Part shown: positions 1 through 39,874 of the stretch, one piece after another
How the letters are laid out: each line of letters starts with the position of its first letter
How positions within the stretch are numbered: position 1 is the first letter of the stretch
Assembly (NCBI GenBank): GCA_002069525.1
Contig: MWBJ01000003.1
Location: 1-39,874 of the forward strand
DNA: 39,874 nt
Direction: 5' to 3'
From: Parcubacteria group bacterium ADurb.Bin305
GTDB lineage: Bacteria; Patescibacteriota; Minisyncoccia; UBA6257
Notes under the pieces: generated by a model
What the model was told of the DNA's origin: nothing
Database searches by the model: none
Seen by the model: only the letters and a program-made list of their open reading frames with translations
Position numbers and translations under genes: made by a program

Positions 1-56
1 TGAGTTATGGTAAATGCTTTCCAGATTTTTGAGAAGATGCTTATTTAGATCCTAAA

Positions 57-128
57 GCCGATGTAGTTCAGTGGCAGAACGCTTTCTTGGTAAGAAAGAG
101 GTCGTGGGTTCAATTCCCACCATCGGCT
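57..128 (+). tRNA. tRNA-Thr (anticodon GGU)
   Basis: A 72-nt cloverleaf. The acceptor arm is GCCGATG at 57-63 paired with CATCGGC at 121-127, with discriminator base T128. The D-arm is GTTC..GAAC, the anticodon stem is CTTTC/GAAAG with loop TTGGTAA (anticodon GGT in DNA), and the T-arm is GTGGG-TTCAATT-CCCAC. A 3' CCA is not encoded, so it must be added after transcription. The gene stands alone and is followed by a variable-looking stretch. Confidence 0.95.
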
Positions 129-375
129 CTGCAATAAATTTTTTTTGGTTTTTACCTACAAATTCGCGGGTCAGAAACTCTTTTTCTAAAATTTTCTATT
201 GTTTATCTACTAGCTGGAATTTTTATTTCCTATTTTTATTTTCTAATGGCGAAAAAGCGGAGTAAATTTTTAGATTCAAAGCTTAGTGGTTCGCGATCCG
301 CGGATTTTAAAAATGATAAGTTTTACTATATTATTTTTCGGAATTTGAAAAAATAATAAACTATGAGTTATTATT

Positions 376-1035
376 ATGAAACAGTGGAATAAAATATTTA
401 AAGTGTACGGAAAAGTTTTTGAAAAACCTCAGCAGGATATGCCGAGAATTGTAAAATTATTTAAGAAAAAGGGGGTTAAAAGAGCCCTTGATTTGGGTTG
501 TGGTTCGGGTAGGCATATTGTTTATCTGGCAAAAAACGGGTTTGAAGTTTACGGAATTGATATCGCTCCAGTCGGAATAAAAATAACACAAGATTGGTTG
601 AAAAAAGAGGGATTAACAGCAAAATTAAGGATTGGTTCTGTCTATAAAAAATTACCATATAAAAATAATTTTTTTGATGCTGTGGTTTCTATTCAAATGT
701 TTCACCATGAAAGAATTGAGAACATTCGCAAAGCCGTTAAAGAAATAGAGAGGATTTTGAAACCTAACGGTTTGATTTTTATGAGTGTTCGTAGAAGAAA
801 ATTGGGGAGAAATTGGAAGAAAGGTATAATTATTGAAAAATATGGGCTTAGGGAGTCTCGATATAAAGTGATTGGTCCTAGAACTTATACTCCAATTGAT
901 CATGACGAAAAGGGGTTGCCTCACTATCTTTTTAACAAGGCAATAATTAAAAAAGAATTCAAAAACTTCAACCCGCGTATTTGGGTTGACTCTGAGAAGA
1001 AGCATTATTGTTTTTTCGGTGAATTAAAAAAATAA
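376..1035 (+). CDS. Class I SAM-dependent methyltransferase
   Basis: A 219-aa Rossmann-fold methyltransferase. The SAM-binding motif I reads ALDLGCGSGRHIVYLA near residues 37-52, followed by the acidic ribose-binding segment EVYGIDIAP near 57-65, motif II-like FDAVVSIQMFHH near 97-108, and a motif III-like RILKPNGLIFMSV segment near 126-138. This is the UbiE/Trm9-like layout, but the substrate cannot be read from the sequence. The C-terminal ~80 residues (HDEKGLPHYLF, then DSEKKHYCFFGEL) probably form the substrate lid. No Shine-Dalgarno precedes the ATG. It lies between a tRNA gene and a decayed coding stretch and has no conserved operon partner, so it may be an acquired accessory gene. Confidence 0.85.
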   Translation: MKQWNKIFKVYGKVFEKPQQDMPRIVKLFKKKGVKRALDLGCGSGRHIVYLAKNGFEVYGIDIAPVGIKITQDWLKKEGLTAKLRIGSVYKKLPYKNNFFDAVVSIQMFHHERIENIRKAVKEIERILKPNGLIFMSVRRRKLGRNWKKGIIIEKYGLRESRYKVIGPRTYTPIDHDEKGLPHYLFNKAIIKKEFKNFNPRIWVDSEKKHYCFFGELKK

Positions 1036-1229
1036 TCAAGACATTAGCTTTATTAGATCTGGATGCAACTTTGTTAAAAAAGTGCCAAGGGGTACTATTT
1101 TTTTATTTTTTTTATTTTTTTATTTTTTCATTTTCTGAAGCGTTTAAAAAATTATGATATAAATCAAGATCTTGATGTCTTAAGCGCGATGGAGTGATAA
1201 GGCAGTAAAATAGTTAACTAGGTGTTTAA

Positions 1230-1601
1230 GAAAAGCGGTTTAAGCGTAGAAGAGATAAAGTAGAATATCTGGAGCAGGAATTAATTATTCATATCTTTTA
1301 TAAAGAGGAAAAGATGACTGTTTTAGGTGGCTCGTCAGAATTATGGTAATAATTAAAAAGAAGATGTTAATTAGTTGACTTATAGCTAATGTAGAGTCCA
1401 ATGTTAAACTTCAATCTATCAAAGTTGGGCTGAATGATTTTAAAATAAGGGATTTTGGAAGCGGCTCATTGTATTTTTTTAAAAAATCAGATATAATGCT
1501 AGATGAAAAAACTTGAACTGTGGCGAAGAAGGGTTAAGTATTTTTTATCAGAGGATTTTTTGACAGAAAACTTTTTTCAGTCAATAGAGTTGCTAGTTTA
1601 A
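1230..1601 (+). pseudogene. Remnant of a frameshifted gene, perhaps nucleotidyltransferase-like
   Basis: Three protein-like fragments follow each other on the plus strand. Fragment A (1230-1349) contains KVEYLEQELIIHIF and then MTVLGGSSELW. Fragment B (1379-1516) contains KLQSIKVGLNDFKIRDFGSG. Fragment C (1503-1601) starts with an ATG and contains WRRRVKYFLSEDF. A and C share one frame and B lies in another, as expected if one gene suffered two opposite frameshifts plus stops at 1347 and 1376. The GGSS motif after a hydrophobic helix loosely recalls the GGT motif of AbiEii-type nucleotidyltransferases, but this family guess is weak. Fragment C alone could also be a real 32-aa product. Confidence 0.4.
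1469..1497 (+). promoter_or_regulatory. Candidate sigma-70 promoter inside the remnant
   Basis: TTGTAT (1469-1474), a 17-nt spacer, then a perfect TATAAT (1492-1497). The expected start site would fall on or next to the ATG at 1503, which would give a leaderless message for the 32-aa fragment C. In AT-rich DNA such matches also arise by chance. Confidence 0.3.
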
Positions 1602-1802
1602 ATTTAGAAAAGGAATAATTTTTATAGTTTTTGGTTGAGTGTTTTCAACATCTATTAAAAATAAAAGAGCCGAGGTGTTCGTGTTCTCTTATTTCTTTTC
1701 AGCTTGGGTTAATTGTTTTTACCGAGTCAATTAAAGCTATTTTCTCTGTTTAAAATTAGGGTCATAAATTATACTTAAAATTTTAAATTCAAATTAATTT
1801 TT

Positions 1803-1961
1803 ATGAAAAAGGAGTATATAGTTAAACTGCAGTGCAATGAGTGCAAGCATATTAATTATTTCACTAGAAGAAACAAAAAAACTGTTGATAAAAAGTTGGA
1901 GTTTAAAAAACTTTGTCCAATTTGCAGAAAACATACCCTCCATAAGGAAGTAAAAAAATAA
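1803..1961 (+). CDS. rpmG: 50S ribosomal protein L33
   Basis: A 52-aa protein, [15 protein letters not shown] at its start, with two zinc-knuckle pairs: Cys11-x2-Cys14 and Cys38-x2-Cys41. The length, the aromatic YFTRRNKK segment and the [14 protein letters not shown] tail match bacterial L33 of the zinc-binding (C+) type, a small protein of the large subunit near the E site. The ATG follows TTAATTTTT with no Shine-Dalgarno. The stop codon lies 21 bases before the preferred start of alaS, so the two genes probably share a transcript. Confidence 0.9.
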
Positions 1962-1982
1962 TAGAAAGGAAACACTTTGTTT

Positions 1983-3770
1983 ATGAGTTCAGAAGACTTG
2001 CGTCAATTATTTTTGACTTTTTTTATCAATAAAGGGCATCGTTTAGTACCCTCTTCTTCGCTAATTCCTGCTGATGATCCATCGGTACTTTTTACTGTGG
2101 CTGGAATGCAGCAATTTAAGCCTTATTATACTCGAGCCAAAGATCCTTTTAGAGATATTCATCTTTCTTTGGGTGAGCCGTTGCAGGCTTCTAATGTGGT
2201 TACTTGCCAAAAATGTCTTAGAACAACAGATATAGAAGCTGTAGGTGACGAAAGTCATCTGACTTTTTTTGAAATGCTGGGCAATTTTTCGTTTGGTGGT
2301 TATTTTAAAGAAGAGGCGATTGCTTTGAGTTGGGAATTTATCACAAATTATTTAAAAATACCGACAGAAAGAATTACTGTGAGCATTTTTGGGGGAGATA
2401 AAGAATTACCTTACGATGAAGAATCTTATACTTATTGGAAACGACTAGGTGTTTCAGATGAGCAAATTATTAGCGGTAATAGAGAGACTAATTTTTGGGG
2501 GCCAGTAGGCGAAGAGGGGCCATGTGGGCCTAATACAGAGATTTATGTGGACCATTTAGAAGTTTGGAATTTAGTTTTTAATTCTTTTTATCGGCACTCA
2601 GATAAAACTTTGGAGCCTTTGCCATTAAAAGGGGTAGACACCGGGATGGGATTAGAGCGTCTGCTGTTAGTAACGCAATTTCCTAATCAAAGCAATAAAA
2701 CTGTTTTTGAGACAGATCTGTTCTCTGGATTAATGGCTATCCTTCAGGCAGATAGTCAAATTAATGAAGTGCGAAATTTAAGGATTATAGCTGATCATTT
2801 AAAAAGTTCAGCTTTTCTTATTAGCGAAGGAATTAAGCCATCTAATATAGAAAGAGGATATATTTTACGAAGATTAATAAGACGAATTTTGCGCTATAGT
2901 GAATTGGTTAATTTACAAGATAATTATTTAGAACCAGCGATTGATTGGATTATTCAAAAATACCATTCTATTTATCCTGAAATCGATAATAAAAGTTTAA
3001 TTTTAGAAGTATTATCAGACGAATTTAGTAAATTTAGGCAGGCCTTAAAAAAGGGATTAAAAGAGTGGCATAAAATAGCTGGTGAATTGAAACAAAAAAA
3101 TATTTTGGTAGTTAATGGCGCTATAGCTTTTGAGTTATATAGTAGTTTCGGTTTTCCTTTAGAATTTTTAAAAGAAATTGCCGAAGAAGAAGGTATGAGT
3201 ATTGATGAAGAAGGCTTCGCTGAGGCTTTAAAAAAACACCAAGAAATTTCTCGCAACAGTCAAGAAAAAAAATTTGGAGGGCATGGTTTAAAGGGGGAAA
3301 TTCAAAATACTGAAGAAAATATAAAAATTAAACGCCTGCACACAGCAACCCATTTATTACAAGCAGCTCTAAGGGAATTTTTTGGTTCAACAGTTGCTCA
3401 ACAAGGTTCGGATATTAATCCGGATAGGCTTAGGTTTGATTTTTCTTTTGATAGAAAATTAACTCCTGACGAATTAAAGAAGATAGAAGCATGGGTTAAT
3501 CAAAGAATTAATGATGGTTTGGTGGTTAGTTTTTACGAGACGTCACTCAACCAAGCTCTTCAAGATGGAGCTTTGGGGCTTTTTAGTCAACGTTATTCCG
3601 ATCAAGTAAGAGTTTATGAGATTAAAGATCCTAAAACTGGTCGAGTTTATTCTAAAGAAATTTGCGCTGGTCCTCATGTTTCTAATACTTCTGAAATAGG
3701 TAGTTTTAAAATCTTAAAAGAAGAAGCAGTGTCTAGAAATACTAGAAGAATTAGGGCTACTGTAGGGTAG
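1983..3770 (+). CDS. alaS: Alanyl-tRNA synthetase, compact form
   Basis: Charges tRNA-Ala with alanine. From this ATG the protein has 595 residues against about 875 in E. coli. The class II catalytic core is present (LTFFEMLGNFSFGGYF, GPCGPNTEIYVD, GVDTGMGLERL), then the helical tRNA-recognition region, then the editing domain with its zinc ligands His453, His457, Cys561 and His565 (HTATH and CAGPH). The beta-barrel that normally links the two halves is nearly absent, and the protein stops directly after the editing domain, so the dimerising helix and C-Ala domain are missing. An in-frame TTG at 1977 sits 6 bases after AAAGGA (1965-1970) and could be the start instead (597 aa); the ATG matches family N-termini better. 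Confidence 0.93.
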   Translation: MSSEDLRQLFLTFFINKGHRLVPSSSLIPADDPSVLFTVAGMQQFKPYYTRAKDPFRDIHLSLGEPLQASNVVTCQKCLRTTDIEAVGDESHLTFFEMLGNFSFGGYFKEEAIALSWEFITNYLKIPTERITVSIFGGDKELPYDEESYTYWKRLGVSDEQIISGNRETNFWGPVGEEGPCGPNTEIYVDHLEVWNLVFNSFYRHSDKTLEPLPLKGVDTGMGLERLLLVTQFPNQSNKTVFETDLFSGLMAILQADSQINEVRNLRIIADHLKSSAFLISEGIKPSNIERGYILRRLIRRILRYSELVNLQDNYLEPAIDWIIQKYHSIYPEIDNKSLILEVLSDEFSKFRQALKKGLKEWHKIAGELKQKNILVVNGAIAFELYSSFGFPLEFLKEIAEEEGMSIDEEGFAEALKKHQEISRNSQEKKFGGHGLKGEIQNTEENIKIKRLHTATHLLQAALREFFGSTVAQQGSDINPDRLRFDFSFDRKLTPDELKKIEAWVNQRINDGLVVSFYETSLNQALQDGALGLFSQRYSDQVRVYEIKDPKTGRVYSKEICAGPHVSNTSEIGSFKILKEEAVSRNTRRIRATVG

Positions 3771-3966
3771 CTGAGGGGGCAAATGTTTATCTTTCCAATA
3801 AATACTTTGGTAGATACATTTGAAAAAACTTTATTTTTTTGATAGACTGATATTAGGGATAAATTAATAATAGCTCATTAATTGCCTTTCGTTAATTAGA
3901 ATTTAAATAATAATTCATCTATATAAAATTATTTATTGTCTTATCAAATTTTAAAAATTTTTTTCT

Positions 3967-5511
3967 ATGGTTTCATTGAATTCTTTTAAGTCCCCAAAAA
4001 AGAAATTAGTAGCTGATATTTATTTTTCTGGCAATAAATTTTCTCAAGAAGAAAATATCCCAGAAGAAGCTGTCTCGGTTGTTCGTCAGGAACTCATGGA
4101 GCAAGAACTAGAAGTTCAAATTCATCAAGGTGTGCCCTCATTATCGTCGAAAGAAGTGGCAAATTTATCAATCTGGCAAAAGAAAGTTAGGCCTAGACAG
4201 GAAGCAAATCAACGTCAACAATTTGAAGCGAATAAAGTAGTTGAGGAATCGACTGTTGACTCCGAAAAAATATTGGGGCATCAAGACGAGATAGAAGTTA
4301 AGAGGGTTACTAAATTTCGAAAGCCGCCTTTTAAATTAGTCAAATTGAATAAACTAAGTGTGGGCGTTATTTTGGTGGTTATAGGTGTGGTTGCTTTTTA
4401 TTCTTTGAGTCATTTTGTATTTGCTAAAGCAGAAATTGTTATCACTACCACTAAAACCAATTTAGTTTTGGAAGATAAAGTTCTTATAGATACCAATATT
4501 AACACTCCAAATTTAAATACAGGGGTGCTTCCCGGCAGTTTTTTTGTCTTTAAAGAAAGCGCTGAAAAACAATTTCCTAGTACAGGTAAGGCTACCGAAG
4601 CGCAAAAGGCCAAAGGGGAAGTTATTTTAATAAATAATTACTCTACAGCTCCTCAAATGTTAGTGGCTACTACTCGCCTCGAAACCCCTGATGGTAAAAT
4701 TTTTAGATTGGATTCTCAAACTATAATTCCGGGAGCTGGTTTAGAAAATGGTAAATTAGTTCCCTCTAAAATTACGGTAAAAGTTACAGCTGACCAACCC
4801 GGTTCTGAGTATAATATTAATCCTTGCCAGTTACCCAACTGCAAATTTACCATAGTAGGTTTTAAGGGAACTCCTAAATATGAAGGTTTTTATGGTATTT
4901 CTGAAAAACCTATGAGTGGTGGTAGTTCAGAGGTGGTTAGAATGGTAACGGCTGAGGATATTTCTCAAGCTACCACAGAGATTTCTCAAATTTTGAGTGA
5001 TAAATTAAACAAAACAGCTGAAGAAAAATTTAAAAACTTAACTGGCGCACCTTTAATAGTAAAAGGCGCTAAAGCTACGCCAGTAATTAAAAACCTAGAC
5101 AGTGATGCTAAAGTAGGGGATTTTAGAGAATATTTTACAGTTAAAGCTAGCGGAGAAATGAGCGTGATAGCTTTCAATGAAGAGCAACTCATAGAGTATG
5201 TTCAACATAAATTAATAAATCAGAAAAAAGAAAATTTTGAGTTTTATCAAAAACCAGTAATAGAAATTATAAATTCTCAGCCAGATTTTGTTAAAAAAAC
5301 ACTTACCCTATCCTTTAAAGCTACTCAAGAAGTAAGATATAAAGTTTCTTCAGCTGAAATCTTGGCTAAAGCTCGCGGGGTCAATCAAAAAAAATTAGAG
5401 CAAATTTTTATTGATACACCGGGTATTTCTAAAGTACATATTAAATTAATTCCTTATTGGCTCAATACGATTCCAACCGATGTTTCTAAAATTAATGTCA
5501 TCATTGATTAA
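3967..5511 (+). CDS. Membrane-anchored extracellular protein, function unknown
   Basis: A 514-aa protein with a charged cytoplasmic N-terminal region of about 125 residues, one transmembrane helix at roughly 128-152 (SVGVILVVIGVVAFYSLSHF), and a long extracytoplasmic part rich in beta-strand-like sequence. It contains the phrases RLETPDGKIFRLDSQTIIPG and KVTADQPGSEYNI. These recall proteins of CPR bacteria that are automatically labelled baseplate J-like, but I would not infer a phage-type function from this. It stands alone between alaS and the infA operon with about 195 bases of AT-rich DNA upstream. Probable role: envelope protein. Confidence 0.6.
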   Translation: MVSLNSFKSPKKKLVADIYFSGNKFSQEENIPEEAVSVVRQELMEQELEVQIHQGVPSLSSKEVANLSIWQKKVRPRQEANQRQQFEANKVVEESTVDSEKILGHQDEIEVKRVTKFRKPPFKLVKLNKLSVGVILVVIGVVAFYSLSHFVFAKAEIVITTTKTNLVLEDKVLIDTNINTPNLNTGVLPGSFFVFKESAEKQFPSTGKATEAQKAKGEVILINNYSTAPQMLVATTRLETPDGKIFRLDSQTIIPGAGLENGKLVPSKITVKVTADQPGSEYNINPCQLPNCKFTIVGFKGTPKYEGFYGISEKPMSGGSSEVVRMVTAEDISQATTEISQILSDKLNKTAEEKFKNLTGAPLIVKGAKATPVIKNLDSDAKVGDFREYFTVKASGEMSVIAFNEEQLIEYVQHKLINQKKENFEFYQKPVIEIINSQPDFVKKTLTLSFKATQEVRYKVSSAEILAKARGVNQKKLEQIFIDTPGISKVHIKLIPYWLNTIPTDVSKINVIID

Positions 5512-5525
5512 TATTTGGGGAATTA

Positions 5526-5554
5526 TTGACTATTATTTTATTTTTTGATACAAT
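5526..5554 (+). promoter_or_regulatory. Promoter of the infA-rpsI operon
   Basis: TTGACT (5526-5531), a 17-nt spacer, and TACAAT (5549-5554), each one base from the sigma-70 consensus. The expected start site near 5561 leaves a leader of about 14 bases before the infA ATG. It is the best-placed promoter for the translation and RNA polymerase genes that follow. Confidence 0.75.
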
Positions 5555-5574
5555 AATTTTATTCAACTAACTTA

Positions 5575-5793
5575 ATGAAAGAAAATAAAAATACTAGAGA
5601 GGAAGGTCTGGTTACAGAAAGCTTAAAAAATGCTGTTTTTAGGGTGCGTCTAATTGAAAGCCAACGGGAAGTTTTGGCTTATCTTAGCGGTAAACTTAGG
5701 TTGCACCGAATTAAAATTTTGCCCGGCGATAAAGTTATAGTTGAAATTTCTCCTTACGATTCAGGTAAAGGAAGAATAGTCTATCGTTCTTAG
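5575..5793 (+). CDS. infA: Translation initiation factor IF-1
   Basis: A 72-aa single OB-fold (S1-like) protein of exactly the family's usual size. Family-typical segments are [39 protein letters not shown] and the closing [18 protein letters not shown]-1 sits in the 30S A site and helps IF-2 and IF-3 select the initiator tRNA. It is the first gene of the ribosomal/RNA polymerase cluster, as in many bacteria, and follows a strong promoter with a very short leader. Confidence 0.95.
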
Positions 5794-5887
5794 TAGTCAA
5801 TAGGGTAAATCCTGAGAGGGAAAATGACTCTTAATTAGTAGTTTTCAGAATAATCTTAACTATAAAATTATTAACTAAATTGTATCA

Positions 5888-6001
5888 ATGAAAGTGCGAG
5901 CTTCAGTTAAAAAACTTTGTAGGAATTGTAAGATTGTTAGGCGTAAAAAACGTCTTTATGTGGTTTGTTCAAATCCTAAACATAAGCAAAGACAAGGGTA
6001 A
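5888..6001 (+). CDS. rpmJ: 50S ribosomal protein L36
   Basis: A 37-aa protein, [15 protein letters not shown] at the start and [10 protein letters not shown] at the end. The zinc ligands are Cys11, Cys14, Cys27 and His32, so this is the C+ form. L36 binds 23S rRNA close to the peptidyl transferase region of the large subunit. Its place between infA and rpsM is the standard bacterial order. Confidence 0.95.
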
Positions 6002-6095
6002 TTTTTATCCCTTTAATTATCTATTCAATTTGGCAGCTAGAAAAAATAATTAGAAAATTCAGATAAAAAATATATAAAATAATAATTATTATATT

Positions 6096-6491
6096 ATGGC
6101 GCGTTTCTTAAATATCGATTTGCCTGATCGAAAACCAATATGGGTGTCTCTAACTTATCTATATGGTGTAGGTCCTACTTTAGCTAAGCGTTTTTTAATT
6201 GAAGCAAAAATAGATCTAAATAAAAAAACTAAAGACGTAACACCTCAAGAATTTGCCACCCTAAAAGAGATAATAGAAAAACAGGTATTGGTAGAAAATG
6301 ATTTACGCCGCGAAATTCGAGGGAATGTAAAAAGATTGATTGATATTGGTTGTTATCGAGGTTGGCGTCATGCTAAACATTTGCCAGTTCGAGGGCAACG
6401 AACAAAATCTAATTCTAGGACTGCTAGAGGGGCCGGACGCAAAAGAAAGACAGTAACTTCAGGTCGGAAAAAAGCAGCTTCTCCTACCTAA
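6096..6491 (+). CDS. rpsM: 30S ribosomal protein S13
   Basis: A 131-aa protein with the family core YLYGVGPTLAKRFL and ENDLRREIRGNVKRLIDIGC, then the hallmark CYRGWRHAKHLPVRGQRTKS segment and a basic tail. S13 lies in the head of the small subunit and contacts P-site tRNA and the 50S bridges. Followed by rpsK, rpsD and rpoA in the usual alpha-operon order. The start has no Shine-Dalgarno but a run of A and T. Confidence 0.95.
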   Translation: MARFLNIDLPDRKPIWVSLTYLYGVGPTLAKRFLIEAKIDLNKKTKDVTPQEFATLKEIIEKQVLVENDLRREIRGNVKRLIDIGCYRGWRHAKHLPVRGQRTKSNSRTARGAGRKRKTVTSGRKKAASPT

Positions 6492-6554
6492 GCAGATGAT
6501 ATTTTGGGTGCTAAAGTTATCCGCTAAATTTTAACAATAATTACAGCATTTTAT

Positions 6555-6998
6555 ATGGGAAAAAAAAGAATAGTAACTAAATTAGCTGAAGATACTTCGC
6601 TTATCGGTGAAAAGATGAGCAGTTTATCGCAGAAAAGTGTTAGCTCTAAAGCTATTAGTAAAGGCAGAATTTATATTAGAGTTTCTTATAATAATACTCA
6701 AATGGTAATCACTGATGCGAATGGTAATGTTTTAGGTTGGGCTTCTGCAGGAGCCTTGGGTTTTAAAGGCCCTAAAAAAGCTACCCCTTATGCTGCTTCT
6801 AAGGTGGCTGAAGTAATTATGCAAAAGTTAGAAAAATTAGGAATGAAGAGTGCTGATGTTTATATCGAAGGCATAGGTAGTGGTCGCCAGACAGCGATTT
6901 ATTCGTTAGCTACTCATGGGTTAAATATTGATCTCATCAAAGATATTACCCCAGTTCCTCATAATGGTCCTAAACCCCCTAATCCTAGAAGAGTCTAA
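6555..6998 (+). CDS. rpsK: 30S ribosomal protein S11
   Basis: A 147-aa protein. After an N-terminal extension of about 33 residues rich in Ser and Lys comes the conserved S11 fold: GRIYIRVSYNNTQMVITDANG, WASAGALGFKGPKKATPYAA and IEGIGSGRQTAIYSL, ending DITPVPHNGPKPPNPRRV. S11 builds the platform of the 30S subunit near the mRNA exit. The second in-frame Met (position 21) would give a more standard length, so the true start could be internal. Confidence 0.95.
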   Translation: MGKKRIVTKLAEDTSLIGEKMSSLSQKSVSSKAISKGRIYIRVSYNNTQMVITDANGNVLGWASAGALGFKGPKKATPYAASKVAEVIMQKLEKLGMKSADVYIEGIGSGRQTAIYSLATHGLNIDLIKDITPVPHNGPKPPNPRRV

Positions 6999-7067
6999 AT
7001 AGATTATTCAAGAAAAAATGAATAAAAAATTTAATTTTTGTTAATAGAGTGAGTAATATTTATTAAT

Positions 7068-7682
7068 ATGATGAATAGTCAATGTAAAAGATGTCGACGA
7101 GTTGGCGAGAAACTATTTTTAAAAGGGGAAAAGTGCTATACCCCTAAATGTTCATTAATTCGTCATCCTCTTAAAAGTAAAAAAGGTTCTAAGCTGAGTG
7201 TTTATGGTCGGCAATTACAAGAAAAGCAAAAAATTAAATTATTTTATAACATTCGAGAGGCGCAGTTGAAGCGATATTATAATTTAGCTTTAAAAGGAAA
7301 AACTTCTACTCCGTTAAAATTAGCTCAGATTTTGGAAAGTAGATTTGATACTATTATAATGAGGTCGGGTCTTAGTTCATCTCAGAGTGCCGCTAGGCAG
7401 CTGGTAACTCATGGGCATTTTTTATTAAATGGTCGGCCTCACAATATTCCTTCCACAATTCTTAAACCGCAGGACGTTATTACTTTAAAAACCCGCAGCG
7501 CTAAATTAAAAATATTTGAAGATTTAGATAATCGTTTAAAAAATTATAAAATTCCTTCTTATATTAAGTTAGAAAGAGGCGATAATAAAGATTTAACCAT
7601 TACTTTATTAGATACGCCTAAATTAGAAGAATTAAGTTTACCATTTGATTTTACAGCTGTAGTAGAATTTTATAGCCGTTAG
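7068..7682 (+). CDS. rpsD: 30S ribosomal protein S4 (zinc form)
   Basis: A 204-aa primary 16S rRNA-binding protein. The N-terminus carries a four-cysteine zinc site (CKRC...CYTPKC) typical of the C+ form, followed by GSKLSVYGRQLQEKQKIKLFYN and the S4 RNA-binding domain around RFDTIIMRSGLSSSQSAARQLVTHGHFLLNG. S4 nucleates assembly of the 30S body and in many bacteria autoregulates the alpha operon; no such operator can be recognised here. The start is a double ATG (7068 and 7071), and either may be used. Confidence 0.95.
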   Translation: MMNSQCKRCRRVGEKLFLKGEKCYTPKCSLIRHPLKSKKGSKLSVYGRQLQEKQKIKLFYNIREAQLKRYYNLALKGKTSTPLKLAQILESRFDTIIMRSGLSSSQSAARQLVTHGHFLLNGRPHNIPSTILKPQDVITLKTRSAKLKIFEDLDNRLKNYKIPSYIKLERGDNKDLTITLLDTPKLEELSLPFDFTAVVEFYSR

Positions 7683-7756
7683 TCTAATAAAAAATTCGCT
7701 GTAATTTTACTTAAATTACATCAATTCAAAAATATTAATATATTTAAATTTAATGT

Positions 7757-8692
7757 ATGTTTCAGATCTCTTCTTCGTTTTCTATAATTGAACAAAATAA
7801 AAATAGCGGTAAATTTGAAGTCTCGGGTCTTTATCCCGGCTATGGCATTACTTTGGGTAATGCTTTGAGGAGGGTGTTGATATCTTCTATTGAGGGTGCG
7901 GCTGTTACTTCATTTAAAGTAGAAGGCGCCCCTCATGAGTTTACCTCCTTGGAGGGTATTAAGGAAACTATGATAGATATTATGTTAAATTTAAAACAGT
8001 TAGCCGTAAAATTATATACTGATGAACCTCAGACTATACAATTAAGTGTGACCGGGGAAAAAGAGGTGAAAGCTAAAGATTTTGCTTCTAATTCTCAAGT
8101 AGAAATTGCTAATCCTGATTTACATCTTGCTACTCTAACAGATAAAAAAGCCTCTTTGGAGTTAGAGGCTACTATAGAGAAAGGTTTAGGTTATGTTCCT
8201 GTAGAAATGAGAAAAAAAGAAAAATTACCTGTTGGAGTAATTCCTGTTGATGCTATTTTTTCTCCCATAGAACAAGTTAATGTAGAGGTGGAAGACATGA
8301 GGGTGGGAGATAGAACAGATTATAATAGATTAATTATTACCATTAATACCAATGGCACTATTACTCCTTTGGAGGCTTTAAGTCAAGCCATTTCTATTTT
8401 AGAAGGTCATTTTGAGCTGTTGAAGGAAAAAATCAATTTATTGCAGCCCGAGAAAGAAACCAAATTAAGTTTAGAAACTAAAATAGAAAAAGCACCCAAA
8501 GAAATTTTGATTGAAGATTTGCCTATAAGTACTAGAACTAAAAAAGCCTTAATTAATAATGGTATTAAAACTTTAGCCGGCCTACTTCGTTATCGCGAAG
8601 ATAATTTAACTAAATTAGAAGGTTTAGGCGATAAATCTATTAGTGAAATTAAAGAGGTGTTGCAAAATATACGATTTACCTTAAAACCCTAA
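7757..8692 (+). CDS. rpoA: DNA-directed RNA polymerase subunit alpha
   Basis: A 311-aa alpha subunit. The N-terminal dimerisation domain includes YPGYGITLGNALRRVLISS and PHEFTSLEGIKETMIDIMLN; VPVEMRKKEKLPVGVIPVDA lies in the insert domain. The C-terminal domain, which contacts UP elements and activators, is intact: DLPISTRTKKALINNGIKTL followed by a helix-hairpin-helix LEGLGDKSISEIKEVL. Length is slightly under the E. coli 329. Placed between rpsD and rplQ as usual. Confidence 0.96.
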   Translation: MFQISSSFSIIEQNKNSGKFEVSGLYPGYGITLGNALRRVLISSIEGAAVTSFKVEGAPHEFTSLEGIKETMIDIMLNLKQLAVKLYTDEPQTIQLSVTGEKEVKAKDFASNSQVEIANPDLHLATLTDKKASLELEATIEKGLGYVPVEMRKKEKLPVGVIPVDAIFSPIEQVNVEVEDMRVGDRTDYNRLIITINTNGTITPLEALSQAISILEGHFELLKEKINLLQPEKETKLSLETKIEKAPKEILIEDLPISTRTKKALINNGIKTLAGLLRYREDNLTKLEGLGDKSISEIKEVLQNIRFTLKP

Positions 8693-8728
8693 AAGGCAAA
8701 TTTATACTATAAATGATTTGATATAATT

Positions 8729-9082
8729 ATGAAACATTTAAAAACTGGAAAAAAATTACATAGAAAACAAGGCCCACGCAAAGCTTTAATTAAATCATTA
8801 GAGGTAAATTTAATAATGTATGAAAAAATTAAGACAACTCAAGCTAAAGCTAAAGAAACTCAACGTCAGCTAGAAAAATTAATTACTATCGCTAAAAAAC
8901 AAGATTTAACAGCTTTGCGGCGTTTGGCGGCTGCCTTACCGGCTAAAGCCAGCCGGAAGCTATATTCCGAATTAGCTCCTCGCTATCGAACTAGAAAGGG
9001 CGGTTATACCAGAATTATCAAATTAACTCAAGGTATAAGGTCGGATGATAGCTCTATGGTGATTTTGGAATTAGTTAAATAA
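8729..9082 (+). CDS. rplQ: 50S ribosomal protein L17
   Basis: A 117-aa L17 with the conserved start KHLKTGKKLHRKQGPRKALI, the helix IKTTQAKAKETQRQLEKLIT, and the ending GGYTRIIKLTQGIRSDDSSM. L17 lies near the peptide exit tunnel on the large subunit. A TATAAT sequence ends one base before the ATG, but the expected start site would fall inside the gene, so I read it as chance. Co-transcribed after rpoA. Confidence 0.95.
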   Translation: MKHLKTGKKLHRKQGPRKALIKSLEVNLIMYEKIKTTQAKAKETQRQLEKLITIAKKQDLTALRRLAAALPAKASRKLYSELAPRYRTRKGGYTRIIKLTQGIRSDDSSMVILELVK

Positions 9083-9129
9083 TGGACTAATATACAAGTG
9101 TTTTAATTTTAATTCTGTTTGGTAATTTT

Positions 9130-9513
9130 ATGAATTCTTCAACTAAGCAAAAACAATCTATTAAAGAAACTTCCAATACTATTACCCTTGAGGCCACTGG
9201 TTATTCTTTGGGCAGATTAGCTGCTTTAGTAGCTTATTATCTTCAAGATAAGCATAAACCAAGTTATGCTCCTAATAAAGCAGGGGAAACAATTGTTAAA
9301 GTAACGAATATAGGGGGAATAAATTTTAAAGCTAACAAACTTAAAACAAAAACTTATTATTGGCATACTGGTTATATTGGGCATTTAAAAGAAGCTACTT
9401 TAGAGGAATTATGGAGAAAAAATCCAGAAAAAGTCTTTAGAATGGCAGTGAGGGGAATGCTTCCTAAAAATAAACTTAGAGATCGCCGCTTGCTTAGATT
9501 AAAAATTTCGTAG
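9130..9513 (+). CDS. rplM: 50S ribosomal protein L13, short form
   Basis: A 127-aa L13. Family features are the fold start TGYSLGRLAALVAYYLQDKH, the TYYWHTGYIGHLKEATLEEL stretch and VRGMLPKNKLRDRRLLRLKI. It ends there, lacking the usual C-terminal ~15-20 residues (the segment that continues after RLKVY in other bacteria), while the N-terminus carries about 15 extra polar residues. L13 is an early assembly protein of the 50S subunit. It is paired with rpsI as in most bacteria. Confidence 0.93.
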   Translation: MNSSTKQKQSIKETSNTITLEATGYSLGRLAALVAYYLQDKHKPSYAPNKAGETIVKVTNIGGINFKANKLKTKTYYWHTGYIGHLKEATLEELWRKNPEKVFRMAVRGMLPKNKLRDRRLLRLKIS

Positions 9514-9611
9514 TTGTTTATTAATAAGATTTATTAAAAATACAATAATTTAGATAGATAATTAAAAAATTAATAATTTTAAAAAAATAAAAAATAAAAT
9601 AAATTTAAATA

Positions 9612-10061
9612 ATGGCTAAGATAAACATTAATACTCAAGAAAATACAGAATTAACCTCAGTGGTTAAGCCTCCGATTCGCTATTTCGAAGCTGTTGGAAG
9701 AAGAAAAGAGGCCGTAGCCCGGGTTAGAATAACCGAAGGAACCCCCAAAATTTTAGTTAATGATAAAGAATTAAATTTATATTTTCCTTCTCAAGATTTA
9801 CAAGAGAAAGTAATTTTTCCTTTAAGGATAACATCCACTTTAAATAAATTCTTCGTTACTGTTAAAGTTAAAGGTGGTGGCCTAACAGGTCAAGCAGAAG
9901 CTATTAGATTAGGTCTTAGTCGGGCTTTGCTCAAATTTGATGAAACATTTAAGCCAATTTTAAGGGCTAATGGTTTGCTAACTCGAGATGCTAGAGTGGT
10001 TGAGAGGAAAAAATACGGTTTACGAAAAGCTCGACGAGCTCGCCAATGGAGAAAAAGATAA
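9612..10061 (+). CDS. rpsI: 30S ribosomal protein S9
   Basis: A 149-aa S9. An extension of about 25 residues precedes the core, which starts FEAVGRRKEAVARVRITEG. The GGGLTGQAEAIRLGLSRALL segment and the basic tail DARVVERKKYGLRKARRARQ follow, ending in WRKR; the tail reaches the P-site tRNA anticodon. It is the last gene of the operon and its stop codon overlaps the first bases of the terminator stem. Confidence 0.95.
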   Translation: MAKININTQENTELTSVVKPPIRYFEAVGRRKEAVARVRITEGTPKILVNDKELNLYFPSQDLQEKVIFPLRITSTLNKFFVTVKVKGGGLTGQAEAIRLGLSRALLKFDETFKPILRANGLLTRDARVVERKKYGLRKARRARQWRKR

Positions 10062-10101
10062 AACTTACCCCCCCTTTTTTCACCAGAGGGGGTAAGTTTT
10101 T
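10060..10101 (+). terminator. Intrinsic terminator of the infA-rpsI operon
   Basis: AAAACTTACCCCC (10060-10072) pairs perfectly with GGGGGTAAGTTTT (10088-10100), a 13-bp stem with a 15-nt loop ending in a T run. The stem begins inside the rpsI stop codon. It is one of the strongest terminators in the window. Confidence 0.9.
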
Positions 10102-10192
10102 AATTCACTAGGTTTGCTTAAATCGAGTTAGTTGTTTCGGTTTGATTATTTTATTTTTTTTTATTTTTTTTAATAATTCTATTTTTTAATCT

Positions 10193-11083
10193 ATGCCTGA
10201 ATTGCCAGAGGTTGAAACAATAGTTCAACAATTGCACAAAGAAATTACAGGAAAAGCTATTAACGATATTTGGACCGATTACCCTAAGAGTTTAAAGGGT
10301 AATTTGTCTTTGACTAAATTTTCTAAAAATGTCATAGGCCAAAAAATAACCAAGGTAATCAGGCGGGGAAAAAATATTTTAATTTTTTTAGAAAACAATT
10401 TGATTATCTTGGTGCATTTGAAATTAACCGGTCATTTTTTAATAGGAAAATATTCTCGAGTTAATGAAAGTTGGCAACCCCCTAAAGGTAATTTAAGTGA
10501 TCCTGCCAATTCTTTTATTCATTGGGTGTTTAGTTTATCAGATGGTAGGCAATTAGCTCTTTCAGATAAGAGGAAATTCATTAAAATTATGCTTTTAAAA
10601 CAAAGCGATTTGGATAGAATTGAAGATTTAAAAATTGGAATTGATCCTTTGTCGCCAGAATTTACTTTAGAGTTGTTAGTTAATTTATTAAAATCTAGCA
10701 ATAAATCAATTAAAGATTTTTTGCTGGACCAAAAATTTATAGCTGGCATCGGTAATATTTATGCCAATGAAATTTTATGGGAAGCTCAAATTTCGCCTTT
10801 TGTAAAAACTAGAGAAATTACTTTTCCAGAAACAAAGGCGTTACATCAGGCCATTATTAAAATTTTAAGGAACGCCATAAAACATCAGGGCACTTCAGCT
10901 CAAGATGAGGCCTATAGAACTATTCAAGGGGAAAAAGGTGGCTATAGTCAATTTTTAAAAGTTTATCAGAGAGAAAATCAACCTTGTTTCCGTTGCCATC
11001 AGTTAATAAAAAGGATTAAAGAAAAGAGTCGTTCTACTTTTTATTGTCCTGTTTGCCAGAAGGTGGCAGAAAAATGTAAATAA
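10193..11083 (+). CDS. mutM: Formamidopyrimidine-DNA glycosylase (Fpg)
   Basis: A 296-aa base-excision repair enzyme that removes oxidised purines such as 8-oxoguanine and cuts the abasic site. The N-terminus MPELPEVET carries the catalytic Pro2 and Glu3; RRGKNILIFL holds the conserved lysine; LLDQKFIAGIGNIYANEILW is the helix-two-turn-helix; the zinc finger CFRCHQ...STFYCPVCQ closes the protein with all four cysteines and the arginine just before STF. Slightly longer than E. coli Fpg (269) because of small insertions after GHFLIGK. It lies alone between the ribosomal terminator and a non-coding region. Confidence 0.96.
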   Translation: MPELPEVETIVQQLHKEITGKAINDIWTDYPKSLKGNLSLTKFSKNVIGQKITKVIRRGKNILIFLENNLIILVHLKLTGHFLIGKYSRVNESWQPPKGNLSDPANSFIHWVFSLSDGRQLALSDKRKFIKIMLLKQSDLDRIEDLKIGIDPLSPEFTLELLVNLLKSSNKSIKDFLLDQKFIAGIGNIYANEILWEAQISPFVKTREITFPETKALHQAIIKILRNAIKHQGTSAQDEAYRTIQGEKGGYSQFLKVYQRENQPCFRCHQLIKRIKEKSRSTFYCPVCQKVAEKCK

Positions 11084-11413
11084 GATAGAGCTATAATGCG
11101 TACTAATAATTGATTTTTAATAAAATAATTGGGAAGGTATTTTTAAATTCCGCGTTAATTTTTTGAAGTTAATATCTTGGTGGCCAATAATCTAAATAGC
11201 CGTTGAGGTCTTCTTGGTCTGCACTAAATTGATAATCAACTTTTTATTTTTCTAAGTTACCGGTGGCGCGATTGCCTATTTATCAAGTAAAATATAAGAC
11301 AAGTGACTACTTTTGAGATCGTTATTCTATTTTACCTAATTTATTTTACTTACCTTTTAAATATTCTATTCAATACCATGTCACTTATATTTTAGATGAT
11401 TTGATATGACCTC
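11084..11413. other. Intergenic stretch without an intact gene
   Basis: About 330 AT-rich bases after mutM. The only thing noticed is a short minus-strand protein-like fragment (11169-11279, separate entry). No RNA fold or repeat stands out until the promoter at 11414. Confidence 0.5.
11169..11279 (-). pseudogene. Possible minus-strand gene remnant (C-terminal piece)
   Basis: Read on the minus strand, this stretch gives IGNRATGNLEK, an in-frame TAA (11253-11255), then KVDYQFSADQEDLNGYL followed by DYWPPRY and a stop at 11169-11171. The composition is protein-like rather than random AT-rich text, but there is no start codon and the fragment is short. It may be the tail of a decayed gene or chance. 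Confidence 0.25.
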
Positions 11414-11441
11414 TTGACAAAATTTTTTTATCTGATAGGAT
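11414..11441 (+). promoter_or_regulatory. Promoter of the tandem-hairpin RNA
   Basis: A perfect -35 hexamer TTGACA (11414-11419), a 16-nt spacer, and TAGGAT (11436-11441, four of six consensus bases). The expected transcription start, about 7 bases downstream, coincides with the first base pair of the first hairpin (11448). Confidence 0.7.
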
Positions 11442-11447
11442 AGTAAT

Positions 11448-11540
11448 GATGTTATTTGAAAGCCGCAAGGCCGACAAATAACATCACTGCTGTCTCTTTG
11501 AAGCCGCAAGGCAGAAAAGAGGCAGCATTTTTTATTTTTT
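11448..11540 (+). ncRNA. Candidate small RNA with two tandem GCAA-capped hairpins
   Basis: Hairpin 1 (11448-11485) has a perfect 11-bp stem GATGTTATTTG/CAAATAACATC, a 3x3 internal loop (AAA/CGA), then GCC-GCAA-GGC. Hairpin 2 (11488-11527) has a 12-bp stem with one G.U pair, a 3x3 purine loop (GAA/AGA), then the identical GCC-GCAA-GGC cap, and runs straight into a T tract. Promoter, two like-shaped hairpins and terminator together make a free-standing gene of about 90 nt. I do not recognise the family. The outer stems of the two hairpins have different sequences while loop, cap and architecture are the same, which suggests that structure is what matters. Confidence 0.65.
11488..11540 (+). terminator. 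Intrinsic terminator (hairpin 2 of the small RNA)
   Basis: The 12-bp outer stem TGCTGTCTCTTT (11488-11499) with AAAGAGGCAGCA (11516-11527) is followed by six T, one A and six more T (11528-11540). The second hairpin therefore ends the transcript as well as forming part of the RNA. Confidence 0.75.
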
Positions 11541-11695
11541 AGTATCTTGAATCTAATTATTCTAATTAATTTAGTCAAAAATCTAAGTTAACCATTATGA
11601 GTAAATTTTAAATTCGTCTAGATTATTTTAAGTCCTCTCAAAAATTAATTTAGGGTTAAAAGATTTTCTACTATACTATAGACTGAGACGCCTTA

Positions 11696-11724
11696 TTGAT
11701 TTTAAGAGGTGTTTATGATAAACT
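11696..11724 (+). promoter_or_regulatory. Candidate promoter of murA-mreB
   Basis: TTGATT (11696-11701), a 17-nt spacer, and TAAACT (11719-11724) preceded by TGA. The start site near 11731 would give a leader of about 26 bases before the murA ATG. Confidence 0.5.
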
Positions 11725-11756
11725 AGTAATTAAACAATTGGTCAATTTCGTAAATT

Positions 11757-13037
11757 ATGGATGCTTTTATTATTAAAGGTTCCAAATCACTCAAAGGTGA
11801 AATAGAAGTAAGGGGCGCTAAAAATGCCACTTTGCCTATTTTAGCTGCTTCGTTGCTTACCCAAGAATCTTCAGTTTTAGATAACTTACCCTTAATTGAA
11901 GACGTAAAAAAAATGATTACTTTGCTAGAAAGTTTTGGGGTAAAAATTACTTGGTTAGGTGAGCGAAAAATTAAAATTGATCCTAAAAATTTAAATTTAG
12001 ATAATTTAGACCAAAAGTTGGTTAAAAAAATTAGGGGATCTGTTTTACTTATTGCCGCTTTGATTCATCGGTTTAATAAGGTAAAATTGGCGCCGCCGGG
12101 TGGTTGTTTTATAGGGGTGAGACCAATTGATGCTCATATTGATGGGTTAAGACAATTAGGTGTCAAAGTTAAAATGACACCGGAATATTATTGTTATGAT
12201 GGTAGTGAAATGGTGGCTCAGGAAGTTATTTTACCTGAGTTTTCCGTCACTGCGACTGAGAACATTTTAATGTTAGGTTCTGTTTTAAAAGGTACGACAG
12301 TGGTAAAAATTGCAGCGGTAGAACCTCATATAGAAGAATTAGTAGGTGTCTTAAACCAAATGGGCGCTGAAATTCATTTAGTTAATTCCCACGTTTTCGA
12401 AATTAAGGGCAGTAGAAAACTTCATGGCTTTTCCCATTATTTAGAGCCAGATTATTTAGAGGCAGGCACTTTTATGATTTTAAGCGCTGCTACTAAAGGG
12501 AGAATAATTATTCATAATGTAATTTCCCGACATTTAGATTTAGTAATGAAAAAATTACAAAATATTGGTGTTAAAATGGAAATAATAAAACGTGCTGATG
12601 GTTTGGAGGATGTTGTAATGCATCCTGCTTACACCTTAAACTCTTTTAAATTGCAGACTTTGCCCTATCCCGGTATACCAACCGATCTCCAAGCGCCTTT
12701 TGGGGTCTTAGCCACTGAATGCAATGGGACTTCCTTAATTTTTGACCCAATGTACGATGGCAGATTAAAATATATAGATGAGTTAGTCAAAATGGGGGCT
12801 AATGCTTTAGTTGCTGATCCTCATAGAGCTTTGATTACTGGTCCTACGGTTTTAAATGGGGTAGAAATTAATTCATTAGATATTCGAGCCGGAATGAGTT
12901 TAGTAATTGCAGCTTTGATAGCTAGCGGAACTACTACCCTTAAAGAAGCCAATGAGATAGATAGGGGGTATGAAAAAATTGAAGAACGCCTGCTTAAATT
13001 AGGCGCTGATATAAAACGAGTAAATTTATCTTTATGA
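11757..13037 (+). CDS. murA: UDP-N-acetylglucosamine 1-carboxyvinyltransferase
   Basis: A 426-aa enzyme of the first committed step of peptidoglycan synthesis: it transfers enolpyruvate from PEP to UDP-GlcNAc in the cytoplasm. The N-terminal KGSKSLKGEIEVRGAKNATL contains the conserved Lys-Asn pair. The active-site loop PPGGCFIGVRPID carries the nucleophile Cys117, so the fosfomycin-sensitive cysteine form is present. FPYPGIPTD-like text (LPYPGIPTDLQAP) and DIRAGMSLVIAAL near the end are also typical. Its TGA stop overlaps the next ATG by four bases (ATGA), implying translational coupling with mreB. Confidence 0.96.
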   Translation: MDAFIIKGSKSLKGEIEVRGAKNATLPILAASLLTQESSVLDNLPLIEDVKKMITLLESFGVKITWLGERKIKIDPKNLNLDNLDQKLVKKIRGSVLLIAALIHRFNKVKLAPPGGCFIGVRPIDAHIDGLRQLGVKVKMTPEYYCYDGSEMVAQEVILPEFSVTATENILMLGSVLKGTTVVKIAAVEPHIEELVGVLNQMGAEIHLVNSHVFEIKGSRKLHGFSHYLEPDYLEAGTFMILSAATKGRIIIHNVISRHLDLVMKKLQNIGVKMEIIKRADGLEDVVMHPAYTLNSFKLQTLPYPGIPTDLQAPFGVLATECNGTSLIFDPMYDGRLKYIDELVKMGANALVADPHRALITGPTVLNGVEINSLDIRAGMSLVIAALIASGTTTLKEANEIDRGYEKIEERLLKLGADIKRVNLSL

Positions 13038-14041
13038 CTGTTAAAAAATTAGGCATAGATTTAGGTACAGCTAATACTTTGGTTTTTATTCCCCATAAAG
13101 GGGTGGTAATTAATGAACCTTCGATAGTAGCTGTAACCCAAGATGATAATAAAGTTTTAGCTATCGGTTCTCAGGCTAGACAAATGATTGGCAGAACGCC
13201 TGATGTTATTAAAACCTACAAACCCTTAAAAGATGGCGTGATTGCTGATTATAAGGTTACTCAGACAATGTTAAAATATTTTATTGATCAAGCTTTAGGG
13301 CAATGGCGTTTTTTTAAACCAGATGTAGTAATTTCTGTTCCAGCTGGCATTACTTCTACTGAACAGCGAGCAGTTATTGAGGCAGCTAAAGAAGCAGGTG
13401 CCAAAGAAGCTTTTATTGTCCGAGAGCCAATTTTAGCTGCTTTAGGCGCTGGGGTAGCTATTAATTCAGCTGGAGGTAATATGATTGTGAATATTGGAGG
13501 AGGAACTACTGAGATAGCAGTAATTTCTTTGGGCGGTATTGTGACTTGGGCTTCGGTGCGGGTGGCTGGCAATAAAATGGATGAAGCTATTACGGATTAT
13601 ATTAAAAAGAAATATAATTTAGCTATTGGGGAACGAACAGCTGAAACAGTTAAAATAGAAATTGGTAGTGCTTTAACTACGAAACAGAAAGAAGAGATGG
13701 AAATTAGGGGTTTGGATTTACGCGAAGGTTTACCTAAAAACATTGTAGTTAATTCTAATGAAATAGCAGAAGCTATTAGTGCTCCTTTAGGAGAGATCGT
13801 CAAGGCCATTAAGTCAGTCTTGGCTGAAACGCCGCCAGAATTAGCAGCCGATATTATGGAAAGAGGAATGGTGTTAGCTGGTGGAGGAGCTCTTTTGAAG
13901 AACATAGATGCGTTGTTCAGTAGGGTTACTGGCGTCAGTAGTTTTATTGCAGATGAATCTCTGTTTTGTGTAGCTAAGGGCACTGGGGTAATTTTAGATA
14001 ATTTGGATTTATATAAACGCAGTATTACCACTTTTAAATAA
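13034..14041 (+). CDS. mreB: Rod-shape actin homologue MreB (first copy)
   Basis: A 335-aa bacterial actin. Phosphate-binding loops are visible: GIDLGTANTLVFIPHKGVVI at the start, MIVNIGGGTTEIAVISLGGI in the middle and MVLAGGGALLKNIDALF near the end; the motif VVISVPAGITSTEQRAVIEA is diagnostic of MreB/Mbl. It organises side-wall synthesis at the inner membrane. It overlaps murA by 4 bases. A second, diverged copy lies at 17976, next to mreC. Confidence 0.95.
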   Translation: MTVKKLGIDLGTANTLVFIPHKGVVINEPSIVAVTQDDNKVLAIGSQARQMIGRTPDVIKTYKPLKDGVIADYKVTQTMLKYFIDQALGQWRFFKPDVVISVPAGITSTEQRAVIEAAKEAGAKEAFIVREPILAALGAGVAINSAGGNMIVNIGGGTTEIAVISLGGIVTWASVRVAGNKMDEAITDYIKKKYNLAIGERTAETVKIEIGSALTTKQKEEMEIRGLDLREGLPKNIVVNSNEIAEAISAPLGEIVKAIKSVLAETPPELAADIMERGMVLAGGGALLKNIDALFSRVTGVSSFIADESLFCVAKGTGVILDNLDLYKRSITTFK

Positions 14042-14068
14042 GTATTTTAATAGCTCATTAAGTTGTTT

Positions 14069-14992
14069 ATGTTTTTTGCCTCAGAATCACTTAAACATTT
14101 TTTACAGGAATCTTTAGTTCAAGAGAGCAATCTGCCACTAAGTTTATTATTTTGGGGCGAAGAGGGTATTGGAAAAATGACAGCAGCTAAATATTTAGCC
14201 GCTACAATTCTATGCCAAACTGATAAAAAGAAATGGGGTGGTTGCGCTAGATGTCGTTCTTGTCAGATGGTTAAAAATAATATTCATCCTGATTTGAAAA
14301 TTATTCTAGGATTAAATGAGAGTATTAAAATAGAAGACATCAATGGCGAAGAAGGGATAATTAATTTTTTATCTTTTTATCCTCAATTATCTCCAGCTCG
14401 GATAGTTATTATGGATAATGCTGACCGAATGACCCTAGAGGCTCAAAATGCTTTCTTAAAAACATTAGAAGAACCTCCGTCTAAATCTCTTATTATACTA
14501 ATTTCGGCTCAGCCGTTAAAATTATTACCAACAGTGCGTTCGCGCCTAATATCTCTTAGATTTCAACGAGCTTCTGGCAACAAAATAGCAAAATTTTTAG
14601 AAAAGGAGAAAAAAATACCTCAAGAACAAGCCACATCCTTAGCCAATCTTAGCCAAGGTAGAATAGGTTTAGCTTTGAGGTTGCTTGATGAAAATTATTT
14701 GAATTTAAGGCAGGAGGCAGTTAAAGATTTACAAAATTTATTAACCGATGATTTGTTAGCTAAATTTAATTATTTAGAACAGAATACAGCCGATAGAGAA
14801 TTATTAAAAGAAAAAATAGTTATTTGGTTGGAGTTTCTAAACCAGCAGTTATTATTAGAAGAGGCAGCAAGGTCGGTGTCTTATAATAAAATAGAAAATT
14901 TAACAAAAGAGTTGCTGGTAGCTTATGATTTATTAAATAATACTAATATTAATCAAAGATTATTAATGGAAAATATATTTTTGACAGTCTAA
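14069..14992 (+). CDS. holB: DNA polymerase III delta' subunit (clamp-loader)
   Basis: A clamp-loader AAA+ subunit of about 307 aa. Walker A-like GEEGIGKMTAAKYLA, a zinc module with four cysteines (Cys-x9-Cys-x2-Cys-x2-Cys, ending CARCRSC), Walker B-like IVIMDNADRM, the AQNAFLKTLEEPP segment and the sensor-1/arginine-finger region TVRSRLISLRF (in place of the usual SRC). It loads the sliding clamp at the replication fork. An in-frame TTG at 14063 would add two residues; I prefer the ATG. Placed between mreB and frr, an unremarkable neighbourhood without shared function. Confidence 0.88.
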   Translation: MFFASESLKHFLQESLVQESNLPLSLLFWGEEGIGKMTAAKYLAATILCQTDKKKWGGCARCRSCQMVKNNIHPDLKIILGLNESIKIEDINGEEGIINFLSFYPQLSPARIVIMDNADRMTLEAQNAFLKTLEEPPSKSLIILISAQPLKLLPTVRSRLISLRFQRASGNKIAKFLEKEKKIPQEQATSLANLSQGRIGLALRLLDENYLNLRQEAVKDLQNLLTDDLLAKFNYLEQNTADRELLKEKIVIWLEFLNQQLLLEEAARSVSYNKIENLTKELLVAYDLLNNTNINQRLLMENIFLTV

Positions 14993-15071
14993 AAGGTTAG
15001 CTTTTTCTAATAGGTGCAATAAAAATAATAAAAATCATAAATAAAATAAATAAAATAAATAAAAGTTCTTT

Positions 15072-15629
15072 ATGCCAGAATTAATTATTAAAAAACTGGA
15101 AACCAATATTCAGGAATTAGTTCATTCTTTTGAAGAAGATCTTAAAGCTTTTAGGACAGCTAGGCCTTCGCCAGCGTTAATAGAAAATATTATCGTGGAA
15201 GCTTATGGAAGTGCCTCGCCTTTGAAACACTTAGCTTCTATTAGCATTCAGCCCCCTAATGCTTTAGTGGTAGAACCATGGGATAAAACTATAATTCCAG
15301 CTATAATTAAAGCCTTAGGATCATCACCTTTGGGCGTTAATCCTCAATCTGATGGTATTTCCGTAAAAATATATTTACCCCCATTAACGCACGAGCGAAA
15401 GCAGGAATTAATTAAATTCCTGAGTTCTAAAAAAGAGGAGTACAGGATTAAAGTTAGACAAATTAGAGAAGACAGTTTGGAAATGGTAAAAAACGCTTTT
15501 GATAAAAAAGAAATTTCCGAAGATGATAAGTTTAGATTAAAAGAAGAAATCCAGAAAAGAATAGATTCCAGTAATAAGAATTTAGATGAAATAGAAAAAA
15601 AGAAAGCAGACGAGATTATGAATAGCTAG
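15072..15629 (+). CDS. frr: Ribosome recycling factor
   Basis: A 185-aa RRF, the usual size. Features: FEEDLKAFRTARPSPALIENI at the N-terminus, the beta-rich domain II (QPPNALVVEPWD, NPQSDGISVKIYLPPLTHER), and the long terminal helices KVRQIREDSLEMV and SEDDKFRLKEEIQKRIDS. With EF-G it splits the post-termination ribosome. The next gene starts about 190 bases later. Confidence 0.96.
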   Translation: MPELIIKKLETNIQELVHSFEEDLKAFRTARPSPALIENIIVEAYGSASPLKHLASISIQPPNALVVEPWDKTIIPAIIKALGSSPLGVNPQSDGISVKIYLPPLTHERKQELIKFLSSKKEEYRIKVRQIREDSLEMVKNAFDKKEISEDDKFRLKEEIQKRIDSSNKNLDEIEKKKADEIMNS

Positions 15630-15818
15630 GCTTAACGAGAGAAATGAGAGAGCTGAAATTACTGAAATTTAAGCAGTGTTTCTGCAAGATTAGTTGGCTG
15701 TTTTTTTATTATTTTTTTCAGTCTGTTATTGGTTATTTTGTTCACACTAAAAATTATGGTTATGGTTTTTTGGTTAATAAATTAAATAATAATTAAGTTA
15801 TTTTTTTAAAATATTGGT

Positions 15819-16643
15819 ATGGTTTTTTTTATTTATGCGATAATTGCTGTTAGTTTCTTGTTGGTTGTTCATGAATTTGGGCATTTTGTTTTGGCAAGAT
15901 TATTCGGGGTTAAAGTAGAAGAATTCAGTATTGGTTTTCCTCCTCGTTTATGGTCTAAAGAAAAAAATGGCGTACTTTATTCTCTAAATGCTATTCCCTT
16001 TGGGGCTTATGTGAAAATTGCCGATATGGAAGAAAATAGTAACACCAAAGCAATAGCTCCAGATAGTTTTCAAGCCCAACCGCTTATTAATAAGATTTTA
16101 ATTTTGTTAGGAGGTCCTTTGTTTAATATTTTACTGGCAGCGATAATTTTTTTCTTTTTATTTTGGTTAGGAGTCCTGCCCCCGAATATGTTTGGCAATA
16201 ATTTTATTTTTTCAACAGAAATGAATTTTGGTGAAGCTATAATAACTACCGTCCGTTTTATTAATTTTATTAGCGTTGAATTTGTGAAAGGATTAGGACA
16301 ATTGTTTATAAATATTTTTACTAAAGGTAACATCAATGATATTATGGGTCCAGTTGGTATTACTGCTTTAACGGCGCAAGGATTTAAACAAGACGCTGGT
16401 GTAGGTTTTGCCATCTTAGGTTTAATGACCTATAGCTTAGGTGTTTGTAACTGTTTTCCCATTCCAGCTTTAGATGGCGGTAGAATTTTATTTTTATTAA
16501 TTGAAGCAATAAGAAAAAAATCAATGGATAAAAAAACCGAGGCTTTAATAACGGGAATATGTTTGGCTATTTTATTTATTTTTATGATCGTGGTCACTAT
16601 TAAAGATATTAATTTTTTCTTTATTAAAAAACCCTTCGGTTAA
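15819..16643 (+). CDS. rseP: Site-2 protease (M50) lacking a PDZ domain
   Basis: A 274-aa intramembrane zinc metalloprotease. The zinc-binding HEFGH (His18, Glu19, His22) lies in the first membrane helix, and the third ligand motif PALDGGR (Asp219) in a later one; FSIGFPPRLWSK and NAIPFGAYVKI are the usual following segments. Family members of the RseP type have one or two PDZ domains between GGP-containing TM2 and the third helix; here only about 60 residues of hydrophobic or linker sequence fill that space, so no PDZ fits. It cleaves membrane-bound regulators or leftover signal peptides in related bacteria; the substrate here is unknown. Confidence 0.9.
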   Translation: MVFFIYAIIAVSFLLVVHEFGHFVLARLFGVKVEEFSIGFPPRLWSKEKNGVLYSLNAIPFGAYVKIADMEENSNTKAIAPDSFQAQPLINKILILLGGPLFNILLAAIIFFFLFWLGVLPPNMFGNNFIFSTEMNFGEAIITTVRFINFISVEFVKGLGQLFINIFTKGNINDIMGPVGITALTAQGFKQDAGVGFAILGLMTYSLGVCNCFPIPALDGGRILFLLIEAIRKKSMDKKTEALITGICLAILFIFMIVVTIKDINFFFIKKPFG

Positions 16644-16683
16644 AATAAAAATGTTTAAAATTTAACAAGTAATTATATTATTT

Positions 16684-17949
16684 ATGAAATTATCAGAACT
16701 CCATTTAAAAACTTTAAGAGAAGCGCCTAAGGACGAAGTGTCTCAAAGCACTATTTTATTATTAAGAGCCAGATTTATAGAAAAATTAGGGGCTGGTGTT
16801 TATAATTATTTACCTTTTGGTTTGAGAACTTTAAATAAAATTTCTAATATTATTCGGGAGGAAATGGAAAAAATAGGAGCTTTTGAGGTCTTAATGGCTA
16901 GTTTGCACCCTCGGCAAAAATGGGAGATTACTCAGAGGTGGGGAAGTTTTGATGCTTTGTTTAAAGTACAATCTCGCAGCGAGCAAGAGTTTGCCTTAGG
17001 TCCTACTCATGAAGAAATAATTACACCTCTGGCTGCGAATTTTATCAGTTCTTACAAAGATTTACCGTTATATCTTTTTCAAATTCAGACTAAATTTAGA
17101 GATGAGCCTCGTCCCAAATCAGGCATTCTTCGGGGGCGAGAGTTCTTAATGAAAGATTTATATAGTTTTCATGCCAGCGCAGAAGATTTAGCGGTTTTTT
17201 ACGAAAAAATGAAAAAGGTTTATGTAAGGATTTTTAAGAGGTTAGGTTTACGTGTTTTAATCACTGAAGGGTCTGGAGGAACTTTTTCAGCCGGGTATTC
17301 TCATGAGTTTCAAACTCCAGTTACCAGCGGGGAGGATACAGTATTGGTGTGCCCTCAATGTTCTTTTGCTAGAAATCAAGAAGTGGCGGTAAAAATAGTT
17401 AATTGTCCTCGTTGCGGAGCACCATTGGAGGAAATTAAATGTGCTGAAGTGGGAAATATTTTTCAATTAGGCCATAAATATTCTCAACCATTTGATTTAG
17501 TTTTTATAGATAAAGATGGTGAAAAAAAATGGGTAGAAATGGGTTGTTATGGTATAGGGGTTAGTCGTCTTCTAGGAGTAATTGGTGAAGTCTATCACGA
17601 CGAATTTGGTTTTACTTGGCCTTTAGCTGTTGCCCCGTTTAAATATCAGTTAATTACTTTAACTAGCGGCAATCCTAGTATTAATAAAAAAATTAAAAAA
17701 ACAGCTGAAGATCTTTATCGCGCTTTGCTTAAAAATAATGAAGAAGTGCTATATGATGATAGAGATATTTCGGCTGGTGAGAAGTTTAAAGATGCAGATT
17801 TAATAGGTGCGCCGTGGCGATTAGTTGTTAGCGAAAAGGCGTTAAATCAAGGGGCTCTAGAATTAAAAAAAAGAAATAAAAAAACCAGTCAGTTGATAAA
17901 GCTTAAAAAATTTGTTAAAATACTTTCATCTAAAAAGGATAATGGTTAA
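16684..17949 (+). CDS. proS: Prolyl-tRNA synthetase without INS editing domain
   Basis: A 421-aa class II synthetase. Motif 2 KFRDEPRPKSGILRGREFLM and motif 3 EMGCYGIGVSRLLGVIGE are intact, as is the anticodon domain (YDDRDISAGEKFKDADLIGA). Between them, where bacterial ProRS normally inserts ~180 residues that deacylate Ala-tRNA-Pro, there is only a short segment with Cys223-x2-Cys226 and Cys241-x2-Cys244, a likely zinc ribbon. The enzyme therefore lacks cis editing. It starts about 40 bases after rseP and precedes the second mreB by 26 bases. Confidence 0.95.
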   Translation: MKLSELHLKTLREAPKDEVSQSTILLLRARFIEKLGAGVYNYLPFGLRTLNKISNIIREEMEKIGAFEVLMASLHPRQKWEITQRWGSFDALFKVQSRSEQEFALGPTHEEIITPLAANFISSYKDLPLYLFQIQTKFRDEPRPKSGILRGREFLMKDLYSFHASAEDLAVFYEKMKKVYVRIFKRLGLRVLITEGSGGTFSAGYSHEFQTPVTSGEDTVLVCPQCSFARNQEVAVKIVNCPRCGAPLEEIKCAEVGNIFQLGHKYSQPFDLVFIDKDGEKKWVEMGCYGIGVSRLLGVIGEVYHDEFGFTWPLAVAPFKYQLITLTSGNPSINKKIKKTAEDLYRALLKNNEEVLYDDRDISAGEKFKDADLIGAPWRLVVSEKALNQGALELKKRNKKTSQLIKLKKFVKILSSKKDNG

Positions 17950-17975
17950 CTCCTTTTAAAGTTATTTTATATTTT

Positions 17976-19025
17976 ATGAAGTTTCCTTTTAATTTGAGTA
18001 ATCTTTTTAATTATGAGGTGGGGATAGATTTAGGTACTACTAAAACTATTGTTTATGTCAAAGATAAGGGCATTGTTTTATCACAGCCAACAGTAGTAGC
18101 TATTAACAATAAAACTAACCAAATTATAGCTATTGGCGAAGAAGCCTATGAAATGTTAGGGAAAACTCCTCCTCATATTTCAGCGATTAAACCTTTAACC
18201 AGTGGGGTGATTTCTGATTTTGAAGTGGCTGAAAAACTTCTGAGGCATTTGTTAGATCAGGTTAAGCAGAAAGGGGGAATTTTTAGTGTTGTCAATTGGC
18301 CGCGATTAGTTATTAGTGTTCCTATTGGTGGGACTGAAGTAGAAAAACGGGCAGTAGAAGATGCAGCTAAGAATGCTGGCGCCAGAGATGTCTATCTTTT
18401 AGAAGAGCCTATGGCGGTAGCTTTAGGCGCTCGCTGGCCGGTACAAGGATCACAGGGTATCCTAGTGACAGATATTGGTGGAGGTACTACTGAGGTAGCG
18501 GTAATTGCTTTAGGGGGTGTAGTTGTTTCTAAAAGTATTAGAGTTGCCGGAAATAAATTAAACGAAGATATTATTTATTATATCCGTGATAAATATAAAT
18601 TAGTAATTGGAGAACAGACAGCCGAAATGCTAAAAATTAAAATAGGTTCGGCTATTGATTTAGGTACTGATCAAGATCTGAAAATAAAAGGACGCGATTT
18701 AACCAATGGTTTACCCAAAGAGATTAAAGTGAAAGAGCCTGATATCCGCGAAGCTATTACTCCTTCTTTATATAAAATAGTTGATACTATTCGTTCTACT
18801 GTAGAAATTACACCGCCTGAATTAATGGGTGACGTTATGAATGAGGGGTTGTTGTTATCTGGGGGAACAAGTTTATTACGGGGTTTAGATAAATTTATTA
18901 CCGAGAATGTGGGGTTAAATGTTAGGGTAGCCGAAGAACCGCCCTTGGCCGTTATTAGAGGAATCGCTAATGTTTTAGAGGATTTAGAAAGCAATAAACT
19001 ATTGCTTACCACTATTTCCCGCTAG
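17976..19025 (+). CDS. mreB: Rod-shape actin homologue MreB (second copy)
   Basis: A 349-aa second MreB. Motifs: GIDLGTTKTIVYVKDKGIVL, LVISVPIGGTEVEKRAVEDA, ILVTDIGGGTTEVAVIALGG and LLLSGGTSLLRGLDKFI. It differs clearly from the copy at 13034 (Thr-Thr-Lys against Thr-Ala-Asn in the first phosphate loop; a loop with QKGGIFSVVNWPR extra), so it is an old duplication, not a recent one. It directly precedes mreC, mreD and the elongation transpeptidase, making it the partner expected for the elongation machine. Confidence 0.94.
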   Translation: MKFPFNLSNLFNYEVGIDLGTTKTIVYVKDKGIVLSQPTVVAINNKTNQIIAIGEEAYEMLGKTPPHISAIKPLTSGVISDFEVAEKLLRHLLDQVKQKGGIFSVVNWPRLVISVPIGGTEVEKRAVEDAAKNAGARDVYLLEEPMAVALGARWPVQGSQGILVTDIGGGTTEVAVIALGGVVVSKSIRVAGNKLNEDIIYYIRDKYKLVIGEQTAEMLKIKIGSAIDLGTDQDLKIKGRDLTNGLPKEIKVKEPDIREAITPSLYKIVDTIRSTVEITPPELMGDVMNEGLLLSGGTSLLRGLDKFITENVGLNVRVAEEPPLAVIRGIANVLEDLESNKLLLTTISR

Positions 19026-19079
19026 AATTTGATGCCAGTTTCCAGTTTGAGGAAATGATAATTAAGGAGAGCAATAAAT

Positions 19080-19895
19080 ATGAAAAAACAGAATACTCTT
19101 TTTACGATATTGTCAGTCCTTGGTATAATAGTGGTAATTTTTTTATTAATGAAAATTTACCTTAACTATCAATTTGTTATTAGTGGGTCAACTTTAAGTT
19201 TTTTACAAATATTTTCTTCCAATATTAATTCTTCTTTACAATCATTAGGCTTTTGGTTTAGAGATCTATGGCATTTTAATTCGATACGAAATCAAAACTT
19301 CCAATTAGTTGCAGAAAAATTAGAATTAATTAATCAAATTCACCAACTGCTTCCTTTGAAGGAAGAAAATGAAACTTTGCGGAACGCTTTAAAAATGCAG
19401 CAGGAAAAATCTTGGCGATTCACTATGGCTAAAATTATTTTTATTGATCCAACTAGCTTAAGTGGTTATTTCTGGTTAGATAAAGGAGCAGGAGATGGTT
19501 TAAAGGAAGGCATGAATCTTATTGATAAAAATGGAATTTTGGTTGGAAAATTGGTTAAATGTTTGGAGAATTATTGCCAAGGAGAATTTGCTCTTAGTTC
19601 TGGAATTAAAATCGGGGTCAAGGATTTGCGTTCCAACGTTTTAGCGATTTTGGATAAAGATAATCAAGGCAATTTTAGATTGAAGCTTTTACCTCCCTTA
19701 GCTGATATCAAAGACGGGGATGTGTTAGTAACCTCCGTAGAAAATAGCGATTTTATCGGTGGTTTATTAGTAGGGCAGCTCAAAGAAATTAAATCTTCCC
19801 CTAATGTTGAATTAGAAAAAAGATTTATTGTTAAACCTTTCTTAAATCAAAAACAATTTTCTGAAGTATTGGTAATTACTGATTTTATCCCTTAA
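19080..19895 (+). CDS. mreC: Rod-shape determining protein MreC
   Basis: A 271-aa bitopic protein. An N-terminal membrane helix (about residues 8-27, LFTILSVLGIIVVIFLLMKI) is followed by a coiled coil ending LLPLKEENETLRNALKMQQ, the classical MreC signature, and then the beta-barrel periplasmic part with GAGDGLKEGMNLIDKNGILVG and GDVLVTSVENSDFIGGLLVG. MreC links MreB filaments to the elongation PBP. This is one of few genes here with a clear Shine-Dalgarno: AAGGAG at 19064-19069, 10 bases before the ATG. Confidence 0.93.
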   Translation: MKKQNTLFTILSVLGIIVVIFLLMKIYLNYQFVISGSTLSFLQIFSSNINSSLQSLGFWFRDLWHFNSIRNQNFQLVAEKLELINQIHQLLPLKEENETLRNALKMQQEKSWRFTMAKIIFIDPTSLSGYFWLDKGAGDGLKEGMNLIDKNGILVGKLVKCLENYCQGEFALSSGIKIGVKDLRSNVLAILDKDNQGNFRLKLLPPLADIKDGDVLVTSVENSDFIGGLLVGQLKEIKSSPNVELEKRFIVKPFLNQKQFSEVLVITDFIP

Positions 19896-19937
19896 TTTGG
19901 AATAATAATAGTTAATAAAAAATTTCATTTTTGAACA

Positions 19938-20420
19938 ATGAAACCTAATTCTTATTCTGATCTTCATTTTTCTTATCTATCTTATTGGGTAAATTTTGCC
20001 ATTTTTTGTTTATTGCTCTGGTGTCAATTATATTTTTTTTCGTTTGCTTTCGATTTTTTTTTAGCTATTGTATTAATTTTTTTAATTTTTACTTTTTTTA
20101 CTTTTTCTCCCGGATATACATTTTTTTTATTTTTATTAACAGCTATCATTTTTGATAGTTTAACTCCGTATTATTTAGGTTTATGGACTTTGACGATGCT
20201 TTTAATAATATTTTTATTGTGTAGGTATTTAGATAAGCAGTCTCGATATTCTCAAGTGTTGATTGGCGAAATAGTAATATTAATATTTTTCTCTGGTTTA
20301 TTTTTTATTATGTTTTTTCTAAGACATCAGCCTTTAAATTTATGGTCGTTTCTAATTTCGTATTTAACAAGCGCTTTGCTCTTGGCTGGCATTTGGGTAA
20401 TTAGCGCCAAGTTTAATTAA
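19938..20420 (+). CDS. mreD: MreD-like membrane protein
   Basis: A 160-aa very hydrophobic protein with five or so predicted membrane helices, rich in Phe, Leu and Ile. Sequence alone is weak evidence: MreD is poorly conserved. The size, the hydrophobicity, and the position between mreC and the elongation transpeptidase make MreD the best reading. It would sit in the inner membrane with MreC and PBP2. Confidence 0.75.
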   Translation: MKPNSYSDLHFSYLSYWVNFAIFCLLLWCQLYFFSFAFDFFLAIVLIFLIFTFFTFSPGYTFFLFLLTAIIFDSLTPYYLGLWTLTMLLIIFLLCRYLDKQSRYSQVLIGEIVILIFFSGLFFIMFFLRHQPLNLWSFLISYLTSALLLAGIWVISAKFN

Positions 20421-20468
20421 TCAGAAAACCAATTTAGCCAAAAGAGCTCTTAATGTCTACATAGCAGT

Positions 20469-22556
20469 ATGATTAAAAAACCTTATAAATTAAAAAAAAC
20501 CGATTATTTTTTGCACCCAGAGGAAGTTCTGTTAGAAAAAGATGATAAAGTTGGTTTAAATTCAGCTTCTCGTTTAGAGTGGCCTATTGAGAGGAAATTA
20601 TTCATAATATTGAAAAGTTTAGTGGTGGTCTTAATGGGAATTTTATTAGGAATGACGTTATATTTACAAATTTTCAAGTCATCATACTATATCACCCAAG
20701 CTAAAAATAATTATTTGCGTTCCTATACCATTAATGCCCCTCGAGGAATTATTTATGATCGTTATGGAGAACCTTTAGTGTTAAATTCCTCTTCTTATAG
20801 CTTAGTCATGATGCCTTTAGATTTGCCTCGTTTAGAATCTGACAGGATTAAATTAAGCAGGGAAATAGCGCAAGTTTTAAATTTAGATGCCGAAGAAATT
20901 AAAAATTTAGTAGCTAATACAGATTTATTATCAATTGAGCCGGTTTTAATTAAATCAAACTTAGAATTAGAAGAAGTTAGAAAATTAGAAACTAGTTTTG
21001 TTAATACCCCGGGTTTTTTGGTAATAGAAGATACTAGTCGTTATTATCCTTTTAAGGAGGCTTTTAGCCATGTGGTTGGTTATGTCGGGAAATTGAGTCA
21101 ATCAGAATTACAAAAATACCCTGATTATCCTTTGACCTCATCAGTTGGTAAAACCGGTTTAGAGTTATTTTATGAGGATAAATTGCATGGCCAACCGGGA
21201 CAAAAGATAGTAGAAACTAATGCTACCTACACTGTCATAAAAGATTTAGGCCAAGAAGATCCAGTTAAAGGTAATGATTTGATTACTACTTTAGATTCAG
21301 AACTGCAATTGGTGCTTTTCAATTCTTTAAAAAATCAAATAAGAGATTTAAAAATTAATGGTGGGGCAGCGATTGCTTTAAACCCTAAAACCGGTGAAGT
21401 TTTAGCCTTAATTAGTCAACCCTCGTTTGATCCTAATATAATGACTAAGGGTTCTCCAGCGGCTACTATTAATAAATATTTAACCAGTTCTCAGCATCCT
21501 TTGTTTAATAGAGCGGTAGCTGGATTTTATCCCCCGGGTTCTTTAATTAAGCCTTTAGTAGGACTAGCTGCTTTAGAGGAAAAAATTGTTAGTCCGGAAT
21601 TTAAATTATATGATGAAGGGAAGATTGTGATAGTAAGTCCTTACAATAAAAATGAGAAATATACTTTTTCTGATTGGCAACCTCATGGTTGGGTGGATAT
21701 GAGGGAAGCTATTGCTCAATCGTGTAATGTGTATTTTTGGACTGTGGGAGGTGGGTATGGGAATATTAGCGGTTTAGGCTGGCAAAAACTTTATAAGTGG
21801 TGGCAAATTTTCGGTTTAGACAAAAAAACAGGGATAGATTTAGTTGAAGAAATTAATCCTCCTTTGCCTAGCCCTCAATGGTTAGCTAAAACTAGGCCTC
21901 AGGACCCAACTTGGAGGGTGGGAGATACTTATAATGTTTCTACCGGTGAAGGGGGGTTGGTATTGACTCCTATTCAATTAGTAAATTATGTAGCGGGAAT
22001 AGCTAATAATGGAGTTATAAGGCAGCCTCATTTAGTCAATAAAATTCAAGGAGTTGATGGTAAAATTGAATCTGTCAGGCCTTTTAAAGTTTCCTCTGTT
22101 TTACCGGTAAAGCCAGAAAATATCAAGGTTATTCAAGAAGGAATGCGGGGGGTAGTCACTTACGGGACTGCTAGCGTCTTAAAAGATTTACCTTTAGAGG
22201 CAGCTGGCAAAAGCGGTTCTCCTCAAAGAAAAGTTAATGGTCAGAATGTTTATGAAGGGTTGTTTGCTATTTATGCCCCGTATAATGATCCAGAAATTTT
22301 ACTTTTAGTGGTTTTAGAAAAACCCCCTAATGGCGCTAGCGATACTTTGCCTACTATCAGGGAAGTCATTAATTGGTATCAGAAAAATCGTTTAGGTAAA
22401 ACTGAGGAAGAAATTAAAAACTTGATTCAACATAACAAGTTAAAACAAAGCCAGAAAGAAACTATTCCGACTTTTATCAGTCCTTCTACCACTATATTGG
22501 ATTTGGCTAAAGCTAGTTCAACTACTACAACTTTAATAAATAAAAATAACAATTAA
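20469..22556 (+). CDS. mrdA: Penicillin-binding protein 2 (elongation transpeptidase)
   Basis: A 695-aa class B PBP. One membrane anchor near residues 45-67, the N-terminal pedestal with RGIIYDRYGEPLVLNSSSYS and SHVVGYVGKLS, and the transpeptidase domain with all three motifs: SLIK (nucleophile near Ser357 in PPGSLIKPLVG), SCN (near 418 in AQSCNVYFW) and KSGS (near 581 in AAGKSGSPQRKVNG). The C-terminal 60 residues are a low-complexity Ser/Thr tail. It cross-links new side-wall peptidoglycan. No RodA glycosyltransferase gene follows, so the polymerase partner must be encoded elsewhere. Confidence 0.94.
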   Translation: MIKKPYKLKKTDYFLHPEEVLLEKDDKVGLNSASRLEWPIERKLFIILKSLVVVLMGILLGMTLYLQIFKSSYYITQAKNNYLRSYTINAPRGIIYDRYGEPLVLNSSSYSLVMMPLDLPRLESDRIKLSREIAQVLNLDAEEIKNLVANTDLLSIEPVLIKSNLELEEVRKLETSFVNTPGFLVIEDTSRYYPFKEAFSHVVGYVGKLSQSELQKYPDYPLTSSVGKTGLELFYEDKLHGQPGQKIVETNATYTVIKDLGQEDPVKGNDLITTLDSELQLVLFNSLKNQIRDLKINGGAAIALNPKTGEVLALISQPSFDPNIMTKGSPAATINKYLTSSQHPLFNRAVAGFYPPGSLIKPLVGLAALEEKIVSPEFKLYDEGKIVIVSPYNKNEKYTFSDWQPHGWVDMREAIAQSCNVYFWTVGGGYGNISGLGWQKLYKWWQIFGLDKKTGIDLVEEINPPLPSPQWLAKTRPQDPTWRVGDTYNVSTGEGGLVLTPIQLVNYVAGIANNGVIRQPHLVNKIQGVDGKIESVRPFKVSSVLPVKPENIKVIQEGMRGVVTYGTASVLKDLPLEAAGKSGSPQRKVNGQNVYEGLFAIYAPYNDPEILLLVVLEKPPNGASDTLPTIREVINWYQKNRLGKTEEEIKNLIQHNKLKQSQKETIPTFISPSTTILDLAKASSTTTTLINKNNN

Positions 22557-22645
22557 GTCGATTTATTTCACCATGAATACAAAAATTAATAAAAAGTCAA
22601 AATTTTGTCATAAACAATAAAACTAAAATCTAAATATCATTAATT

Positions 22646-23110
22646 ATGATTCAATATATTTCACAGGAAGCTTACGAAGCTTTAAAAAAAGAATTAACTG
22701 AGTTAAAAACAACGAAAAGAAAAGAAATTACTCAGCGGCTGCACGAAGCTAAAGAGTTAGGAGATTTGTCAGAAAACTCTGCTTATCAGGAGGCTAAAGA
22801 GGCTCAGAATGCTTTAGAGTTAAGAATAGCAAAACTGGAAGAATTGCTAAAAAATGTTAATATTATTTCCCATAAAACTAGTTATGGAGTAGTTGAGATT
22901 GGATCTCAAATTACTGTAGGGGTGGGACCAAATTTTAAAGATAAAAAAGTATTTACTCTCACTGGTTCTCATGAAGCTAATCCTTTGGAGGGGAAAATTT
23001 CCAATGTTTCACCATTAGGGCAAGCTTTTCTTCATCGCAAGAAAGGCGAGATAGTTGAAGTGCAAACCCCCCGAGGTGTAGTAAAATATAAAATTCTGGA
23101 TATTGTTTAA
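22646..23110 (+). CDS. greA: Transcription elongation factor GreA
   Basis: A 154-aa factor of standard length. The N-terminal coiled coil enters the RNA polymerase secondary channel; its acidic tip is present as ELGDLSENSAYQEAKEAQ. The C-terminal FKBP-like domain has KVFTLTGSHEANPLEGKISN, SPLGQAFLHRKKGEIVEVQTP. It stimulates cleavage of backtracked RNA. Single gene between mrdA and lysS. Confidence 0.96.
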   Translation: MIQYISQEAYEALKKELTELKTTKRKEITQRLHEAKELGDLSENSAYQEAKEAQNALELRIAKLEELLKNVNIISHKTSYGVVEIGSQITVGVGPNFKDKKVFTLTGSHEANPLEGKISNVSPLGQAFLHRKKGEIVEVQTPRGVVKYKILDIV

Positions 23111-23202
23111 GGAGAAATTTATTGGTTGCCGCCAGAATTGTTAATAAAACGATTTTGGATTTTACGGTAATAAGATTAGTTTGACTAAAAAGTAATTTTT
23201 CT

Positions 23203-23231
23203 TTGCATTTTGGGTTGGAATAAGGTAAAAT
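23203..23231 (+). promoter_or_regulatory. Candidate promoter of lysS-serS
   Basis: TTGCAT (23203-23208), a 17-nt spacer, and TAAAAT (23226-23231). The start site near 23238 leaves a leader of about 80 bases rich in A. Confidence 0.4.
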
Positions 23232-23319
23232 AAAACAAGAATAAAGAAAAAACAACAGAACAAGAAAAAAGAACAACTTAGAAATAGGTTAAAAGAACTC
23301 TAAATTTTAAAAGATTTTT

Positions 23320-24759
23320 ATGTTAGAAGATATTATTAAGGAGAGGATAAAAAAAGTAAGTGAATTAAGAAAAAGAGGAATTGATCCTTATCCTTTAACT
23401 GCTTCAAGGCAGTATCCTATAGAATTTGCGCTGCAAAAATTGAATGCTTGGCTGCGAGCTAAGAAAAAAGTGGTTGTGGCTGGAAGAATTAAGGCAATTC
23501 GAGGGCATGGCGCTTTAATTTTTGCTGACCTCAGCGATCAGAATAGCCAGATACAAATTATCTTAAAAGCAGATATTTTAGGTAAAGAGAAAATAAAATT
23601 TTTTGAAGATTTTATTGATTTGGGTGATTTTATTGAGGTTGCTGGAAAATTTTACCTAACTCAAAAAAAAGAGAAAAGTGTTTTAGTTTCTAATTTTAAA
23701 ATACTGGCCAAGAGTTTAAGGCCTCTGCCTAAATCTTGGTATGGTTTAGAAAATATAGAAGAAAGATATCGGAAACGATATTTAGATTTACTCGTAAACC
23801 AAGAAGTAAAACAGAGGTTTGTCGTTCGTTCCAAAATTATTTCTTTAATCAGGGATTATTTGAATCGCGAGGGTTTTTTAGAGGTAGAGACACCAATTTT
23901 ACAGACCTTATATGGAGGGGCTAATGCTAAACCATTTATTACTCATCTGGACAATTTAGATCTGACCCTTTATTTAAGGATTGCGCCGGAGCTTTATTTA
24001 AAAAGATTAATTGTTGGCGGTTTTGAAAAAATTTATGAATTAGGCCGTAATTTTCGCAATGAAGGTTTAGACAGAGAACATAATCCTGAATTTACAATGT
24101 TAGAATTATACGAAGCTTATAAAACTCGCGACGATCTTATGAAATTAATTTCAGACTTAATTCTCTATGTCGTTAAAAATTTAAAAAACGAGATTAACGT
24201 TAAATTTTCTAGTAAAAAACGATGGCCGGTTATTGATTATGAGGAATTATTAAAAAAACATACAGGGTTGGCCTTAACTGATGATAAAACAAAGTGGTTG
24301 ACTAAGAGTCGGGATTTTCAAATTGCTGCTAATCAAAATGATTCTGTGGCTAAAATTAGCGAACTTATTTTCAAAAAGATAAGAAGCCAAATAATAGAAC
24401 CGACTTTTGTAATCAATCAGCCGGTAGAAATTTCACCTTTAGCCAAAACTTGCCCCAAGGATCCTCTTAAAGCTCATAGGTTTCAATTAATTGTAGGCGG
24501 CTGGGAAATTGTCAATGGGTTTTCAGAATTAAATGATCCTTTAGAGCAGCGGAAACGATTTGATTGGCAGCAAGAAATGAGGGTTAAAGGTGATTTAGAA
24601 GCCCATCCTCAGGATAAAGATTTTTTGGAGGCCTTAGAATACGGCTTACCTCCGACTGCTGGTTTAGGGGTGGGGATAGATAGATTGGTGGCTGTTTTAA
24701 CGGGCGCTCCTTCCTTAAACGAGGTTATTTTATTTCCCTTTATGAAACCTTTAAATTAA
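23320..24759 (+). CDS. lysS: Lysyl-tRNA synthetase (class II)
   Basis: A 479-aa class II LysRS. The N-terminal OB-fold anticodon domain (VVVAGRIKAIRGHGALIFAD) is followed by the catalytic core: motif 1 near FLEVETPILQTLYGGANAKPF, motif 2 FRNEGLDREHNPEFTMLELY, and motif 3 AGLGVGIDRLVAVLTG. It charges tRNA-Lys. Only 9 bases separate its stop from serS, so the two are co-transcribed. Confidence 0.96.
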   Translation: MLEDIIKERIKKVSELRKRGIDPYPLTASRQYPIEFALQKLNAWLRAKKKVVVAGRIKAIRGHGALIFADLSDQNSQIQIILKADILGKEKIKFFEDFIDLGDFIEVAGKFYLTQKKEKSVLVSNFKILAKSLRPLPKSWYGLENIEERYRKRYLDLLVNQEVKQRFVVRSKIISLIRDYLNREGFLEVETPILQTLYGGANAKPFITHLDNLDLTLYLRIAPELYLKRLIVGGFEKIYELGRNFRNEGLDREHNPEFTMLELYEAYKTRDDLMKLISDLILYVVKNLKNEINVKFSSKKRWPVIDYEELLKKHTGLALTDDKTKWLTKSRDFQIAANQNDSVAKISELIFKKIRSQIIEPTFVINQPVEISPLAKTCPKDPLKAHRFQLIVGGWEIVNGFSELNDPLEQRKRFDWQQEMRVKGDLEAHPQDKDFLEALEYGLPPTAGLGVGIDRLVAVLTGAPSLNEVILFPFMKPLN

Positions 24760-24768
24760 TTTTTAAGT

Positions 24769-26043
24769 ATGTTAGATATAAAATATATTAGAGAAAACCC
24801 TCAAAAGGTTAAATTGGCTATAGCCTCCAAGGGGGTTGATGAAAATTTAGTAGATGCCGTTTTAGCTTTGGACGAAAAAAAACGGCAGATTTTATTAGAA
24901 ATAGAAACCATACGGGCCAAAAAGAATCAAGCTGAAAAAAAGATTCTGGAAGAGCCGGAGGAAATTAAGAAAAAAGCTATTATTGGAGCCTTAAAAGAAG
25001 TTAAAGAATTTTTGGATAAAAAAGAGGAAGAGCTTAAAAAAATCATACTTGAGTATGAAAAAACTTTAGGCCTACTTCCTAATTTACCTCAGCCCGATGT
25101 ACCTTTAGGTCAAGACGAAAATGACAATGTGGTAGTTAAAACTATAGCTCCAAAATCAAAATTTTCCTTTATTCCTCAAGATTATCTTACTTTAGCCGAA
25201 AAATTAGATCTCATTGACGTAGCAAGGGCGGCTAAAACTTCTGGCTCGCGTTTTGGAATTTTAAAAAGAGAGGCTGCAATTTTGGAAGTGGCGTTGGTTA
25301 GTTATGTCTTTAATAAATTGTTAAAGAAAGGATTTATTCCTGTAATTCCTCCGGCTCTGATTAAAAAAGATATTTTTTGGGGGACTGGTTATTCAGAACG
25401 CAATCCTCAAGAAACTTATTATATTCCAACCGATGATCTTTATTTAATAGGAACTGCTGAACATGTAATGATAGGAATGTATTATAACGAAATTTTAAAA
25501 GAAACAGATTTGCCTTTAAGGTTTGTTGGTTGGTCTTCTTGTTTTCGTAGGGAGGCTGGTTCTTATGGTCAGGATACCAAAGGTATTATGCGTGTTCATC
25601 AATTTGATAAAGTAGAGATGGTATCTTTTACCACTGCGGAGCAATCTGACGCAGAGCATAAATTCTTACTTTCTCTGGAGGAGGAAATAATGCAAGATTT
25701 TAAGTTGCCTTACGAAGTCCGCTTAATTTGTACTGGTGATTTAAGTCAGCCGGCGGCTAAAAGTTTTGATATTTATACTTTCTTGCCCGGTCAGAATCAA
25801 GGCGCTGGGGAGTATCGGGAAACGCATTCTTGTTCTAATTGCACCGATTATCAAGCCAGACGGTTAAATATCAAAGTTAAAAGAGGCAATAAGACAGAAT
25901 TTGTGCATACGTTAAATGGTACGGCTATAGCTATTGGCCGCTTTTTGATCGCTTTAATAGAAAATTATCAAACCAAAGAAGGTTACATTAAAGTACCGCC
26001 AATTTTATGGAAATACACTCACGGTCTTAAAATAATTAAGTAA
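24769..26043 (+). CDS. serS: Seryl-tRNA synthetase
   Basis: A 424-aa SerRS of normal length. MLDIKYIRENPQKVKLAIAS begins the family-typical N-terminal arm; residues 40-100 form the long tRNA-binding coiled coil; motif 2 is FRREAGSYGQDTKGIMRVHQ and motif 3 HTLNGTAIAIGRFLIALIEN. TAEHVMIGMYYNEIL is the serine-pocket region. Second gene of the lysS-serS pair. Confidence 0.96.
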   Translation: MLDIKYIRENPQKVKLAIASKGVDENLVDAVLALDEKKRQILLEIETIRAKKNQAEKKILEEPEEIKKKAIIGALKEVKEFLDKKEEELKKIILEYEKTLGLLPNLPQPDVPLGQDENDNVVVKTIAPKSKFSFIPQDYLTLAEKLDLIDVARAAKTSGSRFGILKREAAILEVALVSYVFNKLLKKGFIPVIPPALIKKDIFWGTGYSERNPQETYYIPTDDLYLIGTAEHVMIGMYYNEILKETDLPLRFVGWSSCFRREAGSYGQDTKGIMRVHQFDKVEMVSFTTAEQSDAEHKFLLSLEEEIMQDFKLPYEVRLICTGDLSQPAAKSFDIYTFLPGQNQGAGEYRETHSCSNCTDYQARRLNIKVKRGNKTEFVHTLNGTAIAIGRFLIALIENYQTKEGYIKVPPILWKYTHGLKIIK

Positions 26044-26145
26044 ATTAAGTTAATTGATTTGTGTATTTATTAGTGGTTATTCATTTTATGTTATTTATTT
26101 TCTTCTAAAGTTATTTTTAATTCCTTTTAAAATGAACATTGTTTA

Positions 26146-27186
26146 ATGAAGGTAAATTTAATTACAGAAAATTTAAAAGAATCGTGGGATGACTTGGCTG
26201 GCAATTCGGTTAGCGGTTCTTTTTTACAATCTTTTACTTGGGGGGATTTTAAAAAAAATCTTGGTAAAAAAGTTTGGCGTTTGGCAGTAGTAACGGATTC
26301 TAATTTTTTGGATAAACCCTGCTCTTTCTTAGCTATCTCTCAGGTTGTTGAGGAAGTTTTATTCTTAAATTTTAATTATCTTTATGTGCCTTATGGCCCA
26401 ATATTTCAATCGAATTTAGATGAGGCGAGTAAAAAAGAGGTTTTTACTTTATTAAAACAGGAATTAAAAAAAATAGCTTCTCAGGAAAAAAGCATTTTTG
26501 TCAGGATTGAACCTAAAGAAAGTTTGAACTTTGATCAAGATTTAAAGTATTTTAAGGACACGAGTCTGCAGCCTCTACGTACTTTATTTGTGGATTTAAA
26601 GCCGTCAATTTCTGAGATAATGGCGTCGTTTAGGAAAGAGACCAGATACGATATTAGATTGGCGGAAAAAAATCAGATAGAAATTAGAAAAGGCAAGCCA
26701 GACGATCTAATGATCTTTATTAATCTCTTAAGAGAAACCGCGCAGCAACATAAATTTAACATTTATTCGGAAAATTATTATGTTAGTTTATACCACACTC
26801 TAATTTCTCAGAACATGATGGAATTTTTAATAGCTGAAAAAGATAAGCAAATACTAGGCGGGTTAATGGGCGTAGTTTTTAAAAAAACAGCTGTATATTT
26901 ATTTGGGGCTACGGCTTCAACTTTTAAAAATTTAGGTGTGTCTTATTTGCTCTTATGGAGTTTTATCAAAATAGCTAAAGAGCAAGGTTGTCAGGCCTTG
27001 GATCTTTGGGGTGTTGGACCAGAAAATGACAGCTCGCACCCTTGGTCTGGTTTTACTAAATTCAAGCGAGGTTTTGCAACCAAAACAGCTTTTACTGTTT
27101 ATCCGGGTTCTTATTTTTTAGTCACTCGGCCTTTAATGTTTCAGTTATATCTTTGGCAAAAAAGCGTGAGGCGGAAAAGAATATAA
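26146..27186 (+). CDS. FemAB-like peptidoglycan bridge aminoacyltransferase
   Basis: A 346-aa protein of two GNAT-like halves, the FemAB/FemX layout. Visible landmarks are FLQSFTWGDFKKNLGKKVWR near residue 25, FRKETRYDIRLAEKNQIEIR near 160-180 (the segment that begins the second half), and SYLLLWSFIKIAKEQGCQAL followed by DLWGVGPENDSSHPWSGFTKFKRGF. Family members attach amino acids from aminoacyl-tRNA to the lipid II side chain, making the peptide bridge. Which amino acid is used here cannot be read. The neighbouring serS and ftsQ-like genes are consistent with a cell-wall role. Confidence 0.88.
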   Translation: MKVNLITENLKESWDDLAGNSVSGSFLQSFTWGDFKKNLGKKVWRLAVVTDSNFLDKPCSFLAISQVVEEVLFLNFNYLYVPYGPIFQSNLDEASKKEVFTLLKQELKKIASQEKSIFVRIEPKESLNFDQDLKYFKDTSLQPLRTLFVDLKPSISEIMASFRKETRYDIRLAEKNQIEIRKGKPDDLMIFINLLRETAQQHKFNIYSENYYVSLYHTLISQNMMEFLIAEKDKQILGGLMGVVFKKTAVYLFGATASTFKNLGVSYLLLWSFIKIAKEQGCQALDLWGVGPENDSSHPWSGFTKFKRGFATKTAFTVYPGSYFLVTRPLMFQLYLWQKSVRRKRI

Positions 27187-27284
27187 AAACATTTAACAAG
27201 GTAGAAAGAGTTTAAAAATAAACATAATAATAGTTACGGTTTGAGTAATCGTGATATTTGGGATTTAAGTTGTAGATTAATAAT

Positions 27285-28316
27285 ATGCCTAAAAGAGAAA
27301 GATTAATTTTAGCTAGAAAGCGTAAAGTAAGAAATTTTTTTCTGTTGTTTTTAGTATTAGCTGGTTTAATCGCTAGCGGGTGGTTACTTTTTTTTAGTCC
27401 TTATTTAGATATAGATGAAGTTATCGTTACGCCCGGTAGTTTAGATTACCTAAAAGAGGGAGTAGATCTTTATTTTAGAAATAAATTTGAGCATTGGGTT
27501 CCAGTTATTAAGGTTTCTAATACCAATTATTTGTCTTCTCTTATTTCTTCTGTGTTGTCTCAGATAAATCATCGCCGTTTAATTTTATTTTCTAATAGCC
27601 AGCTCAAAGCTGATTTATTAAAAAATTATCCAGTTATTAAAGATATTTCTTTTCGCGTAGATGTAAAAAATGGGGTATTGCAAATATTTCCCATTTCTAG
27701 AATTGCTGCTTATCTTTATTGCGAAGCCGATTCTTTATGTTATTTGGTTGATCAAGACGGTGTTGTCTTTAAAGTGGCTAATAATGTCAATGAGGTGAAT
27801 CAAATACCATCAGATACATTTTTGGAAAAAAATGAACCAGAGGCGTTGGAGTGGATCACCCCTGATTTAGAGCAAGTCGTAAGCCAAGCAGATGTTGTTT
27901 CTACTACCACCTCATTTTCTCGTAATCAGCCGACAATAAATTTAGAAACTATGAGTGATCTGGTGCCTCTGAAAAAAATTACCTCTAATTTTTCTAATTC
28001 TCCTCAATTAGGGCAAAACTTAATTCCTAAAAATGTAATGGCTGAAATAAGTATGATTTATGATTTAACTTCAGCTACCACTTCACCATTTCAGGTTTCA
28101 GAAGTAGAAATTGCTTTTCCTTTGGCTGCCAAGGCCGGGCTTTTAAATATAAAAACTGCGAATGGTTTTGTGATAAAAATTGATAGTTCTCAAAACTTCA
28201 GAGATATTTATGAGGTGATTAGGGTATTGAAAGAAGAAAAATTAGGGGAGAAAATAAATAATTTAGAATATTTAGATTGTCGTTTTCTGCCTAAATTATA
28301 TTATCGCTTTAAATAA
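27285..28316 (+). CDS. ftsQ: FtsQ/DivIB-like cell-division protein
   Basis: A 343-aa protein with a short basic cytoplasmic N-terminus, one membrane helix at about 16-38 (FFLLFLVLAGLIASGWLLFF), then a POTRA-like segment starting SPYLDIDEVIVTPG and a beta domain with LLKNYPVIKDISFRVD, CYLVDQDGVVFKVANN. This order matches FtsQ/DivIB, which joins FtsL and FtsB in the divisome. A Ser/Thr-rich insertion of about 70 residues (roughly 185-255) breaks the beta domain. The usual murC/murB-ftsA neighbours are absent, so the assignment rests on domain order. Confidence 0.75.
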   Translation: MPKRERLILARKRKVRNFFLLFLVLAGLIASGWLLFFSPYLDIDEVIVTPGSLDYLKEGVDLYFRNKFEHWVPVIKVSNTNYLSSLISSVLSQINHRRLILFSNSQLKADLLKNYPVIKDISFRVDVKNGVLQIFPISRIAAYLYCEADSLCYLVDQDGVVFKVANNVNEVNQIPSDTFLEKNEPEALEWITPDLEQVVSQADVVSTTTSFSRNQPTINLETMSDLVPLKKITSNFSNSPQLGQNLIPKNVMAEISMIYDLTSATTSPFQVSEVEIAFPLAAKAGLLNIKTANGFVIKIDSSQNFRDIYEVIRVLKEEKLGEKINNLEYLDCRFLPKLYYRFK

Positions 28317-28336
28317 TGGCTTAAATTGCAATTTTG

Positions 28337-28345
28337 TGATATAAT
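28337..28345 (+). promoter_or_regulatory. Extended -10 promoter of the ATPase operon
   Basis: TGATATAAT (28337-28345) is a perfect TATAAT with the TG extension. No good -35 is visible. The start site near 28352 leaves about 19 bases before the ATG at 28371. Confidence 0.5.
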
Positions 28346-28370
28346 GCTAGTAAATTAAACTTTTCAAGTT

Positions 28371-28772
28371 ATGCCTAATAAAAATTCTTTGGATGTTATT
28401 AAAATCAGGGAAAAAGTTCAAGACAAAAAAGAGCAATTATTAAAAATTGGAGAAAAAGTGCCTTCTGATAAGGAGTTATTAAGGGAGGTAGTAGGCGAAA
28501 TAATAGAAGAATCTTGGGGACAAATGCCTTTACCCCCCAAGGTCAAACAAGAAGAAAGAGTTGTTTCTCCTACCCCGCCTCCGCCCCCGTCTTCAAGCGT
28601 TACTCAGGAAGATGCCGAGAGAAAAATAAAAGAGTTAGTTGATCTAGCCCTAAAAGAAGGAATTTCCAAAGCTGTATCTTTGCTTCGTAAAACCGGCAAT
28701 AGTTTTTTATTAGATAAATTTCATGATGAATTAACTTTTCGGTTAGAAAATCAAAAGTTAGAAAAAAATTAG
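28371..28772 (+). CDS. Small proline-hinged protein next to the ATPase gene
   Basis: A 133-aa soluble protein that I do not recognise. Residues 1-50 and 83-133 are charged and helix-prone; between them lies a proline hinge (PTPPPPPSSS near 66-75). The second half, EDAERKIKELVDLALKEGIS, continues into a predicted helix pair. It lies 19 bases before the VirD4/TraD-like ATPase and shares its promoter, so it is likely an accessory or adaptor of that machine; this is inference from position. Confidence 0.6.
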   Translation: MPNKNSLDVIKIREKVQDKKEQLLKIGEKVPSDKELLREVVGEIIEESWGQMPLPPKVKQEERVVSPTPPPPPSSSVTQEDAERKIKELVDLALKEGISKAVSLLRKTGNSFLLDKFHDELTFRLENQKLEKN

Positions 28773-28791
28773 AAAAATAAGGATAATTTTT

Positions 28792-31191
28792 ATGTTAATG
28801 CTTTTTTATTATCTTGTAGGAGTAGCTTTAAGCGGCGTCTTTATTTATTGGGTGACGCGCAACCTGCACGCTGCAGCGTTAAAGCAAAGTTTGAATTATC
28901 GTCTTTTTTTAGTCAAAGTTCCTCGTGATTTTGTTTCTGAAGATCAGCAAAAACAATATCCGAATTATAGCGCCTTTGTGTCGGCTTTTGAACAATTGTT
29001 AGAACATTTAAGTCGCTATCAAAAAGAAATCATTTTTGAGCTGGCTGTGCCGTCTGATACTTTAGAAATTAGTTTCTATTTTGCTTGTCATAAACAAGAC
29101 ATTGATTTTTTGAATCAATTAGTCGTAGCGTATTTTCCTTTTAGTCAAATAGAAATTCAGCCTAAAGATTTTACTGTTTTTACTCCTTTAAGTTTTACCA
29201 GCGCCGCTAAATTGCGACTTAAAGAAAATTTTGCGTTTCCTATTAAAACTTTTAAATCTTTTAATGATGATCCTTTAGCCGCCATAATAAATGCCTTTAG
29301 CAAATTATCCAAAACAGAGGAAGGGGCGATTTTCCAGCTCATTGTGAAGCCGGCAGATAAACGTTCGGTAGAAAGAGTGAAAAGTATTAGGCAAAATATT
29401 GTAGCCGGGAAAAGTGCTAAAGAAGCTATAGCTAATCCTAAGTCAGTGGCGAAAGAAGCGTTAAAAAAGAGTTTTGAATTAGGTTTTAGCAGCGATAAAG
29501 ATAAAGATAAGAAATTGTCCGAACCCTCATTGTCTAAACTAGATGAAACTTTAGTTAAATTGATGGAGGAAAAAATTCAATATCCGCTTTTTCAGGTTAC
29601 TGGCCGTCTTGTGGCTACGGCTGAACACCAAGAGCGAGCTGATAATATTTTAGCTCAATTAATGGAGCCATTTTCTTCTTGTTCTCAGCCTTTAGGGAAT
29701 CGATTTGACGTAATTAAACTAAAATCTCAGAAAGAAATTAAAAAATTAGCTTATGGTTGTTCTTTTCGTCTTTTTTCTTCGGCGGATAAAATGATTTTAA
29801 ATAGCGCGGAAATTGCCACTGTGTTTCATTTTCCCCATCCCTTTATTGCCAACCCTAGAATAAAATGGTTGAAAGCGCGTAGCGCTTTACCTCCTTTGGA
29901 TTTACCTAATGTTGGCACTGTTTTGGGGAGAAGCGATATTTCTCCTAATCATGAAGAAATTAAAATTTTAGACAATGATAGACGGCGGCATATTTATGTA
30001 GTTGGTCAAACTGGCACTGGTAAATCAACTTTGTTGAAGCAAATGATAGTTTCCGATATTGCGGCTGGCAAGGGAGTGTGTTTTATTGATCCTCATGGAG
30101 ATACGGCGGAAGAAATTTTAGGTTATATTCCTGAGTCGCGTTTTGAAGAAGTTATTTATTTTAATCCGGGAAATTTTAAAAGATCTTTTGGTTTGAATAT
30201 GTTAGATTGGGATCCTCGTTTTCCTTTTCAAAAAACTTTTGTTGTCAATGAATTATTAGAAATTCTTGATAAATTATATGACTTAAAAACAGTAGGCGGT
30301 CCTATTTTTGAACAATATTTTAGAAATTCTTTACTGTTATTATTAGATGATAGGTCGGAAATTCATACTTTAATTGATGTGCCGCGTGTTCTAACTAATC
30401 CTAATTATAGGCGTCAATTATTAGATAGAAGCGATAATCCTTTGGTTAAGGAATTTTGGGTGCAAGAGGCGGAAAAGGCTGGTGGGGATTTAGCGTTAGC
30501 TAATGTGGCTCCGTATATTAATTCTAAGTTAAGCCCTTTTTTGGCTAATGATTTAGTGCGTCCTATTATTGGACAAATTCATTCTTCTATAGATTTTCGG
30601 GAGATTTTGGATACCGGCAAAATTTTTATCGTCAATCTTTCCAAAGGTTTGTTGGGTGATATCAACAGTTATCTTTTGGGCATGATTGTGGTAGGCAAAT
30701 TGATGATGGCTGCTTTTTCCAGAGTAGATATGCCTGAAGAAGAGAGGAAAGATTATTATCTTTTTATTGATGAGTTTCAAAATGTGACTACTGACACTAT
30801 AGCTACTATTTTTTCAGAAGCCCGAAAATATCATCTTAGTTTAACTGTGGCTAATCAGTATCTAGCCCAATTAAAAGAGCCGATTCTAAAATCAGTTTTT
30901 GGCAATGTGGGAACTTTAATTTCTTTTCGTGTTGGCCGCGATGATGCTGAGGTTTTAGCGCGCTATATGGCGCCAGTGTTTAATGTTTATGATTTGATGA
31001 ATCTGGATAACTTCCATGCCTATATTAGATTGCTTATTGGCAATCAAGTAACTCGGCCTTTTAGTTTGGTAACTGTTAAATTGCCTCCGCCCAATCAGGA
31101 AGCAATTCATTATCTACAAGAAATATCAGCTATTAAATACGGTAGAGATAGAGAAGAAGTAGAGCAGGAAATAAAAACGAGGTATCAATAA
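28792..31191 (+). CDS. VirD4/TraD-like membrane ATPase
   Basis: A 799-aa protein with one membrane helix at the extreme N-terminus (residues 1-20), a region of about 370 residues without recognised motifs, then a RecA-like motor. Walker A is GQTGTGKSTL near residue 405 and Walker B YLFIDEFQNV near 655; between them VCFIDPHGDTAEEIL and SFGLNMLDWDP, and later TVANQYLAQLKEP and the sensor-like GNVGTLISFRVGRDDAE. This is the pattern of type IV coupling proteins of the TraD/VirD4/DUF87 group that move DNA or protein across membranes. No other secretion-system genes lie nearby. AAGGAT at 28779 serves as a modest Shine-Dalgarno. Confidence 0.82.
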   Translation: MLMLFYYLVGVALSGVFIYWVTRNLHAAALKQSLNYRLFLVKVPRDFVSEDQQKQYPNYSAFVSAFEQLLEHLSRYQKEIIFELAVPSDTLEISFYFACHKQDIDFLNQLVVAYFPFSQIEIQPKDFTVFTPLSFTSAAKLRLKENFAFPIKTFKSFNDDPLAAIINAFSKLSKTEEGAIFQLIVKPADKRSVERVKSIRQNIVAGKSAKEAIANPKSVAKEALKKSFELGFSSDKDKDKKLSEPSLSKLDETLVKLMEEKIQYPLFQVTGRLVATAEHQERADNILAQLMEPFSSCSQPLGNRFDVIKLKSQKEIKKLAYGCSFRLFSSADKMILNSAEIATVFHFPHPFIANPRIKWLKARSALPPLDLPNVGTVLGRSDISPNHEEIKILDNDRRRHIYVVGQTGTGKSTLLKQMIVSDIAAGKGVCFIDPHGDTAEEILGYIPESRFEEVIYFNPGNFKRSFGLNMLDWDPRFPFQKTFVVNELLEILDKLYDLKTVGGPIFEQYFRNSLLLLLDDRSEIHTLIDVPRVLTNPNYRRQLLDRSDNPLVKEFWVQEAEKAGGDLALANVAPYINSKLSPFLANDLVRPIIGQIHSSIDFREILDTGKIFIVNLSKGLLGDINSYLLGMIVVGKLMMAAFSRVDMPEEERKDYYLFIDEFQNVTTDTIATIFSEARKYHLSLTVANQYLAQLKEPILKSVFGNVGTLISFRVGRDDAEVLARYMAPVFNVYDLMNLDNFHAYIRLLIGNQVTRPFSLVTVKLPPPNQEAIHYLQEISAIKYGRDREEVEQEIKTRYQ

Positions 31192-31200
31192 AAAATTAAT

Positions 31201-31233
31201 AAAATAAAAAGGGGGGTATCTTACTGATACCCC
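31201..31233 (-). terminator. Intrinsic terminator of the minus-strand gene
   Basis: On the minus strand GGGGTATC, a 5-nt loop and GATACCCC (stem 31213-31220 with 31226-31233) are followed by CC and a T-rich run (31210-31201). The T tract exists only in the minus direction, so it terminates the minus-strand gene. The hairpin also faces the end of the plus-strand ATPase gene at 31191. Confidence 0.8.
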
Positions 31234-31248
31234 GTGATTTGCGGGTCG

Positions 31249-31512
31249 TTAAAAAAAATTTTCTACAGCTTTAGCAAGTCTAGAAATAGAAGGAGCAGAG
31301 ATAAGAGTTCCCTCCATTCTTTTGACCGGATAAATTATGACAAAAAAATTTGGAATGGGGAATGTTTCTGTCTCATAAGTCAACCCTACACTGAACTTGC
31401 TGATGAGGCCGCTTTTTAATTTCTGCTCTAATAATTCTGTTATAATTTTTCCATTTTCATTAAAATCGCTATTGCCGTTGTTATTGTTATTGCCATTTAT
31501 AAATGCAAACAC
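31249..31512 (-). CDS. Small hypothetical protein, minus strand
   Basis: An 87-aa protein starting with GTG. The N-terminus is an Asn/Gly-rich stretch (INGNNNNNGNSDFNENG), followed by a helix-prone segment IITELLEQKLKSGLISKF, a beta-like part VGLTYETETFPIPNFFVIIY and a second helix. No family is recognised. It is supported not by homology but by its signals: AGGAGG (31523-31518) with 5 bases before GTG, a near-perfect promoter upstream and a terminator downstream. It is the only convincing minus-strand gene in the window, and the only one with a full Shine-Dalgarno. Probably a soluble cytoplasmic protein. Confidence 0.7.
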   Translation of the reverse strand: MFAFINGNNNNNGNSDFNENGKIITELLEQKLKSGLISKFSVGLTYETETFPIPNFFVIIYPVKRMEGTLISAPSISRLAKAVENFF

Positions 31513-31604
31513 CTACACCTCCTTGTATTTTTTTCAAGATTCTGTCTTTCCTCAGTTCGCCTTACAGTGAATTGAGGAAAGGAAATCTATAAATTAGATT
31601 TCTG
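31513..31604 (-). promoter_or_regulatory. Structured 5' leader of the minus-strand gene
   Basis: From the predicted start site near 31604 the transcript begins with a perfect 8-bp hairpin (31602-31595 with 31589-31582, 5-nt loop), followed by a 15-position stem (31581-31567 with 31560-31546, two A.C mismatches) and then the Shine-Dalgarno. Such a leader suggests control of transcript stability or translation, but no known riboswitch class is recognised. Confidence 0.45.
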
Positions 31605-31610
31605 CGTTAC

Positions 31611-31639
31611 AGAATATCAAATTTTTATTAATCTGTCAA
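31611..31639 (-). promoter_or_regulatory. Sigma-70 promoter of the minus-strand gene
   Basis: Read on the minus strand: perfect TTGACA (31639-31634), a 17-nt spacer, then TATTCT (31616-31611). Expected start near 31604. Confidence 0.8.
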
Positions 31640-31887
31640 CCTTATTTTTCTCCGGCAGGTTAGAGGTGGTCTGAAACCCTATGGTGTTTTTAATTGTTTA
31701 ATTATTTTGACGTTCACTTAGTTCGGGTCTTGAGTTTATTAGGTTGATTGATTAATCGGAAAATAGGGAAGTCGGGTAGATTCTATTGTTTAATTCGCCT
31801 TAGAGCAACTGTAACACTTGAGTGGTTTTTACGTCTATATTAGTGAAGAACTGAGTATGAATTAAATATGAACTAAATATAATTAAA

Positions 31888-32754
31888 ATGACCGACGAAG
31901 AATTAAAGCAACAATCAGTAAAGTTAAAACAAATAAAACCCAATAAAGTTTGGGCTGATTTACTTTTGAAAAATGTTATGACTCAAGTTGCTAAGAAAGA
32001 AGTTCAGAGTTTGGCTTCAAAACCTAAAGTGGCGCCTGCCAGTGCTTCTTATCTTTTTTCTCGTTACAGAATAGCTTTGACTGCTTTGGGGTTGCTATTA
32101 ATTTTTGGGGCGAGTATGACTGTTGCTCAAAATTCTTTACCCGGCAGCGCCTTTTATCCTTTAAAGCTTTTGAGTCAAGATTTAAAAGTTGCCCTAGCTC
32201 CTGAACCAGCTAAGAGTTTGGTTAAATTAACCACAGTAGAGGAACGAGTGAAAGATTTAGCCCAGACCGAAGATAGAGAAGAAGTTGTTCAAAAGATTGC
32301 TCAAGGCGTGAAAGAGGATTTACAAAATATACCAGCTGATGTTCAAAAAAATAAAGACAAAACTGCAGTCCTAGATATTTCTAAAAAAGTTCAAGAGAAA
32401 AATGAAGAATTGCAGAAAGTTATTACTGAAAGTAATTTACAGCCAATCATTAAAGAAGATTTACAAAATACTTTAGCTGAAACTCAAGATAAAATTTTAG
32501 CTTTAATTACTGAAACTACCAATGCGATTTCCAGTTGTCCGGAATATTTGACAACTAATTTAGAAAAAATTTCCAGTTATTTTCAGAATAGTGAAGTTTT
32601 AGCTAATTGGTCTGTTGACGAAGTGACTCAGGTTAGAATTTTATTAGGAGAAGTAGATAAAAATCTGAAAGCCTCCAATTGCTTAGAAGCGATGGCTAAG
32701 ATAGAAAGTATTAACCAACTTTTGCAAATCCATTCTTGGGAAACGTCTAATTAA
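31888..32754 (+). CDS. DUF5667-type membrane protein
   Basis: A 288-aa protein with a cytoplasmic N-terminus of about 58 residues, one membrane helix at roughly 59-80 (YRIALTALGLLLIFGASMTV), directly followed by the hallmark LPGSAFYPLKLLSQDLKVAL of DUF5667, and a helical extracytoplasmic region with Gln/Glu/Lys-rich coiled-coil text. DUF5667 proteins often lie beside ECF sigma-factor genes and are thought to act like anti-sigma or sensing proteins; no sigma gene is found here, so the partner is unknown. A weak hairpin (32753-32774) overlaps its stop. Confidence 0.75.
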   Translation: MTDEELKQQSVKLKQIKPNKVWADLLLKNVMTQVAKKEVQSLASKPKVAPASASYLFSRYRIALTALGLLLIFGASMTVAQNSLPGSAFYPLKLLSQDLKVALAPEPAKSLVKLTTVEERVKDLAQTEDREEVVQKIAQGVKEDLQNIPADVQKNKDKTAVLDISKKVQEKNEELQKVITESNLQPIIKEDLQNTLAETQDKILALITETTNAISSCPEYLTTNLEKISSYFQNSEVLANWSVDEVTQVRILLGEVDKNLKASNCLEAMAKIESINQLLQIHSWETSN

Positions 32755-32774
32755 CTTTTTATACCTAAAAAGTT
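32753..32774 (+). terminator. Weak hairpin at the end of the DUF5667 gene
   Basis: AACTTTTTA (32753-32761), loop TACC, TAAAAAGTT (32766-32774). AT-rich stem and only a short T run after it, so termination may be partial. Confidence 0.35.
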
Positions 32775-32831
32775 TTAGACGGCTTAGGGGGGTCGAAATA
32801 TTTCCCGGCATTTCCTAAAGAATTTGGATTG

Positions 32832-32948
32832 TTTCTACTAAATTTATTTAGTAGAAAAAACAGCTCTGCTTTTATCTCTTTAACCTTAAGGGAGGAGATA
32901 AACTTGGTCGATGGGCTTGCTTTCTTATCTTTTTAAAAAGATAAGAAA
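32832..32948 (+). promoter_or_regulatory. Hairpin-rich leader of the surface-protein gene
   Basis: Three stem-loops in a row precede the gene at 32981: an 11-bp stem with a TTTA loop (32832-32857), an 8-bp stem TTTATCTC/GAGATAAA with a 16-nt loop (32871-32902), and a perfect 28-base palindrome giving a 12-bp stem with TTAA loop (32921-32948). GGAGG at 32891-32895 sits in the second hairpin and precedes a possible 10-codon leader ORF starting at TTG 32904 and ending in the third loop. Leaders like this can stabilise messages of abundant envelope proteins. Confidence 0.45.
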
Positions 32949-32980
32949 AAATAAAAATAAATTTAACTTAAATAAAATAA

Positions 32981-34873
32981 ATGTCTAAAAAAATTCTTGC
33001 TCTAGCTTTAGCCGGCTTGTTTGCTTTTTCTTTTACCGCTAAAGCTGTTACCGTAGAAGAGCTTCAAGCTCAAATTCAGGCCTTATTGGCTCAGATTACT
33101 GCTCTACAGGCTCAGCTTGGAGGAGCTACTACAGGAGGCGTTTGCTTTAATGTGGATTTGAAGTACGGAATGACTTCTGACGAAGTTAAGAAACTTCAAA
33201 CTCAGTTGAAGCTTGACCCAACTGTATATCCAGAAGGTTTAGTGACTGGTTATTTTGGTCCTTTGACTTTGAAAGCTGTCAAAGCTTTTCAGACCAAATA
33301 CGGCATTACTCCTGTGTCTGGTTTTGTAGGTCCTTTGACCAGAGCTAAATTAAATGCTTTGTATTGCACCCCAGTTACTCCTACCACCACTGCCGCTGGC
33401 GTTACCACTACTACTACAACCATAGTGGCTGCTACAGAAGGAACTTTGACTGTCACCCAAAATCCTTTACCTAGCAGTGGCACAGTCACTGTTTATGGCG
33501 GGGATGTTCAGAAAGAGGTGTCTGCTTACAAAATAAAAGCTACCAATTCTGATGTTAGGGTTAAAAGATTAATGCTTCAGTTTGGTTTGACTAGTGATTT
33601 TCCTTGGAGAGATTTATCTGCCATTTCTCTTTGGGATGGCTCTACTTTGCTTAAGGAAATTCCAGCTACTTCTGCTAATTTTAACGAAGATGAGTTTGCC
33701 AAAAAGTATACTATGACTTTTGATGGTCTAGATGTTTTAGTAGCCAAAGATACTGAAAAGGTGATTTCAGTTAAAGTTACCGCAGTTTCGGTTCCTCAAT
33801 ACAAAGGCAATATCACCTTAATTATTCCGGCTTTAGGTGTGAGGGGAGTAGATACTGCTGGTTTGAGTATTTACGCACCTAGTACAGCTTTAACAGCCCA
33901 TACTTTTGCTACTGCTGCTGCTCAAGCTCCTAGTATTAGCGTGACAGCTGCTGTGGATAATCCTCAAACAGGCAATGCTATTGCTGATGTGAATAATATC
34001 AGCCGGGTAGATTTGTTAAAACTAGCTGTGAAGTTAGATAATATCAGTATGACTTGGAAAGGCGGTCAAGTACAAGTTACCCAAAGTGTAGCTAATACTG
34101 TTTCTGCTGTAGAGTTATATGATGGTTCTACCTTAATAGCTAGCGCCACTGGTCCCGGGGCAAATACGACTGCTACTGCTTGTACCTTTGGTACGTTTAC
34201 CTTACCTCAATCAGCTGGGACTACCAAAGTTTTAACAGTCAAGGGAGTGATTAAAGCTAATCCTACTGCTGGCACCACTGTGTCAGTGACTCTACCGGCT
34301 ACAACTGGTTTAACTGGAGTTGATGGCAATAATGCTGCTCAAAACAATGGCGCTACTGCTGTTACCGGTAATACTATTTACCTCTATACCCAAGCTCCTA
34401 CTATAGCTTTTGTCAGCTCCACCGTAACTGTTAAAGGTAGTAATAGCCAAACTCATCCTAATGATCTTGGAGATACTGCTATCACTTTCTCTGTTAAAGC
34501 CAATGGAGGAGATATCTATATTCCTCAAAATGGCAATACGACCGCAGCTAAGGGCATGGTTGTAACAGCGGTAGGTACTGCCTCAGGTACCTTGCCTACA
34601 ACTTCTACGACTTGGACTTGTTCTTATCCTGCTATTGCTGCTGGTAGCGCAACCAATCCAAATACTACCCAGTTATGGAGAATTCCTGATGGCCAAACTG
34701 CTAATTGCACTGTGAGTACTTTGGTAACTAATACTAATGGTGCTCCTGGTTATTTCCATGTAAGACTTGATTCATTGAAGTGGGATGTTAATAATACTGA
34801 TAACGCCGGTGTGGTCACCCAAAATTGGGGATTGTCTGACATTAAGACAGCTAATTTCTACCTTGGCGTCTAA
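32981..34873 (+). CDS. Secreted coiled-coil/PG-binding surface protein
   Basis: A 630-aa exported protein. A signal peptide (SKKILALALAGLFAFSFTAK) is followed by a short Gln/Leu coiled coil (VEELQAQIQALLAQITALQA), a peptidoglycan-binding domain at about 50-127 with the two family repeats LVTGYFGPLTLKAVKAFQ and GFVGPLTRAKLNALYC, a Thr-rich linker near 130-145, and about 470 residues of beta-rich Thr/Ala/Val sequence without a recognised fold. Codons are cleaner and more C-containing than elsewhere (for example many ACT/GCT/ACC), as in highly expressed genes. Likely an abundant wall-anchored or S-layer-like protein. Start chosen by signal peptide; no Shine-Dalgarno. Confidence 0.82.
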   Translation: MSKKILALALAGLFAFSFTAKAVTVEELQAQIQALLAQITALQAQLGGATTGGVCFNVDLKYGMTSDEVKKLQTQLKLDPTVYPEGLVTGYFGPLTLKAVKAFQTKYGITPVSGFVGPLTRAKLNALYCTPVTPTTTAAGVTTTTTTIVAATEGTLTVTQNPLPSSGTVTVYGGDVQKEVSAYKIKATNSDVRVKRLMLQFGLTSDFPWRDLSAISLWDGSTLLKEIPATSANFNEDEFAKKYTMTFDGLDVLVAKDTEKVISVKVTAVSVPQYKGNITLIIPALGVRGVDTAGLSIYAPSTALTAHTFATAAAQAPSISVTAAVDNPQTGNAIADVNNISRVDLLKLAVKLDNISMTWKGGQVQVTQSVANTVSAVELYDGSTLIASATGPGANTTATACTFGTFTLPQSAGTTKVLTVKGVIKANPTAGTTVSVTLPATTGLTGVDGNNAAQNNGATAVTGNTIYLYTQAPTIAFVSSTVTVKGSNSQTHPNDLGDTAITFSVKANGGDIYIPQNGNTTAAKGMVVTAVGTASGTLPTTSTTWTCSYPAIAAGSATNPNTTQLWRIPDGQTANCTVSTLVTNTNGAPGYFHVRLDSLKWDVNNTDNAGVVTQNWGLSDIKTANFYLGV

Positions 34874-34894
34874 TAAACCTTTCCTTGCAGGTTA

Positions 34895-34935
34895 CAAAAA
34901 CCGTCCTGAGTTTATCGAAGGGCGGTTTTTGTTTT
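34895..34935 (+). terminator. Intrinsic terminator of the surface-protein gene
   Basis: CAAAAACCGTCC (34895-34906) pairs with GGGCGGTTTTTG (34920-34931), one G.U pair, followed by TTTT. The stem top contains CCTGAGTTTATCGAAGG, a sequence of the kind dispersed in many bacterial genomes. Confidence 0.85.
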
Positions 34936-34941
34936 GACTCA

Positions 34942-34970
34942 CAATTAACGACCTCGTAAGTCGTTAATTG
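34942..34970 (+). other. Perfect 11-bp hairpin after the terminator
   Basis: CAATTAACGAC (34942-34952), a 7-nt loop, GTCGTTAATTG (34960-34970). No T tract follows in the plus direction and it precedes the promoter at 34979. It might be an operator-like palindrome or a transcript-stabilising hairpin. Confidence 0.4.
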
Positions 34971-34978
34971 ATAACTAG

Positions 34979-35007
34979 TTGTTATTTTAAAAATAATTTG
35001 CTATTAT
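34979..35007 (+). promoter_or_regulatory. Candidate promoter of the metalloprotease gene
   Basis: TTGTTA (34979-34984), a 17-nt spacer, TATTAT (35002-35007). Start near 35014, leader of about 24 bases. Confidence 0.55.
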
Positions 35008-35037
35008 ATCTACAAGGTTAAAATTAATATATAAGCA

Positions 35038-36717
35038 ATGTTTAATTTCAAAAAAGAAATAGGTTTGGTTTTTATTATTAGTTTTACTTTATTAGTTAGT
35101 CCTTGTTTGGTTTCAGCTGACTGGTCTCAAACAGCTACTTTTTTTACTGAACCAGTTTATGATTTATATGACCGAAGTCAAGTTGACGCGGTTTTAGTGC
35201 AAACGACTAATAAATTTTATTTTTATGCTGATAAATATTGGTATGATAATCTGACAGATAAGAATAAGCTCTCTAATCAAATTTATACTTTAGCCACTAA
35301 TTTTGAATATAAAACTTATCCGGTTTTAACCTCTTTATTAGGCAGCGAAGATAATCCCGGCCTAGATAATGATTCGCGTTTAGTGGTAGTGCTTTTGCCC
35401 TTAAAAAGCAATTACGGAGGTTATTTGCGGACTGCTGATAGATATAGTCGGCAAGATTACCCGGCTAGTAATGAAGGCCAAGTTATTTTCTTAAATGGAG
35501 ATTCTTTAAGGCAAAGACCGATTGATCTTTTGGATTATCAATTAGCTCATGAATTTACGCATTTAATTGTTTTGCATCAAAAACCAGAAGCTAATATTTG
35601 GCTGCAAGAGCTTTATGCAGAGTTGAGTCCCACTCTGCTTCAGTTAAGTTATAATGACAATTTGCTTAAAAAAAGAGCTCAAGATTTGCTTTATAGCCCA
35701 GAGATTAATTTAGTATCTTGGAATAATTCAGATAAGGATTATGGCAAAGTTAAACTGTTTGGGCAATATCTTTATGAGCAATACGGCAGTCGTATTTTCT
35801 CTGAGGCTTTAAAAGATCCTAGTGGCGACGGAGTGGTATCGTTTAATCGCAGTTTATTTAACCATCAAGCCGGCATTTCGTTCGCTGACATTTTTTTAGA
35901 TTGGTTGATAACCAATGTTATTAACGATTGTTCGGTTTCTGATAAATATTGTTATAAAACTAACACCTTGAGCGATTTTTCTATAATTCCTTACACTTAT
36001 TACTTGCCGCCGCAAGCCCAAAGTTCTCTTTCTGTCACTGATTCTTTGTCAGCTTGGACTGGTAAATGGCAAAAAATTATTGGCGGCTCTGGTTCCTTAA
36101 AATTAAAGTTTAGTCTTCCGCAAGCCTCGCCTGATTTTAAAATTGCTTACCTCATAGAAGATGTTGAGGGCAAAAAGACTGTTAATTTTTTGAATTTTGC
36201 CAACACCAAAACCCAAGAAGTTTATTTTCAAGATATGGGAACTAAAAATGTGGCGGTTTATTTTATTCCAGTTTTAGGCGCGGCTAACGAAGAAAATCAA
36301 AATTATTATTATTCTTGGGAAGCAGCGAATATTACGAGTCCCGAAGCTGAGGATGAATTAATTGCTTCTTTATTGGCTAAAATCGAAGAATTGAGACAGG
36401 AAGTTAATAGGTTGCAGACGCAATTAGCTTGGCGTCAAAATAATTCTTATAACGCTTCTTCTATGTTGGCTAATTCTTCAAGTCAAACTTGTGGTAAGTT
36501 TTTACGCGATCTATATTATGGCCTGCGTTCCCCTGAAGTTCAATGCTTGCAGCAATTTTTGTCAGGATTAGATGGTATTTATCCCGAGAAATTGATTACC
36601 GGCTATTATGGACCCTTGACGCAAGCTGCAGTAAAACGATATCAAGCCAGCAAAGGAATTATAGCCACTGGTTATTTCGGACCGCTGACCCGAGCGCAAG
36701 CGAATCAAGAATTATAA
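35038..36717 (+). CDS. Secreted zinc metalloprotease with wall-binding C-terminus
   Basis: A 559-aa exported protein. The signal peptide ends near residue 29 (LVSPCLVSA). The catalytic part holds LAHEFTHLIVLHQKPEANIW followed by LQELYAE: zinc ligands His171 and His175, catalytic Glu172, and Glu191 or Glu195 as third ligand, a gluzincin-type arrangement. A coiled coil follows (ELRQEVNRLQTQLA near 450), then a C-terminal peptidoglycan-binding domain at about 483-559 with LITGYYGPLTQAAVKRYQ and GYFGPLTRAQA, closely similar in pattern to the domain of the preceding surface protein. Likely a wall-attached protease acting on surface or environmental proteins. Exact peptidase family not fixed. Confidence 0.78.
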   Translation: MFNFKKEIGLVFIISFTLLVSPCLVSADWSQTATFFTEPVYDLYDRSQVDAVLVQTTNKFYFYADKYWYDNLTDKNKLSNQIYTLATNFEYKTYPVLTSLLGSEDNPGLDNDSRLVVVLLPLKSNYGGYLRTADRYSRQDYPASNEGQVIFLNGDSLRQRPIDLLDYQLAHEFTHLIVLHQKPEANIWLQELYAELSPTLLQLSYNDNLLKKRAQDLLYSPEINLVSWNNSDKDYGKVKLFGQYLYEQYGSRIFSEALKDPSGDGVVSFNRSLFNHQAGISFADIFLDWLITNVINDCSVSDKYCYKTNTLSDFSIIPYTYYLPPQAQSSLSVTDSLSAWTGKWQKIIGGSGSLKLKFSLPQASPDFKIAYLIEDVEGKKTVNFLNFANTKTQEVYFQDMGTKNVAVYFIPVLGAANEENQNYYYSWEAANITSPEAEDELIASLLAKIEELRQEVNRLQTQLAWRQNNSYNASSMLANSSSQTCGKFLRDLYYGLRSPEVQCLQQFLSGLDGIYPEKLITGYYGPLTQAAVKRYQASKGIIATGYFGPLTRAQANQEL

Positions 36718-36775
36718 CAAATGATAAATAATTAATTCCTAATTTCTAATAAAATTTCTAATCTACCCCACCATT

Positions 36776-37180
36776 ATGTCTCAAGTCAAAAGTCAAAATT
36801 CAAAAGTCAAAAATGAAGGTCAAAATTATAAAAATAATTTAAAAAATAGATGTTATCAATTTAGTTTAAAGGTTATTGCTTTAACTGATAATCTACCCAA
36901 TAAAAGAAGCGCTTGGGTTATCACTAATCAATTAATAAGAGCTGCCACTTCTATTGGAGCTAATCTGATCGAAGCCAGAGCCTCAAGTTCTCGTCTGGAA
37001 TTCAAGAAATTCTATGAAATTTCCCTTAAAAGCGCTAATGAAACAAAGTATTGGTTATTTCTCTTAAAGGATGCCAAATTAGTTGACGATAAAATAATTC
37101 TTCCTTTCTTAGCTGAAATTACAGAAATATCCAATATGCTCGGAGCTAGTGTCATAAAACTTAAAAACAAACACTTTTAA
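36776..37180 (+). CDS. Four-helix-bundle protein (23S rRNA IVS/S23 family)
   Basis: A 134-aa protein of the family encoded in 23S rRNA intervening sequences and as free genes in many CPR and Bacteroidetes genomes. Diagnostic text: FSLKVIALTDNLPNKRSAWV, NQLIRAATSIGANLIEARAS, FKKFYEISLKSANETKYWLF. Helices run from about 25 to 130. The fold is shared with Avd, the accessory protein of diversity-generating retroelements, but no reverse transcriptase is present. The first 17 residues (MSQVKSQNSKVKNEGQN) are the readout of a DNA repeat, AGTCAAA units, and the same unit in reverse orientation follows the stop. Function unknown; nucleic-acid binding is plausible. Confidence 0.88.
   Translation: MSQVKSQNSKVKNEGQNYKNNLKNRCYQFSLKVIALTDNLPNKRSAWVITNQLIRAATSIGANLIEARASSSRLEFKKFYEISLKSANETKYWLFLLKDAKLVDDKIILPFLAEITEISNMLGASVIKLKNKHF
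36783..36827. repeat. Left inverted copy of the 7-nt repeat
   Basis: Units AGTCAAA, AGTCAAA, ATTCAAA, AGTCAAA, then a degenerate AATGAAGGTCAAA. These are reverse complements of the TTTGACT units that make the 486-bp tract on the other side of the gene. The left copy lies inside the coding sequence. Confidence 0.8.
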
Positions 37181-37666
37181 TTTTGACTTTTGACTTTTAA
37201 CTTTAACTTTTGACTTTTGTCTTTTGGGTTTTAACTTTAAATTTTGACTTTTAACTTTTAACTTTAAATTTTAACTTTTAACTTTAAATTTTGACTTTTG
37301 ACTTTTTAATTTTAATTTTGACTTTTGACTTTTGACTTTTGACTTTAAATTTTAACTTTTAACTTTAAATTTTAACTTTTAACTTTTGACTTTTGTCTTT
37401 TGGGTTTTAACTTTACCTTTTGCCTTTTGACTTTTGGATTCTGACTTTAAATTTTAACTTTTAACTTTAAATTTTGACTTTTGACTTTTGACTTTTGATT
37501 TTAACTTTTGGGTTTTGCCTTTGACTTTTAACTTTTAACTTTAAATTTTGACTTTTAACTTTTAACTTTAAATTTTAACTTTTGACTTTTGAATTTTAAT
37601 TTTAATTTTGACTTTTGACTTTTTAATTTTAATTTTAATTTTGACTTTTGACTTTTGACTTTTGAC
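37181..37666. repeat. 486-bp tract of about 72 heptanucleotide-like units
   Basis: By eye it divides into about 72 units of 6-7 bases with no gene. Main types are TTTTGAC (about 23), TTTTAAC (about 18) and the 6-mers TTTAAA and TTTTAA; rarer TTTTGTC, TTTTGGG, TTTTGCC and TTTTGAT. Higher order exists: TTTTGAC-TTTTGTC-TTTTGGG followed by TTTTAAC occurs twice (about 37209 and 37387), and the block of two TTTTAAC between two TTTAAA recurs several times. It begins at the first base after the four-helix-bundle stop codon and ends just before the -10 box of the next gene. It is not a CRISPR. Confidence 0.9.
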
Positions 37667-37667
37667 T

Positions 37668-37673
37668 TATAAT
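37668..37673 (+). promoter_or_regulatory. TATAAT box at the repeat edge
   Basis: A perfect TATAAT (37668-37673) directly after the last repeat unit. The expected start site falls at or within a base or two of the ATG at 37679, suggesting a leaderless message. TTGACT elements in the tract lie 14 or 21 bases upstream, neither being the optimal 17. Confidence 0.5.
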
Positions 37674-37678
37674 AACCT

Positions 37679-39874
37679 ATGTCTAATCTAAAATCTCTTT
37701 TATTTTATTTAGCTCTCGCTTGTCTTTTTACTCCTTTTTTGTTTCAAGCCACGACTTATTTTCCCTTTATTACCTTAAAAACTACTGTTTTTAGGTTAAT
37801 AGTGGAGATAATGTTGATAGTTTGGTTAATTCGGTTAAGTCTAAGCCAGCAACCAACTTGTCAGTTAACGCCGCTTATCAAAAATGTTTTAATTTACGGT
37901 TTGGTGATTTTTATTTCCGCTTTATTAGGGGCTAATTTTTGGTGGAGTTTTTTTTCTAGCAATGAAAGAATGGAAGGTATTTTTGGCGTTTGGCATTTTA
38001 TTTTATTTTTCTTAATTTTAGCTACTACTTTTGATTGGTCAGAGCTTAAAAAACTCTTAAAATATCAAGTTTATATTAGTTTGGCTTATTCTGTGGTAGC
38101 TATTTTAGCATATGCCGGCTTAGGCCCGGTTAAGGCCCAATTTACCTCTAATCGTTTAGCCGGCTATACTGGCAATCCTTCTTATTTTGCCGCCTATATG
38201 ATTTTTAATGCTTTCTTGGGTTTATATTTCTATTTTGAGCAGTATCTTTTTGATCATAAACTTTATAATCATTGGTTATTAGTTTTCTGTGGGGAAAGCT
38301 TATTAATCTTTTTAAGCGGCACTAGAGGGGGAATGTTAGGGTATTTGGCGGCTTTATTGGTTGTCTTTTTAGGTATTTTAATTTTGGCTAAGCAGAAAGA
38401 ATATCATAATCTTAGAAAATCAATTTTACTTATTAGCTTAGCCCTAATAATAGGAATAGTCAGCGTTTTTGCCTTAAAAGATACTCCTTTGGTTAAAAAT
38501 AATTTTGCTTTAGAGAGATTTACTTCTATTTCACTTAAAGACCCAACTGCTATGGGCCGGTTGATATCGTTTAAAATTGCTTGGCAGAGTTTCCGGCAAA
38601 AACCTTTACTGGGTTGGGGTCCTGAAAATTATGAGATGGCTTATTTGCGTAATTTTGATAAACGAATATTAGATTACCTGCCCGAGGATCTTTATTTTGA
38701 TAGGGTGCATAATAAACCCATGGAAGTTTTGGCTACTACCGGCCTATTTGGTTTTCTTTCCTATATGTCGATTTTTGTTTTAGCGTTTTATATTTTATGG
38801 AAGAATTATAAGCATTATCCAGCAGCACTTTTGCCTAATTTAGCTTTGAGCGGCATGCTTTTAGGTTATTTTACTCAAAATATTTTTTTGTTTGATATTC
38901 ACGAGACCTATTTAATGTTTTTTCTAACTTTAGCTTATCTTGTATCTTTAGAAAAACAGGAAACAACTAAATCTTTAGTTCAGGTGGCTCCAATTAAGGT
39001 TCTGGGGGGAATTTCTTTAATAATTCTTCTACCTTGTATAGGCTTTAGTTGTATTTTTTGGATAATTAAGCCCTATCGTCTTAGTCGGAATATTTTTTAT
39101 ACTAATTATTATCTGGCTTTGGGTAAAGGCAAAGAAGCTTTAGCAGTGCTCCAAAAGAATATTAAAGATCCAGAGCCTTTAGCAGGAGATATTGTGGCCG
39201 GTTTTAGCAAAGGTCATCAGTCGGCTCGAAGTTTATCTCCTGAAGATGATAAAATTTTAATTAATGAAATAGTTCAATTTATAAATCGCCTTCCGCCGGA
39301 TAAGCTTTGGTTCTATCAAGCCAAGGTAGCTGCTATTGATTTGCAATCTATTGCCGGCCAATGGCAGCCAGAATTATTAGTGAAAGCGCAGAGAGGGGCC
39401 GAAGAATTGGTCAAGGCGAGTCCCTATTTGCCAGATTCTCATTTGCTTTTAGCTAAAACTTATACTTTAAATAATAAATTTGATGAGGCCTTAAAAGCAG
39501 CTCAAAGGGGGTTAGAGCTAAACCCGCGCTCAGCTTCAGCGCATTATATCCTCTTTGTGGCTTATGGCAATCAAGGCAAAATAGCAGAAGCTGATAAACA
39601 CTTGGTATCAGCCGCTAAGCTTCATTATCCATTTAATAAAGTAGACGTGATCTTAAGGGCGGTTAATTTGCTGGTAGCCGAAAAAGATTATAAAACCATA
39701 GCTGAATTATATTTGTCAGCTATAAATTTAGAGCCTAATAATGTTCAACTTTATATTTCTTTAGCCGCTACTTATGGGAAGTTGCAGGATAAAGAAAAAG
39801 CTATTTTTTACGCCAAGAAAGCCTTAGAAATTAATCCGGCATTGCCCAACCTTAAACAAGCAGTTGATGATTTT
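37679..39874 (+). CDS. O-antigen ligase/polymerase-like protein with TPR tail (partial)
   Basis: An open frame of 732 codons that runs off the end of the window. The first ~430 residues contain about ten membrane helices with Wzy/WaaL family landmarks: LAGYTGNPSYFAAYM, SGTRGGMLGYLAALL, the loop FKIAWQSFRQKPLLGWGPEN and DRVHNKPMEVLATTGLFGFL. From about residue 560 TPR-like helices follow (NKFDEALKAAQRGLELNPRS, EKAIFYAKKALEINPALPNL). Family members join or ligate surface polysaccharide, or glycosylate pilins, outside the membrane; which applies is unknown. The start was chosen at the first ATG after the repeat tract. Confidence 0.85.
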   Translation, partial: MSNLKSLLFYLALACLFTPFLFQATTYFPFITLKTTVFRLIVEIMLIVWLIRLSLSQQPTCQLTPLIKNVLIYGLVIFISALLGANFWWSFFSSNERMEGIFGVWHFILFFLILATTFDWSELKKLLKYQVYISLAYSVVAILAYAGLGPVKAQFTSNRLAGYTGNPSYFAAYMIFNAFLGLYFYFEQYLFDHKLYNHWLLVFCGESLLIFLSGTRGGMLGYLAALLVVFLGILILAKQKEYHNLRKSILLISLALIIGIVSVFALKDTPLVKNNFALERFTSISLKDPTAMGRLISFKIAWQSFRQKPLLGWGPENYEMAYLRNFDKRILDYLPEDLYFDRVHNKPMEVLATTGLFGFLSYMSIFVLAFYILWKNYKHYPAALLPNLALSGMLLGYFTQNIFLFDIHETYLMFFLTLAYLVSLEKQETTKSLVQVAPIKVLGGISLIILLPCIGFSCIFWIIKPYRLSRNIFYTNYYLALGKGKEALAVLQKNIKDPEPLAGDIVAGFSKGHQSARSLSPEDDKILINEIVQFINRLPPDKLWFYQAKVAAIDLQSIAGQWQPELLVKAQRGAEELVKASPYLPDSHLLLAKTYTLNNKFDEALKAAQRGLELNPRSASAHYILFVAYGNQGKIAEADKHLVSAAKLHYPFNKVDVILRAVNLLVAEKDYKTIAELYLSAINLEPNNVQLYISLAATYGKLQDKEKAIFYAKKALEINPALPNLKQAVDDF

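Follow-up and report, generated by a model that had tools for sequence, protein, structure and literature searches.

The first-pass annotation of a 39,874-nucleotide stretch of DNA from Parcubacteria group bacterium ADurb.Bin305 (the whole stretch is called the window here) drew attention to positions 11414 to 11540, where it proposed a free-standing small RNA with two tetraloop-capped hairpins. The locus raises the questions of whether such an RNA gene exists, whether it belongs to a known class, and what its product might do. Our analysis indicates that the locus is very probably an independent gene for a structured noncoding RNA of ~88 nt. To judge from sequence comparisons, this RNA belongs to a multi-copy family in which units with a single hairpin predominate, and it represents the form with two. 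The family appears to be nearly confined to one family of Paceibacterota/Parcubacteria.

A two-hairpin transcription unit upstream of murA

The unit comprises a promoter, two hairpins and a T tract (Table 1). Its -35 box is perfect, as first annotated. The predicted transcription start is G11448, 7 nt past the -10 box and within the first base pairs of hairpin 1. Thus, the annotated start on the first base pair holds to within those pairs, whereas the -10 box on which it was based is only a fair match (10/12 positions agree over both hexamers). In this AT-rich window, promoters of such quality are not above chance (4 found, 4.0 expected). The promoter is credible because it is conserved in relatives, not because of window statistics.

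Table 1. Coordinates of the two-hairpin RNA locus in the window
Feature	Position	Strand	Evidence and conservation
-35 box, TTGACA	11414..11419	+	Sequence; no change among the 6 two-hairpin relatives or in the 21 aligned single units
16-nt spacer	11420..11435	+	Length 16 in nearly all family units; 65% identity between genera
-10 box, TAGGAT, preceded by TG (extended -10)	11436..11441	+	Relatives have TAAACT, TAAAAT, TATAAT, TATACT
5-nt linker	11442..11446	+	Length constant at 5; sequence varies, 47% identity
Hairpin 1: 12 bp, 3x3 loop, GCC-GCAA-GGC cap	11447..11486	+	Folding; covariation, with both-side changes in helices 1 and 2
Hairpin 2: plan of hairpin 1; terminator hairpin	11488..11527	+	Folding; covariation; T6 directly after
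T tract, T6, predicted 3' end	11528..11533	+	Sequence; kept in every family unit
Spacer duplicated with the RNA on contig C10	11534..11690		Alignment; on C10 leads to RNase P RNA gene

Folding and sequence bear out the shared internal plan of the hairpins and the T tract after the second: each hairpin folds as 12 bp, a 3x3 loop, 3 bp and GCAA, and a single unpaired base separates the two. The 88-nt RNA has a minimum free energy of -42.7 kcal/mol (z -8.7), and none of 200 shuffled sequences was equally stable. The hairpins are each exactly 40 nt long and identical at 27/40 positions. The outer stems, described at first as unrelated, are therefore not wholly so, although the outer arm alone reaches only p = 0.06. 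Across two-hairpin copies, hairpins 1 and 2 are of equal length and share 22-27/40 positions. The resemblance suggests, but does not prove, that the pair is the product of a hairpin duplication.

The upstream gene, fpg, ends 330 bp from the unit, and murA, which is codirectional with it, starts 224 bp past the T tract. No separate fpg terminator and no strong murA promoter were found in the window. Elsewhere in the window, an ORF at 36776-37180 (134 aa) presumably resembles the four-helix-bundle family of intervening-sequence proteins in 23S rRNA.

Two-hairpin relatives

A search of 60 relatives and of the window's own genome produced a near-identical copy (99%) on contig C10 of the latter, and two-hairpin copies at 74-88% identity in G003, G004, G005, G006 and G010. 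All belong to the taxonomic family of the window organism. Among named records, the unit occurs in Parcubacteria group bacterium AS27yjCOA_186, Patescibacteria group bacterium UBA6257, bacterium AUK197 and Candidatus Paceibacterota bacterium STD1_107. Outside the family, the two-hairpin model (R1) also matched at G135:C21 and in G214, at sites that have no promoter or no T tract and are regarded as chance; echoes on the opposite strand simply reflect the palindromic sequence.

The matches start near the -35 box and finish near the T tract. Among the six genomes, each of a different genus, the flanks are unalignable, with mean pairwise identities of 30% just upstream and 36% just downstream. 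Identity is 100% in the -35 box, 65% in the spacer (always 16 nt), 47% in the linker (always 5 nt), 85% in hairpin 1, and 88% in hairpin 2 with the T tract. The alignment has 99.4% of its cells paired and 6 pairs changed on both sides, a result as high in 0/500 shuffles. Compensatory changes, which the first-pass annotation had named as a check on its reading, are present in both hairpins. Because terminator hairpins covary anyway, only hairpin 1 gives RNA-level evidence beyond termination.

The C10 copy is part of a duplicated segment of ~280 bp with ~98% identity (window ~11409-11690; C10 = L035 4962-5256), consisting of the RNA and ~150 bp downstream. The segment leads to murA in the window; past the C10 copy lies an RNase P RNA gene (RF00010; G000:C10:15460-15933, minus strand; L035 4461-4934, minus). 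Conserved synteny of fpg, the RNA and murA was considered and rejected, as fpg and murA are apart in G007. Just downstream of the G010 two-hairpin RNA there is an exact 122-bp direct repeat (L041 4433-4554 and 4655-4776; G010:C3).

A larger family of single-hairpin units

The structure is conserved in relatives, and the weaker matches of a covariance search with the two-hairpin model, in G001, G007, G008 and G009, revealed single-hairpin units with the same promoter geometry. The common plan is TTGACA-16-TATAMT-5-TGCT...AGCA-TTTTT, with one hairpin (34-58 nt) or two. Exact copies of the pattern number 10 in G007, 12 in G008, 7 in G009 and 2 in G001, and a reversed control pattern gave none. 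A second model, which includes the promoter, produced 12 matches in G007 and 15 in G008. It also produced a third unit in the window's genome (G000:C8:3152-3250, with a 58-nt hairpin) and one unit in G003 (C30:2536-2628). In the same order, but in other families, it matched one unit each in G013 (C7:45907-45987) and G135 (C18:13946-14051). Family units are found in 10/11 genomes of the window's taxonomic family, at up to 15 copies per genome, and as two singletons elsewhere in the order.

Wider searches did not extend this range. A strict geometry pattern applied to 379 genomes of the phylum matched in G007 only, and the four further matches of a looser pattern all lack the family geometry. 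Two promoter-hairpin patterns run against viral contigs gave no match with family geometry and a good fold. In a wider scan of genome contigs, the folded, family-geometry matches among those listed are family records only, and the rest are chance.

We catalogued 45 units. Where TTGACA is present, the spacer is 16 nt in all but one and the linker 5 nt; in G007 and G008, the promoter of three units is weaker, with a -35 box of TTAACA or CTAACA. These -35 variants are overlapped by an inverted repeat, GGATTAAT...ATTAATCC (G007:C3:35839; G008:C3:82551 and 85319), which is possibly an operator. Family units make up 13/271 terminator-like hairpins in the G007 sequence examined, and a promoter at the family offset precedes 13/13 of them, compared with 0.8% of random positions. 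An alignment of 21 single-unit stems is 98.8% paired, with 28 cells changed on both sides (0/500 shuffles as high) and the three outermost stem pairs invariant. The sequences of spacer and linker drift while the promoter register stays fixed. Another short hairpin abutted by a promoter, at G007:C4:156203 (AGTGCCCGCAGGGGCATT then T4), has a 16-nt spacer and a different stem, and could represent a similarly designed but unrelated RNA.

A distribution of this kind could also arise if the unit were a repeat that spreads selfishly or passively, either as a MITE-like element or through recombination, and in which promoter and terminator are incidental. Copies do move: their positions mostly differ between genera, the C3 (window) and C10 copies share the ~280-bp segment, and the G006 copies and a partial second copy in G004 lie at contig ends. 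Nevertheless, we consider this origin unlikely. The conserved region is bounded exactly by the transcription unit and not by inverted repeats, we saw no target-site duplication at the ends of the C3 and C10 copies, and the compensatory changes, together with the fixed register, imply that transcription and folding are under selection. Moreover, one orthologous site is kept between genera: in G003 (C30) and in G007/G008, an ATP-cone-like gene (52% protein identity) has a unit on its 3' side, with hairpins that differ in sequence and length.

Comparison with known RNA classes

The first-pass annotation recognized no known RNA class, and the Rfam search agrees. No Rfam 15 family matches at gathering threshold at 11414-11533 or for the units in 13 relative loci. 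The best sub-threshold scores are those of the PyrG_leader (19.4 of 65 bits) and the L31-Firmicutes leader (17.1 of 33.3 bits), and matches at permissive E-values are chance only. A plain intrinsic terminator, single or double, which would have contradicted the annotation, does not describe the locus either: hairpin 1 is followed by one base and hairpin 2 instead of a T tract, and the promoter register is conserved.

Two RNA chaperones, Hfq and ProQ, were searched for. The Hfq domain (PF17209) was detected in 0/11 family genomes, with 5 controls positive, and the ProQ/FinO domain (PF04352) in 0/11, with the E. coli control positive. Accordingly, a ProQ-dependent structured sRNA was rejected, as was an Hfq-dependent trans-encoded sRNA, for which the fold also provides no unpaired seed.

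At the sequence level, the units have the conserved promoter, terminator, structure and separateness of independent small RNA genes. The annotated reading of a free-standing RNA with its own start and stop is supported. The comparative data thus give good support to what appears to be a previously unclassified, lineage-specific, multi-copy family of structured RNAs.

Independence from neighboring genes

A good terminator lies between the upstream gene and the -35 box in 11/39 units (one of these terminators is the neighboring unit of a tandem pair); an example is AAAAACAGGGCTAAATATAGCCCTGTTTTT, 26 nt before the -35 box. A strong promoter resides directly past the T tract, before the next gene, in 22/45 units, and in tandem pairs this is the promoter of the next unit. 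The G003:C30 unit has a gene on either side, and each of these has a terminator of its own. Because the gene upstream of many single-hairpin units has a terminator, and the gene downstream a promoter, of its own, we regard the units as independent RNA genes rather than as leaders or terminators. By these sequence signals, a 5' leader appears to be ruled out for most units, and a mere terminator for many.

Control of a downstream gene by regulated read-through, as in an attenuator, riboswitch or other 5' leader, is highly improbable. Most single-hairpin units do point at a codirectional gene 55-200 nt away. However, that gene often has its own strong promoter past the T tract, as counted above, and 5/8 two-hairpin units are convergent with the downstream gene and leave none to control. 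In addition, the hairpin begins at +1, with no room upstream for an antiterminator. The rejection of a leader is based on the family, as the window copy itself is codirectional with murA.

The units might alternatively punctuate transcription in cis: polymerases launched from a strong promoter would stop at once at the terminator joined to it and so insulate the neighbors, with the RNA a by-product. The start and stop signals are indeed the most conserved parts, and the RNA body varies freely if it folds. In genera g8 and g2, 27/35 single units are located between codirectional genes, often just past a stop codon. Many units directly behind an upstream stop codon have no separate terminator before them, and these may also serve the upstream gene as its terminator. 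As a general account, however, punctuation seems improbable: many neighbors are already equipped with a terminator or promoter, the gene downstream of a two-hairpin unit is often convergent, and hairpin 1 terminates nothing yet is conserved and covaries.

Some units separate the small genes of tandem clusters (G007:C6:2-10 kb, L108; G008:C3:34-45 kb, L110). The small genes encode hydrophobic N-termini, some are paralogous, and they adjoin rplJ/rplL-like genes; the cluster differs between species. An enrichment of exported proteins downstream of G007 units was weak and dominated by one paralog cluster, and was set aside.

DnaA boxes upstream of the promoter

In 13 units, the consensus DnaA box TTATCCACA precedes the -35 box at a distance of no more than 30 nt, once in reversed orientation, and the G003:C30 unit is a fourteenth case. 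Units with the box span G001, G003, G004, G005, G007 and G008. These represent five genera, so the association is not merely the result of recent copying. In the 480 kb of G007 examined, TTATCCACA occurs 8 times, 5 of them at units. Two further sites fall at C6:115.9-116.1 kb, in a cluster of TTATCCACA/TTATCCCCA words (G007:C6:115899-116110) that is a candidate for the replication origin.

These sites raise the possibility of a replication-linked element, in which DnaA would bind just upstream of the promoter and either control the units or be titrated by them. The number of boxed units, the share of G007 sites at units, the two sites at the candidate origin and the spread over five genera all point this way. 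However, neither the window's own copies nor most G009 units have the box, and we hold such an element to be rather unlikely. It would be more speculative still to propose that DnaA-linked multi-copy hairpin RNAs report or modulate replication state, through a shared protein, in these host-dependent minimal bacteria.

Tetraloops, stem base and possible function

Among two-hairpin units, caps are GCAA except in hairpin 2 of G010, which has CUUG. Most single units, among them units of g8 and g2, have CUUG, and the G013 unit has UUCG. All three are classic, very stable tetraloops, and their exchange therefore suggests that stability is the common factor, rather than recognition by a GNRA receptor. 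The receptor docking envisaged in the first-pass annotation is thus not upheld, and a GNRA tetraloop-receptor RNA was rejected. Hairpin 1 keeps GCAA in all six two-hairpin genomes, and docking by that loop alone is compatible with the data. The most constant sequence is not the tetraloop, but the stem base, 5'-UGCU...AGCA-UUUUU-3', whose conservation could come from the needs of initial transcription and termination.

The units are small, intergenic and multi-copy and end in a rho-independent terminator, a layout like that of trans-encoded sRNAs, and their loops could act on mRNAs by base pairing. We judge this very unlikely. The longest unpaired stretch is a tetraloop or one 3-nt side of an internal loop, the loops are the exchangeable part, and neither Hfq nor ProQ was detected in the 11 genomes.

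Because no Hfq or ProQ was detected and there is no antisense seed, protein binding in trans is the leading guess. That the RNA acts in trans as a protein binder has, in our estimate, somewhat less than an even chance. The explanation that we prefer as a whole, an independent multi-copy RNA gene whose product acts in trans through a protein, is likewise offered tentatively, although it comes slightly nearer to even. In this model, RNA polymerase would initiate at the base of the first hairpin and terminate at the last one, and the product would be paired from its first nucleotides up to the U tail. The paired 5' end would presumably resist 5'-end-dependent decay and allow the RNA to accumulate. 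A protein would then be bound through the hairpin, with copy number setting dosage. The binding site, if any, is more likely at the stem base than at the tetraloop. Inner stems and internal loops vary among copies within a genome, and such a protein would therefore read only the stem base and general shape.

Significance and comparison with known systems

Keeping 10-15 hairpin RNA genes, each driven by a promoter, means that a genome of ~0.5 Mb spends space on something. Each unit is a clean, testable RNA gene, consisting of a start, a hairpin, a stop and nothing more; if the units are expressed, few known multi-copy RNA genes would be simpler. The DnaA boxes offer a concrete hypothesis on their control. 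Little is recorded on small RNAs in Patescibacteria, and our literature search produced nothing relevant.

OOP RNA of phage lambda is short, has its own promoter and terminator, and has an antisense target on the opposite strand. It is one of the closest known systems (PMC5869508). In contrast to OOP, overlap with the 3' region of a gene is not general among the units described here.

Correia repeats of Neisseria are short palindromes, dispersed in intergenic regions, that can supply promoters or small RNAs. MITE-derived RNA genes, for example those of Coxiella, resemble the family in the same way, as dispersed short palindromic intergenic repeats that give promoters or small RNAs (PMC5896051). 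Unlike either, the units are bounded by the -35 box and the T tract, not by inverted terminal repeats, and selection is on promoter register and folding.

LhrC regulation works through unpaired motifs, whereas the RNAs of this family have no comparable unpaired region. The likeness to the multicopy LhrC sRNAs of Listeria monocytogenes lies in several near-identical genes within one genome, each with its own promoter and terminator; LhrC is reported to regulate a target mRNA (PMC4132741). GraL, the terminated leader RNA of E. coli greA, is similar in being a short RNA with an intrinsic terminator close behind its promoter; its terminator hairpin is preceded by 19 nt, and its control of greA is exerted in cis (PMC6829880). 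The present units differ from GraL in that the hairpin starts at +1, and in being multi-copy and often separate from the promoter of the next gene.

Follow-up and report, generated by a model that had tools for sequence, protein, structure and literature searches.

The heptamer arrays around a four-helix-bundle gene

We have examined a stretch of 39,874 nucleotides from Parcubacteria group bacterium ADurb.Bin305 (assembly GCA_002069525.1, contig MWBJ01000003.1, positions 1 to 39,874, referred to here as the window), near the right end of which lies a small gene bracketed by arrays of a short repeat. The gene occupies positions 36776–37180 on the forward strand and encodes a 134-residue protein of the 23S_rRNA_IVP/S23 four-helix-bundle (4HB) family, matching PF05635 with 86.6 bits (cut-off 33.8) and TIGR02436 with 95 bits (cut-off 24), with the domain at 36839–37144. 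Codons 3–17 are formed by an array of AGTCAAA-type heptamers (the upstream arm, 36783–36827, forward strand), with exact units at 36784, 36791 and 36805 (MSQVKSQNSKVKNEGQN), such that the N-terminus of the protein is translated repeat. The downstream arm, at 37181–37668 and in the reverse orientation, begins at the first base after the TAA stop codon and consists of about 487 bp of the reverse-complement unit TTTGACT and its variants; a tandem repeat search with TRF finds 73.6 copies of a 7-bp unit at 79% match. The initial annotation had described the gene as lying between inverted repeats of the same 7-mer, and this observation is confirmed, with the small correction that the arms are degenerate and not pure repeat, the downstream tract being a mixture of TTTGACT, TTTAACT, TTTAAAT and TTTTGGG-type units.

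The AGTCAAA heptamer occurs 43 times in the window against 8.9 expected (the largest count in 100 shuffles was 17), and most of the excess is in this locus; in the rest of the genome the array is almost absent, with only weak matches at position 9097 of contig C8 and position 55356 of contig C1. The upstream arm pairs better with its own downstream arm (score 59, rank 1 of 131 candidate partners) than with the downstream arms of 130 other 4HB loci. Only the 4HB open reading frame lies between the arms, with no recognisable recombinase or transposase.

The element is flanked on the left by a host gene with a C-terminal peptidoglycan-binding domain (35038–36717, forward strand; PF01471, 45.8 bits), and on the right by a Wzy_C O-antigen ligase gene with TPRs (37679–39874, forward strand, running to the end of the window; PF04932, 69.6 bits), relatives of which are present in 38 of 41 genomes. 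Between the peptidoglycan-binding gene and the upstream arm there is a short degenerate array (36735–36765, forward strand; TAATTCC TAATTTC TAATAAAATTTCTAATC), to which we return below.

Inverted arrays at other 4HB genes

To determine whether this arrangement is an oddity we took the strongest PF05635 matches in about 430 Patescibacteria genomes (genomes are denoted here by G and loci by L numbers). TRF shows arrays of period 7, 8 or 9 immediately on both sides of most of these genes, with the downstream unit the reverse complement of the upstream one, and with a different unit at each locus. In 60 loci the inverted score of the two arms of the same locus averages 33.2, against 17.0 for mismatched pairs, and the highest mean in 2000 permutations was 20.2; scores in the direct orientation show no excess. 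The best lag is 7 in 49 upstream and 45 downstream arms, and where it is 8 or 9 the two arms tend to agree. With 131 loci (120 from these genomes, the window's own, and 10 named plasmid loci) the mean is 36.2 against 17.0, and 109 loci (83%) exceed the 95th percentile; in about 17% of loci the arm pairing is weak or absent.

Outside this phylum we examined plasmid loci from cyanobacteria, Chloroflexota, Bacteroidota and Spirochaetota, together with 80 GTDB loci of the window's own 4HB subfamily. Of 77 usable loci, from Cyanobacteria, Acidobacteria, Verrucomicrobia, Planctomycetota, Bacteroidota, Chlorobi, Chloroflexi and Nitrospirae, about 82% have paired arms, with a mean score of 43.4 against 17.4 for 1534 shifted windows, and the pattern overall spans about ten phyla. 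Both arms have period 7 in 41/60 and 60/77 loci, while 8/8 is seen in 5 and 9/9 in 2. The unit is in general peculiar to each element, although Sphaerospermopsis NIES-73 (L259) has the same unit as the window. Phages hold only two distant matches, and a search of viral contigs gave 13 loci, which are not included in these counts. The arrays do not have a fixed length; in particular, the possibility of five units per array, matching a protein pentamer, is not supported, as the distributions of array length show no peak at five.

The initial annotation had proposed that its reading would fail if most family members lacked such repeats, or if the tracts were as common beside unrelated genes. The first clearly does not hold, and the second does not hold on average. 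Lag-7 coverage is 0.03–0.18 within 100 nt of the gene and below 0.01 beyond 300 nt, and is roughly 20–40 times higher next to 4HB genes than beyond 500 nt; lags 6 and 9 show little or no enrichment, and lag 8 rises slightly in Patescibacteria only. Chance or low-complexity AT slippage is therefore rejected, and an assembly artefact is rejected because complete circular plasmids and a single-contig genome show the pattern. Avd genes of diversity-generating retroelements (DGRs) in the same genomes, the nearest paralogues, have no such arms (0 of 28). The window's own genome carries a DGR on contig C4 (31049–32126) with a reverse transcriptase (RT) followed by Avd and TR/VR-like sequence, and its Avd gene has no heptamer arms. 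The RT of this DGR is the only one of the genome, and the 4HB gene of the window is not adjacent to an RT. Small GIY-YIG genes, such as L364, L374 and L360 in Patescibacteria, may be flanked by unique inverted repeats (such as AAAAGGTGCGGGGTTGA), but these contain no heptamers, and they possibly represent a separate mobile element family.

The specificity is less complete inside some genomes. In the complete genome G177 the known 4HB genes are among the top-scoring of 538 open reading frames for inverted arms, but the same genome has about 250 heptamer arrays in 95 islands, about 2.5% of the genome, most of them not next to a 4HB gene and belonging to some 15 multi-copy unit families with a recurring block order (ATCGGAC - AAGTAGA - TAATCTA - AGTTTTG); perhaps these are composite non-autonomous derivatives. 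Heptamer arrays are also common away from 4HB genes in cyanobacterial plasmids, with 34 places in pAfl69. Arrays are therefore not exclusive to 4HB genes, and it is the inverted pair around the gene that is their hallmark. One could suppose that the arrays belong to the host genome, either as slippage-prone intergenic repeats or old STRR arrays, and that 4HB genes simply landed in or between them; however, the arms are inverted about the gene and match only each other, they are inherited with the protein, and the empty sites described below lack the arrays, and we regard this explanation as very unlikely.

Occupied and empty sites

Comparison with genomes of the same family shows that the window's site is variably occupied. 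The peptidoglycan-binding and Wzy_C genes are directly adjacent, about 13–95 bp apart, in G004, G005, G007, G008 and G009 (with an orthologue of the peptidoglycan-binding gene directly preceding the Wzy_C gene in the last four). In G010 an orthologous 4HB gene (56% identical) with the same AAAAGTC unit lies between them, whereas in G003 and G006 a different 4HB gene, 31% identical to the window's and with a different unit, lies at the same place (L384 and L387 respectively), so that either the site is hit repeatedly or elements replace each other. The short array at 36735–36765 resembles a TTTCTAATGTCAAATAAAATTTCTAAT array upstream of the 4HB gene in G006 and its G003 counterpart, and is probably a remnant of the upstream arm of an element of that type; this reading, and the nested insertion or replacement that it suggests, are inferences. 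The long downstream array is private to the window, as the G010 element has only a short arm there.

Empty sites are also seen in another Patescibacteria genus and in Nostoc plasmids. At position 713544 of G177 the gene and both arms are present, while G154 and G283 lack all of it; the G177 site at 279194 is occupied in G154 with another unit and is empty in G283. The Nostoc plasmid pC052_A has an element that is absent from the 95%-identical segment of pC052_D and from four other plasmids, with about 230 bp of the target gene missing in the occupied copy. Similarly, cas1 and cas2 are adjacent in Nostoc UHCC 0870 but split by an element in Nostoc TCL26-01 and Anabaena cylindrica (L139 and L143, on cyanobacterial plasmids); IVP genes have been reported in cas loci (PMC3936711), and this association may reflect insertion rather than function. 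No target-site duplication is evident by eye in the G177, Nostoc and G171 junctions, although divergence limits this comparison.

Copies of an element share gene and arms but not flanks. In genome G171, L072 and L164 have 91% identical proteins and the same arms but unrelated flanks, and over all pairs upstream-arm similarity appears only when the proteins are alike (1–2% of pairs below 45% identity, but all seven pairs above 80%), so that arms are inherited with the gene. The junction at G177 713544 (ATGAACT) had suggested that the unit might be copied from the target site, but we discarded this because close copies at different sites keep the same unit. Of two 86% identical elements in G089 (L040 and L186), one has a downstream arm of another unit (GGATTAG), suggesting arm switching by recombination or nested insertion. 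Close pairs have dN/dS of 0.01–0.16, indicating purifying selection on the protein, although dS is saturated in some of them. One G177 element (contig C1, 774208–774547; L400) lies in the V1 hairpin region of the 16S rRNA gene with AATTAACA-type 8-mer arms, tying these elements to rRNA intervening sequences (IVSs). The presence or absence of elements at conserved sites, their insertion in 16S rRNA and between cas1 and cas2, and the different units at the same site make it most improbable that the arms are ordinary regulatory hairpins or terminators of a vertically inherited gene, even though they can pair around the open reading frame in predicted RNA.

Relationship to known elements and a model for movement

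We conclude that the locus is an insertion of a mobile element of the IVS/S23 kind, comprising one gene for a 4HB protein between two inverted arrays of a short repeat, usually a heptamer, that belong to the element and travel with it; the unit drifts from element to element but the two arms stay matched in sequence and in period. We place the probability of this explanation as a whole at roughly 0.75, being highly confident that this is a mobile element bounded by its arrays, and much less so about how it moves. The architecture and its generality, the matching of the arms, the copying of gene plus both arms to new places, the empty sites, the insertion in rRNA and the selection on the protein are all directly supported by the comparisons above, whereas the manner of movement, recognition of the repeat or its RNA by the protein, and propagation of the repeat by it are inferred; no excision or transposition was observed and no intermediate is known. 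The interpretation offered in the initial annotation, a non-autonomous mobile or repeat-propagating element whose protein recognises the repeat or its RNA, is thus partly supported: mobility with the repeat forming the ends is borne out, and the kinship it noted with Avd is real even though the DGR Avd genes tested lack the arrays, but 'non-autonomous' is a guess.

The closest described elements are the IVSs of bacterial rRNA genes with an S23/IVP open reading frame, as in Leptospira and Coxiella. These share the protein family, a size of about 0.4 kb and inverted complementary ends around the open reading frame, as does the window's element (arm score 59, with 39 predicted arm-arm pairs in RNA); the Coxiella IVS has 2–3 tandem heptamers (GACAGAT) before the open reading frame, varying between strains (PMC4990558), and IVP open reading frames are known in rRNA insertions of CPR bacteria (PMC11270868). 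However, the window's element and nearly all others examined lie outside rRNA genes, between protein genes; both ends are arrays, and the unit differs per element. Elements with terminal inverted repeats such as MITEs and IS elements are likewise discrete insertions bounded by inverted repeats, but here the ends are tandem arrays with no family-wide sequence, there is no transposase, and no target duplication is evident by eye in the junctions compared. Avd is a homologous four-helix-bundle protein, but its genes sit beside an RT and a variable repeat. Finally, the heptanucleotide STRR repeats of cyanobacteria, TAACTGA of Beggiatoaceae and GGGAATC of Xanthomonas and Nostoc are heptamer arrays of the same kind, to which the degenerate tandem 7-mers of the window also conform. 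The 33-nt arm of a Nostoc 4HB element occurs exactly in plasmids of Tolypothrix PCC 7601 and others, and Xanthomonas campestris has both GGGAATC inverted pairs (PMC4692102) and a 4HB protein, XCC0516. Those repeats were described without a link to any gene and their origin was left open (PMC4679880, PMC4692102); among the open-licence papers that we searched, heptamers are described in single cases or as unexplained repeats, and none links them to the 4HB family. The present findings extend rRNA IVSs to genome-wide mobile elements, freed from rRNA and with array ends, in about ten phyla.

As to mechanism, we tentatively propose that, because the arms are complementary, the single strand (RNA, or DNA at the fork) folds into a hairpin with the open reading frame in the loop. 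The basic 4HB protein, which has no recombinase motif and two solved relatives (2RLD and 2GSC, the latter being XCC0516) that are each deposited with five chains, would bind the array or stem and protect or deliver it, with joining to the target done by host enzymes, since the element has no recombinase and its genomes often lack RT and Y1 transposase. In this view slippage would change array length, and template switching within the hairpin would copy unit variants from one arm to the other. Matched arms with element-specific units are what these two processes would give; in the pair L170/L195 the same variant is seen in both arms of one element. RNA folding gives only weak support for the hairpin, as predicted arm pairing is only modestly above the Avd control, with 62% of Avd control loci also giving 12 or more arm pairs.

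We considered whether enzymes acting in trans could move the element. In one alternative the array-hairpin RNA with bound 4HB protein is reverse-transcribed by an RT, much as Avd serves the DGR RT, and the cDNA is inserted. The family is homologous to Avd (a weak NF033474 match; PMC10053308), rRNA IVS RNA is excised as a hairpin by RNase III (PMC4990558), and the window's genome has a DGR RT with Avd; but an RT is found in only 43 of 89 4HB genomes against 21 of 61 without 4HB genes (P=0.10), although draft genomes may hide some, and this route seems unlikely. In another, a single-strand (Y1/HUH-type) transposase moves the element as a MITE-like passenger whose arm hairpins are recognised. Y1 genes do co-occur with 4HB genes (34/89 against 5/61, odds ratio 6.9, P=2e-5), so a trans-acting Y1 enzyme is not excluded; however, genome size and openness confound the correlation, 55 of 89 4HB genomes show no Y1 gene, including the window's own, and the arms have no fixed sequence that a transposase could read, and we consider this at least as unlikely. 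Neither enzyme was found in 31 of the 89 genomes, and strict dependence on either is not supported.

It is possible, although we would not rate it as more likely than not, that these elements represent a new class of bacterial mobile element in which a single non-catalytic, probably pentameric RNA/DNA-binding protein and inverted arrays of a self-renewing short repeat are enough, with host replication and repair enzymes, to copy the element to new sites; the heptanucleotide STRR repeats and S23-containing rRNA IVSs would then be its solitary and rRNA-resident forms. Such a recombinase-free mechanism, if right, would be categorically new. The findings give a function-like context to one of the commonest uncharacterised small protein families in Patescibacteria and cyanobacteria, and provide a candidate owner for the long-unexplained heptanucleotide repeats of bacteria. 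The mobility of IVSs, a hypothesis raised in 1993 (as cited in PMC4990558), also becomes testable because recent copies and empty sites are now in hand.

We also note that several 4HB elements (L035, L043, L048, L051, L052, L059 and L072) abut type IV prepilin-like genes, with array sequence reading into the leader peptide; the cleaved leader may tolerate insertion.
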